DNA from: Prosthecomicrobium pneumaticum
GTDB lineage: Bacteria > Pseudomonadota > Alphaproteobacteria > Rhizobiales > Kaistiaceae
DNA length: 64,000 nucleotides
Reading direction: 5' to 3'
NCBI RefSeq assembly: GCF_014199915.1
Contig: NZ_JACHOO010000003.1
Location: 118,217 to 182,216, forward strand
In this document: positions 1 through 64,000 of the stretch, one piece after another
Position numbering within the stretch: position 1 is the first letter of the stretch
Layout: every line of letters starts with the position of its first letter
Notes under the pieces: generated by a model
Told to the model about the DNA's origin: nothing
Databases searched by the model: none
The model's input: the letters and a program-made list of their open reading frames with translations, nothing else
Position numbers and translations under genes: made by a program

Positions 1-383
1 TCCTCAATCTCGGCCACACCTTCGGCCACGCGCTCGAAGCGGCGACCGGCTATTCGGACCGGCTCGTCCACGGCGAGGGCGTGGCGATCGGCATGGTGCT
101 CGCGCATGATTTCTCGGCCCGTATGAACCTCTGCTCGCCGGACGACGGAAGGCGGGTGAAGGCGCATCTCGCCGCGGTCGGCCTCCCCACCACGCTCGGC
201 GAGATCGCCGGCGGCCTGCCGGATGCCGACCGGCTGATGGCGCTGATCGCGCAGGACAAGAAGGTGACGCGCGGCACGCTCACCTTCATCCTCACCCGCG
301 GCGTCGGCGAGGCCTTCATCGCGCGCGACGTCCCGCCCGAGGCGGTGCGCGGCTTCCTCGCGGAGCGGCTCGAGGAGGTGTGA
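1..383 (+). CDS. aroB: 3-dehydroquinate synthase, C-terminal part
   Basis: This is the 3' end of a gene that begins before the window; the first whole codon is at base 3. The product would convert DAHP to 3-dehydroquinate, the second step of the shikimate pathway, in the cytoplasm. The reading frame opens with [10 protein letters not shown], which carries the metal-binding histidine of AroB, followed by [11 protein letters not shown], the family's second conserved helix. About 126 residues are visible, matching the C-terminal helical domain, and the protein ends at a normal place for the family. The internal GTG at 81 is not the start, because conserved sequence continues upstream of it to the window edge. 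Confidence 0.95.
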
Positions 384-462
384 CCGCCGCCGCTTGCCAG
401 CCGCCTTCCTCCGGTCCACGCTTCATCCCGAGGCGGCGCGGGCGCCGCGGCGGGGAGGCCTC

Positions 463-1164
463 ATGCTCGACATTCTGGCGACCTTCGGCGGCTGGTACGA
501 CCTGCCGGCCCATCTCTCCTATCTGATCCTCGCGATCTCCTTCTTCGTCACCAACATCTACTGGCTGCGCATCCTCGTCATCGTCTCCTTTCTGTTCGAG
601 ATCGTCTATTTCTCGATGCTGACGAGCTATCTGTGGTCGGGCATCGCCTGGGATCTCGTCTTCGTCGCGATCAATCTCTACCGGCTCGCCGACCTTCTGC
701 GCGCCCGCCGCATGGTCAATCTGGCGAGCGGCGGCCATCTCCTGCGCACCGCGCTGCCCAACATGAAGGACGAGGGCCTCGCCCAGCTCGTCGCGCTCGG
801 CGAGGAATGGACGCTCGGCGAGGGTGAGGCGCTCACCCGGCAGGGTGAGCCGGCCGAGGCCTTCTTCCTGATCATGGAGGGGCGCACGCGGGTCGAGGTC
901 GACGGTGTGCGCGTCGGGGCGATCGGCCGCGGCGAATTCGTCGGCGAGATCTCTTTCCTCACCGGCATCTCGGCGACGGCGACGGTGGTCGCCGACGGCC
1001 CGGTCCGCCTGATCGCGCTCAACCGCGACCGGCTCGCGCAGGCCTGCCGCGACAATGCCGAGGTCTCGGCGGTGATCCACGAGGTGATCGGCGAGGCGCT
1101 CGCCCGCAAGCTGGTCTCCGCCAACCGCCGTACGGTGGCGGACGTGCAGGCGCAGGCGGGGTAG
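463..1164 (+). CDS. Membrane protein with cyclic-nucleotide-binding-like domain (Popeye-like layout)
   Basis: The predicted protein has 233 residues. The first 85 or so are hydrophobic and probably form two or three membrane segments (LILAISFFVTNIYWL, ILVIVSFLFEIVYF). A cyclic-nucleotide-binding beta-roll follows at about residues 105-220, seen in GEPAEAFFLIMEGRTRVEV and GEFVGEISFLTG. In the phosphate-binding cassette the usual Arg in the R-S-A-T stretch appears to be Ala (ISATATV), so ordinary cAMP binding is doubtful. The short-membrane-plus-roll layout recalls Popeye-domain proteins. I chose the ATG at 463 because GGGGAGG at 452-458 lies just upstream; an earlier ATG at 394 would add a Pro/Arg-rich stretch. 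It follows aroB by 80 bases. Confidence 0.75.
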   Translation: MLDILATFGGWYDLPAHLSYLILAISFFVTNIYWLRILVIVSFLFEIVYFSMLTSYLWSGIAWDLVFVAINLYRLADLLRARRMVNLASGGHLLRTALPNMKDEGLAQLVALGEEWTLGEGEALTRQGEPAEAFFLIMEGRTRVEVDGVRVGAIGRGEFVGEISFLTGISATATVVADGPVRLIALNRDRLAQACRDNAEVSAVIHEVIGEALARKLVSANRRTVADVQAQAG

Positions 1165-1333
1165 TCGGATCGACCACCACGCCGGGCCTTGCGTCTTCGG
1201 CCCCTCGTTTCGGCAATGGCTTGACCGTCCGCGCAACATAGGCCGACTGGTCGCGCCGGTTCTTCCGAATCTGGTCGACTCCCGCTGCTCCTCCAAGGAT
1301 CATGGGTCGCATGAGGGCTTCGCGGGGCGAGGG

Positions 1334-2215
1334 ATGCCGGGTTCTTTACGAGGGTATCTGCGGGACGCGATCATACGGTCGGGGCGATCGCCAAAGGCCT
1401 ATGATCTTTTCTGGCGACGGGCTGGCAAGGTGGTCGCATTGGCGGAAATCGGGCGTAGAAGCCTGACTGCAGAAGGCGATCAGCAGGCCTATAAGCTCTT
1501 GGCCCGTCGTATCTCGCCCTTGCTTTCGGTGCTGCATGGACCCTTCAAGGGGTTGATCTATCCCAATGAGACCGCTTGGGGCAGCACTCTTATCCCGAAG
1601 CTCGTGGGCAGCTACGAAAAGGAGATTCATCCTTGGATAGACCAGATCTCCAATCTAAACTATGATGCCATCATCGATATTGGTGCCGCCGAGGGATATT
1701 ATGCCGTCGGGCTGGCTCTAAGATTTCCAACCGCAAAGATAATCGCATTTGAAGTCGAGCCGTTCGCTCGAGAGCGCCTGGCGGCCATGGCAGCGCTGAA
1801 CGGTGTCGCCGAGCGAATCGAGATTCGCGGGCTTTGCGACGCCCAGGCGCTCATGGATCTCGATCTCGATGGCCGCTGTCTGATCGTTTGCGACGCCGAG
1901 GGGCATGAGCAGGAGATTTTCGATGCCGAGGTCGTTCGGAAGCTCGAAAATCATGATCTGATCATCGAGTTTCATGATTTCGTTCATTTTGGAGTATCGA
2001 GGCGGCTCGCCGCTCTCTTTCACGAAACGCACGTTTTTTCAGAGACAGTCGCGCTCGAAGATCTGCAGAAGGCGCTTCATTTCGACTACAGCGAGCTGAA
2101 CGGCCTGACGATCGCGGAACGAAGGCGCGCCGTCGCGGAGTACCGGCCGGCAGGCATGAGCTGGGGCTTGTTCGCCAGTCGTCGCGCGATCGACGATCAC
2201 GGGGCCGTGGATTGA
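1334..2215 (+). CDS. FkbM-like SAM-dependent methyltransferase
   Basis: The 293-residue protein has a Rossmann SAM-binding motif at about 111-128 (DAIIDIGAAEGYYAVG), an acidic strand-2 end (IAFEVEPFARERL) near 137-149, and LIVCDAEGHEQEIF, resembling the motif after strand 4 in FkbM-type methyltransferases. Those enzymes O-methylate sugars, polyketides or other small molecules; the substrate here cannot be read from sequence. The gene is less GC-rich than its neighbours: in 1681-1740 I count 33 G/C of 60, against roughly 70% around it. It is unrelated in function to aroB or ubiG. Both suggest acquisition by transfer. The ATG at 1334 is the first in frame and gives a normal length. Confidence 0.7.
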   Translation: MPGSLRGYLRDAIIRSGRSPKAYDLFWRRAGKVVALAEIGRRSLTAEGDQQAYKLLARRISPLLSVLHGPFKGLIYPNETAWGSTLIPKLVGSYEKEIHPWIDQISNLNYDAIIDIGAAEGYYAVGLALRFPTAKIIAFEVEPFARERLAAMAALNGVAERIEIRGLCDAQALMDLDLDGRCLIVCDAEGHEQEIFDAEVVRKLENHDLIIEFHDFVHFGVSRRLAALFHETHVFSETVALEDLQKALHFDYSELNGLTIAERRRAVAEYRPAGMSWGLFASRRAIDDHGAVD

Positions 2216-2314
2216 CTCGACCGTCGACGAGCGGGGGCTACGGTTACGATTGTGGTCGATGCTCTGCGCAGCCGGCCGCAGGCGGACGAAGACGGACTGG
2301 CCCGGTCCGACCGC

Positions 2315-3061
2315 TCAGCCCTTCACCGCCGCCATCATGTAGTTGACGTCCATGTCCGCCGAGCGCTTCCATGCGCTGCGGAGCGGATCGAAGACGACGC
2401 CGGTCTCGGCCCGCGGCGTCAGGCCGGCCGAGGCCATCGCAGCGGCGAGTTCGGCAGGGCGGACGAGCTTGTCGTAGCTGTGGGTGCCCGGCGGCAGCCA
2501 GCGCAGTACCCGCTCGGCCCCGAGGATGGCGAGCAGATAGGCCTTCGTCGTCCGGTTGATCGTCGAGAACACCGCGAGCCCGCCCGGCTTCACGAGCGCG
2601 CCGCAGGCCGAGACGAAGAGCGGGACGTCGGCGACGTGCTCGACGATCTCGAGCGCGAGCACCACGTCGAAGCGCTCGCCTTCCGCGGCGAGGGCCTCCG
2701 CCGTCGTCGCGCGGTAGTCGATCGAAAGACCGCTCTCCGCGGCGTGAGCCCGGGCGATGCCGATATTCTCCGGCGAGGCGTCGGCGCCGACCACGGTCGC
2801 GCCCATCCGTGTGAGCGGCTCGGCGACGAGGCCGCCGCCGCAGCCGATGTCGAGCACGCGGAGTCCCTCGAGCGCATCGGCGGCGGTCGCGCTGCGGCCG
2901 AAAACGGTCGCGACCTCCTCCTTGATGAATCCGAGCCGCAGAGGTCCGAGCCGGTGCAGCGGCGCGAATTTGCCGTCGGGATTCCACCAGTCGGCGGCCA
3001 TCGCCGAAAAATGCGCGATCTCGGCCGCGTCGACCGTCGTCTGTTCCGCCATCCCGGGCAT
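2315..3061 (-). CDS. ubiG: 3-demethylubiquinol / polyprenyldihydroxybenzoate O-methyltransferase
   Basis: UbiG carries out both SAM-dependent O-methylations of ubiquinone synthesis at the inner membrane face. The family-specific N-terminal stretch [19 protein letters not shown] is present, followed by motif [16 protein letters not shown] and the EIVEHV motif after strand 4. The length of 248 residues is typical. I place the start at 3061 because AGGAG lies five bases upstream of that ATG; a start at 3097 adds a poorly conserved Pro/Arg stretch, and the ATG at 3052 has no spaced ribosome site. The gene is divergent from lysC with about 160 bases between the two starts, an order often seen in Hyphomicrobiales. 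Confidence 0.93.
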
Positions 3062-3221
3062 GGGCGCTCCTGTTTGACGAGAGGGTCGGGTCGGCATGCG
3101 GCGAAGTCAAGGCGCCGCGAAGCCGCCGATTGCCCCGAAACGGGCGAGCCGCTATTGATGCGCCCCGCCGGCGGATGGCGCCGGCGAAAACTCCTGCCGA
3201 CTGCCCCTCCGAAGGACGATC

Positions 3222-4475
3222 ATGGCCCGTCTGGTGATGAAATTCGGCGGCACTTCCGTCGCCGACATCGACCGCATCCGGAACGTGGCGCGTCACGTCA
3301 AACGCGAGACCGATGCGGGGCACGAGGTGGCCGTCGTCGTCTCCGCGATGGCCGGCAAGACGAACGAACTCGTCGCCTGGACCCGCGCCGCGGCGCCGAT
3401 GCACGATGCGCGCGAATATGACGCCGTCGTCGCGTCGGGCGAACAGGTGACCTCCGGCCTCCTCGCCATCGCGCTGCAGGAGATGGGCGTCAACGCCCGC
3501 TCCTGGCAGGGCTGGCAGATCCCGATCCGCACCGATGCGGCGCACGGCGCGGCTCGCATCGTCGACATCGACGGCTCGCTGCTCGTCGAGCGGCTGAAGC
3601 AGGGCCAGGTCGCGGTGATCGCCGGCTTCCAGGGCCTCGGCCCCGACAATCGCATCGCAACGCTCGGCCGCGGCGGCTCGGACACCAGCGCGGTGGCGAT
3701 CGCCGCGGCGATCGGCGCAGACCGCTGCGACATCTATACCGACGTCGACGGCGTCTACACGACGGACCCGCGCATCGTCGGGAAAGCGAGGCGGCTCGAC
3801 CGCGTCTCCTTCGAGGAGATGCTCGAAATGGCCTCGCTCGGCGCCAAGGTGCTGCAGGTGCGCTCGGTCGAGCTCGCCATGGTAAGGAATGTGCGGGTCT
3901 TCGTGCGGTCGAGCTTCGATCCGCCGGATGCGCCGCAGATCGGGGTCGGCAATCTGCCGCCCGGAACGCTCATTTGCGACGAGGACGAGATCGTGGAGAA
4001 GCAGGTCGTCACCGGCATCGCCTATTCGAAGGACGAGGCGCAGATCTCGCTTCGCCAGGTGCTCGACAAGCCGGGCGTCGCCGCCGCGGTGTTCGGGCCG
4101 CTCGCCGAAGCGGGCGTCAATGTCGACATGATCGTCCAGAACGTCTCCGAGGACGGCTCGACAACCGACATGACCTTCACCCTGCCGGTCGCCGATTACG
4201 ACCGCGCCTTGAAGGTGCTCGAGGGCGCCAAGGATGCGATCGGATACCGCATCCTGCAGGGCTCGAAGGACCTCGTGAAGGTGTCGGTGATCGGCATGGG
4301 CATGAGGAGCCATGCCGGCGTCGCGGCCATGGCCTTCCGTGGCCTCGCCGCAAAGGGGATCAACATCCGCGCGATCACGACGTCGGAGATCAAGATTTCT
4401 ATCCTGATCGATTCGGCCTACACCGAGCTTGCGGTCCGCACCTTGCATTCCCTATACGGGCTCGACGCGGCCTAG
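3222..4475 (+). CDS. lysC: Aspartate kinase, class with C-terminal ACT domains
   Basis: Aspartokinase phosphorylates L-aspartate with ATP, the first step toward lysine, threonine, methionine and diaminopimelate. The 417-residue protein starts with the nucleotide-binding motif VMKFGGTSVADIDRI, contains the family motif GRGGSDTSAVAIAAA and TDVDGVYTTDPRIV in the kinase domain (to about residue 245), and ends with two ACT modules (LDKPGVAAAVFGPLAEAGVN and GMGMRSHAGVAAMAFRGLA). The ACT modules bind amino acids in this family, so feedback control by lysine and/or threonine is expected. AAGGA lies upstream of the ATG. It is the first gene of the lysC-ptsP-prfA-prmC run. Confidence 0.96.
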   Translation: MARLVMKFGGTSVADIDRIRNVARHVKRETDAGHEVAVVVSAMAGKTNELVAWTRAAAPMHDAREYDAVVASGEQVTSGLLAIALQEMGVNARSWQGWQIPIRTDAAHGAARIVDIDGSLLVERLKQGQVAVIAGFQGLGPDNRIATLGRGGSDTSAVAIAAAIGADRCDIYTDVDGVYTTDPRIVGKARRLDRVSFEEMLEMASLGAKVLQVRSVELAMVRNVRVFVRSSFDPPDAPQIGVGNLPPGTLICDEDEIVEKQVVTGIAYSKDEAQISLRQVLDKPGVAAAVFGPLAEAGVNVDMIVQNVSEDGSTTDMTFTLPVADYDRALKVLEGAKDAIGYRILQGSKDLVKVSVIGMGMRSHAGVAAMAFRGLAAKGINIRAITTSEIKISILIDSAYTELAVRTLHSLYGLDAA

Positions 4476-4491
4476 TCGCCGAGTGGACGTT

Positions 4492-4516
4492 ACGGCCGGC
4501 GGCGCGAGCCGGCCGT
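4492..4516 (+). terminator. Hairpin after lysC, weak terminator candidate
   Basis: An inverted repeat ACGGCCGGC (4492-4500) and GCCGGCCGT (4508-4516) with a seven-base loop begins 17 bases after the lysC stop. Only one T and then C residues follow, so intrinsic termination would be weak. It may instead cap the lysC message or uncouple it from ptsP. Confidence 0.4.
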
Positions 4517-4587
4517 TCCCCATCGCCCCGACTCATGCCACGAGTTGAGGACAGCAAGGCCGCACCGATTCGGAGCGTCCGAGGATT

Positions 4588-6861
4588 ATGGTCATGCGGG
4601 GTTCCCTTGCCGGCCCGCGCGTTCTGCTCCGTCGCCTCCGCGAGATCATGGCGGAGCCGATCAGCGCCCAGGACCGGCTCGACAAGATCGTGGCGCAGAT
4701 CGCGGCGAACATGGTCGCCGAGGTGTGCTCGGTCTATGTGCTGCGGTCGGACGAGGTGCTGGAGCTCTATGCAACCGAGGGCCTCAACCGCTCGGCCGTG
4801 CACAAGGCGGGCCTTCGGGTCGGCCAGGGTCTCGTCGGCCTGATCGCGGCCGACGCCCGGCCGCTCAACCTGCCGGACGCCCAGTCGCATCCCGCCTTCG
4901 CCTACCTGCCGGAGACCGGCGAAGAAATCTATCACTCCTTCCTCGGCGTGCCGATCCTGCGCGCCGGGCGCACGCTCGGCGTGCTCGTCGTCCAGAACCG
5001 CTCGCACCGCACCTATTTCGACGAGGAGGTCGAGGCGCTGCAGACGACGGCGATGGTGCTCGCCGAAATGCTCGCCGTCGGCGAGCTGGAGGGACTCGCC
5101 CGGCCCGGCACCTCGCTCGACCTCAAGCGGCCGATCACCTTGAAGGGCGTGCCGCTCTGCGAGGGCATCGGCCTCGGCCATGTCGTGCTGCACGAGCCGC
5201 GTGTCGTCGTCACCGCGCTCATCGCCGAGGACTCCGAGCGCGAGATCCGCCGGCTCGAGGCGGCGATCGCCTCGCTCCGGCTGTCGGTCGACGACATGCT
5301 GTCCCGCGACGACATCGCGCTCGCCGGCGAGCACCGCGATATCCTCGAGGCCTATCGCATGTTCGCCTATGACCGCGGCTGGGTGCGGCGGATGGAGGAG
5401 GCGATCGGCAACGGCCTCTCCGCCGAGGCGGCGGTCGAGAAGGTGCAGAGCGATACGCGCGCCCGCCTGCAGCGTCAGACCGATCCCTATCTGCGCGAGC
5501 GGCTGCACGATTTCGACGACCTCGCCAACCGGCTGCTGCGCGAGCTGATCGGCAAGGAGGCCGGCGGCGAGCGGCGGCAGATGCGCAAGGACAGCATCCT
5601 CGTCGCCCGCAACATGGGTGCCGCGGAGCTGCTCGACTATGACCGCGACCATCTGCGCGGCCTCGTGCTCGAGGAAGGCGGCCCGACCAGCCATGTGACG
5701 ATCGTTGCGCGGGCGCTCGGCATCGCCACGATCGGCCGGGCGGAGAACGTCGTCTCGCTGGTCGAGAACGGCGATGCGATCATCATCGACGGCGACACCG
5801 GCGAGGCGCATCTGCGTCCGCCCGTCGATGTCGAGGCGGCCTATGCCGAGAAGGTGCGCTTCCGCGCCCGCCGGCAGGCGCAGTACCGGTTGCTGCGCGA
5901 CAAGCAGGCGGTCACCAGGGACGGCGTCGAGGTCCGCCTCTTGATGAATGCCGGCCTGATGGTCGATCTGCCGCATCTCACCGAATCGGGCGCGGAAGGG
6001 ATCGGCCTCTTCCGCACCGAACTGCAGTTCATGGTCGCATCGACCATGCCGCGGATGAAGGACCAGCGCGCCTTCTACGCCTCCGTCCTCGATGCCGCCG
6101 GCGACCGGCCGGTGACCTTCCGCACGCTCGACATCGGCGGCGACAAGGTGCTGCCCTATATGCGCACCTTCACGGAGGAGAACCCGGCGCTCGGCTGGCG
6201 GGCGATCCGGCTCGGTCTCGACCGCCCGGGCCTGCTGCGCATGCAGTTGCGCGCCCTGCTCGGTGCCGCGGCCGGCCGCGAGCTGCGCGTCATGCTGCCG
6301 ATGGTGACCGAGGTCGACGAGTTGCGCCGGGCCCGCGCTTTGCTCGACCGCGAGATCGAGCATCTGCGCCGGCACGGCCATGAAGAGCCGACGCGGGTCC
6401 TGCTCGGCTCGATGGTCGAAGTGCCGCAGCTCTTGTTCCAGCTCGACGAACTGATGGCCGAGACCGATTTCGTCTCGGTCGGCTCGAACGATCTGCTGCA
6501 GTTCATGACGGCGAGCGACCGCGGCAATACCAATGTCGCCGGCCGCTTCGACATCCTGTCGCGGCCGTTCCTGCGGGCGCTTCGCCTCGTCGCGCGCGCC
6601 GCCGACAAGGCCGGCAAGCCGATCACGCTGTGCGGCGAGATGGCCGGCCGGCCGATCGGGGCGATGGTGCTCGCCGCGCTCGGCTATCGCTCGCTGTCGA
6701 TGTCGCCGGCCTCCGTCGGTCCGGTGAAGCAGATGCTGCTGGCGCTCGATCTCGGGCGGCTGAAGACCCGGGTCGACGCCGCCCTCGATTCGCACGAGGG
6801 CGACGATGTGTTGCGGGGGGCGCTCGCCGCCTTCGCCGAAACGGAGGGCGTGCCGCTCTGA
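4588..6861 (+). CDS. ptsP: Nitrogen-PTS enzyme I (PEP-protein phosphotransferase with GAF domain)
   Basis: EI-Ntr takes phosphate from PEP and passes it to NPr and EIIA-Ntr, a regulatory relay that reports carbon and nitrogen state. The 757-residue protein has an N-terminal GAF domain (about 25-165, including [22 protein letters not shown]), the PEP-utiliser N-terminal domain (from [17 protein letters not shown]), the phosphorylated histidine in [12 protein letters not shown] at residue 369, and the TIM-barrel PEP-binding domain with [33 protein letters not shown] and [11 protein letters not shown]. The start is uncertain between ATG 4588 and ATG 4594; GAGG at 4581-4584 is better spaced for the second. 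prfA follows after 14 bases. Confidence 0.94.
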
Positions 6862-6875
6862 GCGGCGCGAACGCC

Positions 6876-7958
6876 ATGCTGCCTGCCGGCCTGCCTTCCG
6901 ACAAGATCGACGCGCTCGTCGCGCGCGCGGCTCTGGTCGACGCCAAGCTCGGGGCGACGACCGATCCCGACAACCTCATCAAGCTGTCGAAGGAGCGCGC
7001 CGAACTCGCGCCCGTGGTCGAGGCGATCGCCGCACTGCGCGCCGCGATCGACGAGCGCGCCGCGCTCGCCGAGCTGATCGAGGGCGATGACGCCGAGATG
7101 GCCGCACTCGCCCGCAGCGAGCGGGCGGCGCTCGACGAGACGATCGAGCGGCTCACCCGTGAGGTGCGGCTCCTCCTGCTGCCGAAGGATGCGGCCGACG
7201 AGAAGAGCGCCATCCTCGAGATCCGTGCCGGTACCGGCGGCGACGAGGCGGCGCTGTTCGCCGGCGATCTCTTCCGCATGTATCAGCGCTATGCGGCGCT
7301 GAAAGGCTGGAGGCTCGAGGTGATGTCCGAGAGCGAGGGTGAGGCCGGCGGCTACAAGGAAGTCGTCGCCGAGGTGAAGGGCGTCGGCGCCTTCGCCCGG
7401 CTGAAGTTCGAATCGGGCGTGCATCGCGTGCAGCGCGTGCCGGCGACCGAATCGGGCGGCCGCATCCACACCTCGGCGGCGACCGTCGCCGTGCTCCCCG
7501 AGGCGGAAGAGGTGGACTTCCAGATCCGCCCCGAGGACATCCGCGTCGATACGACGCGGGCCTCCTCGGCGGGCGGCCAGCACGCCAACACCACCGATAC
7601 GGCGGTGCGCGTCACCCATCTGCCGACCGGCATCGTGATCGTCGCCGCCTCGCGCTCGCAGCACCAGAACCGCGCCCAGGCGATGCAGATCCTGCGCGCC
7701 CGCCTCTATGAGCTCGAGCGCGAGCGCCTCGCCGCCACCCGCGCGGCCGACCGGCGCGGCCAGGTGGGATCGGGCGACCGATCGGAGCGGATCCGCACCT
7801 ATAATTTCCCGCAGGGGCGCGTCACCGACCACCGCATCAACCTCACCCTCTACCGGCTGCCCGAGATCCTCGAGGGCGGCGCGCTCGACGACGTCATCGA
7901 CCCGCTGATCACCGAGCATCAGGCGAGCCTGCTCGCCGCGCTCGACGAGGGCGGGTGA
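6876..7958 (+). CDS. prfA: Peptide chain release factor 1
   Basis: RF1 reads UAA and UAG stop codons and triggers peptide release on the ribosome. The 360-residue protein carries the catalytic GGQ in [19 protein letters not shown] and the stop-codon-reading PAT tripeptide in [16 protein letters not shown], which identifies it as RF1 and not RF2. The helical N-terminal domain and C-terminal [20 protein letters not shown] are also typical. ATG 6876 gives the standard family length; an open frame continues upstream only because it overlaps ptsP in another frame. The stop at 7956-7958 is 11 bases before the prmC ATG, so the two genes are probably translated together, fitting their linked roles. 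Confidence 0.96.
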
Positions 7959-7969
7959 GGGCCGGCGCG

Positions 7970-8875
7970 ATGAGTGGACCCGAGGCGGACGCCTACGCTG
8001 CGGCGGCGACGCTCGGGGCGCTGCGCCGCGTCGCGGCACGGCGGCTCGCCGAGGCGGGCATCGTCCCCGCCGCGCTCGACGCGCGGCTCCTGGTCGCCGA
8101 GGCGCTCGGGCTTTCCGCGACCGAACTGGTCGCCGAGGAGTGGCGGCCGGTCGGCATCGCCGAGCGCGAGAAGGTCGCGACGGTCGTCGCGCGCCGGGTC
8201 GCGGGGGCGCCGGTCGGGCGGATTCTCGGCCGGCGCGAGTTCTGGGGGCTCGATTTCGGCCTCGGGCCGGACACGCTCGAGCCGCGCCCCGATACCGAGA
8301 CCCTCGTCGAGGCGGCCCTCGCGCGGATCGATTCCGGGCCGGGCCGGACGGCGCCGCTCCGGCTCGCCGATCTCGGCACCGGGTCCGGCGCCATCCTCGT
8401 CGCCCTGTTGTCGGAACTGCCCGACGCCATCGGTCTCGGCGTCGACCGGTCGGAGGGCGCGGCCCGCATCGCCGCGGCGAATGCGCGGCGGAACGGCGTC
8501 GGATCCCGCGCATTCTTCATCTGCGGCGACTGGACGGAGGCGCTCGGCGGTTCCTTCGATTACATTCTCTCCAATCCGCCCTATATAAGGTCCGACGAGA
8601 TCGCTGCGCTGCCGCGAGAGGTGCGGGAGCACGATCCGGCGGCGGCCCTCGACGGCGGATCGGACGGATTCGCCCCCTACAGGCGGATCATTCCGACGCT
8701 CGATCGGCTTCTGGCTCCCGAAGGCGTGGCCTTCTTCGAGATCGGAGCCGATCAGGCCGAAGGTCTCCGGCGCATCGCCGGCGGGCTCGGCTTCACCGCT
8801 GCGGTGCGGCGCGACCTTGCGGGGCACGACCGGGTGGTGGTGCTGCAGCGCGGCCGAAACCTTGCCGCAGACTGA
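7970..8875 (+). CDS. prmC: Release factor glutamine methyltransferase
   Basis: PrmC methylates the glutamine of the GGQ motif in RF1 and RF2 with SAM as donor. The 301-residue protein shows SAM motif I LADLGTGSGAILVALL, the catalytic NPPY in ILSNPPYIRSDEIAALP, and the family motif REFWGLDFGLGPDTLEPRPDTE that precedes the SAM fold. A GTG at 7955 overlaps the prfA stop and could also start translation, but ATG 7970 fits the family better. Adjacency to its substrate gene prfA supports the call. Confidence 0.95.
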   Translation: MSGPEADAYAAAATLGALRRVAARRLAEAGIVPAALDARLLVAEALGLSATELVAEEWRPVGIAEREKVATVVARRVAGAPVGRILGRREFWGLDFGLGPDTLEPRPDTETLVEAALARIDSGPGRTAPLRLADLGTGSGAILVALLSELPDAIGLGVDRSEGAARIAAANARRNGVGSRAFFICGDWTEALGGSFDYILSNPPYIRSDEIAALPREVREHDPAAALDGGSDGFAPYRRIIPTLDRLLAPEGVAFFEIGADQAEGLRRIAGGLGFTAAVRRDLAGHDRVVVLQRGRNLAAD

Positions 8876-9251
8876 AATTGACGCTTGGAAAAGGCCGGCG
8901 AACCCGCTAGTTTCCGCTTCGCCGCAGGCCGATACGATGCGTCGTGAGCCGGAATTGGGGGGTCGGCGCGGCAAGGGATCACCGTAAGAGGTCGATGCGT
9001 CCCGGGGCCGGGATGGATCCTGCGGTTTCTCGCCTGAGTCTTCTCGGTGCAGCGTGGGGCTGAAAACAGTCCCGCCTGACGGGCAGTCGAGCCCGGCGGC
9101 CTTCGAGCCGGTGCGGTTCCTGCAGGAAGCGGGCGAATCATTCGCGCGGACTCGGCGATTCGCCGATGAGCGAAGGTGCCGGCTTGGCCGGCGTTCGGGC
9201 GACCGTGGGGATCACCATCAACCCCCCGCCGCCTCAGACAAGAGTATATCG
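8876..9251 (+). other. 376-base intergenic leader before the DUF4167 gene, no gene recognised
   Basis: No supported coding region, tRNA or known RNA family is recognisable here. There is a TTGACG hexamer at 8878-8883, but no convincing -10 element 16-18 bases downstream. The stretch holds many short GC-rich inverted repeats (for example around 9080-9115) and ends with GTATATCG directly before the ATG at 9252. A frame open from a GTG at 9054 reads into the DUF4167 gene, but its sequence is not DUF4167-like. A long structured 5' leader or a small RNA are both possible. Confidence 0.4.
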
Positions 9252-10274
9252 ATGAGGCCAGGACAGCAGAACAAGCGGATGCGCGGCCGAAACCGCGGCA
9301 AGGGACCGAATCCGCTGACCCGCAGCTATGAAAGCAACGGGCCTGACGTCAAGATCCGGGGAACGGCGCTCCATATCGCCGAGAAATACGTGACGCTGGC
9401 GCGCGATGCGCAGGCGTCGGGCGACCGGGTGATGGCCGAGAGCTATCTCCAGCACGCCGAACACTATTTCCGCATGATCTCGGCCGCGCAGGCGGCGTTG
9501 CAGCAGGCGCAGAACCCGCAGCCCGGCTATCGTCCCTATGAGGACGAGGACGACGACATCGGCGAGGAGGACGACCGCTTCTCCGATCGCTTCGGCCGGC
9601 CCGAGCCGGACGTGGCGGCCGAACCGCAGGGCTATGTCAACGGTAATGGCGGCCATCCCGGCGGCGGCCCGCAGCCGCAGATGGCGTCCGGCTGGCGCGA
9701 CCAGTCCGAACGCGCCGAGCGTCCGGCGCGCGAGGACCGCGGGCCTCGCGAGGACCGCGCCCCTCGCGAGGACCGGCGCAATTTCGATCGCAACCGTGAG
9801 GGCCGCAACCGCGACCGCAACCAGAACGACCGCGGCTATGGCGCCGAGGGCCGCTCGGGCGGCGACCGGCCGCAGGGCGAACGCCCGGCCCGCTTCAGCG
9901 AGCCGCGCGGCGAGCGACAGGGCGGCGAGCGGCAGGAGCCGCGCGAGCGCACCGCCCAGCCGGCGCCCGAGGACGTCGCGCAGCTGCCCCGCTTCGTGAC
10001 GGGCGACCCGGCGCCGTCCGCGCCCGCCGCCGCTGCTCCCCCTGAGCCCGTCGCGGCCGCCCCGGCGGCGGCCTTCGCGTCCGAAGCCCCCGCGCCTCAG
10101 CCTCAGCTCGATCTCGGTCCGGCGCAGCCGGAGGTTCCGGCCGTCGCCGCCGCTGAGGATGAAGAGACCGGCATCCGTCCGCGCCGCCGGCGCGCCGGCC
10201 GGGGCCGCGGCCGCAAGGCCGATGCCGAGGGCGAGACGCCCGAAGGCGCGGTCGAGGTCGCCGCGGAAGAGTAG
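9252..10274 (+). CDS. DUF4167 family RNA/nucleic-acid-binding-like protein
   Basis: This family is found mainly in alphaproteobacteria, commonly just after prmC, as here; its function is unknown. The N-terminal 85 residues are conserved and basic (MRPGQQNKRMRGRNRGKGPN, then RGTALHIAEKYVTLARDAQASGD, then AESYLQHAEHYFRMI). The rest of the 340 residues is low-complexity: an acidic patch (YEDEDDDIGEEDDR), an Arg/Glu/Asp-rich region with REDRGPREDRAPREDRR, an Ala/Pro-rich linker, and a basic tail RPRRRRAGRGRGRKADAEG. The layout suggests a disordered nucleic-acid-binding protein, which is inference. ATG 9252 is chosen because the conserved domain starts there. Confidence 0.85.
   Translation: MRPGQQNKRMRGRNRGKGPNPLTRSYESNGPDVKIRGTALHIAEKYVTLARDAQASGDRVMAESYLQHAEHYFRMISAAQAALQQAQNPQPGYRPYEDEDDDIGEEDDRFSDRFGRPEPDVAAEPQGYVNGNGGHPGGGPQPQMASGWRDQSERAERPAREDRGPREDRAPREDRRNFDRNREGRNRDRNQNDRGYGAEGRSGGDRPQGERPARFSEPRGERQGGERQEPRERTAQPAPEDVAQLPRFVTGDPAPSAPAAAAPPEPVAAAPAAAFASEAPAPQPQLDLGPAQPEVPAVAAAEDEETGIRPRRRRAGRGRGRKADAEGETPEGAVEVAAEE
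9729..9776 (+). repeat. 18-base tandem repeat inside the DUF4167 gene
   Basis: CGCGAGGACCGC recurs with an 18-base period at 9729, 9747 and (last base changed) 9765. It encodes the repeated hexapeptide P-R-E-D-R plus one variable residue. It is an in-frame expansion in a low-complexity coding region, so copy number could vary between strains. Confidence 0.8.
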
Positions 10275-10384
10275 GCCCTTCGAAGACCGTTTCCGGCCTC
10301 GCCCTTCGCCCGTCCGAGGGAAGGGGGAGGCCGGTCAAGGAGCGCCGCGGCGCCCGTTTTGAAGCGGCGCTCTGCGCCGCTCCG

Positions 10385-11227
10385 TCAGGCTGCCGCCTGC
10401 GCGACGGTCCGTTCGATCGTCGCGGCGAGGTCCGGCTCGAGGCCGAGCCGGGCGGCGAGCATGGCGAGCCAGGCGCGCTCCGCCGGATGGTCGGGCACGA
10501 TCGCCATCAGCGCCGCAGCATAGAGTTCGACCGCCTGCTCCCGGGTGCGCGCCGCGGCGACGATCTTGTCGATGTCGGCCGGCCCCGACAGTTCGCGCGC
10601 GAGGAAGGCCTGTTCCTCCGCGTCGAGGCCGCCTTCCGACAGCCGGCCGAGGATGGCCTGCCGTTCCGCCTCGTCGACATGGCCGTCGGCCTTCGCTGCC
10701 GCCACCATTGCCGAGACGAGCGCGAGCGCGAAGTTCGCCTCGCCCTGCGGCGCATTGGCTGTCGCGAAGGGCGAATCGGAGGGCGGCGGCAGGAGCAAGG
10801 GCTCGCTGGCGGTCGCAGCATTCGCCGGCGCCGGCCGGGCCTCGGCCTGCTGGCCGGCCTGGTAGTCGCGATAGGCCTTGTAGGCGAGGCCGGCGACGGC
10901 GGCGATGCCGCCATATTTGAGTGCGCCGCCGGCGAGCTTGCGGCCCCCCTTCGAGCCGAGCAGAACCGAGGCGAGCCCGCCGGCGAGCGCGCCCGCGAGA
11001 AGGGGGTTCTGCCGCGCGTAATCCTGCACCTTGCCGATCGTGCCGCCGACGCCGCCGCTCTGGCCGAGAACGCCGCCGAGGCCGGAGCCGAGCCCGCCGA
11101 GCATGCCGCCGAGGCCGCCGGCGCCTTCGGCCGCTCCGCCGGACGGCCGGCGGTCCTGTCCGCCCCACGGTCCGGCTGCATTGCCGGAGCCGAGGAACTG
11201 GTCGAGGAGCTTCTTGGCGTCGATCAT
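10385..11227 (-). CDS. DUF533 / TerB-like inner-membrane protein
   Basis: The 280-residue protein begins with a family-typical MIDAKKLLDQFLG, then a long Gly-rich run (GGLGGMLGGLGSGLGGVLGQ), a hydrophobic segment at about 75-120 (NPLLAGALAGGLASVLLGS and KYGGIAAVAGLAYKAYRDYQ), and a C-terminal TerB-like helical domain with AAKADGHVDEAERQAILGRL. These features match the DUF533 (YebE-like) family, whose function is unknown. The start has an AGGAGAGCCCG site upstream. It is convergent with the DUF4167 gene and stands alone on its strand. Confidence 0.8.
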   Translation of the reverse strand: MIDAKKLLDQFLGSGNAAGPWGGQDRRPSGGAAEGAGGLGGMLGGLGSGLGGVLGQSGGVGGTIGKVQDYARQNPLLAGALAGGLASVLLGSKGGRKLAGGALKYGGIAAVAGLAYKAYRDYQAGQQAEARPAPANAATASEPLLLPPPSDSPFATANAPQGEANFALALVSAMVAAAKADGHVDEAERQAILGRLSEGGLDAEEQAFLARELSGPADIDKIVAAARTREQAVELYAAALMAIVPDHPAERAWLAMLAARLGLEPDLAATIERTVAQAAA

Positions 11228-11308
11228 CGGGCTCTCCTGGTCGGATGGTCGATGCCGGAGGTAGGCAGCGACACCGACCGCGACAAGGGCGGCCCGATCA
11301 AGGATGCG

Positions 11309-11950
11309 TCAGGCGGAGCGCAGCGCCGCCGCCGCGCGGGCGAGCGCGGTGATGCCGTCCCAATCGCCGGCCCGCACCGCCTCGGCCGGAGCGACCCACG
11401 AGCCGCCGACGCAGACCACGTTCGAAAGCGCCAGATAGGCCGCAGCGTTCTTCGGGCTCACTCCGCCGGTCGGGCAGAACATCACTTCGGGGAGCGGCGA
11501 GGCGAGCGCCTTCAGATAGGGCGCGCCGCCCGCCGGCTCGGCCGGGAAGAACTTCATCGCCCGATAGCCCGCTTCGAGGAGCGTCATCGCTTCGCCGGCG
11601 GTGGCGATGCCCGGCAGCAGCGGCACCGGGCAGTCCGCCGCCGCCTCGATCAGGCGGGGGCCGGCGCCGGGGCTGACCATGAAGGTCGAGCCCGCCGCCA
11701 CCGCGGCTTCCATCTGGCGCGCGTCGAGGATCGTGCCGGCGCCGACATGGGCGCCTTCCACCTCGGCGGCGATCGCCTTGATGCAGTCGAGCGCGGCGGG
11801 CGTGCGCAGCGTCACCTCGATCGCCGTCAGCCCGCCGGCGACCAGCGCGCGGGCGAGCGGCACCGCGGTGTGGAAGTCTTCGATGATCAGCACCGGGACG
11901 ACCGGGGCGGCTTTGAGGATCGGCGTCAGGCGGTCGAGGTTCTGCGGCAT
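11309..11950 (-). CDS. eda: KDPG/KHG aldolase
   Basis: The enzyme cleaves 2-keto-3-deoxy-6-phosphogluconate to pyruvate and glyceraldehyde 3-phosphate (Entner-Doudoroff), or related keto-hydroxy acids. The 213-residue length is typical. Glu45 in AIEVTLRT and the Schiff-base Lys133 in AMKFFPAE are present, as are the phosphate-binding stretches MVSPGAGP and [11 protein letters not shown]. It lies directly after the 2-hydroxyacid dehydrogenase gene with a 46-base gap, same strand, suggesting one sugar-acid transcription unit. The substrate could be KDPG or a related 2-keto-3-deoxy acid. Confidence 0.9.
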
Positions 11951-11996
11951 GTTCGCTCTCGCAAAGGGCGGAAGGAGGATGCGACGGGAGTCTGCG

Positions 11997-12965
11997 CTAG
12001 CCGCGCCAGGCGGTGAAGGGCGTCTCGGCGACCGGGGTCACCGGCGGCCGGCCTTCCGACCAGGCGACGAGATTGTCGACGAGGAGCTGGCCCATGGCGT
12101 CGCGGGTGTGCTCGGAGCCCGAGCCGACATGCGGCAGGAGGACGGCATTGTCGGCGGCGAGCAGTGCCTCGGGAACGTGCGGCTCGCGGGCGAACACGTC
12201 GAGGCCGGCGGCATGGATGGTGCGGCTGGCGAGCGCCTCGGCGAGCGCCGCCTCGTCGACCACCGTGCCGCGGCCGATATTGATCAGCACGCCGCGCGGG
12301 CCGAGCGCCTCGAGCACCGCCTTGCCGATCTTCTTTTCGGTCGCCGGTCCGCCCGGCATGACGCTGATCAGCGTGTCGACGTCGCGTGCCATCGCGACGA
12401 GATCGGGATAATGCGGGTAGGCGACGCCCTCGACGGGACGGCGGCTGTGATAGACGACGGGCACGCCGAACGCCTCGAGCCGGCGGGCGATCGCCTTGCC
12501 GATGCGGCCGAGCCCGGCAATGCCGGCCTTGCGGTCGCGCAGCGTGCCCTTGGTCAGCGGGTAGGGACCCTCGAGCCACTTGCCGGCGCGCAGGTGGCGC
12601 TCGGCGGCGGAGAGTTCGCGCACCGTCATGAGGAGCAGGCCGAGCGTCGTGTCGGCGACCTCTTCGGTCAGCACGTCCGGCGTGTTGGTGACGATCACGC
12701 CGCGCCGGCCGGCCTCGGCCGCGTCGACATTGTCGTAGCCGACGCCGAAGCTCGCCACGATGGCGAGATGGGGCAGCTTCGAGAACACCGCCTCGTCGAT
12801 GCGCGCGCCGTTGCAGGCGATTGCGCGGAAGCGGTCGCCGGTCGCGGCGACGGCCTCGCCCGGCGCGATGCCCGGATCCGGCTGGACGAGCGTGAAATGC
12901 GCCTCGAGCGCAGCAATGGCGGGAGGCCGCAGGCGGCCGAGCACGAGGATTTCCGGCTTCGACAT
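11997..12965 (-). CDS. D-isomer-specific 2-hydroxyacid dehydrogenase (GhrB / hydroxypyruvate reductase type)
   Basis: Such enzymes reduce glyoxylate, hydroxypyruvate or 2-keto sugar acids with NAD(P)H. The 322-residue protein has the nucleotide-binding [17 protein letters not shown], the catalytic Arg in [14 protein letters not shown], the Glu in [13 protein letters not shown] and the His in [16 protein letters not shown]. Two residues after the GxGxxG strand it has YHSRRP, and this Arg pair points to NADPH use. The start at 12965 is preceded by AGAAGGA; longer upstream reading overlaps the regulator gene and is not conserved. It sits between eda and a LacI regulator. Confidence 0.88.
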
Positions 12966-12997
12966 GGTGTCCTTCTTTCGGGGTTCTTCGAGGGGTC

Positions 12998-14092
12998 TCA
13001 GCCGCGCGGCGGCCGGGTCGATTCGCGGATGCGCAGTTCGGGCTCGATGAGCAGGCGTTCGGCGCCGACCCGCTCGCCGCCGATCTGGCGGCGCAACAGG
13101 TCGGCGGCCGCGGCGCCGATCGGCTCCGGAGCGTTCCACACCGAGGTGAGCGAGGGCGTCGCCCAGGCGGCGGCGTCGGTGTCGTCATAGCCGCCGACGG
13201 CGATGTCGCGGCCCGGCTCGACACCGGCCCGCCGCAACGCCGCCATTAGGCCGAGCGCAACGCTGTCATTGAAGCCGAACACCGCCGTCGGCCGCTCGCG
13301 GCGGGACAGGAGCTTCGGTACGGCGTCGCGGCCGCCCGGCTGGGTCATCGCCTCGGCGATGTCGAGCGCCGGATCCGGTTCGATGCCGGCGTCGCGCTGC
13401 GCCGCGATCCAGCCCTCGTGCCGCTCGCGACCCGCGGAAGAGGCGCGCCGGCCACCGACGAAGGCGATCCGCTGGTGCCCCTCCTCGATCAGGTGATCGG
13501 TCAGCATGAAGGCGCCGGCGAGATCGTCGCCGCGCACCGTCGGAATCGCCGCGCCGCCGACCTCGCGGCAGACGGAGACGACCGGCATGCCGCTCCGGGC
13601 GATGCGGTCGAGCTCCTCCACCGTCGTGCCGACCGCCGGGCAGATCACGAGACCGTCGGCGCGGTGCTGGCGCAGCGTCTCGACGAAAGTGCGCTGCCGC
13701 TCGATGTCGTCGCCGTGATTGCAGATCATGATCGACAGCGACTGCGCGTTGAGCTCCGCCTCGAGCGCGCGGAAGATCTCGGCGAAATAGGGGTTGAGCA
13801 CGTCGTGGACGACGATGCCGACCATGTCGGTGCGCGCGGTGCGCAGGCTCGCCGCGGAGCGGTTGGCGATGTAGCCGAGCTCGTCGGCGAGCGCCTGGAC
13901 GCGCTTGCGCGTCGATTCGGCAACGACATCCGAGCCGCGCAGCGCGAGCGACACTGTTGCGGTCGAGACCCCGAGCCGGTCGGCGAGCGCCCGCAAGGTC
14001 AGCGCACGGCCGGGCGCCGCGGTGAGACGCTCCGCCTCCGCGTCGGCCACGCGCCGCTTTTCGTCGGTTTCCGCCATCCGTGTCCGGCTCAC
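12998..14092 (-). CDS. LacI-family transcriptional regulator
   Basis: The 364-residue protein has the N-terminal LacI helix-turn-helix (LRALADRLGVSTATVSLALR) followed by the hinge region and a periplasmic-binding-protein-like sensor domain (DMVGIVVHDVLNPYFAEIF to the C terminus, including AVGGYDDTDAAAWATPSLTS). It presumably represses the sugar-acid genes beside it until a ligand binds. The GTG at 14092 has GGAAAGGA upstream; ATG 14077 is the alternative. It is divergent from the 3-hydroxyisobutyrate-type dehydrogenase gene and lies upstream of the dehydrogenase and eda on the same strand. Confidence 0.9.
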   Translation of the reverse strand: MSRTRMAETDEKRRVADAEAERLTAAPGRALTLRALADRLGVSTATVSLALRGSDVVAESTRKRVQALADELGYIANRSAASLRTARTDMVGIVVHDVLNPYFAEIFRALEAELNAQSLSIMICNHGDDIERQRTFVETLRQHRADGLVICPAVGTTVEELDRIARSGMPVVSVCREVGGAAIPTVRGDDLAGAFMLTDHLIEEGHQRIAFVGGRRASSAGRERHEGWIAAQRDAGIEPDPALDIAEAMTQPGGRDAVPKLLSRRERPTAVFGFNDSVALGLMAALRRAGVEPGRDIAVGGYDDTDAAAWATPSLTSVWNAPEPIGAAAADLLRRQIGGERVGAERLLIEPELRIRESTRPPRG

Positions 14093-14106
14093 CCTGTCCT
14101 TTCCCC

Positions 14107-14120
14107 ATAGACCAATCTAT
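14107..14120. promoter_or_regulatory. Candidate LacI-type operator in a divergent promoter region
   Basis: ATAGACCAATCTAT is an inverted repeat with two 5-base arms (ATAGA/TCTAT) and a 4-base centre. It lies in the 69-base gap between the LacI regulator and the divergent dehydrogenase gene, 41 bases before the latter's ATG. The location fits a self- and neighbour-regulating operator. The centre is not the common CG of many LacI sites, so this is a candidate only. Confidence 0.45.
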
Positions 14121-14161
14121 CGTCCCGCAAAACCGAAAAGCCCCCCGAGGAGGAGAACGGC

Positions 14162-15058
14162 ATGAGCGGAAAGACGGTTGGATTCATCGGCCTCGGCTAT
14201 ATGGGCGAAGGCATGGCGACGAACCTCCTGAAGAAGGGCAATGCGCTGATCGGCATGGCGCATCGCAACCGCGAGCCGCTCGAGCGGCTGATCGCGCTCG
14301 GCGCCGGCGAGGCGAAGACGGCGGCCGAAATGGCCGGCCGCTGCGATGCGATCTTCCTCTGTGTCACCGGCTCGCCGCAGATCGAGGCGCTGGTGCGCGG
14401 CGCCGACGGCATCCTCGCCGGCATGAAGCCCGGCCTCGTGGTGATCGACTGCTCGACCGCCGAGCCCACCTCGACCGACGTGCTCGCCAGGGAGATCGAG
14501 GCGGCCGGTGGCCGCTTCGTCGACGCCCCGCTCGGCGGCACGCCGGCCGGTGCGATGGCGGGCACGCTGCAGGCGCTCGTCGGGGCCGATGACGAGACCT
14601 TCGCCGCGGTCGAGCCGCTGATCGCCTGCTGGGCCGCGACCATCGTCCATGTCGGGCCGGTCGGCACCGGCCACCGGATGAAGCTGATCAACAATTTCAT
14701 CTCGCTCGGCTATGCCGCGCTCTATGCCGAGGCGCTCGCCCTCTCGGCCAAGGTCGGCATCTCCAAGGACGTCTTCCATTCGGTCATCGGCCAGGGCCGG
14801 ATGCGCTCCGGCTTCTACGACACCTTCATGAAATGGGTGATGGAGCGGGACGAGAACGCCCACCGCTTCACCGTCTCGAACGCCTACAAGGACCTGCGCT
14901 ATCTCGGCGCGATGGCCGATGCCGCCGGCATCGCCAATCCGCTCGGCGCGGCCTCGAAGAACAGCTTCGCCGCCTTCGCGGCTGCCGGTGGCGCGGAGAA
15001 GTTCGTGCCCATGCTCGCCGATTTCATCGCCGCGGCGAACGGCACCAAGCTCGACTGA
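14162..15058 (+). CDS. NAD-dependent beta-hydroxyacid dehydrogenase (3-hydroxyisobutyrate / tartronate semialdehyde reductase family)
   Basis: Members oxidise or reduce 3-hydroxyisobutyrate, tartronate semialdehyde or similar beta-hydroxyacids. The 298-residue protein starts with GFIGLGYMGEGMATNLLKKG, has the substrate-binding IDCSTAEPTSTD and DAPLGGTPAGAMAGTL, and the catalytic Lys in GTGHRMKLINNFISLG. The setting beside a LacI regulator, an aldolase and a hydroxyacid dehydrogenase suggests sugar-acid breakdown, where tartronate semialdehyde reductase would fit, but substrate cannot be assigned from sequence alone. GAGGAGGA lies upstream of the ATG. Confidence 0.87.
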   Translation: MSGKTVGFIGLGYMGEGMATNLLKKGNALIGMAHRNREPLERLIALGAGEAKTAAEMAGRCDAIFLCVTGSPQIEALVRGADGILAGMKPGLVVIDCSTAEPTSTDVLAREIEAAGGRFVDAPLGGTPAGAMAGTLQALVGADDETFAAVEPLIACWAATIVHVGPVGTGHRMKLINNFISLGYAALYAEALALSAKVGISKDVFHSVIGQGRMRSGFYDTFMKWVMERDENAHRFTVSNAYKDLRYLGAMADAAGIANPLGAASKNSFAAFAAAGGAEKFVPMLADFIAAANGTKLD

Positions 15059-15066
15059 GGCCGTGC

Positions 15067-15094
15067 GGGCCGGCGCGCTCGTGCGCTCCGGCCC
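15067..15094. terminator. Hairpin between convergent genes
   Basis: GGGCCGG (15067-15073) pairs with CCGGCCC (15088-15094), with further pairing possible in the GC-rich loop. It lies in the 47-base gap between the converging dehydrogenase and EamA genes. There is no T run on either side, so strength is uncertain. Confidence 0.4.
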
Positions 15095-15105
15095 CCTCGC
15101 GCGGT

Positions 15106-15996
15106 TCAGAGGCCGACCTTTCGCACCCGCTCGCGATAGAGCAGGTAAAGGCCCGATGCGACGATGATCGCCGCCCCGGCGAGGGTGCGGGTGTGCGGTA
15201 CGTCGCCGAAAACCAGCCAGCCGGCGAGGATCATCCAGACGAGCTGCGTATAGGCGAAGGGGGCGAGCACCGGCGCCGGCGCGATGGTGTGCGCACGGAT
15301 CACGAAGGAATGGCCGACCATGCCGGCGACGCCGGTGATCAGAAGCGCGAGCCACAGGCCCGGATCGGCCGGCGGCACGACGAAGATCGGCGCCACGGCG
15401 GGCGTGAGCGCGAGCGCCGGGCCGAGCGCCGACCAGAAAAGCAGGCTCGACGCCGTTTCGCGGGCCGACAGCATGCGGGTCAGCAGGGCATAGGAGGTGT
15501 AGGAGAGTACGCTGCCGAGCGTGAACAGCATCGCCGGCCGGAAGCCGTCCGTGCCCGGCGCCATGACGACGATGACGCCGACGAAGCCGACCACGATCGC
15601 CGCCCAGCGGCGCGGGCCGGCCCATTCCCCGAGCAGCGGCCCGGCGATCGCCGCGATGAAAAACGGCGTCGACAGCCCGATCGAGGTCGTGTCGGCGAGC
15701 TGCAATTCGTGCAGGGCAAAGAAGTTGAAGACCGTCGAGCCGAGCAGGCCGAGCGCCCGCAGCGTCTGCAGGAGCGGATGGCGGGCGGCGAGCATCGACC
15801 AGTCGCGCCAGGGCCGCATCACCGCGAAGGCGAGGACGGCATGGATGGCGAAGCGGAACCAGGCCACCTCGAGCGCGGGAATTTCGCGCCCGGCGAACTT
15901 CGCGGACGTATCGAGAAAGCAGAACAGGAAGAAGGCGAGGCAGATCAGGACGACGCCGCGCAAGCGCTGCGCCGCGTCGTCGGCAGGGGGAGACAT
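15106..15996 (-). CDS. EamA/DMT-family transporter
   Basis: The 296-residue protein has about ten hydrophobic segments arranged as two EamA repeats (for example VVLICLAFFLFCFLDTSAKF, VVGFVGVIVVMAPG, LLITGVAGMVGHSFVIRAHT and QLVWMILAGWLVFGD). Members export metabolites such as amino acids or nucleosides; the substrate here is unknown. The ATG at 15996 fits the first membrane segment; the open frame upstream to 16089 is Arg/Lys-rich and has no clear site. It lies downstream of ridA and marR on the same strand. Confidence 0.88.
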   Translation of the reverse strand: MSPPADDAAQRLRGVVLICLAFFLFCFLDTSAKFAGREIPALEVAWFRFAIHAVLAFAVMRPWRDWSMLAARHPLLQTLRALGLLGSTVFNFFALHELQLADTTSIGLSTPFFIAAIAGPLLGEWAGPRRWAAIVVGFVGVIVVMAPGTDGFRPAMLFTLGSVLSYTSYALLTRMLSARETASSLLFWSALGPALALTPAVAPIFVVPPADPGLWLALLITGVAGMVGHSFVIRAHTIAPAPVLAPFAYTQLVWMILAGWLVFGDVPHTRTLAGAAIIVASGLYLLYRERVRKVGL

Positions 15997-16123
15997 CGGC
16001 GCTCCGGGGAGAAGCGGGGGGAATGATCGGGTCTTAGCAGAGTCGCGGCGGACCCGGCCAGCCTTCTCGCGTCGCCCGACTCCCCGCAAGTCCGGAAACG
16101 GAAGCGCGCCGCCTCAGGTTCCG

Positions 16124-16624
16124 CTACGCCGGCTCGCCGACGAGCGGCGGCGTCTCGTCCGCATCCTCGGGCTCGGCCGGCCCCTCCGGCTCGGGGGAGA
16201 CGGAAAGGTTCCGCTCGATCTGCCGCAGGAGCTTGCGCAGGCGCTTGACGTCCTTCTCGTCGATGCCGGCGAGCGCCTCCTTCTCGAGCCGCTTCCAGCT
16301 GCGGTCGACCTCGCCGATCGTGTCGCGGCCGAGTTGGGTCAGGAAGACGTGCGCCTGGCGGCCGTCGCCCGCCGAGGCGCGGCGCTCGACATAGCCCTGC
16401 GCGGCGAGCCGGCTCACCATTTTGGTGACGGTCGGCGGCTGCACGGCGAGTGTGTTGGCAAGGCCGCTCATCGACAGGCCGTCCTCCTCGGCGAGCGCCT
16501 TCAGGACGCTCTCCTGGCCGGGATGGAGGCCGATCCGCGACAGATGCCCGCCCGACCGCACCCGCGCGGCGCGTGCCGTCTGCGTCAAACGATGCGTGAT
16601 GGTCTTGCGATGGTTGAAGGCCAT
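16124..16624 (-). CDS. MarR-family transcriptional regulator
   Basis: The 166-residue protein has the MarR winged helix: LHPGQESVLKALAEEDGLSM leads into SGLANTLAVQPPTVTKMVSRLAAQGYVERR and the wing GDGRQAHVFLTQLG. The C-terminal 25 residues are Pro/Glu-rich and probably disordered. MarR proteins are dimeric and usually ligand-responsive repressors. A TTG at 16669 would add 15 residues and is possible; ATG 16624 is favoured because the family's first helix begins there. It lies downstream of ridA, probably in the same transcript. Confidence 0.87.
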   Translation of the reverse strand: MAFNHRKTITHRLTQTARAARVRSGGHLSRIGLHPGQESVLKALAEEDGLSMSGLANTLAVQPPTVTKMVSRLAAQGYVERRASAGDGRQAHVFLTQLGRDTIGEVDRSWKRLEKEALAGIDEKDVKRLRKLLRQIERNLSVSPEPEGPAEPEDADETPPLVGEPA

Positions 16625-16682
16625 GTCCGCCGGATAACCGGATTTCGTGTCGCCTTCATGACGCGGCAAAGGAAGGTCTCCG

Positions 16683-17072
16683 TCAATCGGCCCGCGCCGC
16701 GACGGCCTCGACCTCGACGACGAATTCGGGCCGGGTGAACCCGCCGACGATCATCAGCGTCGAGGCGGGCGGCGGATCGGCGACATGGCGATCGCGCACC
16801 CGCATATAGCCGGCCATGTGCTCGCGTCCCGTGACGAAGGCGTTGAGCCGGACGATATCGGCGAGCGTCATGCCGGCCGCGCCGAGAATCGCCGCGAGAT
16901 TGGCGAAGCAGAGCTCGGCCTGCGCCTCGACGCCCTCCGGGATCGTCCCGTCCGCCGCAATGCCGAGCTGGCCCGAGCAGAAGACGAGACGGCTGCCGAC
17001 CGGAACGGCGACGCCGTGACTGTAGCGGGCGAAAGGCGCGGCGATCGACGCCGGCAGGAGCGGCTGGTTCAT
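16683..17072 (-). CDS. RidA-family protein (reactive imine/enamine deaminase type)
   Basis: The 129-residue protein fits the RidA/YER057c/UK114 fold: VFCSGQLGIAADGTI, QAELCFANLAAILGAAGMTLADIVRLNAFV and TRPEFVVEVEAVA. The Arg in the last motif is the one that contacts substrate carboxylate in RidA. RidA hydrolyses reactive 2-aminoacrylate; relatives such as RutC serve pyrimidine catabolism. It is divergent from the sigma-54-headed cluster starting at 17331, which contains a deaminase-like gene, so a role in that route is possible but unproven. Confidence 0.85.
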   Translation of the reverse strand: MNQPLLPASIAAPFARYSHGVAVPVGSRLVFCSGQLGIAADGTIPEGVEAQAELCFANLAAILGAAGMTLADIVRLNAFVTGREHMAGYMRVRDRHVADPPPASTLMIVGGFTRPEFVVEVEAVAARAD

Positions 17073-17223
17073 GGCGCAACGCTAGGCAGGGCGCCGACGG
17101 ACCGCAAGACGTGTTGGAGATCGCATCCTGCCGCTTTCTTGTGCATGCGACCTCGCCTAAACTCGGGTGGCGGAGTCGGGGCATCCCGCGGCGCGGCGCG
17201 GTGGCACGCCCTCGCGGGCGCAG

Positions 17224-17245
17224 GGGCATGGTCCGCGGCATGCCC
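17224..17245. promoter_or_regulatory. Inverted repeat next to the sigma-54 promoter, candidate regulator site
   Basis: GGGCATG (17224-17230) and CATGCCC (17239-17245) are perfect complements separated by eight bases. The site ends 10 bases before the -24 element at 17256 and lies in the gap between divergent ridA and the ABC-transporter operon. It could bind a dimeric regulator; no known consensus is claimed. Confidence 0.4.
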
Positions 17246-17255
17246 GTATCGTATC

Positions 17256-17270
17256 TGGCACATGTCTTGC
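17256..17270 (+). promoter_or_regulatory. Sigma-54 (-24/-12) promoter
   Basis: TGGCAC at 17256-17261, five bases, then TTGC at 17267-17270. The GG and GC dinucleotides are exactly ten bases apart, as sigma-54 requires, and ten of the conserved positions match the TGGCAC-N5-TTGC consensus. Transcription would start near 17282, about 49 bases before the ATG of the binding-protein gene at 17331. This implies control by an enhancer-binding protein such as NtrC, and so expression under nitrogen limitation; the activator is inferred. Confidence 0.65.
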
Positions 17271-17330
17271 GAAGCTCGAACGTTTGTGGCGCGCATGGCC
17301 CCGGGGGGCAGCGCCCGAGGGAGACGACAG

Positions 17331-18344
17331 ATGAAGACGATCCGGTCCGGCCTGCTCGCGCTGACGGCGGGCCTCTTCGCGGCGGGAATGGCGGGCGAGG
17401 CGCAGGCGCTCGACGAAGTGTCGTTCGGCACCAACTGGCTCGCCCAGGCCGAGCATGGCGGCTTCTACCAGGCCGTCGCCGACGGCACCTATGAGAAATA
17501 TGGCCTGAAGGTCACCATCCTGCAGGGCGGACCGCAGGCGGCGAACCGCGCCCTGATGCTCGCCGGCAAGGCGACCTTCTTCATGGCCGGCAATTTCCTC
17601 GAGCCCTTCTCCTCGGTCGAGCAGGACATCCCGCTCGTCGAGGTCGCCGCGATCTTCCAGAAGGAGCCGCAGGTCTTCATCGTCCATCCCGACAGCGGCA
17701 TCGAGAAGTTCGAGGATCTCGCCAAGCTGCCGACGATCTTCATGGGCAAGGACCTCTATGCGTCCGGCTTCCAGTGGATGAAGTCGGCCTTCCCCGGTTT
17801 CCGCGACGAGCAGTACAAGCCCTACACCTTCAACCCGGCGCCCTTCCTCGCCGACAAGCAGTCGGCCCAGCAGGGCTACATCACCTCCGAGCCCTATGAG
17901 ATCGAGCGCCAGGGCGGCTTCAAGCCGAAGCTCTTCCTGCTCGCCGATTCCGGCTTCGACACCTATTCGACGATGATCGAGGCGAAGCAGGACTATGTCG
18001 CCGCCAACCCGGACATCGTCCAGCGCTTCGTCGATGCCTCGATCGTCGGCTGGTACACCTATCTCTACGGCGACAACAAAGCCGCCAACGACCTGATCAA
18101 GAAGGACAATCCCGAGATGACCGACGGTCAGATCGCCTTCTCGATCGCCCAGATGAAGGAATATGGCATCGTCGATTCGGGCGATGCGGAGACCGGCGGC
18201 ATCGGCTGCATGACGGATGCGCGCATCAAGTCCTTCTACTACAAGATGGTGACGGCCGGCGTCGTCAAGGCCGGGCTCGACATCTCGAAGACCTATACGA
18301 CGCAGTTCGTCTGCAAGGGCGTCGGCAAGGAGCTGAAGAAGTAG
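17331..18344 (+). CDS. ABC transporter substrate-binding protein, NMT1/THI5-like
   Basis: This periplasmic protein of 337 residues has a Sec signal peptide (MKTIRSGLLALTAGLFAAG, cleavage probably after AQA at about residue 25). The mature part begins with FGTNWLAQAEHGGFYQAVAD and YEKYGLKVTILQGGPQAANR, the pattern of NMT1/THI5-like proteins; relatives such as ThiY bind pyrimidine compounds. GAGGGAGACGACAG precedes the ATG, and a sigma-54 promoter lies 61 bases before it. It is the first gene of an importer operon followed by ATPase and permease genes. A pyrimidine-like or other nitrogenous ligand is inferred. Confidence 0.88.
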   Translation: MKTIRSGLLALTAGLFAAGMAGEAQALDEVSFGTNWLAQAEHGGFYQAVADGTYEKYGLKVTILQGGPQAANRALMLAGKATFFMAGNFLEPFSSVEQDIPLVEVAAIFQKEPQVFIVHPDSGIEKFEDLAKLPTIFMGKDLYASGFQWMKSAFPGFRDEQYKPYTFNPAPFLADKQSAQQGYITSEPYEIERQGGFKPKLFLLADSGFDTYSTMIEAKQDYVAANPDIVQRFVDASIVGWYTYLYGDNKAANDLIKKDNPEMTDGQIAFSIAQMKEYGIVDSGDAETGGIGCMTDARIKSFYYKMVTAGVVKAGLDISKTYTTQFVCKGVGKELKK

Positions 18345-18353
18345 GGCGACCTC

Positions 18354-18373
18354 GGGGCCGGCGCGCCGGCCCC
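18354..18373 (+). promoter_or_regulatory. Perfect 20-base GC palindrome after the binding-protein gene
   Basis: The RNA from 18354-18373 (GGGGCCGGCG and its complement) would fold into a very stable hairpin 10 bases after the binding-protein stop. It has no T run, so it is probably a 3' stabiliser or partial attenuator that gives more binding protein than ATPase/permease, a common arrangement in importer operons. This role is inference. Confidence 0.5.
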
Positions 18374-18446
18374 TCGATCCTCTCGCGCCGGGCGTTCGGT
18401 CCGGCGCGAACGCCTCTCGTGACGACAGAAAGAACCGGCAAGCAGC

Positions 18447-19262
18447 GTGTCCGTGTCCCCCGCCTCGGCCCCCTCTCCGCGCGATCGGTCGATCGTCCGG
18501 CTCGAGCATGTCGCCAAGACCTTCTCGAACGGCACGGTTGCGCTCGCCGATCTCAATCTCGACGTCGCCGAGGGCGAGTTCCTCTCCCTGCTCGGGCCTT
18601 CGGGCTGCGGCAAGTCGACGGCGCTGCGCATCATCGCCGGGCTCGGCGAGCCGACCTCGGGTGCCGTCGCCTGGCCGAAGGCGATGTATGATGCGAGCGG
18701 CAAGCCGGAGGCCGAGATCGGCTTCGTCTTCCAGGAGCCGACGCTGATGCCCTGGGCGACGGTGTTCCACAATGTCTGGCTACCCCTGCGCCTGAAGGGC
18801 GTCTCGAAGGCCGCCGCCCGTACGCGGGTCGCCGAGGCGCTGGAGATGGTCGGCCTCGAGAAGTTCTCCGCCGCCTATCCGCGCGAACTGTCGGGCGGCA
18901 TGAAGATGCGCGTCTCGATCGCCCGCGCCCTCGTCACGCGGCCGCGCCTCCTCCTGATGGACGAGCCCTTCGCCGCGCTCGACGAGATCACGCGGCAGAA
19001 GCTCAACGACGATCTTCTGAAGCTCTACAAGCAGTTCGGCTTCACCGTGCTGTTCGTCACCCATTCGGTCTTCGAATCGGTGCACCTGTCGAGCCGCATC
19101 GTCGTCATGGCGGCGCGGCCCGGCCGCGTCATCGACGACATCGCGATCGAAGCCCCTTATCCGCGCGACCGCGCCTTCCGCACCTCGCCGCTCTATGCCG
19201 AATACTGCCGGCGCGTGTCGGATTCGCTCGTCGCCGCGATCGGAGCGACCGACCACCTATGA
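18447..19262 (+). CDS. ABC transporter ATP-binding protein (NitT/TauT type)
   Basis: The 271-residue ATPase drives the importer encoded by its neighbours at the cytoplasmic membrane face. Walker A GPSGCGKST is at 50-58, the Q-loop is in GFVFQEPTLMPWATV, the signature is LSGGMKMRVSIARAL, Walker B is LLLMDEPFAALDE and the H-loop is FVTHSVFES. MPWATV after the Q-loop glutamine is typical of nitrate/taurine/pyrimidine-type importers. Translation starts at GTG 18447 and its stop overlaps the permease start (ATGA at 19259-19262), which implies coupling. Confidence 0.93.
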   Translation: MSVSPASAPSPRDRSIVRLEHVAKTFSNGTVALADLNLDVAEGEFLSLLGPSGCGKSTALRIIAGLGEPTSGAVAWPKAMYDASGKPEAEIGFVFQEPTLMPWATVFHNVWLPLRLKGVSKAAARTRVAEALEMVGLEKFSAAYPRELSGGMKMRVSIARALVTRPRLLLMDEPFAALDEITRQKLNDDLLKLYKQFGFTVLFVTHSVFESVHLSSRIVVMAARPGRVIDDIAIEAPYPRDRAFRTSPLYAEYCRRVSDSLVAAIGATDHL

Positions 19263-20113
19263 GCGCCGCCGAACCCGTCGACACCGCCGTTCCGGCCGCC
19301 GCGCCGCGCCCGCCCTCGGGCCCCAGGATGACCGAGCAGGTGCTGCGCGTCATCGTGCCGATCGCCATGCTCGTCGCGCTGGTCGCGCTCTGGCACTGGT
19401 ATGTCGTCGCCTATAACGTGCCGCATTACATCCTGCCGGCGCCCGAACGGGTCGCGCAGGCGATGATCGAGGACTGGCCGACCCTGTCGGGCGCGCTCTT
19501 CGTCACGCTCAAGATCACCTTCGCCGCGCTCGCCATCGCGCTCGTCGGCGGCGTCCTCATCGCGGTCCTCCTCGCGCAGTCGAAATGGATCGAGATCGCG
19601 CTCTATCCCTATATGGTCATCCTGCAGGTGACGCCGATCGTCGCGATCGCGCCGCTGATCCTCATCTATGCGCCGACCACCCAGTCGGCGCTGCTGATCT
19701 GCGCCTGGATCGTCGCCTTCTTCCCCGTCCTGTCGAACACGACGCAGGGGCTGAAATCGACCGACCACAATCTCCTCAACCTCTTCGAGCTCTACGGCGC
19801 CTCGCGCTGGCAGACGCTGTTCCTGCTCAAGCTGCCGGCGGCGCTGCCCTATTTCCTCGTCGGCCTGCGGATCGCCGGCGGCCTCGCCCTGATCGCGGCG
19901 GTGGTCGCGGAATTTGCCGCCGGTTCGGCCGGCGCCGGCTCGGGCCTCGCCTTCCGGATTCTCGAATCGCAATACCGGCTCAACATTCCGCGCCTCTTCG
20001 CCGCGCTCATTCTTCTCTGCGCCACCGGCGTCGCGATTTTCTTCGCGACCAGTCTCGTCTCGCATCTCCTGCTGCGGAAGTGGCACGAGAGCGCCATCCG
20101 GCGGGAGAATTGA
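19259..20113 (+). CDS. ABC transporter permease (NitT/TauT type)
   Basis: The 284-residue inner-membrane protein has six or so hydrophobic segments (LRVIVPIAMLVALVALWHWY, ITFAALAIALVGGVLIAVLL, LYPYMVILQVTPIVAIAPLI and others) and the EAA-like coupling motif in ELYGASRWQTLFLLKLPAAL. It forms the channel of the importer with the preceding ATPase and binding protein. Start overlaps the ATPase stop by four bases. Confidence 0.92.
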   Translation: MSAAEPVDTAVPAAAPRPPSGPRMTEQVLRVIVPIAMLVALVALWHWYVVAYNVPHYILPAPERVAQAMIEDWPTLSGALFVTLKITFAALAIALVGGVLIAVLLAQSKWIEIALYPYMVILQVTPIVAIAPLILIYAPTTQSALLICAWIVAFFPVLSNTTQGLKSTDHNLLNLFELYGASRWQTLFLLKLPAALPYFLVGLRIAGGLALIAAVVAEFAAGSAGAGSGLAFRILESQYRLNIPRLFAALILLCATGVAIFFATSLVSHLLLRKWHESAIRREN

Positions 20114-20150
20114 TGCCGCACGGCCAAGACGGACGGGGAGGTCCGGCCTC

Positions 20151-21470
20151 ATGACGAAGGGCTTCGCGACCATTCCCGAGGCGGGCGCCTATGTGCTCGC
20201 CGACGCGCGGCTGCCGGCGGCGGCCGTCGAGGGCTTCGACGCGCGGGTGGTGGAAGGCCTGCTGCGAGCCGATCTCGTCGTCGAGGACGGCCGGATCGCC
20301 CGCCTGTCGCCGCCCAACAGCGAGACCGGCCTGCCGGTCGTCGATCTCGATGGCGGCCAGGTCTGGCCGGCCTTCGTCGACCTGCACACCCATCTCGACA
20401 AGGGCCATATCTGGCCGCGCGCCGCCAATCCGGACGGCAGTTTCGACGGCGCCCTCGCCGCCGTCCATGCCGACCGCGAGGCCAACTGGTCCGCCGAGGA
20501 CGTCCGCCGCCGGATGGATTTTGCGCTCCGCTGTGCCTGCGCCCACGGCACGCGCCTCATCCGCACCCATCTCGATTCGCTGCCGCCGCAGGAGACGATC
20601 TCCTGGCCGGTTTTCGCCGAGATGCGGGCGGCCTGGGCCGGCCGGATCGAGTTGCAGGCGGTGTCGCTCTTCCCCGTCGACATGGTGTTCGACGCGGCCG
20701 CCTATGACGCGATCGTCGACACGACGGCGGCGCATGGCGGCGTGCTCGGCGGCGTCACCTTCATGATCCCGGAGCTCGACGCCGCGCTCGACCGGCTGTT
20801 CGAGACCGCCGCGGCGCGCGGCCTCGATCTCGATTTCCATGTCGACGAGACGCAGGATCCCGCCGCGACCTCGCTCCGCTCGATCGCCGAGGCGGCGCTC
20901 CGCCATCGGTTCGAGGGGCGTGTCGCGGTCGGCCATTGCTGCTCGCTCGCCCGCCAGGACGAGGCCGAGGCGGCGCGCACCATCGAGCGCGTGGCGGAGG
21001 CCGGCATCACGGTGATCTCGCTGCCGATGTGCAATGTCTATCTGCAGGACCGCGCGCCCGGCCGCACGCCGCGTTCGCGCGGCGTCACGCTGCTCAAGGA
21101 GATGGCCGCGGCCGGCGTCAACACCGTCGTCGCCTCCGACAACACGCGCGATCCCTTCTACGCCTATGGCGATCTCGATCCGATGGAAGTGTTCCGCGAG
21201 GCGGTGCGGATCATCCAGCTCGACCATCCGATCGACGCCGCGCCGGCGCTCGTCACGCGCAATGCGGCGAACGCGGCGCGGCGGCCCGATCTCGGCCTCA
21301 TCCGGGCCGGCGATCCGGCCGATCTCGTTCTCTTCCGCGCCCGGCGCTGGACCGAGCTGCTCGCCCGGCCGCAGGCCGACCGCACGGTGATCCGGGCCGG
21401 ACGGGCGATCGACCGCACCCTGCCGGATCACCGCGAACTCGACGACCTCTTTGGAGACCTCGATGGCTGA
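20151..21470 (+). CDS. Cytosine-deaminase-like metal-dependent amidohydrolase
   Basis: The 439-residue protein belongs to the amidohydrolase superfamily, CodA-like branch. Metal-binding HxH is in DLHTHLDKGH (residues 79 and 81), further ligands are expected in DFHVDET and VGHCCSL, and the catalytic Asp is in VVASDNTRDPFYAYG. CodA-like enzymes hydrolytically deaminate cytosine, isoguanine or other N-heterocycles, releasing ammonia. Placement after an NMT1-type importer under a sigma-54 promoter supports a nitrogen-scavenging role. The exact substrate is not readable from sequence. It overlaps the next gene by eight bases. Confidence 0.82.
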   Translation: MTKGFATIPEAGAYVLADARLPAAAVEGFDARVVEGLLRADLVVEDGRIARLSPPNSETGLPVVDLDGGQVWPAFVDLHTHLDKGHIWPRAANPDGSFDGALAAVHADREANWSAEDVRRRMDFALRCACAHGTRLIRTHLDSLPPQETISWPVFAEMRAAWAGRIELQAVSLFPVDMVFDAAAYDAIVDTTAAHGGVLGGVTFMIPELDAALDRLFETAAARGLDLDFHVDETQDPAATSLRSIAEAALRHRFEGRVAVGHCCSLARQDEAEAARTIERVAEAGITVISLPMCNVYLQDRAPGRTPRSRGVTLLKEMAAAGVNTVVASDNTRDPFYAYGDLDPMEVFREAVRIIQLDHPIDAAPALVTRNAANAARRPDLGLIRAGDPADLVLFRARRWTELLARPQADRTVIRAGRAIDRTLPDHRELDDLFGDLDG

Positions 21471-22863
21471 TCTCGCCAAGCTCAAGGCCGACCTCGCCGG
21501 CATCGCCATCGAGGACAATCCGGCGATCGTGAAGCAGAAGAGCCGCGATTTCTTCTGGTATTCGCCGGTCCTGAAGCGCCAGCTCGACCATGTCGTCGGC
21601 GATCTCGTCGTCACGCCGAAGGACGAGGCGGAGGTGATCCGCGTCCTCGCCGCCGCTCATGCGCACGGCGTCGCCGTCACGCCGCGTGGCGCCGGCACCG
21701 GCAATTACGGCCAGGCCATGCCGCTCGCCGGCGGCATCGTGCTCAACCTCGCCGAGATGAACAAGGTCACCGCGATCGCGCCCGGCCGCGTCGTCGCCGA
21801 GCCCGGCGTCATCATGGCGAAGCTCGACGCCGAGACGCGCGCCCATTCGGGCCAGGAATTGCGGCTGCATCCCTCGACCGCCAACACCGCCTCCGTCGGC
21901 GGCTTCGTCGCCGGCGGCTCGGGCGGCGTCGGCTCGATCCGCTGGGGGGGCCTGCGCGATCTCGGCAATGTCATCCGCCTGCGCATCGTCACCATGGAGG
22001 CGAGCCCGCGCACGCTCGAACTGAGCCGGTTCGACCTGCACAAGGTCAGCCACGCCTATGGCACCAACGGCATCATCACCGAGGTCGAGATGCCGCTCGC
22101 TCCGGCCTATGACTGGGTCGACGTGCTGGTCGGCTTCGACGACTGGATGGATGCGGTGCGCTATGCCGATGCGCTCGGCAATGAGGACGGCATCCTGACC
22201 AAGGAGATCGCCACCGTGGCGGCGCCGGCGCCGTTCGATTACTTCCTCCGCCACCAGAAATTCCTGAAGCGCGAGCAGTCGGTCGTCATCGTGATGGTGG
22301 CGCCGCATTCGCTCGACGCCTTCCTCGCCTTCACCGGCCGGGAGAAGGGCGAGATCGTCTTCCGCGCCGATACGGCGCAGGATCTGAAGGGCCTGCCGCC
22401 CGCCTTCGAGCTCGCCTGGAATCACACGACGCTGCGGGCGCTGCGCGTCGACCCGTCGATCACCTATCTCCAGGTCATGTATCCCTTCCCGGATCACCAG
22501 AAGAAGGTCGCCCGGATGACCGAATTGCTGGGAGACGAGGTGCCCGGCCATCTCGAATTCGTCCGCTTCGACGGCAAGGTCATCCCGATGGGCCTGCCGA
22601 TGGTGCGCTTCTCGACCGAGGAGCGGCTCGACGAGATCATCCGCATCCACGAGGAAGAGGGCTGCCCGATCTTCAACCCCCACCGCTATACGCTCGAGGA
22701 AGGCGGCATGAAGCAGACCGACGACGTCCAGCTCGCCTTCAAGCGCGAGGCGGATCCGGACGGCCTGCTCAACCCGGGCAAGATGATCGCCTGGGAGGAC
22801 CCGAACTTCGACTACCGCGCGAAGAAGACGTTTCTCTTCCCCGGCCTGCAGGCGGCGGGATGA
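21463..22863 (+). CDS. FAD-binding oxidase, glycolate/D-lactate oxidase (VAO/PCMH) type
   Basis: The 466-residue flavoenzyme has the PCMH FAD-binding domain at about 45-215 (VVTPKDEAEVIRVLAAAHAHG, VTPRGAGTGNYGQAMPLAGG, VAEPGV, STANTASVGGFVAGGSGGVG) and the FAD-linked oxidase C-terminal domain ending in DPDGLLNPGKMIAW. Members oxidise 2-hydroxy acids or other alcohol/amine substrates. GGAGA at 21453-21457 is well spaced for ATG 21463, which lies inside the end of the amidohydrolase gene, so the two are likely translationally coupled and serve one pathway. Confidence 0.87.
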   Translation: MADLAKLKADLAGIAIEDNPAIVKQKSRDFFWYSPVLKRQLDHVVGDLVVTPKDEAEVIRVLAAAHAHGVAVTPRGAGTGNYGQAMPLAGGIVLNLAEMNKVTAIAPGRVVAEPGVIMAKLDAETRAHSGQELRLHPSTANTASVGGFVAGGSGGVGSIRWGGLRDLGNVIRLRIVTMEASPRTLELSRFDLHKVSHAYGTNGIITEVEMPLAPAYDWVDVLVGFDDWMDAVRYADALGNEDGILTKEIATVAAPAPFDYFLRHQKFLKREQSVVIVMVAPHSLDAFLAFTGREKGEIVFRADTAQDLKGLPPAFELAWNHTTLRALRVDPSITYLQVMYPFPDHQKKVARMTELLGDEVPGHLEFVRFDGKVIPMGLPMVRFSTEERLDEIIRIHEEEGCPIFNPHRYTLEEGGMKQTDDVQLAFKREADPDGLLNPGKMIAWEDPNFDYRAKKTFLFPGLQAAG

Positions 22864-22879
22864 GCGCAGAAACGCCGAG

Positions 22880-22919
22880 GCTCTCTCCCCCCTTGTGGGG
22901 GAGAGCTGGAGAGGGGGGC
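22880..22919 (+). repeat. REP-like palindromic element, copy 1
   Basis: A 40-base element with the core CTCTCCCCCCTTGTGGGGGA followed by GCTGGAGAGGGGGGC. Its arms are self-complementary. A diverged, inverted copy lies at 22985-23021. Such GC-rich palindromes with a TTGTGGGGGAG core are common between genes in Hyphomicrobiales. Confidence 0.75.
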
Positions 22920-22984
22920 CGGCCCGCGCGGCGGGGCGGCGCTGTTCCGGCAGCTGTGATGATGCGAGGCGGTGCGCCCGGCAC

Positions 22985-23021
22985 GCCCCCCTCCCAACCC
23001 TCCCCCACGAGGGGGGAGGGC
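22985..23021 (-). repeat. REP-like palindromic element, copy 2 (inverted)
   Basis: Read on the minus strand this is GCCCTCCCCCCTCGTGGGGG followed by AGGGTTGGGAGGGGGGC, closely matching copy 1 at 22880-22919. The two face each other across 65 bases, forming a BIME-like pair between the FAD oxidase and the first quinone reductase gene. The pair could fold into a large hairpin and affect read-through into the downstream genes. Confidence 0.75.
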
Positions 23022-23040
23022 TTCAGGGTCCGCTAACCCC

Positions 23041-23622
23041 ATGCGCGTGCTCGTTCTCTTCGCCCATCCGGTCGAGACATCCTTCGGCGCGGCGCTGCAT
23101 CGGACCGTCGTCGCGGCGCTCGAAAAGGCCGGGCACATGGTGGACGATGTCGACCTCTATGCCGAGGATTTCGACCCGCGCCTGTCGCGGGCGGAGCGGC
23201 TCGCCTATCACGACGTCGATGCCGATCGATCGGCGGTCGCGCCCTATATCGAGAAGCTGAAGGCCGCCGAGGCGCTGGTGCTCGTCACGCCGGTGTGGAA
23301 TTTCGGCTGGCCGGCCATCCTCAAGGGCTTCTTCGACCGGGTCTTCCTGCCCGGCGTGTCGTTCCGCATCGAGAACGGCAAGGTGAAGCCGACGCTGCGC
23401 CATATCCGCAAGCTCGCCGCCGTCGTCACCTATGGCGGCACGCGCTGGCGGGCCCTGGCGATCGGCGACCCGCCGCGCAAGATCGTCACGCGGGTGCTGC
23501 GCGTCCAGATCAAGCCCGGCGCGCCGCTTTCCTATCTGGCGCTCTACGACATGAACCGCCGCAGCGACGCCGAGCGGGCCGCCTTTCTCGACGATGTCCG
23601 GCGGCGGATGGAAGCCTTCTGA
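23041..23622 (+). CDS. NAD(P)H dehydrogenase (quinone)-type flavodoxin-fold oxidoreductase, copy 1
   Basis: The 193-residue protein has the flavodoxin-like fold of NQO1/MdaB/KefF-type proteins: VLVLFAHPVETSFGAALH binds FMN/FAD phosphate, and LVLVTPVWNFGWPAILKGFFDRVF is the family's second cofactor motif. Such enzymes reduce quinones or other acceptors with NAD(P)H. It begins at ATG 23041 right after the REP pair and shares its stop with the start of a related gene (TGATG at 23620-23624), so the two are coupled. Function in the cluster may be to reduce a flavin or quinone partner. Confidence 0.85.
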   Translation: MRVLVLFAHPVETSFGAALHRTVVAALEKAGHMVDDVDLYAEDFDPRLSRAERLAYHDVDADRSAVAPYIEKLKAAEALVLVTPVWNFGWPAILKGFFDRVFLPGVSFRIENGKVKPTLRHIRKLAAVVTYGGTRWRALAIGDPPRKIVTRVLRVQIKPGAPLSYLALYDMNRRSDAERAAFLDDVRRRMEAF

Positions 23623-24209
23623 TGCGGACCCTCGTCGTTTACGCCCATCCTGTGCCGGAGAGCTTCAACGCCGCCGTTCGCGACACGGTGGTGGAGAGCC
23701 TGTCGGGTGCCGGCCACGAGGTGCGGCTCCTCGATCTCTACGCCTCGGGCTTCGATCCGGTGATGAGCGCGGAGGAACGGCGGCTCTATCACGAGCGGGA
23801 CGTCAATGTCCGGCCGGTCGCCGAGCACGTCGCGCTCATTCAGTGGGCGGAGGCGATGGTGTTCGTGTACCCGACCTGGTGGTACGGGCCGCCGGCCATG
23901 CTGAAGGGCTGGCTCGAACGGGTCTGGGTGCCGCACGTCACCTTCATCATGCCGACCGAGACGACCGGCATCCGGCCGAACATGCAGCACGTCCGCCGGC
24001 TCGCCGTGGTGACGACCTGCGGGGCGTCCTGGCTGATGTCGAAATTCGTCGGCGAGCCGGGCCGCAAGATCATCCTGCGCGGCATAAGATTGCTCTGCCA
24101 CCCCCGTTGTTCCACCCGTTATCTCGCCCATTACAAGATGGACACATCGACGAAAAAGAGCAGAGCGGCCTATCTCGCCAAGGTCGCGAAGGCGATGGCC
24201 CGGCTCTAG
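23622..24209 (+). CDS. NAD(P)H dehydrogenase (quinone)-type flavodoxin-fold oxidoreductase, copy 2
   Basis: The 195-residue protein is a diverged paralogue of the gene before it: both open with a V-x-AHPV-x-ESF-type cofactor loop (here TLVVYAHPVPESFNAA) and share D-LYA-x-x-FDP and a WW/WNFG-like cofactor motif (here VYPTWWYGPPAMLKGWLERV). Two coupled members suggest a heteromeric enzyme or two linked reduction steps. It ends 60 bases before the gamma-glutamyltransferase gene. Confidence 0.83.
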   Translation: MRTLVVYAHPVPESFNAAVRDTVVESLSGAGHEVRLLDLYASGFDPVMSAEERRLYHERDVNVRPVAEHVALIQWAEAMVFVYPTWWYGPPAMLKGWLERVWVPHVTFIMPTETTGIRPNMQHVRRLAVVTTCGASWLMSKFVGEPGRKIILRGIRLLCHPRCSTRYLAHYKMDTSTKKSRAAYLAKVAKAMARL

Positions 24210-24213
24210 CGGA

Positions 24214-24242
24214 TTGGACCGTCCGCCCCTTTCCTCTATGCA
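24214..24242 (+). promoter_or_regulatory. Candidate sigma-70-type promoter for the gamma-glutamyltransferase gene
   Basis: TTGGAC at 24214-24219 and TATGCA at 24237-24242 are separated by 17 bases. Transcription would begin near 24249, about 20 bases before the ATG at 24270, with GAGGAGAG between. If real, the transferase and amidase genes form a unit that is partly independent of the sigma-54 promoter at 17256. Confidence 0.4.
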
Positions 24243-24269
24243 AAAGGCCGGGGTTCGAGGAGAGCGCGC

Positions 24270-25859
24270 ATGAGCGAGACGGTGGTCGGCGAAAAGGGCA
24301 TGGTGGTGGCGCCGCACCGGGCGGCGGCCGAGGCCGGCGCGGCGATCCTGCGCGAGGGCGGCAATGCCGTCGAGGCGATGCTCGCCGCGGCGGCGACGAT
24401 CGCCGTCGTCTATCCGCACATGAACGGCATCGGCGGCGACGGCTTCTGGCTGATCCGCGAGCCCGGCCGCACGCCGCGCTATATCGAGGCCTGCGGCGCG
24501 GCGGGCTCGGGCGCGACGATCGGCGCCTATCGCGAGAAGGGCCATGACCGGGTGCCGACCCGCGGACCCGACGCCGCGCTGACGGTCGCCGGCGCGGTGT
24601 CCGGCTGGGCGCTCGCCCATCAGTTCGCCGCGAGCCTCGGCGGCCGCTTCGATCGTCGCACGCTCGTCGAGGCGGCGATCGGCCATGCCCGGGCGGGCGT
24701 CGCGGTGTCGCGCTCGCAGGCCCGCATGACCGCCGAGCACGAGGCCGAGCTCGCGCCCGTGCCGGGCTTCGCCGCGCAGTTCATGCCGGGCGGCAAGGCG
24801 CCGGCGACCGGCGACGCGATGCGCTTCGAGCGGCTCGCCGACACGCTCGACCAGCTCGCGCACGAGGGCTTCGAGGATTTCTACCGCGGCGATGTCGGCG
24901 CGACGATCGCCGCCGATCTCGCAGAGGCGGGCGCCCCGGTGACGCGCGCCGATCTCGAACGGCAGGAGGCGCGCTTCCGCGAGCCGCTGTCGCTCAGAAT
25001 AGCCGGCGCGACGCTCTACAACGCCCCGCCGCCGACCCAAGGGGCGGCCTCGCTGATGATCCTCGGCCTGTTCGAGCGGCTCGGCGTGGCGCGCGGCGAG
25101 GGGTTCGAGCATGTCCACGGCCTCGTCGAGGCGACCAAGCGCGCCTTCCAGTTCCGCGACGCGCGGATCACCGATCCGGTCTTCGCCGGCGATCTCGCGC
25201 CCTATCTTTCCGACCGGGCGCTCGAGCGCGAGGCGGCGCAGATCGACATGCGCCGGGCCGCCGCGCTCGGCGGAGGCGGGGCGAAGGGCGATACGGTCTG
25301 GCTCGGCGCGATCGACGCCTCGGGCCTCGCCGTCTCCTATATCCAGTCGATCTTTTGGGAGTTCGGCTCCGGCCTCACCTTGCCGCGGACCGGCATCGTC
25401 TGGCAGAACCGCGGCGCGAGCTTCTCGCTCGATCCCCGCGCGCTCAATCCGCTCGAACCGGGCCGCAAGCCCTTCCACACGCTCAACCCGCCGCTCGCCC
25501 GCTTCGACGACGGGCGGGTGATGAGCTACGGCACGATGGGCGGCGACGGGCAGCCGCAATTCCAGGCGGCGCTGTTCACCCGCCATGTCCGCTTCGGCAT
25601 GGACCTCGCGGAAGCGATCGCCGCACCGCGCTGGCTGTGGGGCAAGACCTGGGGGGCGGACGCCGCGGGGCTCAGGGTCGAATCCCGGCTCGACGCCGAT
25701 CTGGTGCGCGATCTCGAGCGGGCCGGCCATCGCGTCGAGGTGCTCGCCGAGCCCTATGCCGATCTGATGGGCCATGCCGGCGCGATCGTGCGGCGGGCCG
25801 ACGGCCGGCTGTTCGGCGCCTCCGATCCGCGCTCGGACGGGGCGGCCGTCGCCGGCTGA
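24270..25859 (+). CDS. Gamma-glutamyltransferase family Ntn-hydrolase
   Basis: The 529-residue protein belongs to the GGT family, which matures by self-cleavage and hydrolyses or transfers gamma-glutamyl groups. The N-terminal VAPHRAAAEAGAAILREGGN and NGIGGDGFWLI are typical, and the expected nucleophile Thr342 lies in KGDTVWLGAIDASGLAVSYI. The canonical DTTH is DTVW here, so the second Thr is replaced by Val, pointing to a divergent subgroup with changed specificity. No signal peptide is visible, so it is probably cytoplasmic, unlike classical periplasmic GGT. The amidase gene follows. Confidence 0.82.
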   Translation: MSETVVGEKGMVVAPHRAAAEAGAAILREGGNAVEAMLAAAATIAVVYPHMNGIGGDGFWLIREPGRTPRYIEACGAAGSGATIGAYREKGHDRVPTRGPDAALTVAGAVSGWALAHQFAASLGGRFDRRTLVEAAIGHARAGVAVSRSQARMTAEHEAELAPVPGFAAQFMPGGKAPATGDAMRFERLADTLDQLAHEGFEDFYRGDVGATIAADLAEAGAPVTRADLERQEARFREPLSLRIAGATLYNAPPPTQGAASLMILGLFERLGVARGEGFEHVHGLVEATKRAFQFRDARITDPVFAGDLAPYLSDRALEREAAQIDMRRAAALGGGGAKGDTVWLGAIDASGLAVSYIQSIFWEFGSGLTLPRTGIVWQNRGASFSLDPRALNPLEPGRKPFHTLNPPLARFDDGRVMSYGTMGGDGQPQFQAALFTRHVRFGMDLAEAIAAPRWLWGKTWGADAAGLRVESRLDADLVRDLERAGHRVEVLAEPYADLMGHAGAIVRRADGRLFGASDPRSDGAAVAG

Positions 25860-25981
25860 ACGGCGGAACGCAGCGTCGCATTGCAAAAAGAGGCGATCTC
25901 CTGCACTTTCCCGCGGCAATCTGCTCGATTCCCGGCAGACCGTCGCTATCCGCCGGCCTATCGGCGGCAACCGTGGACGCC

Positions 25982-27163
25982 ATGCTGCTCAGAGACGATC
26001 CCGTCCATGCCTTCGTCGACTATCCCGCCGTCGAAGTGCCGAATGCCCCCTCCGGTCCGCTCTCCGGGGCGACGCTCGCCGTCAAGGACCTCTACGACGT
26101 CGCCGGCTATCCGACCGGCGGCGGCCATCCGCTCGTCCGCGCCGAAAGCGGCGTGAAGAGCGCGAACGCGCCGGCCGTCCAGGCGCTGCTCGATGCCGGT
26201 GCCCGTTTCGTGGGCAAGACCCATACCGACGAGATGGCCTATTCGCTGACCGGCGAGAATTTTCACTACGGCTCGCCGACCAATCCCAAGGCGCCCGGCC
26301 GGATCACCGGCGGCTCGTCCTCCGGCTCGGCGGCGGCCGTCGCGGCCGGTCTCGCCGATATCGCGCTCGGCAGCGACACCGGCGGCTCGGTGCGCACGCC
26401 CGCCTCGTTCTGCGGCGTGATCGGGCTCCGGCCGACGCATGGCCGGATCGACATTTCCCGCGTCCAGCCGCTCGCCGCCTCGCTCGACACCGTCGGCTGG
26501 TTCACCCGCGAGATCGACCTCTTCGCGAAGGTCGGCGACGTGCTTCTCGGCGCGGATGCCGACGGACCGCCGCTCCGCCGGATGATGACGGCCGACGACG
26601 TGCACGCGCTCCTCTCCGGCGACGACGAGGATGCGGTGGTGCGCACCGCCGTCTCGCGCGTCGCCGAGCATCTCGATCCGCAGGGCGCCGTCACGCTGTC
26701 GGAGGAGGGGCTGTTCTCCTGGTTCATGACCTTCCGCACCATCCAGGCCTATGAGGCCTGGCAGGCGCACGGCGCCTGGATCCGCGATCGCCAGCCGCTG
26801 CTCGGCCCCGGCGTGCGCGAGCGCTTCGAATGGGCGAGCCGGGTCACCGAGGACGACATCGCCGCCGCAAGGGAGCGCCGCTCGGCGATCCGGACCCGCA
26901 TGCGCGGCCTGCTCGGCGAGGATGGCGTGCTCGTCGTGCCGACCGTGCCCGGCCCGGCGCCGGAACTCGGCATGCAGGGCGAGGCGCTCGAATCCTATCG
27001 CAACCGTTGCCTGTCGATGCTCTGCGGCGCCGGCCTCGCCGGTCTGCCGCAGCTCTCCATGCCGCTCGCCGAGGTCGCCGGCCTGCCGCTCGGCGTGTCG
27101 CTGATCGGTCCGCCCGGCCGCGACCGTGCGCTCATCGCGATCGCCGAACGGGTGATGGGGTAG
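25982..27163 (+). CDS. Amidase-signature family amidohydrolase
   Basis: The 393-residue enzyme has the Ser-cisSer-Lys triad of the amidase signature family: Lys35 in LAVKDLYDVAGYPT, the cis-Ser in ITGGSSSGSAAAVAAG and the nucleophile Ser in GSDTGGSVRTPASFCGVIGLR. Substrates range from indoleacetamide to allophanate and are not predictable here. It probably hydrolyses an amide late in the pathway encoded upstream, releasing ammonia. ATG 25982 is preferred; a GTG nine bases earlier is possible. The gap of 122 bases to the preceding gene shows no other coding sequence. Confidence 0.87.
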   Translation: MLLRDDPVHAFVDYPAVEVPNAPSGPLSGATLAVKDLYDVAGYPTGGGHPLVRAESGVKSANAPAVQALLDAGARFVGKTHTDEMAYSLTGENFHYGSPTNPKAPGRITGGSSSGSAAAVAAGLADIALGSDTGGSVRTPASFCGVIGLRPTHGRIDISRVQPLAASLDTVGWFTREIDLFAKVGDVLLGADADGPPLRRMMTADDVHALLSGDDEDAVVRTAVSRVAEHLDPQGAVTLSEEGLFSWFMTFRTIQAYEAWQAHGAWIRDRQPLLGPGVRERFEWASRVTEDDIAAARERRSAIRTRMRGLLGEDGVLVVPTVPGPAPELGMQGEALESYRNRCLSMLCGAGLAGLPQLSMPLAEVAGLPLGVSLIGPPGRDRALIAIAERVMG

Positions 27164-27225
27164 CCGGGCCTCGAGCGCCTTCCTTGGGGGCGTGATCGGG
27201 TGAAGCGCTCCGCTGCGAGAGAGAC

Positions 27226-27254
27226 GGCGCGACGGACGCCCGCCCTGTCGCGCC
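27226..27254 (+). terminator. Hairpin after the amidase gene, weak terminator candidate
   Basis: GGCGCGAC (27226-27233) pairs with GTCGCGCC (27247-27254) with a 13-base loop. It lies 60 bases after the amidase stop and before the LysR gene. No T run follows. Confidence 0.3.
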
Positions 27255-27334
27255 GCCGCGCGAGGGGAGGGGCGCCCCTTGCCCGGCGCGGCGAACCGGC
27301 TTAACCCGGACGGAGCGGCAAGGGACGGAGCGGC

Positions 27335-28234
27335 ATGGACACGCTGACGCGGATGCGGAGCTTCGTCGAGGTGGTCGAGGCCGGCGGCTTCTCGGCGGCC
27401 GCCCGCAAGCTCGGCCGGTCCAAGGCGCTGATCTCCAAATATGTCCGCGAGCTCGAGGACGAGCTCGGCGTCCGCCTGCTCAACCGCACGACGCGGACCC
27501 TCTCGCTGACCGAGGTCGGCCAGTCCTATGTCCGCGAGGCGATCGAGATCCTGCAGCGGATCGACGATCTGCAGGCCTCGGTGAGCGACGCCCATGCCGC
27601 GCCGCGCGGCCGGCTGAAGGTCTCCGCGCCGCGCACCTTCGGCGATGGCGAACTCGGCGAGGCGATCGTCGAATTCCTCGCCGCCGAGCCCGCCATCACG
27701 CTCGACCTGCATCTCGAGGACCGCTTCGTCGATCTGGTCGAGGAAGGCTTCGACGTCGCGATCCGCATCTCGGCGCTGCCCGATTCGAGCCTGATCGCCC
27801 GCCGGCTCGCTTCCTTCCGGGTCGTCATCGTCGCCTCGCCGCAGATGATCGCGCAGTATGGCGAGCCGAACCGGCCGGAGGCCCTCGCCGAGATCCCCTG
27901 CATCATCGACACCAATGTCTCCTACCGAACCAACTGGCCGTTCGAGGAGGAGGGCCGGCGCTTCTCTGTGCCGGTCAAGGGCCGGCTGGAGGTCGACAGC
28001 CCGAGCGTCGCCCGGCGGGCGGCGCTGCTCGGCATCGGCTTCGCGGTCGTCCCCCGTCTCGTCGTGCGCGACGACATCGCCGCCGGCCGGCTCATCGAGG
28101 TGCTGACGCCGTTCGAGCCGGCCGGCGTCGGCATCTATGCCGTCTATCCGCACCGCCGCCACCTCTCCGGCAAGGTGCGGGCCTTCGTCGATCACATGGT
28201 CGAGTTCTTCAAGAACACCGACGGGCAGTGCTGA
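27335..28234 (+). CDS. LysR-family transcriptional regulator
   Basis: The 299-residue protein has the LysR winged helix at residues 1-60 (MRSFVEVVEAGGFSAAARKL, KALISKYVRELEDELGVRLL, RTTRTLSLTEVGQSY) and a periplasmic-binding-like effector domain (RLKVSAPRTFGDGELGEAIV onward). The subgroup resembles the CrgA/DsdC-like branch that uses RTTRxLxLTE. It lies downstream of the amidase on the same strand, not divergent from it, so its target is not obvious. Confidence 0.9.
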   Translation: MDTLTRMRSFVEVVEAGGFSAAARKLGRSKALISKYVRELEDELGVRLLNRTTRTLSLTEVGQSYVREAIEILQRIDDLQASVSDAHAAPRGRLKVSAPRTFGDGELGEAIVEFLAAEPAITLDLHLEDRFVDLVEEGFDVAIRISALPDSSLIARRLASFRVVIVASPQMIAQYGEPNRPEALAEIPCIIDTNVSYRTNWPFEEEGRRFSVPVKGRLEVDSPSVARRAALLGIGFAVVPRLVVRDDIAAGRLIEVLTPFEPAGVGIYAVYPHRRHLSGKVRAFVDHMVEFFKNTDGQC

Positions 28235-28296
28235 TCGCCCCAATTGGGCCGCGATGCCGCGGCATCGAGACGACACGAAACAGATCGGGAGCCGCA

Positions 28297-28962
28297 ATGC
28301 CGTCGACCGCGCGCCGCCTCGGGCTCGCCGGCCTCGCGCTCGGGGGAATGCTCCTTCCCGGCGCCGCGCTCGCGCACCCGCACGTCTTCGTCGATGCGAA
28401 GTCGGAGATCGTCTTCGACGAATATGGCCGCATCGCCTCCGTGCGGGCGATCTGGCAGTTCGACGAAGCCTTCACCGCCTTCGCCGTGCAAGGGCTCGAC
28501 GCCAACAATGACGGCAAGCTCGACGATTCCGAACTCGCCCCGCTCGCCAAGGTGAATGTCGATTCCCTCAAGGAATACGACTATTTCACCTGGCTGACGA
28601 TCGACGGGGTCGAGGTCAAGCTGAAGCCGCCGGACGAATATTTTCTGCAGTTCCACGGTGGCAGGCTGACGCTGTTCTTCACGCTGCCGGTCGCCGATCC
28701 GGCGCCGGTGAAGGGCGAGACGCGGCTCGAAGTCTATGATCCGGAATATTTCGTCGCGTTCAGTTTCGTCGAGGACCGGCCGATCGCGCTCGACCATGCG
28801 CCGCGCGGCTGCGCCGCCGTCTATCATCCGCCGCGCGAGCTCGACGCCTCGTCGGCGGCGATGCTCGCCGCGATCCCGGCCGACCAGCGCGATCTGCCGC
28901 CCGACCTCGCGCAGTTGACCAATGGCCTCGCCAATGTGGTGACGATCAGCTGCGGACGGTGA
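28297..28962 (+). CDS. DUF1007 periplasmic protein, partner of NicO-type metal transporter
   Basis: The 221-residue protein has a signal peptide (RLGLAGLALGGMLLPGAALA, cleaved before HPHVFVDAK). The mature N terminus HPHVFVDAKSEIVFDE is the DUF1007 hallmark, and its two histidines could bind metal. A Ca-binding-like loop LDANNDGKLDDSEL follows. DUF1007 genes commonly sit next to or fused with NicO/RcnA nickel-cobalt transporters, as here: the stop overlaps the next start (TGATG). GGGAG precedes ATG 28297. A role in metal delivery to the exporter is inferred from context. Confidence 0.85.
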   Translation: MPSTARRLGLAGLALGGMLLPGAALAHPHVFVDAKSEIVFDEYGRIASVRAIWQFDEAFTAFAVQGLDANNDGKLDDSELAPLAKVNVDSLKEYDYFTWLTIDGVEVKLKPPDEYFLQFHGGRLTLFFTLPVADPAPVKGETRLEVYDPEYFVAFSFVEDRPIALDHAPRGCAAVYHPPRELDASSAAMLAAIPADQRDLPPDLAQLTNGLANVVTISCGR

Positions 28963-29990
28963 TGATCAGGACGCCGCGCCTCGCCCTCGCCGCCTTGTGC
29001 CTCGCCGCGCTTCCCGCGGCGGCGGCGCCTTCGCCCTTCGGCGTCGGCACGCCGGACGGCGGCGGCGCGGCCTCCTGGGCCGGCCCGCTGGCGCCGCTGT
29101 TCGGCTGGATCGCCGTCGAGCAGGCGGCCTTCTACCGGGAGTTGACGCGGGCGCTCTCCGCGCTCGGCGAAAGCGGCCATGCCGCGGCGTTGCTGGTCGC
29201 GCTCTCCTTCGCCTATGGGGTTTTCCACGCCGCCGGGCCGGGCCATGGCAAGGCGGTGGTGGCGAGCTGGCTGTTCGTGTCGGGCGAGCGGCTGCGCCGC
29301 GGCGTGGCGATCGCCTTTCTCGCGGCGATCGCGCAGGCCGTCACGGCGATCGCGGTGGTCGGTTTCGGTACGGTGTTGCTCGGCGTCACCGCCTTCACCA
29401 TGACGCGGGCGACCGACGCGCTCGAGGCGACGAGCTATGCGCTGATCGCGCTGTGCGGGGCGGTGCTCCTCGTCACCAAGCTCACCGGCTTCGGCCGGCG
29501 CGCCGGTCCCGTGGCGGCAGCGGCGCCCGCCACCGCACCGGCGATCGCGCCGATGCCGCTTCGGCCGGCCGGCACGCGCGCTTTCGCCTGCGACGACGCC
29601 TCGGCCGGCCATGTGCACGGGCCGGATTGCGGCCACGCCCATGCGCCCGATCCGGCGCTGCTCGACCGGCCGCTGACGATCGGCCGGGCCTGGGCGGCGG
29701 TCCTCGCGGTCGGCGTGCGGCCCTGCACCGGCGCGATCATCGTGCTCGTCTTTGCCCTGTCGCAGCGACTCTGGTGGGCGGGGCTCCTCTCCGTCCTTGT
29801 GATGGCGCTCGGCACGGCGATCACCGTCTCGGCGCTCGCCGCGCTCGCGGTCAAGGCGCGCGATCTGGCGCTGCGCTTTTCGAGCGGCGGCGGTGCCGGC
29901 GTCGCGGCGCTGCGCGGCCTCGAGATCGCGGCCGCCGCGGCGATCCTCCTGTTCGGCCTCGCCATGCTCGGCGGGGCGCTGTCCGCCTGA
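28962..29990 (+). CDS. NicO/RcnA-type nickel-cobalt transporter
   Basis: The 342-residue membrane protein shows the two NicO signatures, HAAGPGHGKAVVASWLF and GVRPCTGAIIVLVFALSQ, with about six hydrophobic segments. Between them is a His/Asp/Cys-rich cytoplasmic or periplasmic loop (HVHGPDCGHAHAPD) likely to bind metal. In RcnA-like members this family exports Ni and Co. A GTG at 28959 is an alternative start. No metal-responsive regulator gene is adjacent, so control is unknown. Confidence 0.87.
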   Translation: MIRTPRLALAALCLAALPAAAAPSPFGVGTPDGGGAASWAGPLAPLFGWIAVEQAAFYRELTRALSALGESGHAAALLVALSFAYGVFHAAGPGHGKAVVASWLFVSGERLRRGVAIAFLAAIAQAVTAIAVVGFGTVLLGVTAFTMTRATDALEATSYALIALCGAVLLVTKLTGFGRRAGPVAAAAPATAPAIAPMPLRPAGTRAFACDDASAGHVHGPDCGHAHAPDPALLDRPLTIGRAWAAVLAVGVRPCTGAIIVLVFALSQRLWWAGLLSVLVMALGTAITVSALAALAVKARDLALRFSSGGGAGVAALRGLEIAAAAAILLFGLAMLGGALSA

Positions 29991-29993
29991 GGC

Positions 29994-30770
29994 CTATTCG
30001 GCGGCGAGCGCCGGCCGGGCGGCCCGCTCGCGCATCGCCGCGCCGAAGGCGGCGAAGAGGCGGTGCGAGGGCGCGTCGCTCGTCACCCAATATTCCGGAT
30101 GCCATTGCACGGCGACGGCGAAGCCGGGGCTGCCGGCGACGCTGACCGCCTCGATCGTGCCGTCCTCGGCGGTCGCCTCGACGACGAGGCCGTCGGCGAG
30201 CCGGGCGACCGCCTGGCGGTGCAGCGAGTTGACGCGGATGCGGTCCGCCGCGACGATCCGGCCGAGACAGCCGCCCTCGACGACGACGACGTCCTGGCGG
30301 ATGGCGAAGCGCTCGTCCTGGCTCGCGCTCGCCGGCGCGCGATGGTCGATGCGACCCTCGACGAGATGCACCTCGGGCTCGAGCGAGCCGCCGAGCGCCA
30401 CGTTCAGTTCCTGGAAACCGCGGCAGATGGCGAGCAGCGGCACGCCGCGGGCGAGCGCCTTGCGGATCAGCGGCAGCGTGGTGGCGTCGCGCGCCGGATC
30501 GTAGGGCTCGGCGCGCGGCTCGGGTTCGGCGCCGTAGAGCGCGGGATGGACGTTCGAGCGGCTGCCGGTGACGAGCACGCCGTCGACCCGGGCGAGCAGC
30601 GCGTCGAGATCGATCGCGTCGCCGAGCGAGGGGACGATCACCGGCACGCCGCCGAGGCCCGCCGTGACACCGCGCAGATAGCTCTCGGCGGCGGCGTGCC
30701 AGTCATAGCCGTCGGCCGGGCGGACATCCGCGGTGACGGCGACGAGGGGGACGAAGGGCGCGTGGATCAT
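29994..30770 (-). CDS. Gamma-glutamyl-gamma-aminobutyrate hydrolase family (PuuD-like) class I glutamine amidotransferase fold
   Basis: PuuD hydrolyses gamma-glutamyl-GABA to glutamate and GABA in putrescine breakdown. The 258-residue protein has the nucleophile Cys in LAICRGFQELNVALGG and the His/Glu pair in AVQWHPEYWV, plus the family stretch VLVTGSRSNVHPALYG. ATG 30770 begins the conserved domain. It converges with the NicO gene four bases away. No other putrescine gene is nearby, so another gamma-glutamyl amide is possible. Confidence 0.87.
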   Translation of the reverse strand: MIHAPFVPLVAVTADVRPADGYDWHAAAESYLRGVTAGLGGVPVIVPSLGDAIDLDALLARVDGVLVTGSRSNVHPALYGAEPEPRAEPYDPARDATTLPLIRKALARGVPLLAICRGFQELNVALGGSLEPEVHLVEGRIDHRAPASASQDERFAIRQDVVVVEGGCLGRIVAADRIRVNSLHRQAVARLADGLVVEATAEDGTIEAVSVAGSPGFAVAVQWHPEYWVTSDAPSHRLFAAFGAAMRERAARPALAAE

Positions 30771-30808
30771 CGGACGGGCATCCGGCGAGGAGGGGATCGG
30801 TCGGGAGC

Positions 30809-30837
30809 TATATAGGCCCGGCCCGACCGGTTGCGAA
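30809..30837 (-). promoter_or_regulatory. Candidate promoter for the PuuD-like gene
   Basis: On the minus strand TTCGCA (30832-30837) and TATATA (30809-30814) are 17 bases apart. Transcription would begin near 30802, about 32 bases before the ATG at 30770. The -35 match is imperfect. Confidence 0.4.
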
Positions 30838-30971
30838 GCGCCGACCGTTGGCGCGAAATCGGGCATGCCTATGGCCGAAAGGCGGATTGACAAGGCAGGG
30901 GCCATATCGTCGGCTGCAGCCGGTGTTCGAGCATCCGGATGACGAGAAGCATCCGCTCAGGGGAGGACATG

Positions 30972-32063
30972 ATGGACCGTCGTTCTTTCATCAAATCGGC
31001 CGGCCTCGCCGGCGTCGGCACGGCGGCGCTCGCCGCGCCGGCAATCGCGCAATCCGCGCCGGAGATCAAATGGCGCCTGACCTCGGGTTTCCCGAAGTCG
31101 CTCGACACGATCTATGGCGGCGCCGAGACGATCTCGAAGGCCGTGTCGGACATCACCGACGGCAAGTTCCAGATCCAGGTCTTCCCGTCGGGTGAGCTGA
31201 TCCCGACGCCGCAGGCACTCGACGCGGTGCAGAACGACACCGTCGAGGCGACGCACACCTGCTCGTACTACTATGTCGGCAAGGATCCGACCTTCGCGAT
31301 CGGCACGGCGATCCCCTTCGGGCTCAACGCCCGGCAGCAGAACGCCTGGATCACCGAGGGCGGCGGGCAGCAGCTGCTCGACGAATTCTACGGCCAGTAC
31401 GGCGTCGTCTCCTTCGTCGCCGGCAATACCGGCACGCAGATGGGCGGCTGGTGGCGCAAGGAGATCAAGTCGGTCGCCGACCTGTCGGGCGTCAAGTTCC
31501 GCATCGCCGGCCTCGGCGGCCGGGTGATGGCGAAGCTCGGCGCGGCGCCGCAGCAGATCCCGGGCTCGGACATCTATCCGGCGCTCGAAAAGGGCACGAT
31601 CGACGCGGCGGAATGGGTCGGTCCCTATGACGACGAGAAGCTCGGCTTCGCCCAGGTCGCCAAATATTACTATTATCCCGGCTTCTGGGAGGGCGGCCCG
31701 GCGATCCACCTGTTCGTCAACAAGGCGAAATACGAGGCGCTGCCGGACTCCTACAAGGCGGCGCTGAAGGCGGCGTCCGCACTCGCCAACGACGTGATGA
31801 TGGCCAAGTACGACGTGAAGAACGTCACCGCGATCCGCAGCCTGGTCGGCAGCGGCGTGCAGCTCCGGCGCTATCCGAACGACGTGCTCGAGGCGGCCTA
31901 CAAGGCGACCTTCGAGCTCTATGACGAACTCGCCGCCGAGAACGCCAACTGGAAGAAGGTCTACGAGCCCTGGAAGAAATACCGCGAGGAGGCCTATCAG
32001 TGGTTCCGCGTCGCGGAATACACCTTCGACTCCTTCGGCTACACCATGCAGGCGAAGGGCTGA
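30972..32063 (+). CDS. TRAP transporter substrate-binding protein, TakP-like (2-oxoacid)
   Basis: The 363-residue protein carries a twin-arginine signal (DRRSFIKSAGLAGVGTAALA, cleaved near IAQS), so it is probably exported folded. The mature part WRLTSGFPKSLDTIYGGAE and YYVGKDPTFAIGTAIPFGLN closely resembles Rhodobacter TakP, which binds 2-oxoacids such as pyruvate and oxobutyrate. The conserved Arg of the TRAP carboxylate clamp is expected in GVKFRIAGLGGRVM. GGGAGG at 30961-30966 suits the ATG at 30972. The membrane subunits lie 4.6 kb downstream at 36642-38787. Confidence 0.9.
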   Translation: MDRRSFIKSAGLAGVGTAALAAPAIAQSAPEIKWRLTSGFPKSLDTIYGGAETISKAVSDITDGKFQIQVFPSGELIPTPQALDAVQNDTVEATHTCSYYYVGKDPTFAIGTAIPFGLNARQQNAWITEGGGQQLLDEFYGQYGVVSFVAGNTGTQMGGWWRKEIKSVADLSGVKFRIAGLGGRVMAKLGAAPQQIPGSDIYPALEKGTIDAAEWVGPYDDEKLGFAQVAKYYYYPGFWEGGPAIHLFVNKAKYEALPDSYKAALKAASALANDVMMAKYDVKNVTAIRSLVGSGVQLRRYPNDVLEAAYKATFELYDELAAENANWKKVYEPWKKYREEAYQWFRVAEYTFDSFGYTMQAKG

Positions 32064-32095
32064 CGGCCGGCGAACGGCCGAGGCGCTGCACGATC

Positions 32096-32119
32096 GAGAG
32101 GCCGGTCCGCCGGCCTCTC
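32096..32119 (+). terminator. Terminator after the TakP-like gene
   Basis: GAGAGGCCGG (32096-32105), loop TCCG, then CCGGCCTCTC (32110-32119), followed by TCTTCCC. The 10-base stem and short pyrimidine tail suggest intrinsic termination, isolating the binding-protein gene from nfeD, which is on the opposite strand. Confidence 0.65.
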
Positions 32120-32162
32120 TCTTCCCGCGCGTCCGGCCGGACGCCAGCCGCCGCGCCCCCCG

Positions 32163-32612
32163 CTACGGCGCCGGCTCGACCGTGAGCACCGCGCCGTCAT
32201 GGCCAGTGATCCGCACGCGGGTGCCCGCCGGCAGGTCCGGACCGCGTACACGCCAGACCGAATCGTCGATCCGGACCCGCCCGGTGCCGTTCTCGATCGC
32301 CTCGGCGAGGGGATAGGTGCGCCCGATCAGCCGGGTCGGCCGGTCGTTGAGGAGCGGCTGCGCCCCGCGCTGGCCGGCTCCCGCGAAGAAGCGCCGGCCG
32401 AGGAGAACGAGCGCGACGGCGAGCACGACGAAGGCGATCGCCTGCGCCTGCCAGGCGAAATCGACGAGCAGGGCGGCGACGCCGACGAGCGCCGCGGCGA
32501 CGCCGAACCACAGGAAGAAGGTGCCCGGCACCAGGATCTCGAGGCCGAGCAGGACGAGGCCGAGAACCACCCAGCTCCAGGCACCGAGCGCGGCGATCGC
32601 CTGAAGGATCAC
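32163..32612 (-). CDS. NfeD-family membrane protein
   Basis: The 149-residue protein has two or three membrane segments (WSWVVLGLVLLGLEILVPGTF, LVDFAWQAQAIAFVVLAVALVLL) and a C-terminal OB-fold domain (LIGRTYPLAEAIENGTGRVRIDDSVWRV). NfeD proteins act with SPFH proteins in membrane microdomains, possibly in membrane-protein quality control. Its start overlaps the stop of the SPFH gene (32609-32612), which supports a joint complex. Confidence 0.88.
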   Translation of the reverse strand: MILQAIAALGAWSWVVLGLVLLGLEILVPGTFFLWFGVAAALVGVAALLVDFAWQAQAIAFVVLAVALVLLGRRFFAGAGQRGAQPLLNDRPTRLIGRTYPLAEAIENGTGRVRIDDSVWRVRGPDLPAGTRVRITGHDGAVLTVEPAP

Positions 32613-33604
32613 GGCGTGCGGTCCGGGCTGCCGGCCGGGGGCACGGCGCTGCGGCCGTGGCGCCGGGCGGACTCCGCCGGCGCGCCGCCGAAGGCCTCGC
32701 GGGCGATCTCGGCGATGCCGCCGAGCGAGCCGATCAGCGCGGTCGCCTCGACCGGCAGCATCAGCACCTTCTGGTTCGGGGCGCTCGCCAGCCGCTCGAT
32801 CGCCCGGGTATAGCCCTGCGCGATGAAATAGTTGATCGCCTGCACGTCGCCGGCGGCGATCGCCTCCGACACCATCTGCGTCGCCTTCGCCTCCGCCTCG
32901 GCGGAGCGCTCGCGTGCCTCGGCGTCGCGGAAGGCGGCCTCGCGGCGGCCCTCGGCCTCCAGAATCTGCGCCTGCTTCTGGCCTTCGGCGCGCAGGATCT
33001 GCGCCTGGCGCTGGCCCTCGGCCTCCAGCACCTGGGCGCGCTTCTCGCGCTCCGCCTTCATCTGGCGGGCCATCGAATCGACGAGATCGGCCGGCGGCAC
33101 GATGTCCTTGATCTCGATGCGGGTGATCTTGAGGCCCCAGGGCGCGGCCGCCGCATCGACGACGCGCAACAGGCGCTCATTGATGTCGTCGCGGTGCGAC
33201 AGCAGCTGGTCGAGATCCATCGAGCCCATGACGGTGCGGATGTTCGTCATGGTGAGATTGAGGAGGGCGTTCTCGAGCCCGCGCACCTCATAGGCGGCGC
33301 GCGCCGCGTCGACCACCTGGTAGAAGGTGACGCCGTCGACCGAGACGGTGGCGTTGTCGCGGGTGATCACCTCCTGCGTCGGCACGTCGAGCACCTGTTC
33401 CATCATGTTCATCTTCGCGCCGATGCGGTCGATGAACGGGACGATCAGGTTGAGGCCGGGCGAGAGGGTCTTGGTGTAGCGGCCGAAGCGCTCGACGGTA
33501 TAGTTGAAGCCCTGCGGAATGGTCTTCACGCCGGCGACCAGAACGAGGATCGCCAGCACGACGATGATCAGAACGACGATGTCGAAACCGAACAAGCCCA
33601 TCAT
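32609..33604 (-). CDS. SPFH/band 7 (stomatin-like) membrane protein
   Basis: The 331-residue protein has an N-terminal membrane anchor (DIVVLIIVVLAILVLVAGV) and a band-7 domain (VVERFGRYTKTLSPGLNLIVPF-like stretch, DVPTQEVITRDNATVSVDG). A long charged helix follows, with repeated Q-x-Q-AQ-I-L-x-A-E-G units (EAEGQRQAQILRAEGQKQAQ) that probably form the coiled-coil wall of a ring assembly. It resembles QmcA/stomatin and pairs with NfeD encoded directly after it. GGGAGACGGG precedes the double ATG at 33599-33604. Confidence 0.9.
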   Translation of the reverse strand: MMGLFGFDIVVLIIVVLAILVLVAGVKTIPQGFNYTVERFGRYTKTLSPGLNLIVPFIDRIGAKMNMMEQVLDVPTQEVITRDNATVSVDGVTFYQVVDAARAAYEVRGLENALLNLTMTNIRTVMGSMDLDQLLSHRDDINERLLRVVDAAAAPWGLKITRIEIKDIVPPADLVDSMARQMKAEREKRAQVLEAEGQRQAQILRAEGQKQAQILEAEGRREAAFRDAEARERSAEAEAKATQMVSEAIAAGDVQAINYFIAQGYTRAIERLASAPNQKVLMLPVEATALIGSLGGIAEIAREAFGGAPAESARRHGRSAVPPAGSPDRTP

Positions 33605-33698
33605 CCCGTCTCCCGTGGCCGTCCGATTCCGGACCCGTTCCGCAAAGTAAGCGCTCGCATCCGCCGCGGCAATCGACCGGCATCACCCGGCGCCGCCC

Positions 33699-34745
33699 TC
33701 ACAGCCAGCCGGCGAGCTCCCGCCGGACGAGGGATTCGAGCATCGCCATGCCCGGCGCGCCGTCATTGAGGCAGGGCAGGGCCGCGAACTTCTCGCCGCC
33801 ATGCTCGTGGAAGAACTCGGCGTTCTGCCCCGCGATCTCCTCGAGCGTCTCGACGCAGTCGGCCGCGAAGCCGGGCGTGATCACAGCGAGCCGCTTGATG
33901 CCCTGGTCGGCGAGCGTCTTCACCGTCTCGTCGGTATAGGGCTGCAGCCATTCCGCGCGGCCGAAGCGCGACTGGAAGGTGAGACGCACCTTGTCGCCGA
34001 GCGGCCCGAGCCGCGCCTTCAGGAGCCGCACCGTCTTGTGGCACTGGCAGTGATAGGGATCGCCCTTGTCGAGATATTCCCGCGGCAGGCCATGGAACGA
34101 GGCGAGGATGACCTCCGGTTCGAAATCGAGCCGGCCGAGCGCCGCCTCGGTCTCGCGGGCGAGCGCATCGATATAGGCGGGATCGTCGTGATAGGGCGGC
34201 AGGGTACGGACCGCCGGCTGCCAGCGCATCGCCATCAGCGCCTCGAAGGCCTTGTCGTTCACCGTCGCCGTCGTCGCGGCCGAGTATTGCGGATAGAGCG
34301 GGACGATCAGGATGCGCTCGCAGCCCTCGGCCTTCAGCGCGGCGAGGCGGCTGGCGATCGAGGGATTGCCGTAGCGCATCGCCCAGTCGACGACGACGGA
34401 CGTCTCCCCGCCGAATCGCGCCGCGAGCTTCTCGGCCTGCGCGCGGGTGATGGTGCGCAGCGGCGATTCGTTGCGTTCCTCGTTCCAGATCGACCGGTAG
34501 GCCTCGCCGGAACGCTGTGGCCGTGTCGACAGGATGACGAGGTTGAGGAGGGGCCACCAGATCAGCCGGTTGACCTCGATGACCCGGCGATCGGAGAGGA
34601 ACTCCTTCAGATAGCGGCGCATCGACCAATAGTCGGTCCCGTCCGGCGTGCCGAGATTGACGAGCAGCACGCCGATCCGGCCGGCCTTCACCGGCGGGTG
34701 CCCGGCCGGCAGCCGGATCGCCCGATACTCGCCCGTCCCGCTCAT
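33699..34745 (-). CDS. hemH: Ferrochelatase
   Basis: HemH inserts Fe2+ into protoporphyrin IX, the last step of haem synthesis, at the membrane. The 348-residue protein has GVLLVNLGTPDGTD near the N terminus, the catalytic His in SFHGLPREYLDKGDPYHCQ, QSRFGRAEWLQPYTDET and the metal-path Glu in PGFAADCVETLEEI. ATG 34745 gives the family length; reading further upstream adds unrelated sequence. It is divergent from the 5'-nucleotidase gene. Confidence 0.95.
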   Translation of the reverse strand: MSGTGEYRAIRLPAGHPPVKAGRIGVLLVNLGTPDGTDYWSMRRYLKEFLSDRRVIEVNRLIWWPLLNLVILSTRPQRSGEAYRSIWNEERNESPLRTITRAQAEKLAARFGGETSVVVDWAMRYGNPSIASRLAALKAEGCERILIVPLYPQYSAATTATVNDKAFEALMAMRWQPAVRTLPPYHDDPAYIDALARETEAALGRLDFEPEVILASFHGLPREYLDKGDPYHCQCHKTVRLLKARLGPLGDKVRLTFQSRFGRAEWLQPYTDETVKTLADQGIKRLAVITPGFAADCVETLEEIAGQNAEFFHEHGGEKFAALPCLNDGAPGMAMLESLVRRELAGWL

Positions 34746-34950
34746 CGTTCGCCCCTCTCGTGCCGCATCGGTCCGCCGCGAAGATAGGGGCGCGGACGCC
34801 CGAGTCCATCGCGCCTTTCGGCCACAGGGGCTTCCCCCGCCCGCCGAGGGCGATTGCCGCGTGACAGGCCGTCGTCGCGCTGTGAAGATCGGCGGCGAGG
34901 ATCGGCCCGCGGGCAGCCGCCCGCGGGACCCATCAGACCGGAGGCACGAC

Positions 34951-36447
34951 ATGATGCGATTATCCGCCGTCTCCCTCGCCGCTGCGCTTCTCTTCGGTAC
35001 CGCCCTGCCGCTCGCCGCGGAGACCGTCACCGTCAATTTCGTCCAGACCAACGACATCGACCGGATGGAGGAGCATCACGGCCGCGGCGGCTTCGCCCGG
35101 CTCGCCGGCGTGCTCGACGAGGTGCGCGCCGAGGGACCGACCTTCTTCGTCCATGCCGGCGACACGCTGTCGCCCTCGCTGCTGTCCGGCATCGATCACG
35201 GCGCGCACATCATCGATATCCTGAACGCCATGGGCGTTGACGCCTTCACGCCCGGCAATCACGAGTTCGATTTCGGCCCCGACGTGTTCCGCGAGCGGAT
35301 GCGCGAGGCGAAATTCCCGGTGATCACCTCGAACGTCCGCGAAAAGGACGGCGCCTCGGTGCCGAACGCGGTCGACGACCGGATCGTCGAGGTCGAGGGC
35401 GTGCGCTTCGCCTTCTACGGCCTGACCACGGAAGACACGCCGCAGGTCGCATCGCCCGGCGACATGAGCTTCGCGCCCTCGGTGGAGACGGCGAAGAAGA
35501 AGGCCGCGGCGCTGCGTGCGGCCGGCGCCGACATCGTCGTCGCCGTCGTCCACACGCCCCTCTCGGTCGACATGGCGCTCGTCCGCGACAAGGCGGCGGA
35601 TCTCATCTTCTCCGGCCATGACGAGCACCTGCTCGTCTTCTTCGACGGCGCGACGGCGCTCACCGAGTCGGGCTCGCAGGCCGACAGCGTCGTCGTCACG
35701 CGCCTGACGGTCGACAAGGAGACCAAGGACGGCAAGACCACCGTCACCTTCCGGCCCGATTTCGAGATCGTCGACAGCGCGAGCGTCGAGCCCGACCCGG
35801 CGATCAAGGCGAAGGTCGACGGCTATCTCGGCAAGCTCGACAAGGAGCTGAAGGTGGCGATCGGCACCACGCAGACGGCGCTCGACAGTCGCCGCGCCAC
35901 CGTCCGCGCGACGGAGGCGGCGATCGGCAATCTGATCGCCGATGCGATGCGCGAGACGGTCGGCGCCGATGTCGGGCTGATGAATGGCGGCGGCATCCGG
36001 GCCGACCGCGAATACGCGCCCGGCACCACGCTCACCCGCGCCGACGTCTTCGCGGAACTGCCCTTCGGCAACAAGACGGTGAAGATCGCCGTGACGGGCG
36101 AGAAGCTCAAGGCGGCGATCGAGAACGGCCTGAGCCTCGTCGAGGCGAAGGCCGGCCGCTTCCCGCAGGTGTCCGGCATGGTCGTCACGGCCGATCTGTC
36201 GAAGCTGCCCGGATCGCGCGTCGAGAGCATCACGGTCGACGGCGCGCCGCTCGATCCGGCGAAGACCTACACGCTCGCCACCAACGACTTCGTCGCCGAT
36301 GGCGGCGACGGCTACACCGTGCTCGCCGATGCGGCGCGGCTGATCAGCCCGGTCGACGCGCAGCTCCTCGCCAGCCAGGTGATCGCCTATGTCGAGGCGA
36401 AGAAGACGGTCGCGCCGGCGGTCGAGGGCCGGCTCGTGCTGCGTTGA
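34951..36447 (+). CDS. Periplasmic 5'-nucleotidase / UshA-like metallophosphatase
   Basis: The 498-residue protein has a Sec signal (LSAVSLAAALLFGTALPLAA) and the two-domain UshA layout: a metallophosphatase domain with GNHEFDFGP, VAVVHTPL and FSGHDEHLLV, and a C-terminal nucleotide-binding domain with LMNGGGIRADR and ATNDFVADGGDGY. Such enzymes hydrolyse nucleotides in the periplasm. The first metal motif reads TNDIDRM where many members have D-x-H-G, so a His ligand is replaced by Asp. GGAGG at 34940-34944 precedes ATG 34951. Confidence 0.88.
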   Translation: MMRLSAVSLAAALLFGTALPLAAETVTVNFVQTNDIDRMEEHHGRGGFARLAGVLDEVRAEGPTFFVHAGDTLSPSLLSGIDHGAHIIDILNAMGVDAFTPGNHEFDFGPDVFRERMREAKFPVITSNVREKDGASVPNAVDDRIVEVEGVRFAFYGLTTEDTPQVASPGDMSFAPSVETAKKKAAALRAAGADIVVAVVHTPLSVDMALVRDKAADLIFSGHDEHLLVFFDGATALTESGSQADSVVVTRLTVDKETKDGKTTVTFRPDFEIVDSASVEPDPAIKAKVDGYLGKLDKELKVAIGTTQTALDSRRATVRATEAAIGNLIADAMRETVGADVGLMNGGGIRADREYAPGTTLTRADVFAELPFGNKTVKIAVTGEKLKAAIENGLSLVEAKAGRFPQVSGMVVTADLSKLPGSRVESITVDGAPLDPAKTYTLATNDFVADGGDGYTVLADAARLISPVDAQLLASQVIAYVEAKKTVAPAVEGRLVLR

Positions 36448-36459
36448 TCGTCCGTTTTC

Positions 36460-36484
36460 CGGGGGCGGCGCCGCGCCGCCCCCG
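36460..36484 (+). terminator. Terminator after the 5'-nucleotidase gene
   Basis: CGGGGGCGGCG (36460-36470), loop CCG, then CGCCGCCCCCG (36474-36484), followed by ACTTTCGTCTT. A strong 11-base stem 13 bases after the stop codon. Confidence 0.6.
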
Positions 36485-36641
36485 ACTTTCGTCTTAAGCG
36501 CTTGCCGGTGGCCTCGCCGCCCCGTTCCGGCTAAGGAGAGAGAGCCCGGAAGCGCGCAAAACCGCCGCTTGCGTGCGCATTGGACCAGCGGGCGACCGGC
36601 CGAAGAAGAGCCGGCGCTGCGAGGAACCAGGGGGATCGGAC

Positions 36642-37205
36642 ATGAAGCCGCTGCTCGGCCTTTGCCGGCTCGTCGACCGCGTCAACGTCTTCGTCGGCCG
36701 GGCGGTGTCCTGGCTTCTGCTCGCCGCGATCTTCGTCAGCGCCGGCAATGCGATCATCCGCAAGATCGCGCCGGCCTATACGTCGAACGCCTGGCTCGAA
36801 CTGCAGTGGTATCTGTTCTCGGGCGGCTTCCTGCTCGCCGCGGCCTACACGCTCTTCAAGGGCGAGCACGTCAAGATCGACCTCGTCTACGGCCGCTTCA
36901 CCCGCCGCACGCAGGTCTGGATCGAAGTGTTCGGCACGCTCGTCTTCCTGCTTCCCTATTGCCTCGTCACCATCCTGCTCGTCTGGCCGGTGGTCGAATC
37001 GAAGATCCTGTCGGGTGAGCACTCGCCCAATCCGGGCGGCCTGCTGATGTGGCCCGTCTGGATCCTGATCCCGATCGGCTTCATCCTGCTCGGCCTCCAG
37101 GGCCTCTCCGAACTCGTCAAGCGGCTCGCCTTCCTGGCCGGCGCCGGTCCCGATCCGGGCGCCGAAGCCGACGAGGCGACTGCCGACATCGCCACGGCGC
37201 ATTGA
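36642..37205 (+). CDS. TRAP transporter small membrane subunit (DctQ/TakQ type)
   Basis: The 187-residue protein has four hydrophobic segments (VSWLLLAAIFVSAGNAIIRK, WYLFSGGFLLAAAYTLFKGE, VFGTLVFLLPYCLVTILLVW, LIPIGFILLGLQGLSEL) and the DctQ motif LQWYLFSGGFLLAAAYTLFK with HVKIDLVYGRF. With the large subunit it forms the permease for the TakP-like binding protein at 30972. A GGGGGAUCGGAC-like site precedes the ATG. The large-subunit gene follows after 13 bases. Confidence 0.9.
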   Translation: MKPLLGLCRLVDRVNVFVGRAVSWLLLAAIFVSAGNAIIRKIAPAYTSNAWLELQWYLFSGGFLLAAAYTLFKGEHVKIDLVYGRFTRRTQVWIEVFGTLVFLLPYCLVTILLVWPVVESKILSGEHSPNPGGLLMWPVWILIPIGFILLGLQGLSELVKRLAFLAGAGPDPGAEADEATADIATAH

Positions 37206-37218
37206 GGGAGGGCTCGCC

Positions 37219-38787
37219 ATGGCCGCGTTCATCGCCGAGAACCTCGCCCCGATCATGTTCGCCTCGCTGGTGGTCGTGCTGCTGCTCGGCTATCCGGTCG
37301 CCTTCGCGCTCGCCGCGATCGGCCTCTTCTACGGCGTGGTGGGCATCGAGTTCGGGCTTCTGTCGCCGAACCTCTTCCAGGCGATCCCCGACCGCATCTT
37401 CGGCACCATGTCGAACGAGACGCTCTTGGCGATCCCGTTCTTCACCTTCATGGGCCTGATCCTCGAACGATCCGGCATGGCGGAGGACCTGCTCGACACG
37501 ATCGGCCAGCTGTTCGGGCCGATCCGCGGCGGGCTCGCCTATGCCGTGATCTTCGTCGGCGCGCTGCTCGCCGCGACCACCGGCGTCGTCGCGGCCTCCG
37601 TCATCTCGATGGGCCTGATCTCGCTGCCGATCATGCTGCGCTACGGCTATGACCGGCGGCTCGCCAGCGGCACGATCGCCGCCTCGGGCACGCTCGCCCA
37701 GATCATCCCGCCCTCGCTGGTGCTGATCGTGCTCGCCGACCAGCTCGGCCGCTCGGTCGGCGACATGTATGAGGGCGCGCTGCTGCCTGGCCTCGTGCTG
37801 ACGGCGATGTATGCCGGCTTCGTGCTGCTCGTCACCCTCTTCCGTCCCGACTGGGCGCCGGCCCTGCCGCCGGAGGCGCGCACGCTGCGCGGCTTCGCGC
37901 TCGCGTCCCGCGTCGTGACGAGCCTCGTGCCGCCGCTCGTGCTGATCTTCCTCGTGCTCGGCACGATCTTCATCGGCCTCGCCACGCCGACCGAGGGCGG
38001 CGCGATGGGCGCCGTCGGCGCGCTCGTGCTCGCCGCGATCAACCGCAAGCTGACCTTCCGGATGATCGTTCAGGCGCTCGATTCGACCGTCAAGCTCTCC
38101 GCCTTCGTGCTGTTCATCCTGCTCGGGGCGCGTGTCTTCTCGCTCACCTTCTATGGTGTCGACGGCCATGTCTGGGTCGAGCATCTGCTGACGAGCGTGC
38201 CCGGCGGCGAGCTCGGCTTCCTGATCGTCGTCAACATCCTCGTCTTCCTGCTCGCCTTCTTCCTCGACTTCTTCGAGCTCGCCTTCATCATCGTGCCGCT
38301 GCTCGCGCCGGCGGCGGATGCGCTCGGCATCGATCTCGTCTGGTTCGGCGTGCTGCTCGCGGTCAACATGCAGACCTCGTTCATGCACCCGCCCTTCGGC
38401 TTCTCGCTGTTCTTCCTGCGCTCGGTGGCGCCCACCCGGGCCTATGCCGACAAGGTGACGGGGAGGACGATCGCGCCCGTGACTTCGGGCCAGATCTATC
38501 TCGGCGCGATCCCCTATGTGATCATCCAGATCATCATGGTCGGCATCGTGCTCGGCTTTCCGAGCCTCGTGACGCATTACAAGGCCGGGCGCGTCGAGGT
38601 CGACCCGTCGACGATCGACATCAACGTGCCGATGCCGGGCGACGAGGGCGGCAACCCGTTCGGAGACCCGGGCAACCCGTTCGGCGATCCGGGCAATCCG
38701 TTCGGCGGCGAGGCCCCGGGGGGCGGCGCAGCGCCCGCCGCGCCGGGCGAGATCCCGCCGCCCGATTTCGGCGCGCCGGCGCAATAG
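37219..38787 (+). CDS. TRAP transporter large membrane subunit (DctM/TakM type)
   Basis: The 522-residue protein has about twelve membrane segments and DctM motifs such as LAIPFFTFMGLILERSGMAEDLL, IPPSLVLIVLADQLG and GLATPTEGGAMGAVGALVLA (each cited in part). It is the Na+-driven transport channel. Its length exceeds standard DctM by about 90 residues because of an extra hydrophobic region and a C-terminal extension of about 50 residues (Gly/Asn/Pro/Phe repeats, then Ala/Pro-rich), as seen in TakM-like proteins. The tail is probably cytoplasmic or periplasmic and disordered. Confidence 0.9.
   Translation: MAAFIAENLAPIMFASLVVVLLLGYPVAFALAAIGLFYGVVGIEFGLLSPNLFQAIPDRIFGTMSNETLLAIPFFTFMGLILERSGMAEDLLDTIGQLFGPIRGGLAYAVIFVGALLAATTGVVAASVISMGLISLPIMLRYGYDRRLASGTIAASGTLAQIIPPSLVLIVLADQLGRSVGDMYEGALLPGLVLTAMYAGFVLLVTLFRPDWAPALPPEARTLRGFALASRVVTSLVPPLVLIFLVLGTIFIGLATPTEGGAMGAVGALVLAAINRKLTFRMIVQALDSTVKLSAFVLFILLGARVFSLTFYGVDGHVWVEHLLTSVPGGELGFLIVVNILVFLLAFFLDFFELAFIIVPLLAPAADALGIDLVWFGVLLAVNMQTSFMHPPFGFSLFFLRSVAPTRAYADKVTGRTIAPVTSGQIYLGAIPYVIIQIIMVGIVLGFPSLVTHYKAGRVEVDPSTIDINVPMPGDEGGNPFGDPGNPFGDPGNPFGGEAPGGGAAPAAPGEIPPPDFGAPAQ
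38650..38706 (+). repeat. 21-base tandem repeat in the large-subunit gene tail
   Basis: Two full units (38650-38670, 38671-38691) and a partial third encode GNPFGDP, GNPFGDP, GNPFG. Synonymous differences between units (GGA/GGC, GAC/GAT, AAC/AAT) show they are not a fresh duplication and that the peptide itself is conserved. Confidence 0.8.
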
Positions 38788-38847
38788 GGAAGGGCGGGCA
38801 GGGCGTCCGCCCGCCTCCGCCGACCATGTCCCGATGCGCGGCGTCGC

Positions 38848-39840
38848 TCAGGCGACGCCGATGCGCAGCAGGTCGTGCATGTGGACGATGCCGACCGGCC
38901 GCCGCTCCTCGACGACGAAAAGTGCGGTGATCGCGGCGCGGTTCAACTGCTCGACCGCGGCGGCGACGAGCGTGTCGGGCGCGATGGTGCGCGGCGCGCG
39001 GGTCATCACCCGCTCGACCGGCGCCTCGAGCAGGGCGGGCCCGAGATGGCGGCGCAGATCGCCATCGGTGATGATGCCGGCGAGCGCGCCCTCGCCATCG
39101 ACGATGCCGACGCAGCCGAAGCCCTTCGCGGTCATCACGAGGATCGCCTCGCTCACCGAAGCGGCGAGCGGCAGCAGCGGCACGGCCTCGCCGGCATGCA
39201 TGATGTCGCGGACATAGTTGAGGTTCGCGCCGAGCTTGCCGCCGGGGTGGAAGACGCGGAATTCCTGCGCCGTGAAGCCGCGGCTCTCGAGCAGGGCGAC
39301 GGCGAGCGCGTCGCCGAGCGCGAGCTGCATGACGGTGGATGTGGTCGGCGCGAGGCCGTGCGGACAGGCCTCGGCGGCTTGCGGCAGGGCGAGCACCAGA
39401 TCGGCGGCCCGGCCGAGCGCGCTTCCCGGCGCGCTCGTCATCGCGACGAGCGGCAGGCGGAAGCGGCGGGCATATTCGACGACGGCGCGCAGCTCCGCCG
39501 ATTCGCCGGAGAAGGAGAGGGCGAGCACGACATCGCCGGCGGCGACCATGCCGAGATCGCCATGGCTCGCCTCGGCGGCATGGAGGAAGAAGGCGGGCGT
39601 CCCGGTCGAGGCGAGGGTGGCGGCGACCTTCGCGCCGATATGGCCGCTCTTGCCGATGCCGGTGACGACGACGCGGCCGGTCGCCGCCCGGATCAGGCCG
39701 ACGGCTTCGGCGAGCGCGCGGCCGAGCGGCCCGGCGAGCGCCTCGGCGATGGCGTCGAGCCCGGCACGTTCGCGTTCGATGGTGCGCAGCGCCGACGCGA
39801 CGGCACCGTCATCGGCGGGGCGGATCGCGACGATGGCCAT
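38848..39840 (-). CDS. kpsF: Arabinose-5-phosphate isomerase (KpsF/GutQ family)
   Basis: The enzyme interconverts ribulose 5-phosphate and arabinose 5-phosphate, the first step to Kdo for lipopolysaccharide or capsule. The 330-residue protein has a SIS domain (GRVVVTGIGKSGHIGAKVAATLASTGTP, HAAEASHGDLGM, LALSFSGESAEL) and two CBS domains (VRDIMHAGEAVPLL, IITDGDLRRHL, VMTRAPRTI). The ATG at 39840 has GAGGTGAAC directly upstream; a GTG at 39846 is less likely. It is divergent from the outer-membrane barrel gene. Confidence 0.92.
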   Translation of the reverse strand: MAIVAIRPADDGAVASALRTIERERAGLDAIAEALAGPLGRALAEAVGLIRAATGRVVVTGIGKSGHIGAKVAATLASTGTPAFFLHAAEASHGDLGMVAAGDVVLALSFSGESAELRAVVEYARRFRLPLVAMTSAPGSALGRAADLVLALPQAAEACPHGLAPTTSTVMQLALGDALAVALLESRGFTAQEFRVFHPGGKLGANLNYVRDIMHAGEAVPLLPLAASVSEAILVMTAKGFGCVGIVDGEGALAGIITDGDLRRHLGPALLEAPVERVMTRAPRTIAPDTLVAAAVEQLNRAAITALFVVEERRPVGIVHMHDLLRIGVA

Positions 39841-39979
39841 GTTCACCTCACGCTGTTCGACGTGCCGCTTCTAGCACGGCTTCCCCGCGGCGCGCACCTG
39901 CCGGCACCGAAACGCAAGGTTAACCAAGCCGCTTTACGATTCGGAAAGCATAGTTTCGCGTGAGAGACCGCCGGGCGCG

Positions 39980-41437
39980 ATGGCCGTCCCCTTCCGAATG
40001 ACCGCGCTCGCCCTTCTTCTCGCCGCCGCGCCGGCCGCCGGCCTGCGGGCGGAAACGGCCGTGCCCGCCTGGCCGCTGCGCGGTGCGGTGACGGACGACG
40101 CGGCTGCGCTCGCGTCGGCTACGGGCGACACTGCGCCGTCCGACGCGACGGTCGCGGCGGAGGCGGAGGATCCCGCGCCGCCGCCGGCCGAGGCGGACGA
40201 CGGGCCGCTCGGGAGGGCCGAGGGGCCGGCCGGACGGGCCGGTGCGGTGGCGCCCGAAGGGCCTGCCGCGGCGATCGGGCGAGGCGGCCGGCGGGCGGCG
40301 GACGAGACGGCCTATGATCCGCTCGGCCTCCGGGTCGGATCCTTCCTGATGTTCCCGGCGGTCGAACTGCGCGGCGGCTATGCGAGCAACGCCGCCGGTG
40401 CGGCGGGGGGCGGCGCGTCCGGCCTTCTCGAGGTCGCGCCGGAGGTGGTGTTCCGCTCGCAATGGGCGCGCCACGCGGCGACGCTTTCGCTGCGCGGTGG
40501 GGTTCTGCATGCGCTCGACGGCGGGACCGGGGACCGGCCGACCGTCTCGATCGAGGCGGGAGGCAGGATCGACCTGCCGGCGGAATGGACGCTGGCGCTG
40601 CGCGCCGGCTACGACTATGCGCGCGAGGACCTGTCGAGCGCGGATTATCCGGACGGTGCCGACCGGCCGCCGGGCGTGCACCGCCTCGCCGCCGGGGCGG
40701 CGCTCGACGGGCGGATCGGCCGCGTCGTGCTCGGCCTGCGCAGCGCGGTCGACGGGCGGCTCTATGAGGATGCCGAGATCGGCGGCGTCGCGGTCTCGCA
40801 GAAGGACCGCGACAACGCCGCCGTCTCCGGCACGCTGCGGCTCGGCTATGCGGTCGTCCCCGGCCTCGTTCCCTTCGTCGAGGCGGAGGCGTCGCGCCGG
40901 ATCTATGCCGAGCGGCGCGATGCGGACGGCATCGCGCGGGCCTCGCGCGGCGTCGCGCTGCGCGCCGGTCTCGCCTATGACGCCGCGCCGGTGACGACGG
41001 CCGAGATCGCGCTCGGCTGGCGGCGGGAGGATTTCGACGACGACGCGCTGTCCTCGCTCGAGGCGTTCACCATCGACGGCTCGATCGTCTGGTCGCCGAC
41101 GCGGCTGACCACGGTCCGTCTCGCCGGCTCGACCGCGATCGAACCCTCGACCGATCCGGGGACGTCGGGGGCGGTCGTCTACGACACGACGCTGTCGATC
41201 GAGCGCGCGCTCCGCCGCAATCTGACGGCGGAGCTGTTCGGCGGCTGGCGCGCGGAGGAGTTCGGCGGCGCGGGCGCCGACACCACCACCTGGACGGCCG
41301 GGGTCGGGGCGCGCTGGAAGCTCAACCGCTCGCTCTGGGTGACCGGCCGGTTCACGCAGACCTGGTTCGAGTCGGCGGCCGCGGCCGCCGACTATCGGGA
41401 CAGCCGCGTGCTCGTCGGGCTCAGGCTGCAGCGCTAG
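39980..41437 (+). CDS. Outer-membrane beta-barrel protein (putative BBP2-type)
   Basis: The 485-residue protein has a signal peptide ([18 protein letters not shown]), a Pro/Ala/Glu-rich spacer to about residue 110, and then a C-terminal barrel with alternating hydrophobic strands ending in [11 protein letters not shown]. Strands such as [33 protein letters not shown] and [21 protein letters not shown] (in part) fit the putative beta-barrel porin 2 family found near polysaccharide genes. Function may be polysaccharide passage or binding; this is inference from neighbours galU, galE and kpsF. Its 3' end overlaps the convergent galU by 17 bases. Confidence 0.75.
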
Positions 41438-42341
41438 CGATCGCCTGGCGCTCCGCCTCCGGCAGGGTCGCGATGAGGGCCTCGAGCTCGCGGCGGAATT
41501 CGCCCGAGAGGTCCGGCCGGTCGAGCGCGAAGGCGACATTGGCGATCAGGAAGCCGACCTTGTGGCCGCAGTCGAAGGTGCGCCCGTCGAAGCGGCAGCC
41601 ATAGAAATACTGCCGCTGCATCAGCGCCAGCATGGCGTCGGTCAGCTGGATCTCATTGCCCGCGCCGCGCTGCTGGCGCGACAGGAACTCGAAGATCTGC
41701 GGCTGCAGGATGTAGCGGCCGTTGATGTAGAGGTTGGACGGGGCGATGTCCGGCTTCGGCTTCTCGACCATGCGGTCGATGCGGAAGGCGCGCTCGCTCA
41801 GCGTCGAGCCGATGCCGACGATGCCGTACTGGTCGGTCATCTTCGGGTCGCATTCCTCGACCGAGATCACATTACCGCCGGTCTCGCGATAGACGTCGAC
41901 CATCTGGGCGAGGCAGCTCGGCTGGCCCTTCGTCACCATGTCCGGGAGGAGCACGGCGAAGGGCTCGTCGCCGACCAGCTCGCGCGCGCACCAGATCGCA
42001 TGGCCGAGACCGAGCGGCTCCTGCTGGCGGGTGAAGCTCGTCGTGCCGGGCTTCGGCAGCTCGCTGCGCAGCTGGTCGAGCACCTTGTCCTTGCCGCGGC
42101 CGGCGAGCGTCGCCTCGAGCTCGTACTGGATGTCGAAATGATCCTCGATGACGCCCTTGTTGCGGCCCGTCACGAAGATGAAGTGCTCGATGCCCGCCTC
42201 GCGCGCCTCGTCGACCGCATGCTGGATGACGGGCCGGTCGACGACCGGCAGCATCTCCTTCGGCATCGCCTTGGTTGCGGGAAGGAAGCGTGTGCCGAGG
42301 CCGGCGACGGGAAACACGGCCTTGCGGATCGGACGGTTCAT
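41421..42341 (-). CDS. galU: UTP-glucose-1-phosphate uridylyltransferase
   Basis: GalU makes UDP-glucose from UTP and glucose 1-phosphate for cell-envelope polysaccharides. The 306-residue protein starts with [20 protein letters not shown] and [14 protein letters not shown], has the uridine-binding stretch [28 protein letters not shown], and the family's C-terminal [18 protein letters not shown] is five bases upstream of ATG 42341. It is divergent from galE, matching their joint role in UDP-sugar supply. Confidence 0.96.
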
Positions 42342-42504
42342 AGGGACCTCACCGGACTGAACCTTTGCGGGGGAGCGCCGCACGATAGCGCGATCGCCAT
42401 GCGAAGCAAGGCGGCGCGCCGGCCGGCGTGGCGACAGGGTGAACGGGGTCGAAAGCCTGCGCTCTTCATGCTTTCTTAACCACGGCGAGGCGAGAGGTTC
42501 CCCC

Positions 42505-43497
42505 ATGACGGTCCTGGTCACCGGCGGCGCCGGCTATATCGGCAGTCACATGGTCTGGCGCCTGCTCGACGCGGGCGAGCGGGTCGTGGTGATCGACAGC
42601 CTCGCCACCGGCTTCCGGTTCGCGATCGCGCCCGAGGCGGCGGCCGTGTTCGGCGATGTCGGGGACGAGGATCTCGTCCGCTCGACGATCGAGGCGCAGG
42701 GGGTCGACGCCGTGATCCACTTCGCCGGCTCGGTGGTGGTGCCCGACTCGGTCGCCGATCCGCTCGGCTATTATCTCAACAACACCGTCAAATCGCGCAG
42801 CGTGATCGCCGCGGCCGTCGCCGCCGGCGTATCGCATTTCATCTTCTCGTCGACCGCCGCGGTCTATGGCAGCGGCGGCGCGGAGCCGATCCGCGAGGAT
42901 GCGCCGCTCGCCCCCGCCTCGCCCTATGGCCGTTCCAAGCTGATGACCGAGATGATGCTCGCCGACACCGCGGCGGCGCATGAGTTCCGCTATGCGGCGC
43001 TGCGCTATTTCAATGTCGCCGGCGCCGATCCGGCCGGCCGCACCGGGCAGTCGACCCGCGGCGCGACGCATCTCATCAAGGTCGCGGCCGAGGCCGCGCT
43101 CGGCAAGCGCGCGGCGCTCACCGTGCACGGCAGCGACTACGCGACGCCGGACGGCACCTGCCTGCGCGACTACATCCACGTCTCCGATCTGGTCGACGCG
43201 CATTACGACGCGCTTCTCCATCTGCGCCGCGGCGGCGACAGCCTCGTCGCCAATTGCGGCTATGGCCACGGCTATTCGGTGCGGCAGGTGATCGAGGCGG
43301 TGCGGCGGGTGTCGGGCCGGGATTTTCCGGTCGTCGACGGGCCGCGCCGGCCGGGCGATGCCGAGGCGATCGTCGCCGATCCGGCCCGTGCGATGGCGGT
43401 GCTCGGCTGGCGGCCGCGGCGCGACGATCTCGATGGCATCGTCGACAGCGCGCTCGCCTGGGAGGATCATCTGACGCGACGCAATTTCGTCGCCTGA
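42505..43497 (+). CDS. galE: UDP-glucose 4-epimerase
   Basis: GalE interconverts UDP-glucose and UDP-galactose using bound NAD. The 330-residue protein has the Rossmann [15 protein letters not shown], the catalytic Ser/Tyr/Lys in [10 protein letters not shown] and [23 protein letters not shown], and the C-terminal [16 protein letters not shown]. It is about ten residues shorter than E. coli GalE. It supplies UDP-galactose for surface polysaccharide with galU next door. ATG 42505 is the only in-frame start before the GxxGxxG motif. Confidence 0.94.
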
Positions 43498-43557
43498 GCG
43501 GGCGAGGCTGAAGGGAATCGGCTGGGGGCGCTGCGAAGAAACGGGAAGGAGGCCGGC

Positions 43558-44817
43558 TTGTTGCTGCTCGAACGGACGAGGAGGGTCGCATGTGCGGCCG
43601 CACGAAGGCTCGCGGGGCTGACGCTCGCACTGCTCGTCTTCGGCGTTTCCCTTCCGCCCCCGCAGGCGCAGGCCGATGCCGCCGCCAAGGCCTGGGTGGA
43701 GCGCTTCTGGCGCGAGGCGCGGGCCGCCGGCGTCTCGCGGCGCACCTATGACGCCGCGCTCGGCCGCTTCACGCCCGACCCCGACGTGCTGCGGCGGGCG
43801 AGCGCGCAGGCCGAATTCGTCAAGCCGCTCTGGGAGTATCTCGACAGCGCCGTCTCCGAGCGGCGCATCGCCGACGGGCGGGCGGCGCTGCGCCGCTACG
43901 AGCGCGGCCTCGACGAGATCGAGCGGCGCTATGGCGTCAGCCGCTATGCCGTGGTGGCGATCTGGGGCATGGAATCGTCCTACGGCCAGGTGCTCGAGAA
44001 CGACCAGATCGTCAAGAACACCATCCGGTCGCTCGCGACCCTCGCCTATAAGGGTGGGCGGCGCGCCAGATACGGTCGCACCCAGCTCATCGCGGCGCTG
44101 AAGATCCTCGAGCACGGCGACATCACGCCCGGCCGGATGGTCGGCTCCTGGGCCGGCGCGATGGGCCACACCCAGTTCATCCCGACCACCTATCGGGCCT
44201 ATGCGGCGGATTTCGACGGCGACGGCAAGCGCGACATCTGGACCAACCCGCTCGACGCGCTCGCCTCGACCGCGAACTATCTGCGCGTCTCCGGCTGGCG
44301 GGCCGGCGAGAGCTGGGGCTATGAGGTCGAGATTCCGGCGGGCTTCGACTGGCGCCACGCCGACCGCGACGAGACACGGCCGGTCTCGGCCTGGGCGAAG
44401 CTCGGCATAAGGCGGGTGGCCGGCCGTGCCTTCTCCCGCGCCGACGAGCCGGCGCGGCTCTATGCGCCGGCCGGCGCACACGGGCCTGTCTTCCTGCTGA
44501 TCCGCAATTTCCAGGCGATCAAGCGCTACAACAATGCCGACGCCTATGCGCTCGCCGTCGGCCATCTCGCCGACCGGCTCGCCGGCTATGGCGCCTTCGT
44601 CGCCGGCTGGCCGCAGGGCGACCGGCCGCTGACGCCCGACGAGCGCGGCGATCTGCAGCGGGCGCTGGCGCGCCGAGGTCATTATAGCGGCGCGATCGAC
44701 GGCAAGATCGGGCCGGGCACCCGCGCGGCGATCCGCGCCTATCAGGCGCGCGCCGGTCTCGTGCCGGACGGCTGGGCCTCGGCGGCGCTGCTCGCCCGGA
44801 TGCGGGGCGAAAGCTGA
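43558..44817 (+). CDS. Lytic murein transglycosylase (MltB type) with peptidoglycan-binding domain
   Basis: The 419-residue enzyme cleaves glycan strands of murein to 1,6-anhydromuramyl products. It has an N-terminal signal region (LAGLTLALLVFGVSL) without a lipobox Cys, an SLT_2/MltB domain with the catalytic Glu139 in IWGMESSYGQ, GRTQLIAALKILEHGD and AMGHTQFIPTTY, and a C-terminal PG_binding_1 domain (RGDLQRALARRGHYSGAIDG, GPGTRAAIRAYQARAGL). I place the start at TTG 43558 because AAGGAGG at 43546-43552 is ideally spaced from it and no ATG or GTG gives the signal region. Confidence 0.9.
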   Translation: MLLLERTRRVACAAARRLAGLTLALLVFGVSLPPPQAQADAAAKAWVERFWREARAAGVSRRTYDAALGRFTPDPDVLRRASAQAEFVKPLWEYLDSAVSERRIADGRAALRRYERGLDEIERRYGVSRYAVVAIWGMESSYGQVLENDQIVKNTIRSLATLAYKGGRRARYGRTQLIAALKILEHGDITPGRMVGSWAGAMGHTQFIPTTYRAYAADFDGDGKRDIWTNPLDALASTANYLRVSGWRAGESWGYEVEIPAGFDWRHADRDETRPVSAWAKLGIRRVAGRAFSRADEPARLYAPAGAHGPVFLLIRNFQAIKRYNNADAYALAVGHLADRLAGYGAFVAGWPQGDRPLTPDERGDLQRALARRGHYSGAIDGKIGPGTRAAIRAYQARAGLVPDGWASAALLARMRGES

Positions 44818-44908
44818 CCGGGGCGCGCGCTGCGGCTGGCGAAATCCGCGCCACACGGTAGAATGGCGAGGGCTGGGGGTCCACGGGGCCCCGAAGGACT
44901 CTCGTTCA

Positions 44909-46327
44909 ATGATGCGGCGGTTCGTGATGGCGGCCTTCGGGCCGATGGCGCTCTGCGTCGCGCTGGTCGTTGCGGCCGGCGGGTTGTCGCCTGTCCACGC
45001 CCAGGAGAGCCCCGCTCCGCAGACGGGTCCCGGTACCCGGCAGGTCGCCTTTCTCGAACGGTTGTTCGGCGGCCGCGAGGTCGCGGCGCCGCCGGGCGAT
45101 GTCGGCGCGCCCGCCGGGGAGCCGCTCCGCCGCCGCCGCGGCGCGCCGTTGCCGCCCGACGCGCCGATCTATGACGACGAGCCGCCGCGGCGCGGCCTCG
45201 GCGCGATCTTCGGCCGCCGCCGGCAGGCGCCGCCGGCGATCGACGAGCGGCCGGCACCCCAGCAGGCGCAGCAGCCGCGCAAGAAGAGGCCGGCCGCGGC
45301 GCCCGCCGAGCCGGACTATGCGGTCGCGGCGATCGAGCCGAAGGCGGAGGATGCCCGCAAGGTTCTGGTGATCGGCGATTTCGTCGCCGGGGCGCTCGCC
45401 TGGGGCCTCGACCAGGCCTTCGCCGCCGAGCCGCGGATCCGCATCGTCGACGCCTCGAACGGGGCGTCGGGCTTCGTGCGCAGCGACTATTACGACTGGA
45501 ACGCCGAACTGCCGGCGATCCTCGACGCGCAGAAGCCGGACATGGTCGTCGTGCTGATCGGCGCCAATGACCGGCAGGTGATCCGCGCCGGCGAGGACCG
45601 GCTCGCGCCCCGCACGCCGGAATGGCAGAAGGTCTACGAGCAGCGGCTCGATTCCCTGCTGCTCGGCCTGCAGGCCTATGGCCGGCCCTTCTACTGGATC
45701 GGCGCGCCGCCGCTCGGGCCCGAGGACGCCTCGGCCGACATGACCTTCCTCAATTCGCTGTTCGAGGCGCGGGTGAAGGCGGTCGGCGGCTCCTTCATCG
45801 ATGTCTGGGACGGCTTCTCCGACGAGGACGGCAAGTTCGTCGCCCGCGGGCCGGACATGGACGGGCAGGTGAAGGCGCTGCGCACCTCCGACGGGATCGG
45901 CTTCACCCGGCCCGGCCGGCGCAAGCTCGCCTTCTATGTCGAGACCGAGATCCGCCGCGACGGCGGCGTTCTGACGCCGGGCTCGAGCCTGATCAGCGCG
46001 GTCAATCCGAACGAGGTGATCGAGATCGGCCCGGACGGCAAGGAGCGCCGTCTGGGCCCCGTCGTCTCGCTGACCGACCCGCCGCCCGGCGCCGCCGATA
46101 GTCCGCTCGCCGGCGCCGTGCCCGCCGCCCCGCCGCCGGCCGACAGCGCCCAATACAAGCTCGTCGTCGAAGGCGCGCCGCCGCCGCCGCCGGCGGGCCG
46201 GGTCGACGATTTCACCTGGCGGCCGGCGCCGAAGGACGAGGGGGACCCGGCGAACCGGGTGCGGCTCGACGGCATCGTGCTGCTGCCCGCACCCACGGCG
46301 GCGGTCGCCGCGCCCGCGGTGGAGTGA
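44909..46327 (+). CDS. DUF459 SGNH-hydrolase-like periplasmic protein
   Basis: The 472-residue protein has a signal peptide (LCVALVVAAGGLSPVHAQ), a Pro/Arg-rich spacer to about 140, and an SGNH-like domain with KVLVIGDFVAGALAWGL, VVLIGANDRQVI and FYWIGAPPLG. Block I normally holds GDS with the nucleophile Ser; here it reads GDF, so ester hydrolysis by the classical mechanism is doubtful. The tail (from about 390) is Pro/Ala-rich. DUF459 members are often near envelope genes, here after a lytic transglycosylase, suggesting a cell-wall or polysaccharide role. Confidence 0.8.
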   Translation: MMRRFVMAAFGPMALCVALVVAAGGLSPVHAQESPAPQTGPGTRQVAFLERLFGGREVAAPPGDVGAPAGEPLRRRRGAPLPPDAPIYDDEPPRRGLGAIFGRRRQAPPAIDERPAPQQAQQPRKKRPAAAPAEPDYAVAAIEPKAEDARKVLVIGDFVAGALAWGLDQAFAAEPRIRIVDASNGASGFVRSDYYDWNAELPAILDAQKPDMVVVLIGANDRQVIRAGEDRLAPRTPEWQKVYEQRLDSLLLGLQAYGRPFYWIGAPPLGPEDASADMTFLNSLFEARVKAVGGSFIDVWDGFSDEDGKFVARGPDMDGQVKALRTSDGIGFTRPGRRKLAFYVETEIRRDGGVLTPGSSLISAVNPNEVIEIGPDGKERRLGPVVSLTDPPPGAADSPLAGAVPAAPPPADSAQYKLVVEGAPPPPPAGRVDDFTWRPAPKDEGDPANRVRLDGIVLLPAPTAAVAAPAVE

Positions 46328-46579
46328 GCCCGGCGGCACTGCGGCGCTACGGCCCGTTCGGAGGCCCCGGGGGAGATCGCGGGCGCGGTCCGGCCGGTGA
46401 TCGGACGGGGGGCCGGCCCTGTGCGGCGGGCGCGACGGCCTCGATCGAACGAGGGCGGATTCGGAAGTAGGGACCCGTCCGATGATGCCCCTCGCGGGCT
46501 GCGGCGGGCGCCGCGGCCGCGGATCGGCCGAGGGAGGCCGGGGCAGGCTGCCGATCGCGCGGGATGTTCGGCCAAAGAA

Positions 46580-46605
46580 AAAGGCCGGGCGTCGGCCCGG
46601 CCTTT
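46580..46605 (-). terminator. Intrinsic terminator after pntB
   Basis: On the minus strand AAAGGCCGGGC, loop CGAC, GCCCGGCCTTT, then TTCTTTGG. The 11-base stem and T-rich tail lie 22 bases after the pntB stop and end the pnt transcript. The 299 bases between the DUF459 gene and pntB hold nothing else I recognise. Confidence 0.85.
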
Positions 46606-46626
46606 CCGTTCAGAGCTTCGTCGCGC

Positions 46627-48030
46627 TCAGCCGAGCGACTTGACGATGCTCTCGACCATCTTCTTCGCGTCGGCGAAGAGCATCATGGTGTTGTCCTTGA
46701 AGAACAGCTCGTTCTCGACGCCGGCATAGCCCGAACCCATGCCGCGCTTGACGAAGAGCACGGTGCCGGCCTTCTCGACGTCGAGGATCGGCATGCCGAA
46801 GATCGGCGATTTCGGGTCGGTCTTCGCCGCCGGATTGGTGACGTCGTTGGCGCCGATGACGAAGGCGACATCGGCCTGCGCGAACTCGGAATTGATGTCC
46901 TCGAGCTCGAACACCTCGTCATAGGGCACGTTCGCCTCGGCGAGGAGAACGTTCATGTGGCCCGGCATGCGGCCCGCGACGGGGTGGATCGCATATTTCA
47001 CCTCGACGCCCTCGGCCTTCAGCTTGTCGGCCATTTCACGCAGCGCATGCTGCGCCTGGGCGACCGCCATGCCGTAGCCCGGCACGATGATGACCTTCGA
47101 GGCGTTCTTCATGATGAAGGCGGCGTCCTCGGCCGAGCCCTGCTTGACCGGCCGCTGCTCGACCGCGCCGCCCGAAGGCCCGGCCGTCTCGCCGCCGAAG
47201 CCGCCGAGAATGACCGAGATGAAGGAGCGGTTCATCCCCTTGCACATGATGTAGGAGAGGATGGCGCCCGACGAGCCGACCAGCGCGCCGGTGATGATCA
47301 GCGCGGTGTTGCCGAGCGTGAAGCCGATGCCCGCCGCCGCCCAGCCGGAATAGGAGTTCAGCATCGAGACGACGACCGGCATGTCGGCGCCGCCGATCGG
47401 CACGATGATCAGGCCGCCGAGCACGAGGCTGACGAGCACAATCAGCCAGAACACGGCGTGGCTCTCGGTGCGGACGAGCGCGATGATCAGCACGACGAGC
47501 AGGATGGCGAGGCCGGCATTGATGAAGTGCCGGCCCGGCAGGAGGATCGGCCGGCCCGACATGTTGCCGTTGAGCTTCGCAAAGGCGATGACCGAGCCGG
47601 TGAAGGTGATCGCGCCGATCGCCACGCCGAGGCTCATCTCGACGAGCGCCTGGCCGTGGATGAGGCCGACCGCGCCGATGCCGAAGGCCTCCGGCGCATA
47701 GAGCGCGGCGGCCGCCACCATCACCGCGGCGAGGCCGACGAGCGAGTGGAAGGCGGCGACGAGCTGCGGCATCGCCGTCATGGCGATGCGCCGGGCGATC
47801 ACCGCGCCGACGATGCCGCCGATGGCGAGGCCGAGGATGATCAGCGTCCAGGCGGCGCCGGCGCGCGGCGCGGCATAGGCGAGCGTGGTCAGGATGGCGA
47901 TCGCCATGCCGACCATGCCGAGCAGATTGCCGCGGCGCGAGGTCGCCGGGCTCGACAGCCCGCGCAGCGCCATGATGAAGAGGACGCCCGAGATCAGATA
48001 GAGGACGGCCGTGACGTTGGGAGACAGCAT
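46627..48030 (-). CDS. pntB: NAD(P) transhydrogenase beta subunit
   Basis: PntB carries most of the proton channel (domain II) and the NADP(H)-binding domain III of the transhydrogenase, which makes NADPH from NADH with proton motive force. The 467-residue protein has about nine membrane segments followed by domain III with VIIVPGYGMAVAQAQHALRE, HPVAGRMPGHMNVLLAEANV and INSEFAQADVAFVIGANDVTN. The operon order is pntAA-pntAB-[inserted gene]-pntB. AGGGG lies eight bases upstream of the ATG, within the repeat left at the insertion junction. Confidence 0.96.
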   Translation of the reverse strand: MLSPNVTAVLYLISGVLFIMALRGLSSPATSRRGNLLGMVGMAIAILTTLAYAAPRAGAAWTLIILGLAIGGIVGAVIARRIAMTAMPQLVAAFHSLVGLAAVMVAAAALYAPEAFGIGAVGLIHGQALVEMSLGVAIGAITFTGSVIAFAKLNGNMSGRPILLPGRHFINAGLAILLVVLIIALVRTESHAVFWLIVLVSLVLGGLIIVPIGGADMPVVVSMLNSYSGWAAAGIGFTLGNTALIITGALVGSSGAILSYIMCKGMNRSFISVILGGFGGETAGPSGGAVEQRPVKQGSAEDAAFIMKNASKVIIVPGYGMAVAQAQHALREMADKLKAEGVEVKYAIHPVAGRMPGHMNVLLAEANVPYDEVFELEDINSEFAQADVAFVIGANDVTNPAAKTDPKSPIFGMPILDVEKAGTVLFVKRGMGSGYAGVENELFFKDNTMMLFADAKKMVESIVKSLG

Positions 48031-48038
48031 CTGACGGC

Positions 48039-48047
48039 CCCTAGCCC
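48039..48047 (-). repeat. 9-base direct repeat flanking the inserted gene, pntB side
   Basis: CCCTAGCCC on the plus strand (GGGCTAGGG on the coding strand). It contains the stop codon of the inserted gene. An identical copy lies at 48705-48713. The bases on either side differ, so the repeat is exactly nine bases long. Confidence 0.9.
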
Positions 48048-48694
48048 TTCTGCTCTAAAAGGTAGTATTTAGCACCCTTTTTAACGCCCCGCATCTCCAC
48101 CCGCCTGTTCACAAGAGGCTTGATAACCAATTTTGCCAACTCGACGGAAATACCAAGACCACGGGCAATGTCGCCTATTCGTAGGCCTTCTTGGGCTTCA
48201 AGTATTTTTACCATCTCCGATCCCAAGAGTTCTATCTGAGACTCCATCGGGTGCTCTCGGACGATGGGAAACTCTTGCTCAAGTAACCTCGATAGGTTCT
48301 CTCCCAGATCAGTGAATGATGAGTAATGCATCCGATCCACTCCTCTTAGATCGGAAGGCACTTCATTAACATCAATCTTTGACGGATTGAAAATTATGAA
48401 GGTTCTTTCAGTGAGTCCAAGAGCCAGGCCGAGCTCAAGGGTAACGTTTGCGTTCCATCCGGTGATATCGAATATCGAGAACCGCGACTCTCTAATATAA
48501 TTTTGAATCTTCTGTAGAATATGCAGGTCTGTTATCTTTTCATCGGCAAATACAAAGTGTACTGAGAAAGCCTTCTCTGCCTCTTGGTATGCTTTACGAT
48601 AGTCCTTTTTGTCGTACAACTTATAGGGGTACGCGACAAATATTTGTCGCGGATTCTTTGCGGCGTTTGGCAAGTTTGAGGATAAGAACGACAT
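48041..48694 (-). CDS. TIR/nucleoside-deoxyribosyltransferase-like protein with C-terminal winged-helix-like domain, inserted in the pnt operon
   Basis: The predicted protein has 217 residues. The N-terminal part opens with RQIFVAYPYKLYDKKDYRKA, then has FSIFDITGWNANVTLELGLAL with Asp76 and Glu87 in the positions of the conserved D-x-T and E-L-G of TIR-like and 2-deoxyribosyltransferase-like enzymes, then DLRGVDRMHYSSF. Such enzymes cleave N-glycosidic bonds in NAD or nucleosides; here this is inferred. The last 65 residues (ILEAQEGLRIGDIARGLGIS, VKKGAKYYLL) resemble a winged helix. The gene is AT-rich: 26 G/C of 60 in 48541-48600, against 43 of 60 in 48781-48840. Start is ATG 48694; GTG 48700 is possible. 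It ends inside the flanking repeat. Confidence 0.8.
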   Translation of the reverse strand: MSFLSSNLPNAAKNPRQIFVAYPYKLYDKKDYRKAYQEAEKAFSVHFVFADEKITDLHILQKIQNYIRESRFSIFDITGWNANVTLELGLALGLTERTFIIFNPSKIDVNEVPSDLRGVDRMHYSSFTDLGENLSRLLEQEFPIVREHPMESQIELLGSEMVKILEAQEGLRIGDIARGLGISVELAKLVIKPLVNRRVEMRGVKKGAKYYLLEQKG

Positions 48695-48704
48695 CGCCAC
48701 CCCA

Positions 48705-48713
48705 CCCTAGCCC
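48705..48713 (-). repeat. 9-base direct repeat flanking the inserted gene, pntAB side
   Basis: CCCTAGCCC on the plus strand, identical to 48039-48047. It contains the stop codon of pntAB. Deleting 48039-48704, or equally 48048-48713, would join pntAB to pntB with a 10-base gap and an intact pntB ribosome site. Confidence 0.9.
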
Positions 48714-49186
48714 GACTTCTTCTTGTACATGGCCAACATGCGGTTGGTCACGAGGAAGCCGCCGAAGATGTTGACGCTCGCGAGCACGAGCGCGACGAAG
48801 CCGAAGCCCTGGGCCCAGAGATGGCCGGAGGAGCCGGAGATCGTGTCGACCGCCTCGACGCCGACCGCGAGCAGGGCGCCGACGACGATCACCGAGGAGA
48901 TCGCGTTGGTCACGCTCATCAGCGGCGTGTGCAGCGCCGGCGTCACCGACCAGACGACGTAATAGCCGACGAAGATCGCGAGCACGAAGATCGACAGGCG
49001 GAAGACGAACGGGTCGATCGCGCCGCCGGTCGCGGCATGGACGACCGCCGCGGCGCCGTCGGCGACCTGATCGGCATAGGACTGGGCCGCGAGCGCGGCC
49101 TCGCGGGCGGCGTCGGCGGCGGCCGCCGCCGCGTCCGCAGCCTGGCGGGCGGCCTCGGCCGCCTGGTCCGGCGTGAGCTGTTCCAT
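48707..49186 (-). CDS. pntAB: NAD(P) transhydrogenase alpha subunit 2
   Basis: PntAB contributes the first membrane helices of domain II in three-subunit transhydrogenases. The 159-residue protein has an Ala-rich cytoplasmic N terminus (about 60 residues, probably helical) and the domain II segments [23 protein letters not shown], followed by [21 protein letters not shown] and [23 protein letters not shown] (each quoted in part). The N-terminal Ala/Gln stretch is longer than in most homologues. GGGGGGAGAG precedes ATG 49186. Ends KKKSG. Confidence 0.93.
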
Positions 49187-49196
49187 CTCTCCCCCC

Positions 49197-50354
49197 TCAG
49201 GCGCTGATCGCCGCGGTTTCCTTCGGCGCGAAGGCCGGGTGGACGATCGCACCGCCGCGCGTCAGCACGGTCGCCTTGACGAGCTCGTCCTCGAAATTGA
49301 TCGCGAGCTGCTTCGAGGCCTTGTCGACGAGCGTCTCGACGAAGGCGTAGAGGTTGCGCGCATAGAGCTGCGAGGCGGTGGCGGCGATCCGGCCGGAGAC
49401 GTTGAGATGGCCGACGATCTTGACGCCGCCCTCGGTCGTCGCGATCTCGCCCGGCACCGCGCCCTCGACATTGCCGCCGCGCTCGACCGCGAGATCGATC
49501 AGCACCGAGCCGGGCTTCATCGAGGCGACCATCGCCGCCGAGACGAGGCGCGGCGCCGGCCGGCCCGGAATGAGCGCCGTGGTGATGACGATGTCCTGCT
49601 TCTTGATGTGCTCGGCGATCAGCGCGGCCTGCTTCGCCTGGTATTCGGCCGACATCGGCTTCGCATAGCCGGCTGCGGTCTCGGCCTGCTTGAATTCCTC
49701 GTCCTCGACGGCGACGAACTTCGCGCCGAGCGACTCGACCTGCTCCTTCGCCGCCGGGCGGACGTCGGTCGCGGTCACGACCGCGCCGAGGCGGCGCGCG
49801 GTCGCGATCGCCTGCAGGCCGGCGACGCCGGCGCCCATCACGAAGACGCGCGCGGCCGGCACCGTGCCGGCCGCCGTCATCATCATCGGCAGGGCGCGGT
49901 CATATTCGGACGCCGCATCGATCACCGCCTGATAGCCGGCGAGATTGGCCTGCGACGAAAGCACGTCCATCACCTGCGCGCGGGTGATGCGCGGCATGAA
50001 TTCCATCGCCACCGCGGTCAGGCCGGCATCGGCCATCGCCTTGACGGCGGCCTCGTTGCCATAGGGGTCCATGGTGGCGACCACCACCGTCCCCTTGCGG
50101 TAGGCGGCGAGCTCGCCGGCGATCGGCCGGCGCACCTTCAGCACCAGATCGGCATCGTGCACGGCATCCGCCGCGCTCGCCACGATCCGGCCGCCGGCCG
50201 CCTCGTATTCGGCGTCGGGAATGCGCGAGGCGAGGCCGGCGCCGGACTGGACGGCCACCTCCGCCCCGAGCGCGACGAATTTCTTGACGGTCTCGGGCGT
50301 CGCCGCGACGCGGCTCTCGTTCCGGTCCACTTCGGCCGGGATACCGATCTTCAT
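49197..50354 (-). CDS. pntAA: NAD(P) transhydrogenase alpha subunit 1
   Basis: PntAA is the soluble NAD(H)-binding domain I. The 385-residue protein has the alanine-dehydrogenase-like fold with [26 protein letters not shown] (quoted in part as [19 protein letters not shown]), [22 protein letters not shown] for NAD binding, [15 protein letters not shown] and [15 protein letters not shown]-type sequence near 250. It is the first gene of the operon and ends 10 bases before pntAB, which supports co-translation. The CoxIV gene lies 65 bases upstream on the same strand. Confidence 0.96.
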
Positions 50355-50419
50355 GTTGTCCTCCCGAGCCGGCCGGGCCGGCTCGCCCCTCGATCGTCAG
50401 AAATCCGGCCGCTGTCCGG

Positions 50420-50545
50420 TCAGAGCAGGAAGATCGCCATCAGGATCAGGATGACCACGATGGCGACCGTGCCCCACTTGGTGAGGCCGGTGAAGAACCG
50501 ATAGGTACGGTCGTGCTCGCGGTAGTCCATCGCATTGCCGGCCAT
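50420..50545 (-). CDS. aa3-type cytochrome c oxidase subunit IV
   Basis: This 41-residue protein is too short for routine gene finding. It reads MAGNAMDYREHDRTYRFFTG, then LTKWGTVAIVVILILMAIFLL with one membrane helix. The pattern of M-D-x-x-E-H-x-x-TY-x-x-F followed by T-K-x-G-T matches the small subunit IV of bacterial aa3 oxidases (CoxIV of Rhodobacter/Paracoccus type). It would sit at the oxidase periphery; its function is not known. GAGAGGG precedes the ATG. It is adjacent to pntAA, 65 bases upstream on the same strand, and not next to the main cox genes. Confidence 0.9.
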   Translation of the reverse strand: MAGNAMDYREHDRTYRFFTGLTKWGTVAIVVILILMAIFLL

Positions 50546-50638
50546 GGCGAAACCCTCTCGGTTGAGCGTGTCGGACCGCCCTTATAGCAAAAGGACGGGG
50601 GCCGGCAATGCGGGATTGAGGGGCACCTCAAGCCGCGT

Positions 50639-51988
50639 TCAGAGCCCGGCCCGCGCGAGCGCCTCCGACTGCCGAGCGGCGAGCGAATCGGCGTCGAAAT
50701 CGGCGATCGCCGCGGCGAACAGACGGTGGAAATTGAGCTCCGCCGAGAGGTGCAGGAAGACCGAGCCGAGCCCGACCGCCGCCCGGTCCATGAAGACGAA
50801 TTCGCGCGGGACGGTCACGGGCCCCTTCTCCTTCAGCACCCGATGCACCCGATAGGCCTCGCGCCGGCCATATTCGGCGGGGGCGACACCATCGGCGATC
50901 GTCCGCACCCGGTCGTCGAGCAGCGGGCCGTAGATGAAGCGGGCCCAGATGTTGAGCGCCTCGATGAGATCGCGCGACAGGCCGCGGAAGCCCCAGCGCT
51001 CATAGGCGGAGACGACGCGCGCCTCGTCGCCTTCGCGAAGGCCATGGAAGAGATCGACGACGCCGGCGACGAAGCCGGCCTCGAAGATGCGGATGCAGCC
51101 ATAGTCGAGGAGGTTGATGCCGGCGGCCGCGCCGTCTTCCTCGAAGACGGTGTAATTGCCGAGATGCGGATCGCCATGGATCACGCCGTAGCGCGCGAAG
51201 GGCGACCACCAGGCGGCGAACATCGCGGTGGCGATGCGGTTCCGCTCGTCCTGCGGCCGATCGCGGAAATCGAGCAGGCGCCGTCCCTCGAGAAAGGACA
51301 TTGTGAGGAGGCGGCCGGTCGACAGATCGGCCTCGATATCGGGTACGCGCACGAGCGGCTCGTCGGCGAGCATCGTGCGGTAGAGCGCGGTGTGGCGGGC
51401 CTCGCGGCCATAATCGAGCTCTTCCCGGATGCGGGCGCGGATCTCCTCATAGATCTGCGAGGTGTCGATCGCCCGGTCGAGCCGGCGATAGGCGGAGAAC
51501 AGCAGCTTCAGCTGGACGAGATCGGCTTCGACGGCCGACTGCATGTCGGGATATTGCAGCTTGGCGGCGACGGGCCGTCCGTCCGTCGTCGCGGCGCGGT
51601 GCACCTGGCCGAGCGAGGCGGCGGCGAAGGGCTGGTGCTCGAACGCGCCGAAGCGGCTCTCCCAGCCTTCGCCGAGCTCCGCGCGCATGCGGCGCCGGAC
51701 GAAGGTCCAGCCCATCGGCGGCGCGTTCGACTGCAATTGTCCGAGCGCCGTCGCATATTCGGGCGGCACGAGGTCGGGCACGGTGGCGAGGAGCTGCGCC
51801 ACCTTCATGAGCGGCCCTTTCAGCCCGCCGAGTGCGGCGGCGAGCTCCGCCGCCCCCTTCTCGCCGCCGAGATCCGAACCGAACAGCCGGGCGCCGGCCA
51901 TCCGCGCCGCGACGCCGCCCATCCCCGTGCCGACGCGGGCATAGCGGGCGATGCGGCCGGAAAGCCGGTTCTTCTCGGGATCGGACAA
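50639..51988 (-). CDS. ABC1/UbiB-like atypical kinase family protein (AarF domain)
   Basis: The 449-residue protein has the family's N-terminal KxGQ-type motif, here degenerate as PLMKVAQLLATVPDLVPPEY, the Ala-rich nucleotide loop AAASLGQVHRA, the invariant Lys in VAAKLQYP, the ExD region, GVIHGDPHLGNYTV as catalytic loop and INLLDYGCIRI as the DFG-like motif. UbiB-type proteins act in ubiquinone synthesis or lipid handling as ATPases. No UbiB C-terminal membrane helices are visible, so it belongs to another ABC1 subgroup. It stands alone in this window. Confidence 0.85.
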   Translation of the reverse strand: MSDPEKNRLSGRIARYARVGTGMGGVAARMAGARLFGSDLGGEKGAAELAAALGGLKGPLMKVAQLLATVPDLVPPEYATALGQLQSNAPPMGWTFVRRRMRAELGEGWESRFGAFEHQPFAAASLGQVHRAATTDGRPVAAKLQYPDMQSAVEADLVQLKLLFSAYRRLDRAIDTSQIYEEIRARIREELDYGREARHTALYRTMLADEPLVRVPDIEADLSTGRLLTMSFLEGRRLLDFRDRPQDERNRIATAMFAAWWSPFARYGVIHGDPHLGNYTVFEEDGAAAGINLLDYGCIRIFEAGFVAGVVDLFHGLREGDEARVVSAYERWGFRGLSRDLIEALNIWARFIYGPLLDDRVRTIADGVAPAEYGRREAYRVHRVLKEKGPVTVPREFVFMDRAAVGLGSVFLHLSAELNFHRLFAAAIADFDADSLAARQSEALARAGL

Positions 51989-52061
51989 GGGGATTTCCTC
52001 TCGCGCGGCTGATCTCGGAAAATGAGACCGGCCGGCCCGGCTTCAACCCTCGCCGGCAGCG

Positions 52062-52460
52062 TCACGGCGCCGCGGCGGATTTCGCCAGACTGTCGGCGAT
52101 CCAGCGCACGAGGCCCGCCTCGTCGATCTCGCCCGCGGCGAGCTTGAGCATGACCCCGGTAGCCTCGGCAGGCGGTGGAGCGAAACGGACGCCATTCAGC
52201 CGCAGAAAGCCGATCATGGCCAGGAACGCGACCCGCTTATTGCCGTCCACGAACGGATGATTGCGCGCGATGCCGAATGCGTAGGCGGCGCCCAGCGTGA
52301 CGAGATCAGCCTGCTCATACGCCCATTTGTTGCGCGGCCGGTCGAGCGCCGACCTCAGCGCGCCGACATCCCGTATCCCGATGGCCCCACCGAAACGCGC
52401 GAGTTGTCGTTCGTGGGTGATGCGGATTTCCTCCTCGCGGAGCCACCGCGGCTCGCTCAT
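52062..52460 (-). CDS. Doc-family (Fic fold) toxin
   Basis: The 132-residue protein carries the Doc catalytic motif HPFVDGNKRVAFLAMIGFLRL, matching HxFx(D/N)xNKR. Doc toxins phosphorylate elongation factor Tu and halt translation. N-terminal ITHERQLARFGGAIGIRDVG and ALRSALDRP are typical of the death-on-curing family. The antitoxin gene starts at 52681 and its stop overlaps this start by four bases (ATGA at 52457-52460), so the pair is translationally coupled. Confidence 0.9.
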   Translation of the reverse strand: MSEPRWLREEEIRITHERQLARFGGAIGIRDVGALRSALDRPRNKWAYEQADLVTLGAAYAFGIARNHPFVDGNKRVAFLAMIGFLRLNGVRFAPPPAEATGVMLKLAAGEIDEAGLVRWIADSLAKSAAAP

Positions 52461-52681
52461 TTGGCAAGGGCCTCGAGCGTGTCGCGATACTCCACCATGA
52501 GTTCATCCATCATCGTGATGGCCCGATCGAATTCCGGATCATAGGGCGTCAGCCGCAGCGAGCCGTCCGGCGCTTCGGTGACGTGAAGCCAGTCGCCCTG
52601 GCCGAGATTGAGCCGACCGAGCAGTTCCTTCGGCAGGATCAGCCCGGTCGAGTCGCCGATCTTCCTGATTTCGAGCTTCAT
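52457..52681 (-). CDS. AbrB/MazE-type antitoxin
   Basis: The 74-residue protein has the SpoVT/AbrB DNA-binding fold: MKLEIRKIGDSTGLILPKEL and GRLNLGQGDWLHVTEAPDGSL. The C-terminal 25 residues (FDRAITMMDELMVEYRDTLE) probably wrap the toxin. It is paired with a Doc toxin instead of a Phd-type antitoxin, and would autorepress its operon. GGGAGAG precedes ATG 52681. Confidence 0.88.
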   Translation of the reverse strand: MKLEIRKIGDSTGLILPKELLGRLNLGQGDWLHVTEAPDGSLRLTPYDPEFDRAITMMDELMVEYRDTLEALAK

Positions 52682-52742
52682 CACGCTCTCCCGCGTCATA
52701 GGCACCGTATAACATGGCGCCCGGCCGCGCGCATCGGAAGGG

Positions 52743-54581
52743 CTATCCCTCCATCGCCTCCAGCTCGTCGATGAAGCCCTTCAGCACGCCGAGGCCCTCC
52801 GTCCAGAAGCCGGGATCGCGGGCGTCGAGGCCGAAGGGGGCGAGGAGCTCGCTGTGGTGGCGCGTTCCGCCCGCCTTCAGCATCGCGAAGTATTTGTCCT
52901 GGAAGCCCGTCTCGGCACGCTGGTAGACCGCGTAGAGCGAGTTCACCAGACAGTCGCCGAAGGCATAGGCATAGACATAGAAGGGCGAATGGATGAAGTG
53001 CGGGATATAGGTCCAGTAGGTCTCGTAGCCCGGTCCGAAGCGGAGCGCCGGGCCGAGGCTCTCGGCCTGCACCTCGAGCCAGATCGCGCCGATCCGCTCG
53101 GCGGTCAGCTCGCCCTCGCGACGCTCGACATGGATGCGGCGCTCGAAGCTGTAGAAGGCGATCTGGCGGACCACCGTGTTGATCATGTCCTCGACCTTCG
53201 AGGCGAGCAGCGCCTTGCGCTCGGCCGGGGTCCCGGCGCGGTCGAGCAGGGCGCGGAAGGTCAGCATCTCGCCGAACACGCTCGCCGTCTCGGCGAGCGT
53301 CAGCGGGGTCGGCGCCATCAGCGGACCCTGCGGCGCGGCGAGCACCTGGTGCACGCCATGACCGAGCTCATGGGCGAGGGTCATCACGTCGCGCGTCTTG
53401 CCCATGTAGTTGAGGAGCACATAGGGGTGCGCGGAGGGGACGGTCGGATGCGCGAAGGCGCCCGGCGACTTGCCCGGCCGGGCAGGGGCGTCGATCCAGC
53501 CCCGGTCGAAGAAGCGCTGCGCGATCGAGGCCATGTCGGGCGAGAAGCGGCGATAGGCGGAGAGCACCGTCTCCTGCGCCTCGGTCCAGGGGATCGCCCG
53601 CGTCGGCACGTCGGGCAGCGGCGCGTTGCGGTTCCAGTAGTCGAGCGCGTCCTTGCCGAGCCACTTCGCCTTCAGCGCATAGTAGCGGTGCGACAGCAGC
53701 GGATAGGCCGCCCGAACGGCGTCGACGAGCGCGTCGACCACCTCCGGCTCGACGCGGTTGGCGAGATGGCGCGCCGCGGCGACATCGCCGAAGCCGCGCC
53801 AGCGGTCGGAGATCTCCTTGTCCTTGGCGAGCGTGTTGGTGATCAGGGTGAAGAGCCGCAGATTCTCGCGGAAGGTCGCGGCGAGCGCCTCCGCCGCCGC
53901 CTTGCGGCGCGCCTCCTCATGGTGCTGCAGCCGGTTGAGGGTGGGCTCGAGGGTCAGCACCTCGCCCTGGACGGTGAAGCGCAGCGCCGCCATCGTCTCG
54001 TCGAACAGCCGGTTCCAGGCGCCGCGGCCGGTCACCGACTGCTCGTGGAACAGCTCCTCGACGCGATCTTCGAGCTGGTAGGGCTTTTCCTTCCTCAGGT
54101 CCTCGATCCACGGCCGGTAATGGGCGAGTGCCGGGTCGGCTGCGAGCGCGGCGGCGATCACCCCGTCCTCGATGCGGTTCAGTTCGAGCCCGAAGAACAA
54201 CAGCCGGGTCGACAGCCGGGTCACCTTCTCCTGGATGTCGCCATAGAATTTCGCGCGTTCCGGATCGGTGGTGTCGCCGGCATAGACGAGGCCGGCGAAG
54301 GAGACGATCCGGCCGAGCAGGTCCTCGAGCGCCTCGTAGGCGCGGATCGGCGCGACGAGGCCGCCTTCGCGCGCGAGGGTCTCGAGCCGGCCCTTCCAGT
54401 GCGTCTCGAAGGCCGCCGCCTCGCCCTCCGCGCGCACCAGATCGGCGGCGAGCACGGGCGAATCGAGCCCGTCATAGAGGTCGGCGAGGTTCCATTCCGG
54501 CAGGCCGGCGAGCTGGGCTTCGGCGGCCGCGTCGGCGGCGGCGGAGCGGAACGGGGACGCCATGCGATCGATCGGGGACAT
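52743..54581 (-). CDS. pepF: M3-family oligoendopeptidase F
   Basis: PepF cleaves peptides of about 7-17 residues in the cytoplasm. The 612-residue zinc enzyme has HELGHGVHQVLA with the HExxH zinc site, followed by TLAETASVFGEML carrying the third zinc-ligand Glu, which defines the M3B/PepF subfamily. The length fits the family. The start at 54581 is chosen over the ATG at 54563 because AGGAT lies upstream of it. The promoter probably lies in the 203-base gap shared with the divergent response-regulator gene, where I see no other feature. Confidence 0.93.
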   Translation of the reverse strand: MSPIDRMASPFRSAAADAAAEAQLAGLPEWNLADLYDGLDSPVLAADLVRAEGEAAAFETHWKGRLETLAREGGLVAPIRAYEALEDLLGRIVSFAGLVYAGDTTDPERAKFYGDIQEKVTRLSTRLLFFGLELNRIEDGVIAAALAADPALAHYRPWIEDLRKEKPYQLEDRVEELFHEQSVTGRGAWNRLFDETMAALRFTVQGEVLTLEPTLNRLQHHEEARRKAAAEALAATFRENLRLFTLITNTLAKDKEISDRWRGFGDVAAARHLANRVEPEVVDALVDAVRAAYPLLSHRYYALKAKWLGKDALDYWNRNAPLPDVPTRAIPWTEAQETVLSAYRRFSPDMASIAQRFFDRGWIDAPARPGKSPGAFAHPTVPSAHPYVLLNYMGKTRDVMTLAHELGHGVHQVLAAPQGPLMAPTPLTLAETASVFGEMLTFRALLDRAGTPAERKALLASKVEDMINTVVRQIAFYSFERRIHVERREGELTAERIGAIWLEVQAESLGPALRFGPGYETYWTYIPHFIHSPFYVYAYAFGDCLVNSLYAVYQRAETGFQDKYFAMLKAGGTRHHSELLAPFGLDARDPGFWTEGLGVLKGFIDELEAMEG

Positions 54582-54784
54582 CGAACCATCCTGGAAGAGG
54601 AAATCGAGCGGTACTTAGAATGGCGATCGTCCGGGATCAACGCATCCACAGCGGATCGTCGGTCGCGGCGGCGCCATTCACCGGCTCTTAACCCTCCGGC
54701 GGCCATTCTGGCCCATCGCGGAAGATCGCTCCGCCCCAGCCGTTCCGTCTCCTGTCTCGCGTATCCGAGGGAAGCCGGCGACCT

Positions 54785-56293
<1,509 letters not shown>

Positions 56294-56404
56294 TCGAAAC
56301 CGTCTGCGGGCGGCCGGCATTGCTCTTGCAGAAACAGGACCCTTCGGTTCTTCTCGGCCGGGGTCCGATCGAGAATCGGGGCCGTTCCCGGAACGGATGA
56401 TGGA

Positions 56405-58096
56405 ATGATGCAAACCTGGGCTCGCCGCCTGCTCGCCGGCTCCATGCTCCTCGGCGGCGTCGCCACGGCCCTGCCGGCCGTCGCCTATGTGCCCGAGGGA
56501 ACGGACTTCGCCGCCCGGGCGGGCAGCGCCGCGAGCCTCGCGCTCGCCGACGTCGCGAGCGATCCTTCGGCGACGGCGCTGCGCGATCTGCTCGGCGAGG
56601 CGAACCGCGATCTCGCCTTCGCCGACAAGCGCGACCGGGCCGGCATCGCCGAATTCTACAAGGAGCGGCATTACCTGCCGCTGTGGACCGAGAACGGCTT
56701 CCTGACGCCGCGCGCCAAGGCCGTCATCGCCCGGATCGCGCGTGCCGACGAGGACGGGCTCGATCCGGCCGCCTACATCCTGCCGGCGCCCGGCCTCGGC
56801 GAGCGCGTCGCGGCCGCCCCTTCGCTGGTCGCCAGGCTCGAACTGATCGTCAGCCGCGCCGTGCTCCTCTATGCGCGCCAGGCGGATGGCGGCCGGCTCG
56901 ACCCGCGCACGCTGTCGAAGCTGATGACGCCGAAGGCCCATTATCCCGACCCCGTCGAGGTGCTGCGCCGCGTCGGCAACGAGAGCGATCCCGCGGCCGC
57001 GCTCGCGAGCTACAATCCGCAGCATCCGGGCTTTCAGGACCTGCGCCGCGAACTCGCCGCCGAGCGCGCCGCCGAGGCCGCCCCGCGGCCCGAACCGGTG
57101 CCGGGCGGGCCTTCGCTCCGGCTCGGCCAGCGCGATCCGCGCGTGCCGGCGCTGCGGGCGCGGCTCGGCGTCGCCGCCCCGGCCGACGCCGCCGATGCCG
57201 ATCTCTACGATCTCACGCTCGAGGAGGCGGTCGTCCTCTTCCAGCGCGCGCACGGGCTTTCGACCGACGGCGTCGTCGGTTCCGGTACGCTCGGCGTGAT
57301 GAACGCGGCGGTCGTCGACAAGGTGCCGGTCATCCTCGCCAATATGGAGCGCTGGCGCTGGCTGCCGCGCGATCTCGGCCGCTTCCATGTGATGGTCAAC
57401 ATCCCGGCCTTCGAGCTCGACGTGGTGCGCGACGGCGAGATCGTGCACGAGACGCGGGTCGTGGTCGGCAAACCGACCAACCAGTCGCCGATCTTCTCGG
57501 ACGAGATCGAGAGCATCGTCGTCAACCCGTACTGGAACGTGCCGTCGTCGATCGCGGTGAAGGAGATGCTGCCGCGCATCCAGGCCGATCCCTATTACCT
57601 GACGCGGCAGAATTACGAGGTGCTCGCCAATGTCGGCGGCCGCATGCGCGCGGTCGATCCCGGCATGATCGACTGGAATTCCTCGGCCGCCCGCTCGGTG
57701 CGCATCCGCCAGATCCCGGGCGACGACAACGCGCTCGGCGACATCAAATTCCTGTTCCCCAACGAACACGCCGTCTATCTGCACGACACGCCGTCGAAAT
57801 CCTTCTTCCAGCGCGACATGCGGGCGCTCAGCCATGGCTGCATCCGGGTGATGAACCCGTTCGACTTCGCCGATGCGCTGGTCTCGGAACAGCCCAACAT
57901 CACCGGCGCGAAGCTGCGCGCGATGGTCGGCGGCCGGGAGGCCTGGGTGAACCTTCCCCGGCACGTGCCGGTGCACCTCACCTATTTCACCGCCTTCGTC
58001 GACGCCGACGGCAGGCTGGTGACGCGGCCGGACATCTATGGCCACGACGCCAAGATGATCAAGGCGATGGAGGCGCAGGGCGGTGCGCCGTCCTGA
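56405..58096 (+). CDS. L,D-transpeptidase (YcbB/LdtD type)
   Basis: L,D-transpeptidases form 3-3 peptide cross-links in murein. The 563-residue protein has a signal region (LLAGSMLLGGVATALPAVAY), the YcbB N-terminal scaffold (FYKERHYLPLWTENGFL, DEDGLDPAAY), a PG_binding_1 domain (LEEAVVLFQRAHGLSTDG) and a YkuD catalytic domain with HDTPSKSFFQRDMRALSHGC and the active Cys479 in SHGCIRVMNP. The ATG at 56405 is followed by a second ATG; either could start. The terminator at 58127 separates it from convergent gltD. Confidence 0.92.
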   Translation: MMQTWARRLLAGSMLLGGVATALPAVAYVPEGTDFAARAGSAASLALADVASDPSATALRDLLGEANRDLAFADKRDRAGIAEFYKERHYLPLWTENGFLTPRAKAVIARIARADEDGLDPAAYILPAPGLGERVAAAPSLVARLELIVSRAVLLYARQADGGRLDPRTLSKLMTPKAHYPDPVEVLRRVGNESDPAAALASYNPQHPGFQDLRRELAAERAAEAAPRPEPVPGGPSLRLGQRDPRVPALRARLGVAAPADAADADLYDLTLEEAVVLFQRAHGLSTDGVVGSGTLGVMNAAVVDKVPVILANMERWRWLPRDLGRFHVMVNIPAFELDVVRDGEIVHETRVVVGKPTNQSPIFSDEIESIVVNPYWNVPSSIAVKEMLPRIQADPYYLTRQNYEVLANVGGRMRAVDPGMIDWNSSAARSVRIRQIPGDDNALGDIKFLFPNEHAVYLHDTPSKSFFQRDMRALSHGCIRVMNPFDFADALVSEQPNITGAKLRAMVGGREAWVNLPRHVPVHLTYFTAFVDADGRLVTRPDIYGHDAKMIKAMEAQGGAPS

Positions 58097-58126
58097 TCGC
58101 ACGCCGATCACGCTTCACGGAAAGGA

Positions 58127-58152
58127 AAAGGCCGGGATCGCTCCCGGCCTTT
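58127..58152. terminator. Bidirectional intrinsic terminator between the transpeptidase and gltD
   Basis: AAAGGCCGGGA (58127-58137), loop TCGC, TCCCGGCCTTT (58142-58152), with TCTTT following on the plus strand and TTTCC on the minus strand. The 11-base stem and A/T flanks suit both converging transcripts. The same AAAGGCCGGG core appears in the pntB terminator. Confidence 0.85.
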
Positions 58153-58176
58153 CTTTGTCGGGGGAGGGGCCGCGCC

Positions 58177-59601
58177 TCAGCGCGGCAGCGTCGTCGAGCC
58201 CATCAGATAGGCGTCGACCGCATGCGCCGCCTGGCGGCCCTCGCGGATCGCCCAGACGATCAGCGACTGGCCGCGCCGCATATCGCCGGCGGCGAACACC
58301 TTGTCGACCGAGGTCCGGTAGCTCTCGGTGTCGGCGGCGAGATTGCCGCGCTTGTCGAGGGTCGCGCCGAGCTGCGCGAGCATGCCTTCCTTGAGCGGCC
58401 CGGTGAAGCCGAGCGCGATCAGGACGAGATCGGCCTTGATGACGAATTCGGTGCCCTCGATCGGACGCCGCTTCTCGTCGACGCGGGCGCATTCGACGCC
58501 GGTGACCCGGCCGTTCTTGCCGACGATGCGCAGCGTCGCGGCCGAGAACTCGCGCTCGGCGCCCTCGGCCTGCGAGGACGAGGTGCGGAACTTGGTCGGC
58601 CAGTACGGCCAGATGGTCAGCTTGTCTTCCTTCAAGGGCGGCATCGGGCGGATGTCGAGCTGGGTCACCTTGTGGGCGCCCTGCCGGAAGGAGGTGCCGA
58701 CGCAATCCGACGCCGTGTCGCCGCCGCCGATCACGACGACGCGCTTGCCGGTCGCGACGAGCGGTTCCTCATGGCTCAGATCCTCGCGGCCGACCCGGCG
58801 GTTCTGCTGGATCAGGAAGGGCATCGCATAATGGACGCCCTCGAACTCCATGCCGGGCAGCTGCGGATCGCGCGGATGCTCGGCGCCGCCGGCGAGGACG
58901 ACCGCGTCGTGCCCGTCGACCAGCTCGGACATCGGCATCGTCACGCCGATGTTGACGCCGTAATGGAAGACCGCGCCCTCGGCCTCGATCTGCGCAACGC
59001 GCCGGTCGATCGGGTGCTTCTCCATCTTGAAATCGGGGATGCCGTAGCGCAGCAGGCCGCCGGCCTTCGGCTCGCGCTCATAGACGTGAACGTCGTGGCC
59101 GGCGCGGGCGAGCTGCTGCGCCGCCGCGAGGCCGGCCGGGCCGGAGCCGACCACCGCCACCTTCTTGCCGGTGCGCACGGCCGGGATCTCCGGCCGCACC
59201 CAGCCCATTTCCCAGGCCTTGTCGGCGATCGCCTGCTCGATCGTCTTGATCGTGACCGGCATGTCCTCGAGGTTGAGGGTGCAGGCCTCCTCGCAGGGCG
59301 CCGGGCAGACGCGGCCGGTGAATTCCGGGAAATTGTTGGTCGAATGGAGGTTGCGCGCCGCCTCCTCCCAATCGCCCTGATAGACGAGGTCGTTCCAGTC
59401 CGGAATCTGGTTGTGCACCGGACAGCCGGTCGGACCGTGGCAATAGGGAATGCCGCAATCCATGCAGCGCGCCGCCTGCCGCGACACGTCCTGATCGGAC
59501 TGCGGCAGGGTGAATTCGCGGAAGTGCCGGATCCGGTCGGAGGCCGGCTGATACTTCTGCTCCTGGCGGTCGATCTCCAGGAAGCCCGTGACCTTACCCA
59601 T
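58177..59601 (-). CDS. gltD: Glutamate synthase small (beta) subunit
   Basis: GltD passes electrons from NADPH through FAD and iron-sulphur clusters to GltB in ammonia assimilation. The 474-residue protein has the cluster-binding Cys set in [20 protein letters not shown] and [11 protein letters not shown], the FAD-binding [21 protein letters not shown] and the NADPH-binding [16 protein letters not shown], ending with [20 protein letters not shown]. It lies 11 bases downstream of gltB on the same strand, forming a gltBD operon. Confidence 0.96.
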
Positions 59602-59612
59602 GGTGAGTTCCC

Positions 59613-64000
<4,388 letters not shown>

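Follow-up and report, generated by a model that had tools for sequence, protein, structure and literature searches.

The Rut pyrimidine-utilisation operon of E. coli is nitrogen-controlled, and glnBA and nitrogen-transporter genes furnish a second type of system close to the locus described here, with RpoN promoters and NtrC enhancers. The sigma-54 consensus is given as TGGCACN5-7TTGCT in the available portion of one source (PMC12316311). According to the accessible part of another report, Caulobacter NtrC binds glnBA directly and lacks GAFTGA (PMC10274813), and the available text of a third describes NtrC regulons as having a small core to which further members are added by taxon, nitrate and urea ABC transporters being examples (PMC5343134). 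For folate breakdown, Variovorax sp. F1 is described, in the part of the paper at hand, as degrading folic acid with carboxypeptidase G plus a pterin deaminase (PMC9513972). Within the literature searched (titles and the starts of abstracts, most subscription papers lying outside it), nothing was found that links the breakdown of folate or pterins to RpoN or NtrC; one paper mentions RpoN many times and folate once (PMC5979394).

Here we analysed 64,000 nucleotides of Prosthecomicrobium pneumaticum DNA (the window), in which an ABC-importer operon follows a −24/−12 element. Taking the three parts together, we consider it likely that the element is a working RpoN promoter, that NtrC acts at a conserved block above it, and that the operon handles pterin or folate fragments under nitrogen limitation. 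The promoter mechanism itself is ordinary, with a standard −24/−12 element. To this the analysis adds the conservation of the element, an enhancer-like block above it, a shortlist of activators, the placement of exact sites at ABC-transporter genes and a more specific guess as to the substrate.

Results

The −24/−12 element and the genes behind it

An earlier note, made on the sequence alone, had pointed to a well-formed −24/−12 promoter with exact GG-N10-GC spacing, 61 bases before the importer ATG and the sole such match noticed in the window. Read directly, TGGCACATGTCTTGC is an exact TGGCAC-N5-TTGC match, with GG at 17257-17258 and GC at 17269-17270 and exactly 10 nt between them. The distance also holds, as 60 nt lie between the element and the ATG at 17331, and 61 is reached by counting to the A. 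A scan of both strands found no further exact match in the window and three other places with one mismatch. Taking 17270 as −12 puts the predicted +1 at 17282, in agreement with the note. The base after the −12 is G, neither A nor T, which counts against our preferred explanation.

The genes of the putative operon are listed with the other features in Table 1. The open frame of the importer extends back to 16785; a more upstream start was set aside because several orthologues align from residue 1. A riboswitch in the leader was rejected on Rfam searches, in which nothing in the window reached the gathering score and 17060-17420 gave no match at E up to 1. Among 40 orthologous loci, the RidA gene is upstream of the importer and divergent in 32, and the FAD enzyme is downstream of it in 35. 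Beyond the cluster, a gamma-glutamyltransferase (24270-25859) and then an amidase-like frame (25981-27163) follow on the plus strand. No gamma-glutamyltransferase is among the matches listed for the 40 orthologous loci, and it is speculation on our part that this enzyme might act on folate gamma-glutamyl tails.

Table 1. Promoter features and genes of the importer locus (window coordinates)
Feature	Position	Strand	Basis
Sigma-54 −24/−12 element TGGCACATGTCTTGC, TGGCAC-N5-TTGC	17256..17270	+	exact match; orthologous loci
Predicted transcription start	17282..17282	+	solely from −12 spacing
Enhancer-like block TGCCGCTTTCTTGTGCA, TGC-N11-GCA, candidate NtrC-type upstream activating site	17129..17145	+	alignment, matrix
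Second conserved stretch GCCTAAA	17155..17161	+	9 nt after block; alignment
RidA-family protein, divergent from importer	16683..17072	-	PF01042
NMT1/THI5-type ABC substrate-binding protein	17331..18344	+	PF09084
ABC transporter ATPase	18447..19262	+	PF00005
ABC transporter permease	19259..20113	+	PF00528
Cytosine-deaminase-type amidohydrolase	20151..21470	+	NF005759 652.8 bits, cut-off 403; PDB 1k6w E 1.6e-31
FAD-dependent oxygenase close to PDB 6v42	21466..22863	+	phmmer E 5.1e-221
Flavodoxin_2 NAD(P)H oxidoreductase, possible flavin supplier	23041..23622	+	PF02525
Second Flavodoxin_2 oxidoreductase	23622..24209	+	PF02525

Conservation at orthologous loci

The importer protein had a match at E<=0.001 in 89 of 121 genomes. 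As a conservation set we used 40 high-scoring loci from 39 genomes, each scored by its best agreement with the 10 fixed positions in the 300 nt upstream. An element with at least 9/10 lies in that stretch at 25 of the 40 loci, in 13 genera and 7 families; the loci are related by descent, so that such counts are not independent trials. By comparison, 500 shuffled patterns averaged 0.43 loci with a maximum of 5/40, the antisense strand gave 3/40, and random 300-mers from the same loci reached 9/10 in 23 of 3685 cases. The element persists at ATG distances anywhere between 54 and 215 nt, and TGGCA(C/T)-N5-TTGCG is found in 10/10 loci of the genus richest in the set. A first scan of the 30 best loci, the window's own included, had given 25/30 at 9/10. 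Twenty genomes of the 40-locus set were already in that scan; among the nine loci found in the first scan only (L048, L051, L054, L055, L057, L061, L065, L068, L069), six have at least 9/10.

We also looked at named Hyphomicrobiales loci. Among the best 80 of 581, which overlap partly with the other genome set, 11 reach 9/10, compared with 33/4358 random stretches. Positives include Pannonibacter (2), Tepidamorphus, Faunimonas, Inquilinus, Nitratireductor, Chelatococcus and a Mycobacterium-labelled contig, and three of the 11 (L150, L158, L178) look like chance by their place or sequence. The labelled contig (L165, Mycobacterium sp. KBS0706) carries an alphaproteobacterial cluster whose site is nearly identical to that of Inquilinus (L177), and its label is probably wrong. 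Rhizobium, Bradyrhizobium, Devosia and Ancylobacter loci among the same 80 are mostly without the element.

The element is thus absent from 15/40 orthologous and 69/80 of these named loci, though rpoN was found in 119 of 121 relatives. This indicates that the importer gene can do without the element and that the wiring is limited to part of the order; it also made a phyletic contrast by rpoN presence useless. The named loci without the element must use something else, and a MarR gene stands beside the cluster in many loci. Both observations would suit an operon transcribed mainly from a sigma-70 promoter under MarR or another local regulator, with the −24/−12 match secondary. We hold this to be quite improbable here, given how far the element exceeds background across 13 genera and given the conserved block upstream. 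Six Bradyrhizobium loci in which the RpoN element is missing (L199, L203, L208, L209, L216, L219) have in common a TTTGTCACGTAATTTG-like stretch 99-131 nt upstream of the importer, and four other loci (L163, L172, L174, L175) share the stretch GCGCACGAATTTTG; these are possibly sites of another regulator.

Chance expectation and sites elsewhere in the genome

Under a first-order Markov model, the two strands of the window should hold about 0.026 and 0.022 exact matches, and the coding strand of the 258-nt gap with the element about 1e-4. Controls temper the counts. The reversed pattern also gives one exact match in the window, and up to two mismatches the pattern has 29 matches there versus 43 from shuffles. 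The whole genome holds 7 exact matches against about 3.5 expected; once one mismatch is allowed, the 128 matches of the pattern fall below the 260 of its reversed control, and genome-wide counts were for this reason rejected as proof. Counts thus prove nothing alone, and placement and cross-species conservation carry the weight. That the element arose by chance in a GC-rich gap between genes, a reading that can draw on the small genome-wide excess, is rendered practically negligible by the expectation for this gap and strand, and is contradicted by the recurrence of the element at orthologous loci.

Placement of the exact sites follows a pattern. ABC-transporter genes lie behind six of the seven, which begin 25-92 nt before the open frame, and the seventh is inside reading frames. 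The partners are this importer; a second binding protein of the NMT1 type; a Bmp/PnrA-like one, with a carbon-nitrogen hydrolase farther downstream; two systems that combine TOBE_2 ATPases with importer-type permeases; and a single ABC ATPase. The five transporter gene sets other than the present one (L224, L225, L226, L227, L228) are directly behind their sites. At two of these sites the predicted transcript would begin close to or after the first start codon, implying that the true start is further down. Judged from sequence and placement, the exact TGGCAC-N5-TTGC sites of this genome form an apparent RpoN regulon of transporters.

Thirty of the 128 sites that have no more than one mismatch were inspected, nine of them closely. 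One of the 23 inspected one-mismatch sites is 79 nt before glnB. A further one-mismatch site (L011:1501-1515, TGGCACGGCATTTGT) is 52 nt before a frame that was taken, by eye, for an isochorismatase-family hydrolase.

A conserved block above the promoter

Alignment of the upstream regions revealed a block pattern, TGCCKCTWTNNTGNGCA, some 100 nt upstream of the −24; the block in the window is 110 nt above the promoter element. The genome has two exact matches to this pattern, 17129-17145 included, and one match with one mismatch. A block matrix was built from 16 training sequences, taken from loci with both the element and TGC-N11-GCA, and was scored leave-one-out, calls being made at p<0.001 against a null of 2182 stretches. 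Of the 26 loci that have the element (window included), 19 gave a block call, at 77-127 nt above the −24, and of the 15 that lack it one did, a contrast that is flattered because the training loci were picked among those with the element. Split accordingly, 15/16 training loci, 4/10 other loci with the element and 1/15 loci without it pass. The weaker contrast outside the training loci slightly lowers our confidence in the preferred explanation. A second conserved stretch follows the block (Table 1), with CCTA or CATA 8-11 nt after the block in many loci.

NtrC-type sites have the consensus TGCACC-N5-GGTGCA, which the block fits at 9 of 12 positions. In the own genome, glnB has TGGCACGGAGCCTGC plus a TGCACCAAGAATGTGCA site, the latter 121 nt above its one-mismatch promoter site and followed by GCCTAA. 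When a matrix of the block core was run on 30 glnB upstream regions, nine had a match at p<0.01 (0.3 expected; 0/30 on the reverse strand), and all nine are 192-211 nt before the glnB start, above glnB's own −24/−12; the other 21 of the 30 upstream regions have no core match at p<0.01. The longer, 38-column matrix is weaker on glnB, at 5/30 with 1/30 on the reverse strand. TGC-N11-GCA itself occurs upstream of glnB in 10/30 loci, in four of them 86-121 nt above the −24. A link of the block to glnB is thus suggestive.

RpoN and its candidate activators

The genome has one rpoN (a single PF04552 match, 236.6 bits). Sigma54_activat (PF00158) matches eight proteins, four of them strongly and the other four weakly (21.6-27.1 bits). 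Two of the strong ones pass NCBIfam models for NtrC (722 bits, cut-off 559) and NtrX (753 bits, cut-off 600); for the activator at C2:454938-456428 the best model is LuxO, with a score below the cut-off. Among the four strong ones, GAFTGA is kept only in NtrC and in the C2:454938-456428 protein. The window itself encodes a response-regulator-type protein of the sigma-54 activator family (54785-56293, plus strand) without GAFTGA, which is unlikely to act on RpoN promoters. This protein and NtrX were set aside as regulators, both being without GAFTGA. A phyletic contrast by the second GAFTGA activator was uninformative, because at the chosen cut-off every one of the 121 genomes had a match to some activator.

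The LuxO-like response regulator is the sole other GAFTGA bearer among the strong activators and has close homologues in many relatives. It could drive an RpoN-dependent promoter in place of NtrC, and the imperfect fit of the block to the NtrC consensus speaks in its favour. We consider this unlikely, as the block core recurs at glnB and glnBA is an NtrC target in Caulobacter, as far as the available text of PMC10274813 goes. It is further disfavoured in that the 40 cluster loci searched held no gene related to any of these four proteins. NtrC would accordingly be the best candidate for activator of the importer promoter.

The earlier note had placed the cluster under RpoN and an activator, naming neither that activator nor a substrate. 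Conservation of the element at orthologues, the rpoN gene and the enhancer-like block above the promoter all bear this out, so that RpoN control of the operon, probably through NtrC, appears well supported.

Pterin, folate or another heterocycle

The oxygenase of the operon is 68% identical to PDB 6v42 over 461 columns (TM 0.94); a second aligner gave Z 49.7, rmsd 2.1, 459 aligned and 62% identity. Its alignment-based model (pLDDT 81) used 33 of 48 usable named loci. The folate label of 6v42 rests on the title of the PDB entry, 'Crystal structure of the flavin oxygenase with cofactor bound involved in folate catabolism'; no paper naming 6v42 or 6v43 was found in the literature searched, which left out most subscription papers.

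Relatives add a further enzyme. In 22 of 120 relatives' loci another deaminase lies on the RidA side within the fetched stretch. Both proteins compared with the 8-oxoguanine deaminase model pass it, at 646 and 661 bits (cut-off 532), and one of the RidA-side deaminases matches PDB 2paj (E 1e-71), which we take to be isoxanthopterin deaminase. By our own tally, the −24/−12 element is present in 21/22 loci with the 8-oxoguanine-deaminase-type gene versus 15/98 others, the loci being related and some cut by contig ends. In the window no such deaminase is beside RidA, and two genes passing the model are elsewhere in the genome. The operon deaminase, the 6v42-like oxygenase and the RidA-side deaminases point to a pterin or folate-derived nitrogen source, and scavenging of such a compound is our best guess for the operon.

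NMT1/THI5 binding proteins often take pyrimidine precursors. The operon deaminase passes a cytosine deaminase model, and the partner deaminase of relatives passes that for 8-oxoguanine deaminase. RpoN and NtrC could thus be right and the substrate a pyrimidine or other heterocycle, a reading compatible with the promoter part of our explanation. We find it quite possible, though less likely than not, given the full-length identity of the oxygenase to 6v42 and a drop to 22% for the next closest solved structures.

That the operon serves nitrogen scavenging, as the earlier note had also proposed, gains support from three sides: 1) ABC-transporter genes are preceded by six of the seven exact sites; 2) the block core recurs at glnB in 9/30 loci; and 3) the operon holds a deaminase together with a flavin oxygenase of the folate-catabolism type.

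Discussion

In the mechanism that we favour, nitrogen limitation would lead phosphorylated NtrC to bind the TGC-N11-GCA block at 17129-17145 and, using ATP, to open the RNA polymerase-sigma-54 complex at the promoter at 17256-17270. The resulting transcript, beginning near 17282, would cover the NMT1-type ABC importer, the amidohydrolase, the flavin oxygenase and the two flavodoxin-type reductases. The cell would then take up a heterocycle rich in nitrogen, with a pterin or a piece of folate as the likeliest candidate, and free nitrogen from it.

A suspected promoter thereby becomes a testable statement about a regulon, in which exact RpoN sites mark ABC-transporter genes in the genome and one such operon looks like a pathway that takes nitrogen from vitamin-type rings. 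If true, turnover of environmental pterins and folates would be nitrogen-controlled in these bacteria. More broadly, and tentatively, at a little below even confidence, we propose that in part of the Hyphomicrobiales the uptake and breakdown of pterin or folate fragments is nitrogen scavenging switched by RpoN and NtrC, with this wiring occurring alongside an adjoining 8-oxoguanine-deaminase-type gene, and that most Rhizobium, Bradyrhizobium and Devosia loci are wired differently.

Compared with known systems, the locus resembles the Rut operon in having a flavin enzyme and a RidA-family protein and, probably, in the release of nitrogen from a heterocycle under nitrogen control. It differs in that its flavin enzyme is of the FAD_binding_4 type and uptake is by an ABC importer; among the matches listed for Rut models on ten proteins, only RutC appears, weakly, on the RidA protein (23.7 bits, cut-off 169.1). 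With Variovorax sp. F1 it would share deamination of the pterin ring, and the main text of that paper, as far as available, is without 'FAD', 'ABC transporter', 'gene cluster' or 'amidohydrolase' (PMC9513972). It is also like proteobacterial RpoN/NtrC systems of the glnBA and nitrogen-transporter type, in TGGCAC-N5-TTGC with GG-N10-GC spacing, in a distal TGC-N11-GCA block and in putative nitrogen-uptake genes downstream. In contrast to NtrC enhancers the left half-site is weak here, TGCCGC standing in place of TGCACC, and in contrast to glnBA-type systems the target appears to be an operon of the pterin/folate-catabolic type.

Follow-up and report, generated by a model that had tools for sequence, protein, structure and literature searches.

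In the type II-A retron effectors (Eco1/Ec86 and Sen2 RcaT), a nucleoside 2-deoxyribosyltransferase (NDT)/TIR-like domain is followed by a DNA-binding winged helix, and NAD hydrolysis has reportedly been seen for Eco1. In CAP12 and in the Pycsar effector PycTIR (PF10137), cyclic-nucleotide sensing domains accompany the TIR domain, and the operon includes a cyclase. Swarozyc (Swz), described in a preprint, is a TIR-like NADase of the DUF4062 type, the C-terminal HTH/winged domain of which is responsible both for binding the phage portal and for assembling the enzyme; the active-site Glu is required for defence (PMC13174449).

The protein analysed here, which is encoded in a 64-kb stretch of DNA (hereafter, the window), resembles each of these systems in part. 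Like Swarozyc, it is a single protein that joins a TIR-like domain at the N-terminus, containing one conserved Glu, to a C-terminal HTH/winged domain (assigned here with low confidence), has no obligatory partner gene and shows a patchy distribution. It differs from Swarozyc in that it belongs to another TIR-like family, with no DUF4062 match in Pfam up to E 1, and in that its close homologues lie outside defence islands; recognition of the portal is a Swarozyc feature. The preliminary description of this DNA matched the architecture to no named defence system, which is right only in part: Swarozyc and the type II-A retron effectors share a comparable layout, and the protein belongs to neither. 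CAP12 and PycTIR are the best Pfam and PADLOC matches of the TIR-like domain, whereas the window protein has a winged helix, with no cyclase nearby; unlike those of CBASS and Pycsar effectors, the operon neighbours of its gene are pnt genes. With DNPH1 and NDT (PF05014), the protein shares the fold and the nucleophile Glu in an ELG motif; it differs from them in having a conserved hydrophobic residue instead of the catalytic Asp and in the extra winged helix.

The domain order is the same as in the type II-A retron effectors. This identity was rejected, given that the genome has no match to the reverse transcriptase domain (PF00078). The retron effector chains in the PDB show no detectable sequence match to the protein, and those of Eco1 are not among the VIA structure matches listed, which is no evidence for a different fold. 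The identity as a CBASS effector was rejected as well, the CD-NTase of this genome being located on another contig (L095:6382-8278), where a SMODS/AGS_C CD-NTase gene is followed by a gene for a SLATT_4 membrane effector, in a complete-looking two-gene CBASS-type system. An orphan effector that acts in trans with a sensor encoded elsewhere in the genome, either this CD-NTase or a retron, would fit the proximity of the TIR domain to CBASS TIR effectors in PADLOC and the presence of a SMODS CD-NTase on another contig. Such a partnership is nevertheless very improbable because the CBASS cyclase already carries its own adjacent SLATT_4 effector; in addition, the genome yielded no reverse transcriptase domain, and Pfam recognises no cyclic-nucleotide sensor domain in the window protein.

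A foreign gene inserted in the pnt operon

The features of the locus are as follows.

46627..48030, minus strand: pntB, transhydrogenase beta subunit, host gene 3' of the insert, full length (PF02233, 6e-196)
48039..48047, either strand: right copy of the 9-bp direct repeat CCCTAGCCC, which takes in the stop codon of the inserted gene (repeat count)
48041..48694, minus strand: coding sequence for a TIR-like domain and a probable C-terminal winged helix (ORF listing; ATG at 48694, 217 aa)
48044..48229, minus strand: probable C-terminal winged helix-turn-helix, residues 156-217, about 62 residues (tri-helical model, Foldseek, match of the homologue L070)
48260..48655, minus strand: TIR/nucleoside-glycosidase-like domain, residues about 14-145 (profile and fold comparisons)
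48434..48436, minus strand: Glu87 codon, in alignment with the nucleophile Glu in the 'YELG' motif of DNPH1/NDT, within the match to the CAP12 TIR model
48467..48469, minus strand: Asp76 codon, invariant in the close family, not the catalytic Asp of NDT/DNPH1
48705..48713, either strand: left copy of CCCTAGCCC, which takes in the pntAB stop codon (repeat count)
48707..49252, minus strand: pntAB, transhydrogenase alpha-2 subunit, host gene 5' of the insert (PF12769, 1.3e-34)
49197..50354, minus strand: pntAA, transhydrogenase alpha-1 subunit, the gene with which the interrupted operon begins (PF01262 and PF05222)

The TIR-like gene separates pntAB from pntB, and pntAA lies upstream; all four genes are on the minus strand. 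The preliminary description correctly stated that no sensor gene is adjacent, the neighbours being pntAB and pntB; these neighbours, the interruption of the operon and the drop in GC content over the gene had been overlooked. The GC content falls from about 70% to about 44-45%, and the drop is confined exactly to the TIR-like gene, with a GC3 of 0.51 compared with 0.92-0.95 in the three pnt genes. The 64-kb window contains the 9-mer CCCTAGCCC in two copies only, one at either end of the insert; the tetranucleotide CTAG occurs there only nine times. Such a pair of end repeats is what a clean insertion would be expected to leave, with the target bases duplicated or shared. No transposase gene lies between the two repeats, and the insertion may have occurred by transposition or by illegitimate recombination. 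No homologue of the gene was found in the 150 relatives searched; pntAB has a match in 60 of the 61 genomes searched (the window's own genome included), and at most of the loci that were read, pntB starts 2-12 nt past the pntAB stop codon, commonly 10 nt. In the window, the spacer between the stop codon of the inserted gene and pntB is likewise 10 nt. The low-GC gene is foreign, recently acquired and inserted alone in the pnt operon.

Other small ORFs are present between pntAB and pntB in some relatives, L056, L040 and L046 (a small membrane protein; the spacer in L056 is 658 nt), so this junction takes up inserts repeatedly. Because the homologues of the TIR-like gene occupy unrelated loci, its presence among the pnt genes is most likely a chance event that is useful for expression, with no functional link to the transhydrogenase required; such a link was considered and found to be unsupported. 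At 52062-52705, some 3.4 kb away from the insert, a Fic/Doc-family gene and an overlapping gene for a MazE/AbrB-type antitoxin form a probable toxin-antitoxin pair.

The coding sequence can also be read from an in-frame GTG at 48700, two codons 5' of the ATG (48041-48700, 219 aa). The ORF and the D-x-T, N-V-x-x-E-L-G and DLRGVDR-x-x-Y motifs noticed in it earlier are all present in the ORF listing and the family alignment, as D76-I-T78, N83-V-T-L-E87-L-G89 and D115-L-R-G-V-D-R121-M-H-Y124, respectively. The invariant columns in the alignment of six family members include F19, I67, D76, G79, N81, N83, V84, E87, G89, A91, D115, R121 and Y124. The window protein and its homologue from another genus, L069, are 56% identical overall, 67% in the TIR-like domain and 44% in the C-terminus; within the TIR-like domain, the two genes differ in 28% of the first, 17% of the second and 72% of the third codon positions. 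The excess of differences in the third position over the first and second ones indicates purifying selection rather than a chance reading frame, so that the ORF 48041-48694 is a genuine gene under purifying selection. A recently inserted gene that has no function in the host and is decaying would be compatible with the foreign composition and recent insertion, and also with the degenerate or truncated state of the related TIR-like genes that immediately follow parE in two species belonging to another genus (L071:9500-9900 and L072:9307-9639). This explanation is quite improbable, however, given the intact reading frame and the purifying selection between the homologues.

The TIR-like and winged-helix domains

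Several comparisons converge on the N-terminal domain. PADLOC matches it to a CBASS TIR effector (1.1e-6) and Pfam to PF10137 (CAP12-PCTIR_TIR; 3e-4), with a score of 21.2 bits, below the curated cut-off of 24.7; both matches span the stretch that holds the catalytic-position Glu. A profile of eight sequences compared with the PDB sequences retrieves Rcl/DNPH1 (1e-4), the Trypanosoma brucei NDT (TbNDT; 1.3e-3), CAP12 (2.1e-3) and PycTIR (0.14). The full-length AlphaFold2 model, built on eight sequences, has a mean pLDDT of 59, with block means of 61-81 across residues 11-110, and its VIA structure matches are mainly to DNPH1, NDT, MilB and TIR structures, with Z scores of 10.5 for DNPH1 and 10.0 for the RPS4/RRS1 TIR domain and SPARTA. 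The flavodoxin-like beta-alpha fold of the model matches the TIR domains of RPS4, RUN1, SPARTA and AbTir with Z scores of 9-10, and DNPH1 and NDT equally. Foldseek searches with the full-length model gave no match below 1e-3, and because the E-values are above this level, the fold call relies on the agreement between sequence and structure comparisons.

In the profile alignment, Glu87, which is invariant in the family, coincides with the nucleophile Glu of the 'YELG' motif of DNPH1. The essential catalytic Asp of that enzyme, D80 in human DNPH1, aligns with Ile63, and most of the family members have a hydrophobic residue in this position; mutants at the D80 site are present among the structure matches of the model. 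Asp76 is kept in the close members of the family and substituted in some wider relatives. Thus, of the catalytic pair proposed in the preliminary description, Glu87 lies on the nucleophile position and Asp76 does not take the place of the catalytic Asp; the domain types and the solitude of the gene were read correctly, and Asp76 as the diagnostic catalytic residue has to be given up. Membership in PF05014, named in the preliminary description as a match to look for, is unsupported: the catalytic Asp aligns with Ile63, and Pfam searches up to E 1 give no PF05014 match for the window protein and weak ones for distant relatives only. The hydrophobic residue in place of the catalytic Asp argues against a true deoxyribosyltransferase or a DNPH1-type hydrolase and for a TIR-like activity. 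Taken together, the PADLOC and Pfam matches, the DNPH1 profile match and the Z scores of about 10 support the proposed TIR/nucleoside-glycosidase-like fold, with Glu87 on the predicted nucleophile position; the hydrophobic residue in the place of the catalytic Asp puts the domain nearer to TIR than to deoxyribosyltransferases.

The top profile and Z-score matches being DNPH1 and NDT/MilB, the protein could alternatively be a nucleotide or nucleoside N-glycosidase or a deoxyribosyltransferase that acts on nucleotide pools, possibly in the conflict with phages, without cleaving NAD. We consider this rather unlikely, in view of the conserved hydrophobic residue aligned with the DNPH1 catalytic Asp and the preference of PADLOC and Pfam for CBASS/Pycsar TIR domains.

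The C-terminal domain, about 62 residues long, is probably a winged helix, as proposed earlier. Residues 156-217 are modelled as tri-helical, and the best Foldseek matches for this part, with weak E-values, are mostly to winged-helix regulators of the AsnC, MarR, ArsR and MntR types. The homologue L070 matches the MarR-family phrog_1687 in PHROG (E 0.0014) over its C-terminal stretch; Pfam gives no match for the isolated C-terminus of the window protein. The helix-turn-helix was misplaced in untrimmed MAFFT alignments, so that trimming was needed.

This domain could merely bind DNA as a regulator. If so, the protein would be a transcription regulator in which the TIR/NDT-like domain serves as a catalytically idle sensor of nucleotides, and its targets in this genome might be the pnt operon or its own gene. 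Apart from the resemblance of the C-terminal domain to MarR/ArsR/AsnC-type DNA-binding domains, such a role could draw on the perfect 20-bp palindrome CGCGACAAATATTTGTCGCG at 48632-48651, no more than 65 nt into the gene, the 14-bp core of which has a single occurrence in the genome; among 2000 shuffled versions of the ORF, 4 contained a 20-bp palindrome. L069 shows CGCGACAAATATTTGTCGCG in a degenerate form, and L004 has an unrelated palindrome in the middle of the gene. The palindrome was not found in the homologues L001 and L003 and was rejected as a conserved operator, and none of the examined homologues is near pnt genes. The catalytic-position Glu, furthermore, is invariant in the family, unlike what would be expected of an idle domain. 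On balance, regulation of transcription is an unlikely role for the protein.

Homologues and their neighbourhoods

The family that combines the TIR-like domain with the winged helix is rare, unnamed and patchily distributed. In a sample of 397 genomes from the same order, close homologues were found in two genera only, L069 and L070, both solitary and with a GC content of 0.39 and 0.42, respectively. L069 is flanked by polA and an acyltransferase gene; in a congener, these two genes are immediate neighbours, and this empty site implies that L069 is a lone insertion, too. L070 adjoins htpG, on its upstream side. A rule suggested by the polA and parE cases, that the insert always lies just after the stop codon of a housekeeping gene, was dropped because L070 is upstream of htpG and because the insert near polA lacks a clear direct repeat.

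The distant homologues have other surroundings. L001, from Planctomycetota, is located about 1 kb from an ATPase gene that matches Old, GajA and AriA. L003 directly precedes a homologue of PD-T7-4 (E 4e-82), and genes for a terminase and for a DNA methylase are no more than 8 kb away. L004 is beside a gene for a 1105-aa protein (L060:1827-5144) without a Pfam or PADLOC match; by eye, the N-terminal part of this protein resembles a restriction-endonuclease-like domain. Defence genes recognised by PADLOC are thus beside two of the three distant homologues, and the close homologues are solitary beside housekeeping genes, the informative contexts being few in number.

Related TIR/NDT-like proteins of about 230 aa are encoded in the lysogeny modules of Streptococcus prophages (L096:3372-4067 and L097:3324-4013), between cro and the gene for a CI-type repressor, on the strand of the repressor gene. 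This slot and strand are usual for genes that are expressed in lysogeny, and these prophage genes are candidates for superinfection defence. They share with the window protein the TIR-like domain only; their C-termini are different, with no winged helix in common. Searches of plasmids, phages and IMG/VR with the window, L001, L003 and L004 proteins, which covered some of the query-database pairings, yielded nothing significant; the L070 query alone found plasmid and phage relatives of the TIR-like domain, and these were weak.

A candidate single-gene defence system

The computed properties of the locus, namely a real gene, the N-terminal fold, the position of Glu87, the winged-helix-like C-terminus, the foreign insertion, the solitude and the patchy distribution, are best accommodated, by analogy with the described effectors, if this solitary, horizontally transferred two-domain gene is a single-gene abortive-infection defence system that consists of a TIR-like glycohydrolase, probably for NAD+, and a winged-helix sensor. 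The chances of this reading are about even. Counted in its favour are PD-T7-4 beside L003, the Old/GajA/AriA-like ATPase near L001 and the relatives in Streptococcus prophages. Counted against it are the housekeeping neighbours, rather than defence islands, of the window gene and its two closest homologues, the low mean pLDDT of the model, the Foldseek E-values, the sub-threshold PF10137 score, the lack of a winged helix in the prophage relatives and the small number of homologues with context.

Under the proposed mechanism, which we infer from these comparisons, the C-terminal winged helix, as a sensor of nucleic acid or of a phage protein, would keep the TIR-like domain from acting or assembling. 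Once a ligand derived from the phage is bound, TIR-like domains would come together and be activated by oligomerisation, and the assembled site, with Glu87 as the putative catalytic residue, could break the glycosidic bond in NAD+ or in a related nucleotide. Cleavage of NAD+ would then halt the metabolism of the infected cell and so might provide defence.

More tentatively, and with the odds rather against it, the gene might represent a founding family of single-gene immune proteins. In these, a winged helix that senses phage nucleic acid or protein would directly switch a minimal TIR-like glycohydrolase, and the family would spread into housekeeping operons as bare gene-sized inserts that borrow the transcription of the host genes, here by co-transcription of an NAD-consuming protein with the NAD(P) transhydrogenase. 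If the activity is confirmed, the protein would be a very small complete TIR-type sensor-effector, of about 217 residues and without a partner, from which it would be useful to learn how a winged helix gates a TIR-like enzyme. The locus also shows that an immune-type gene can travel alone and settle inside a core metabolic operon, between genes for subunits; at such a place, away from defence islands, screens that rely on guilt by association would overlook it.
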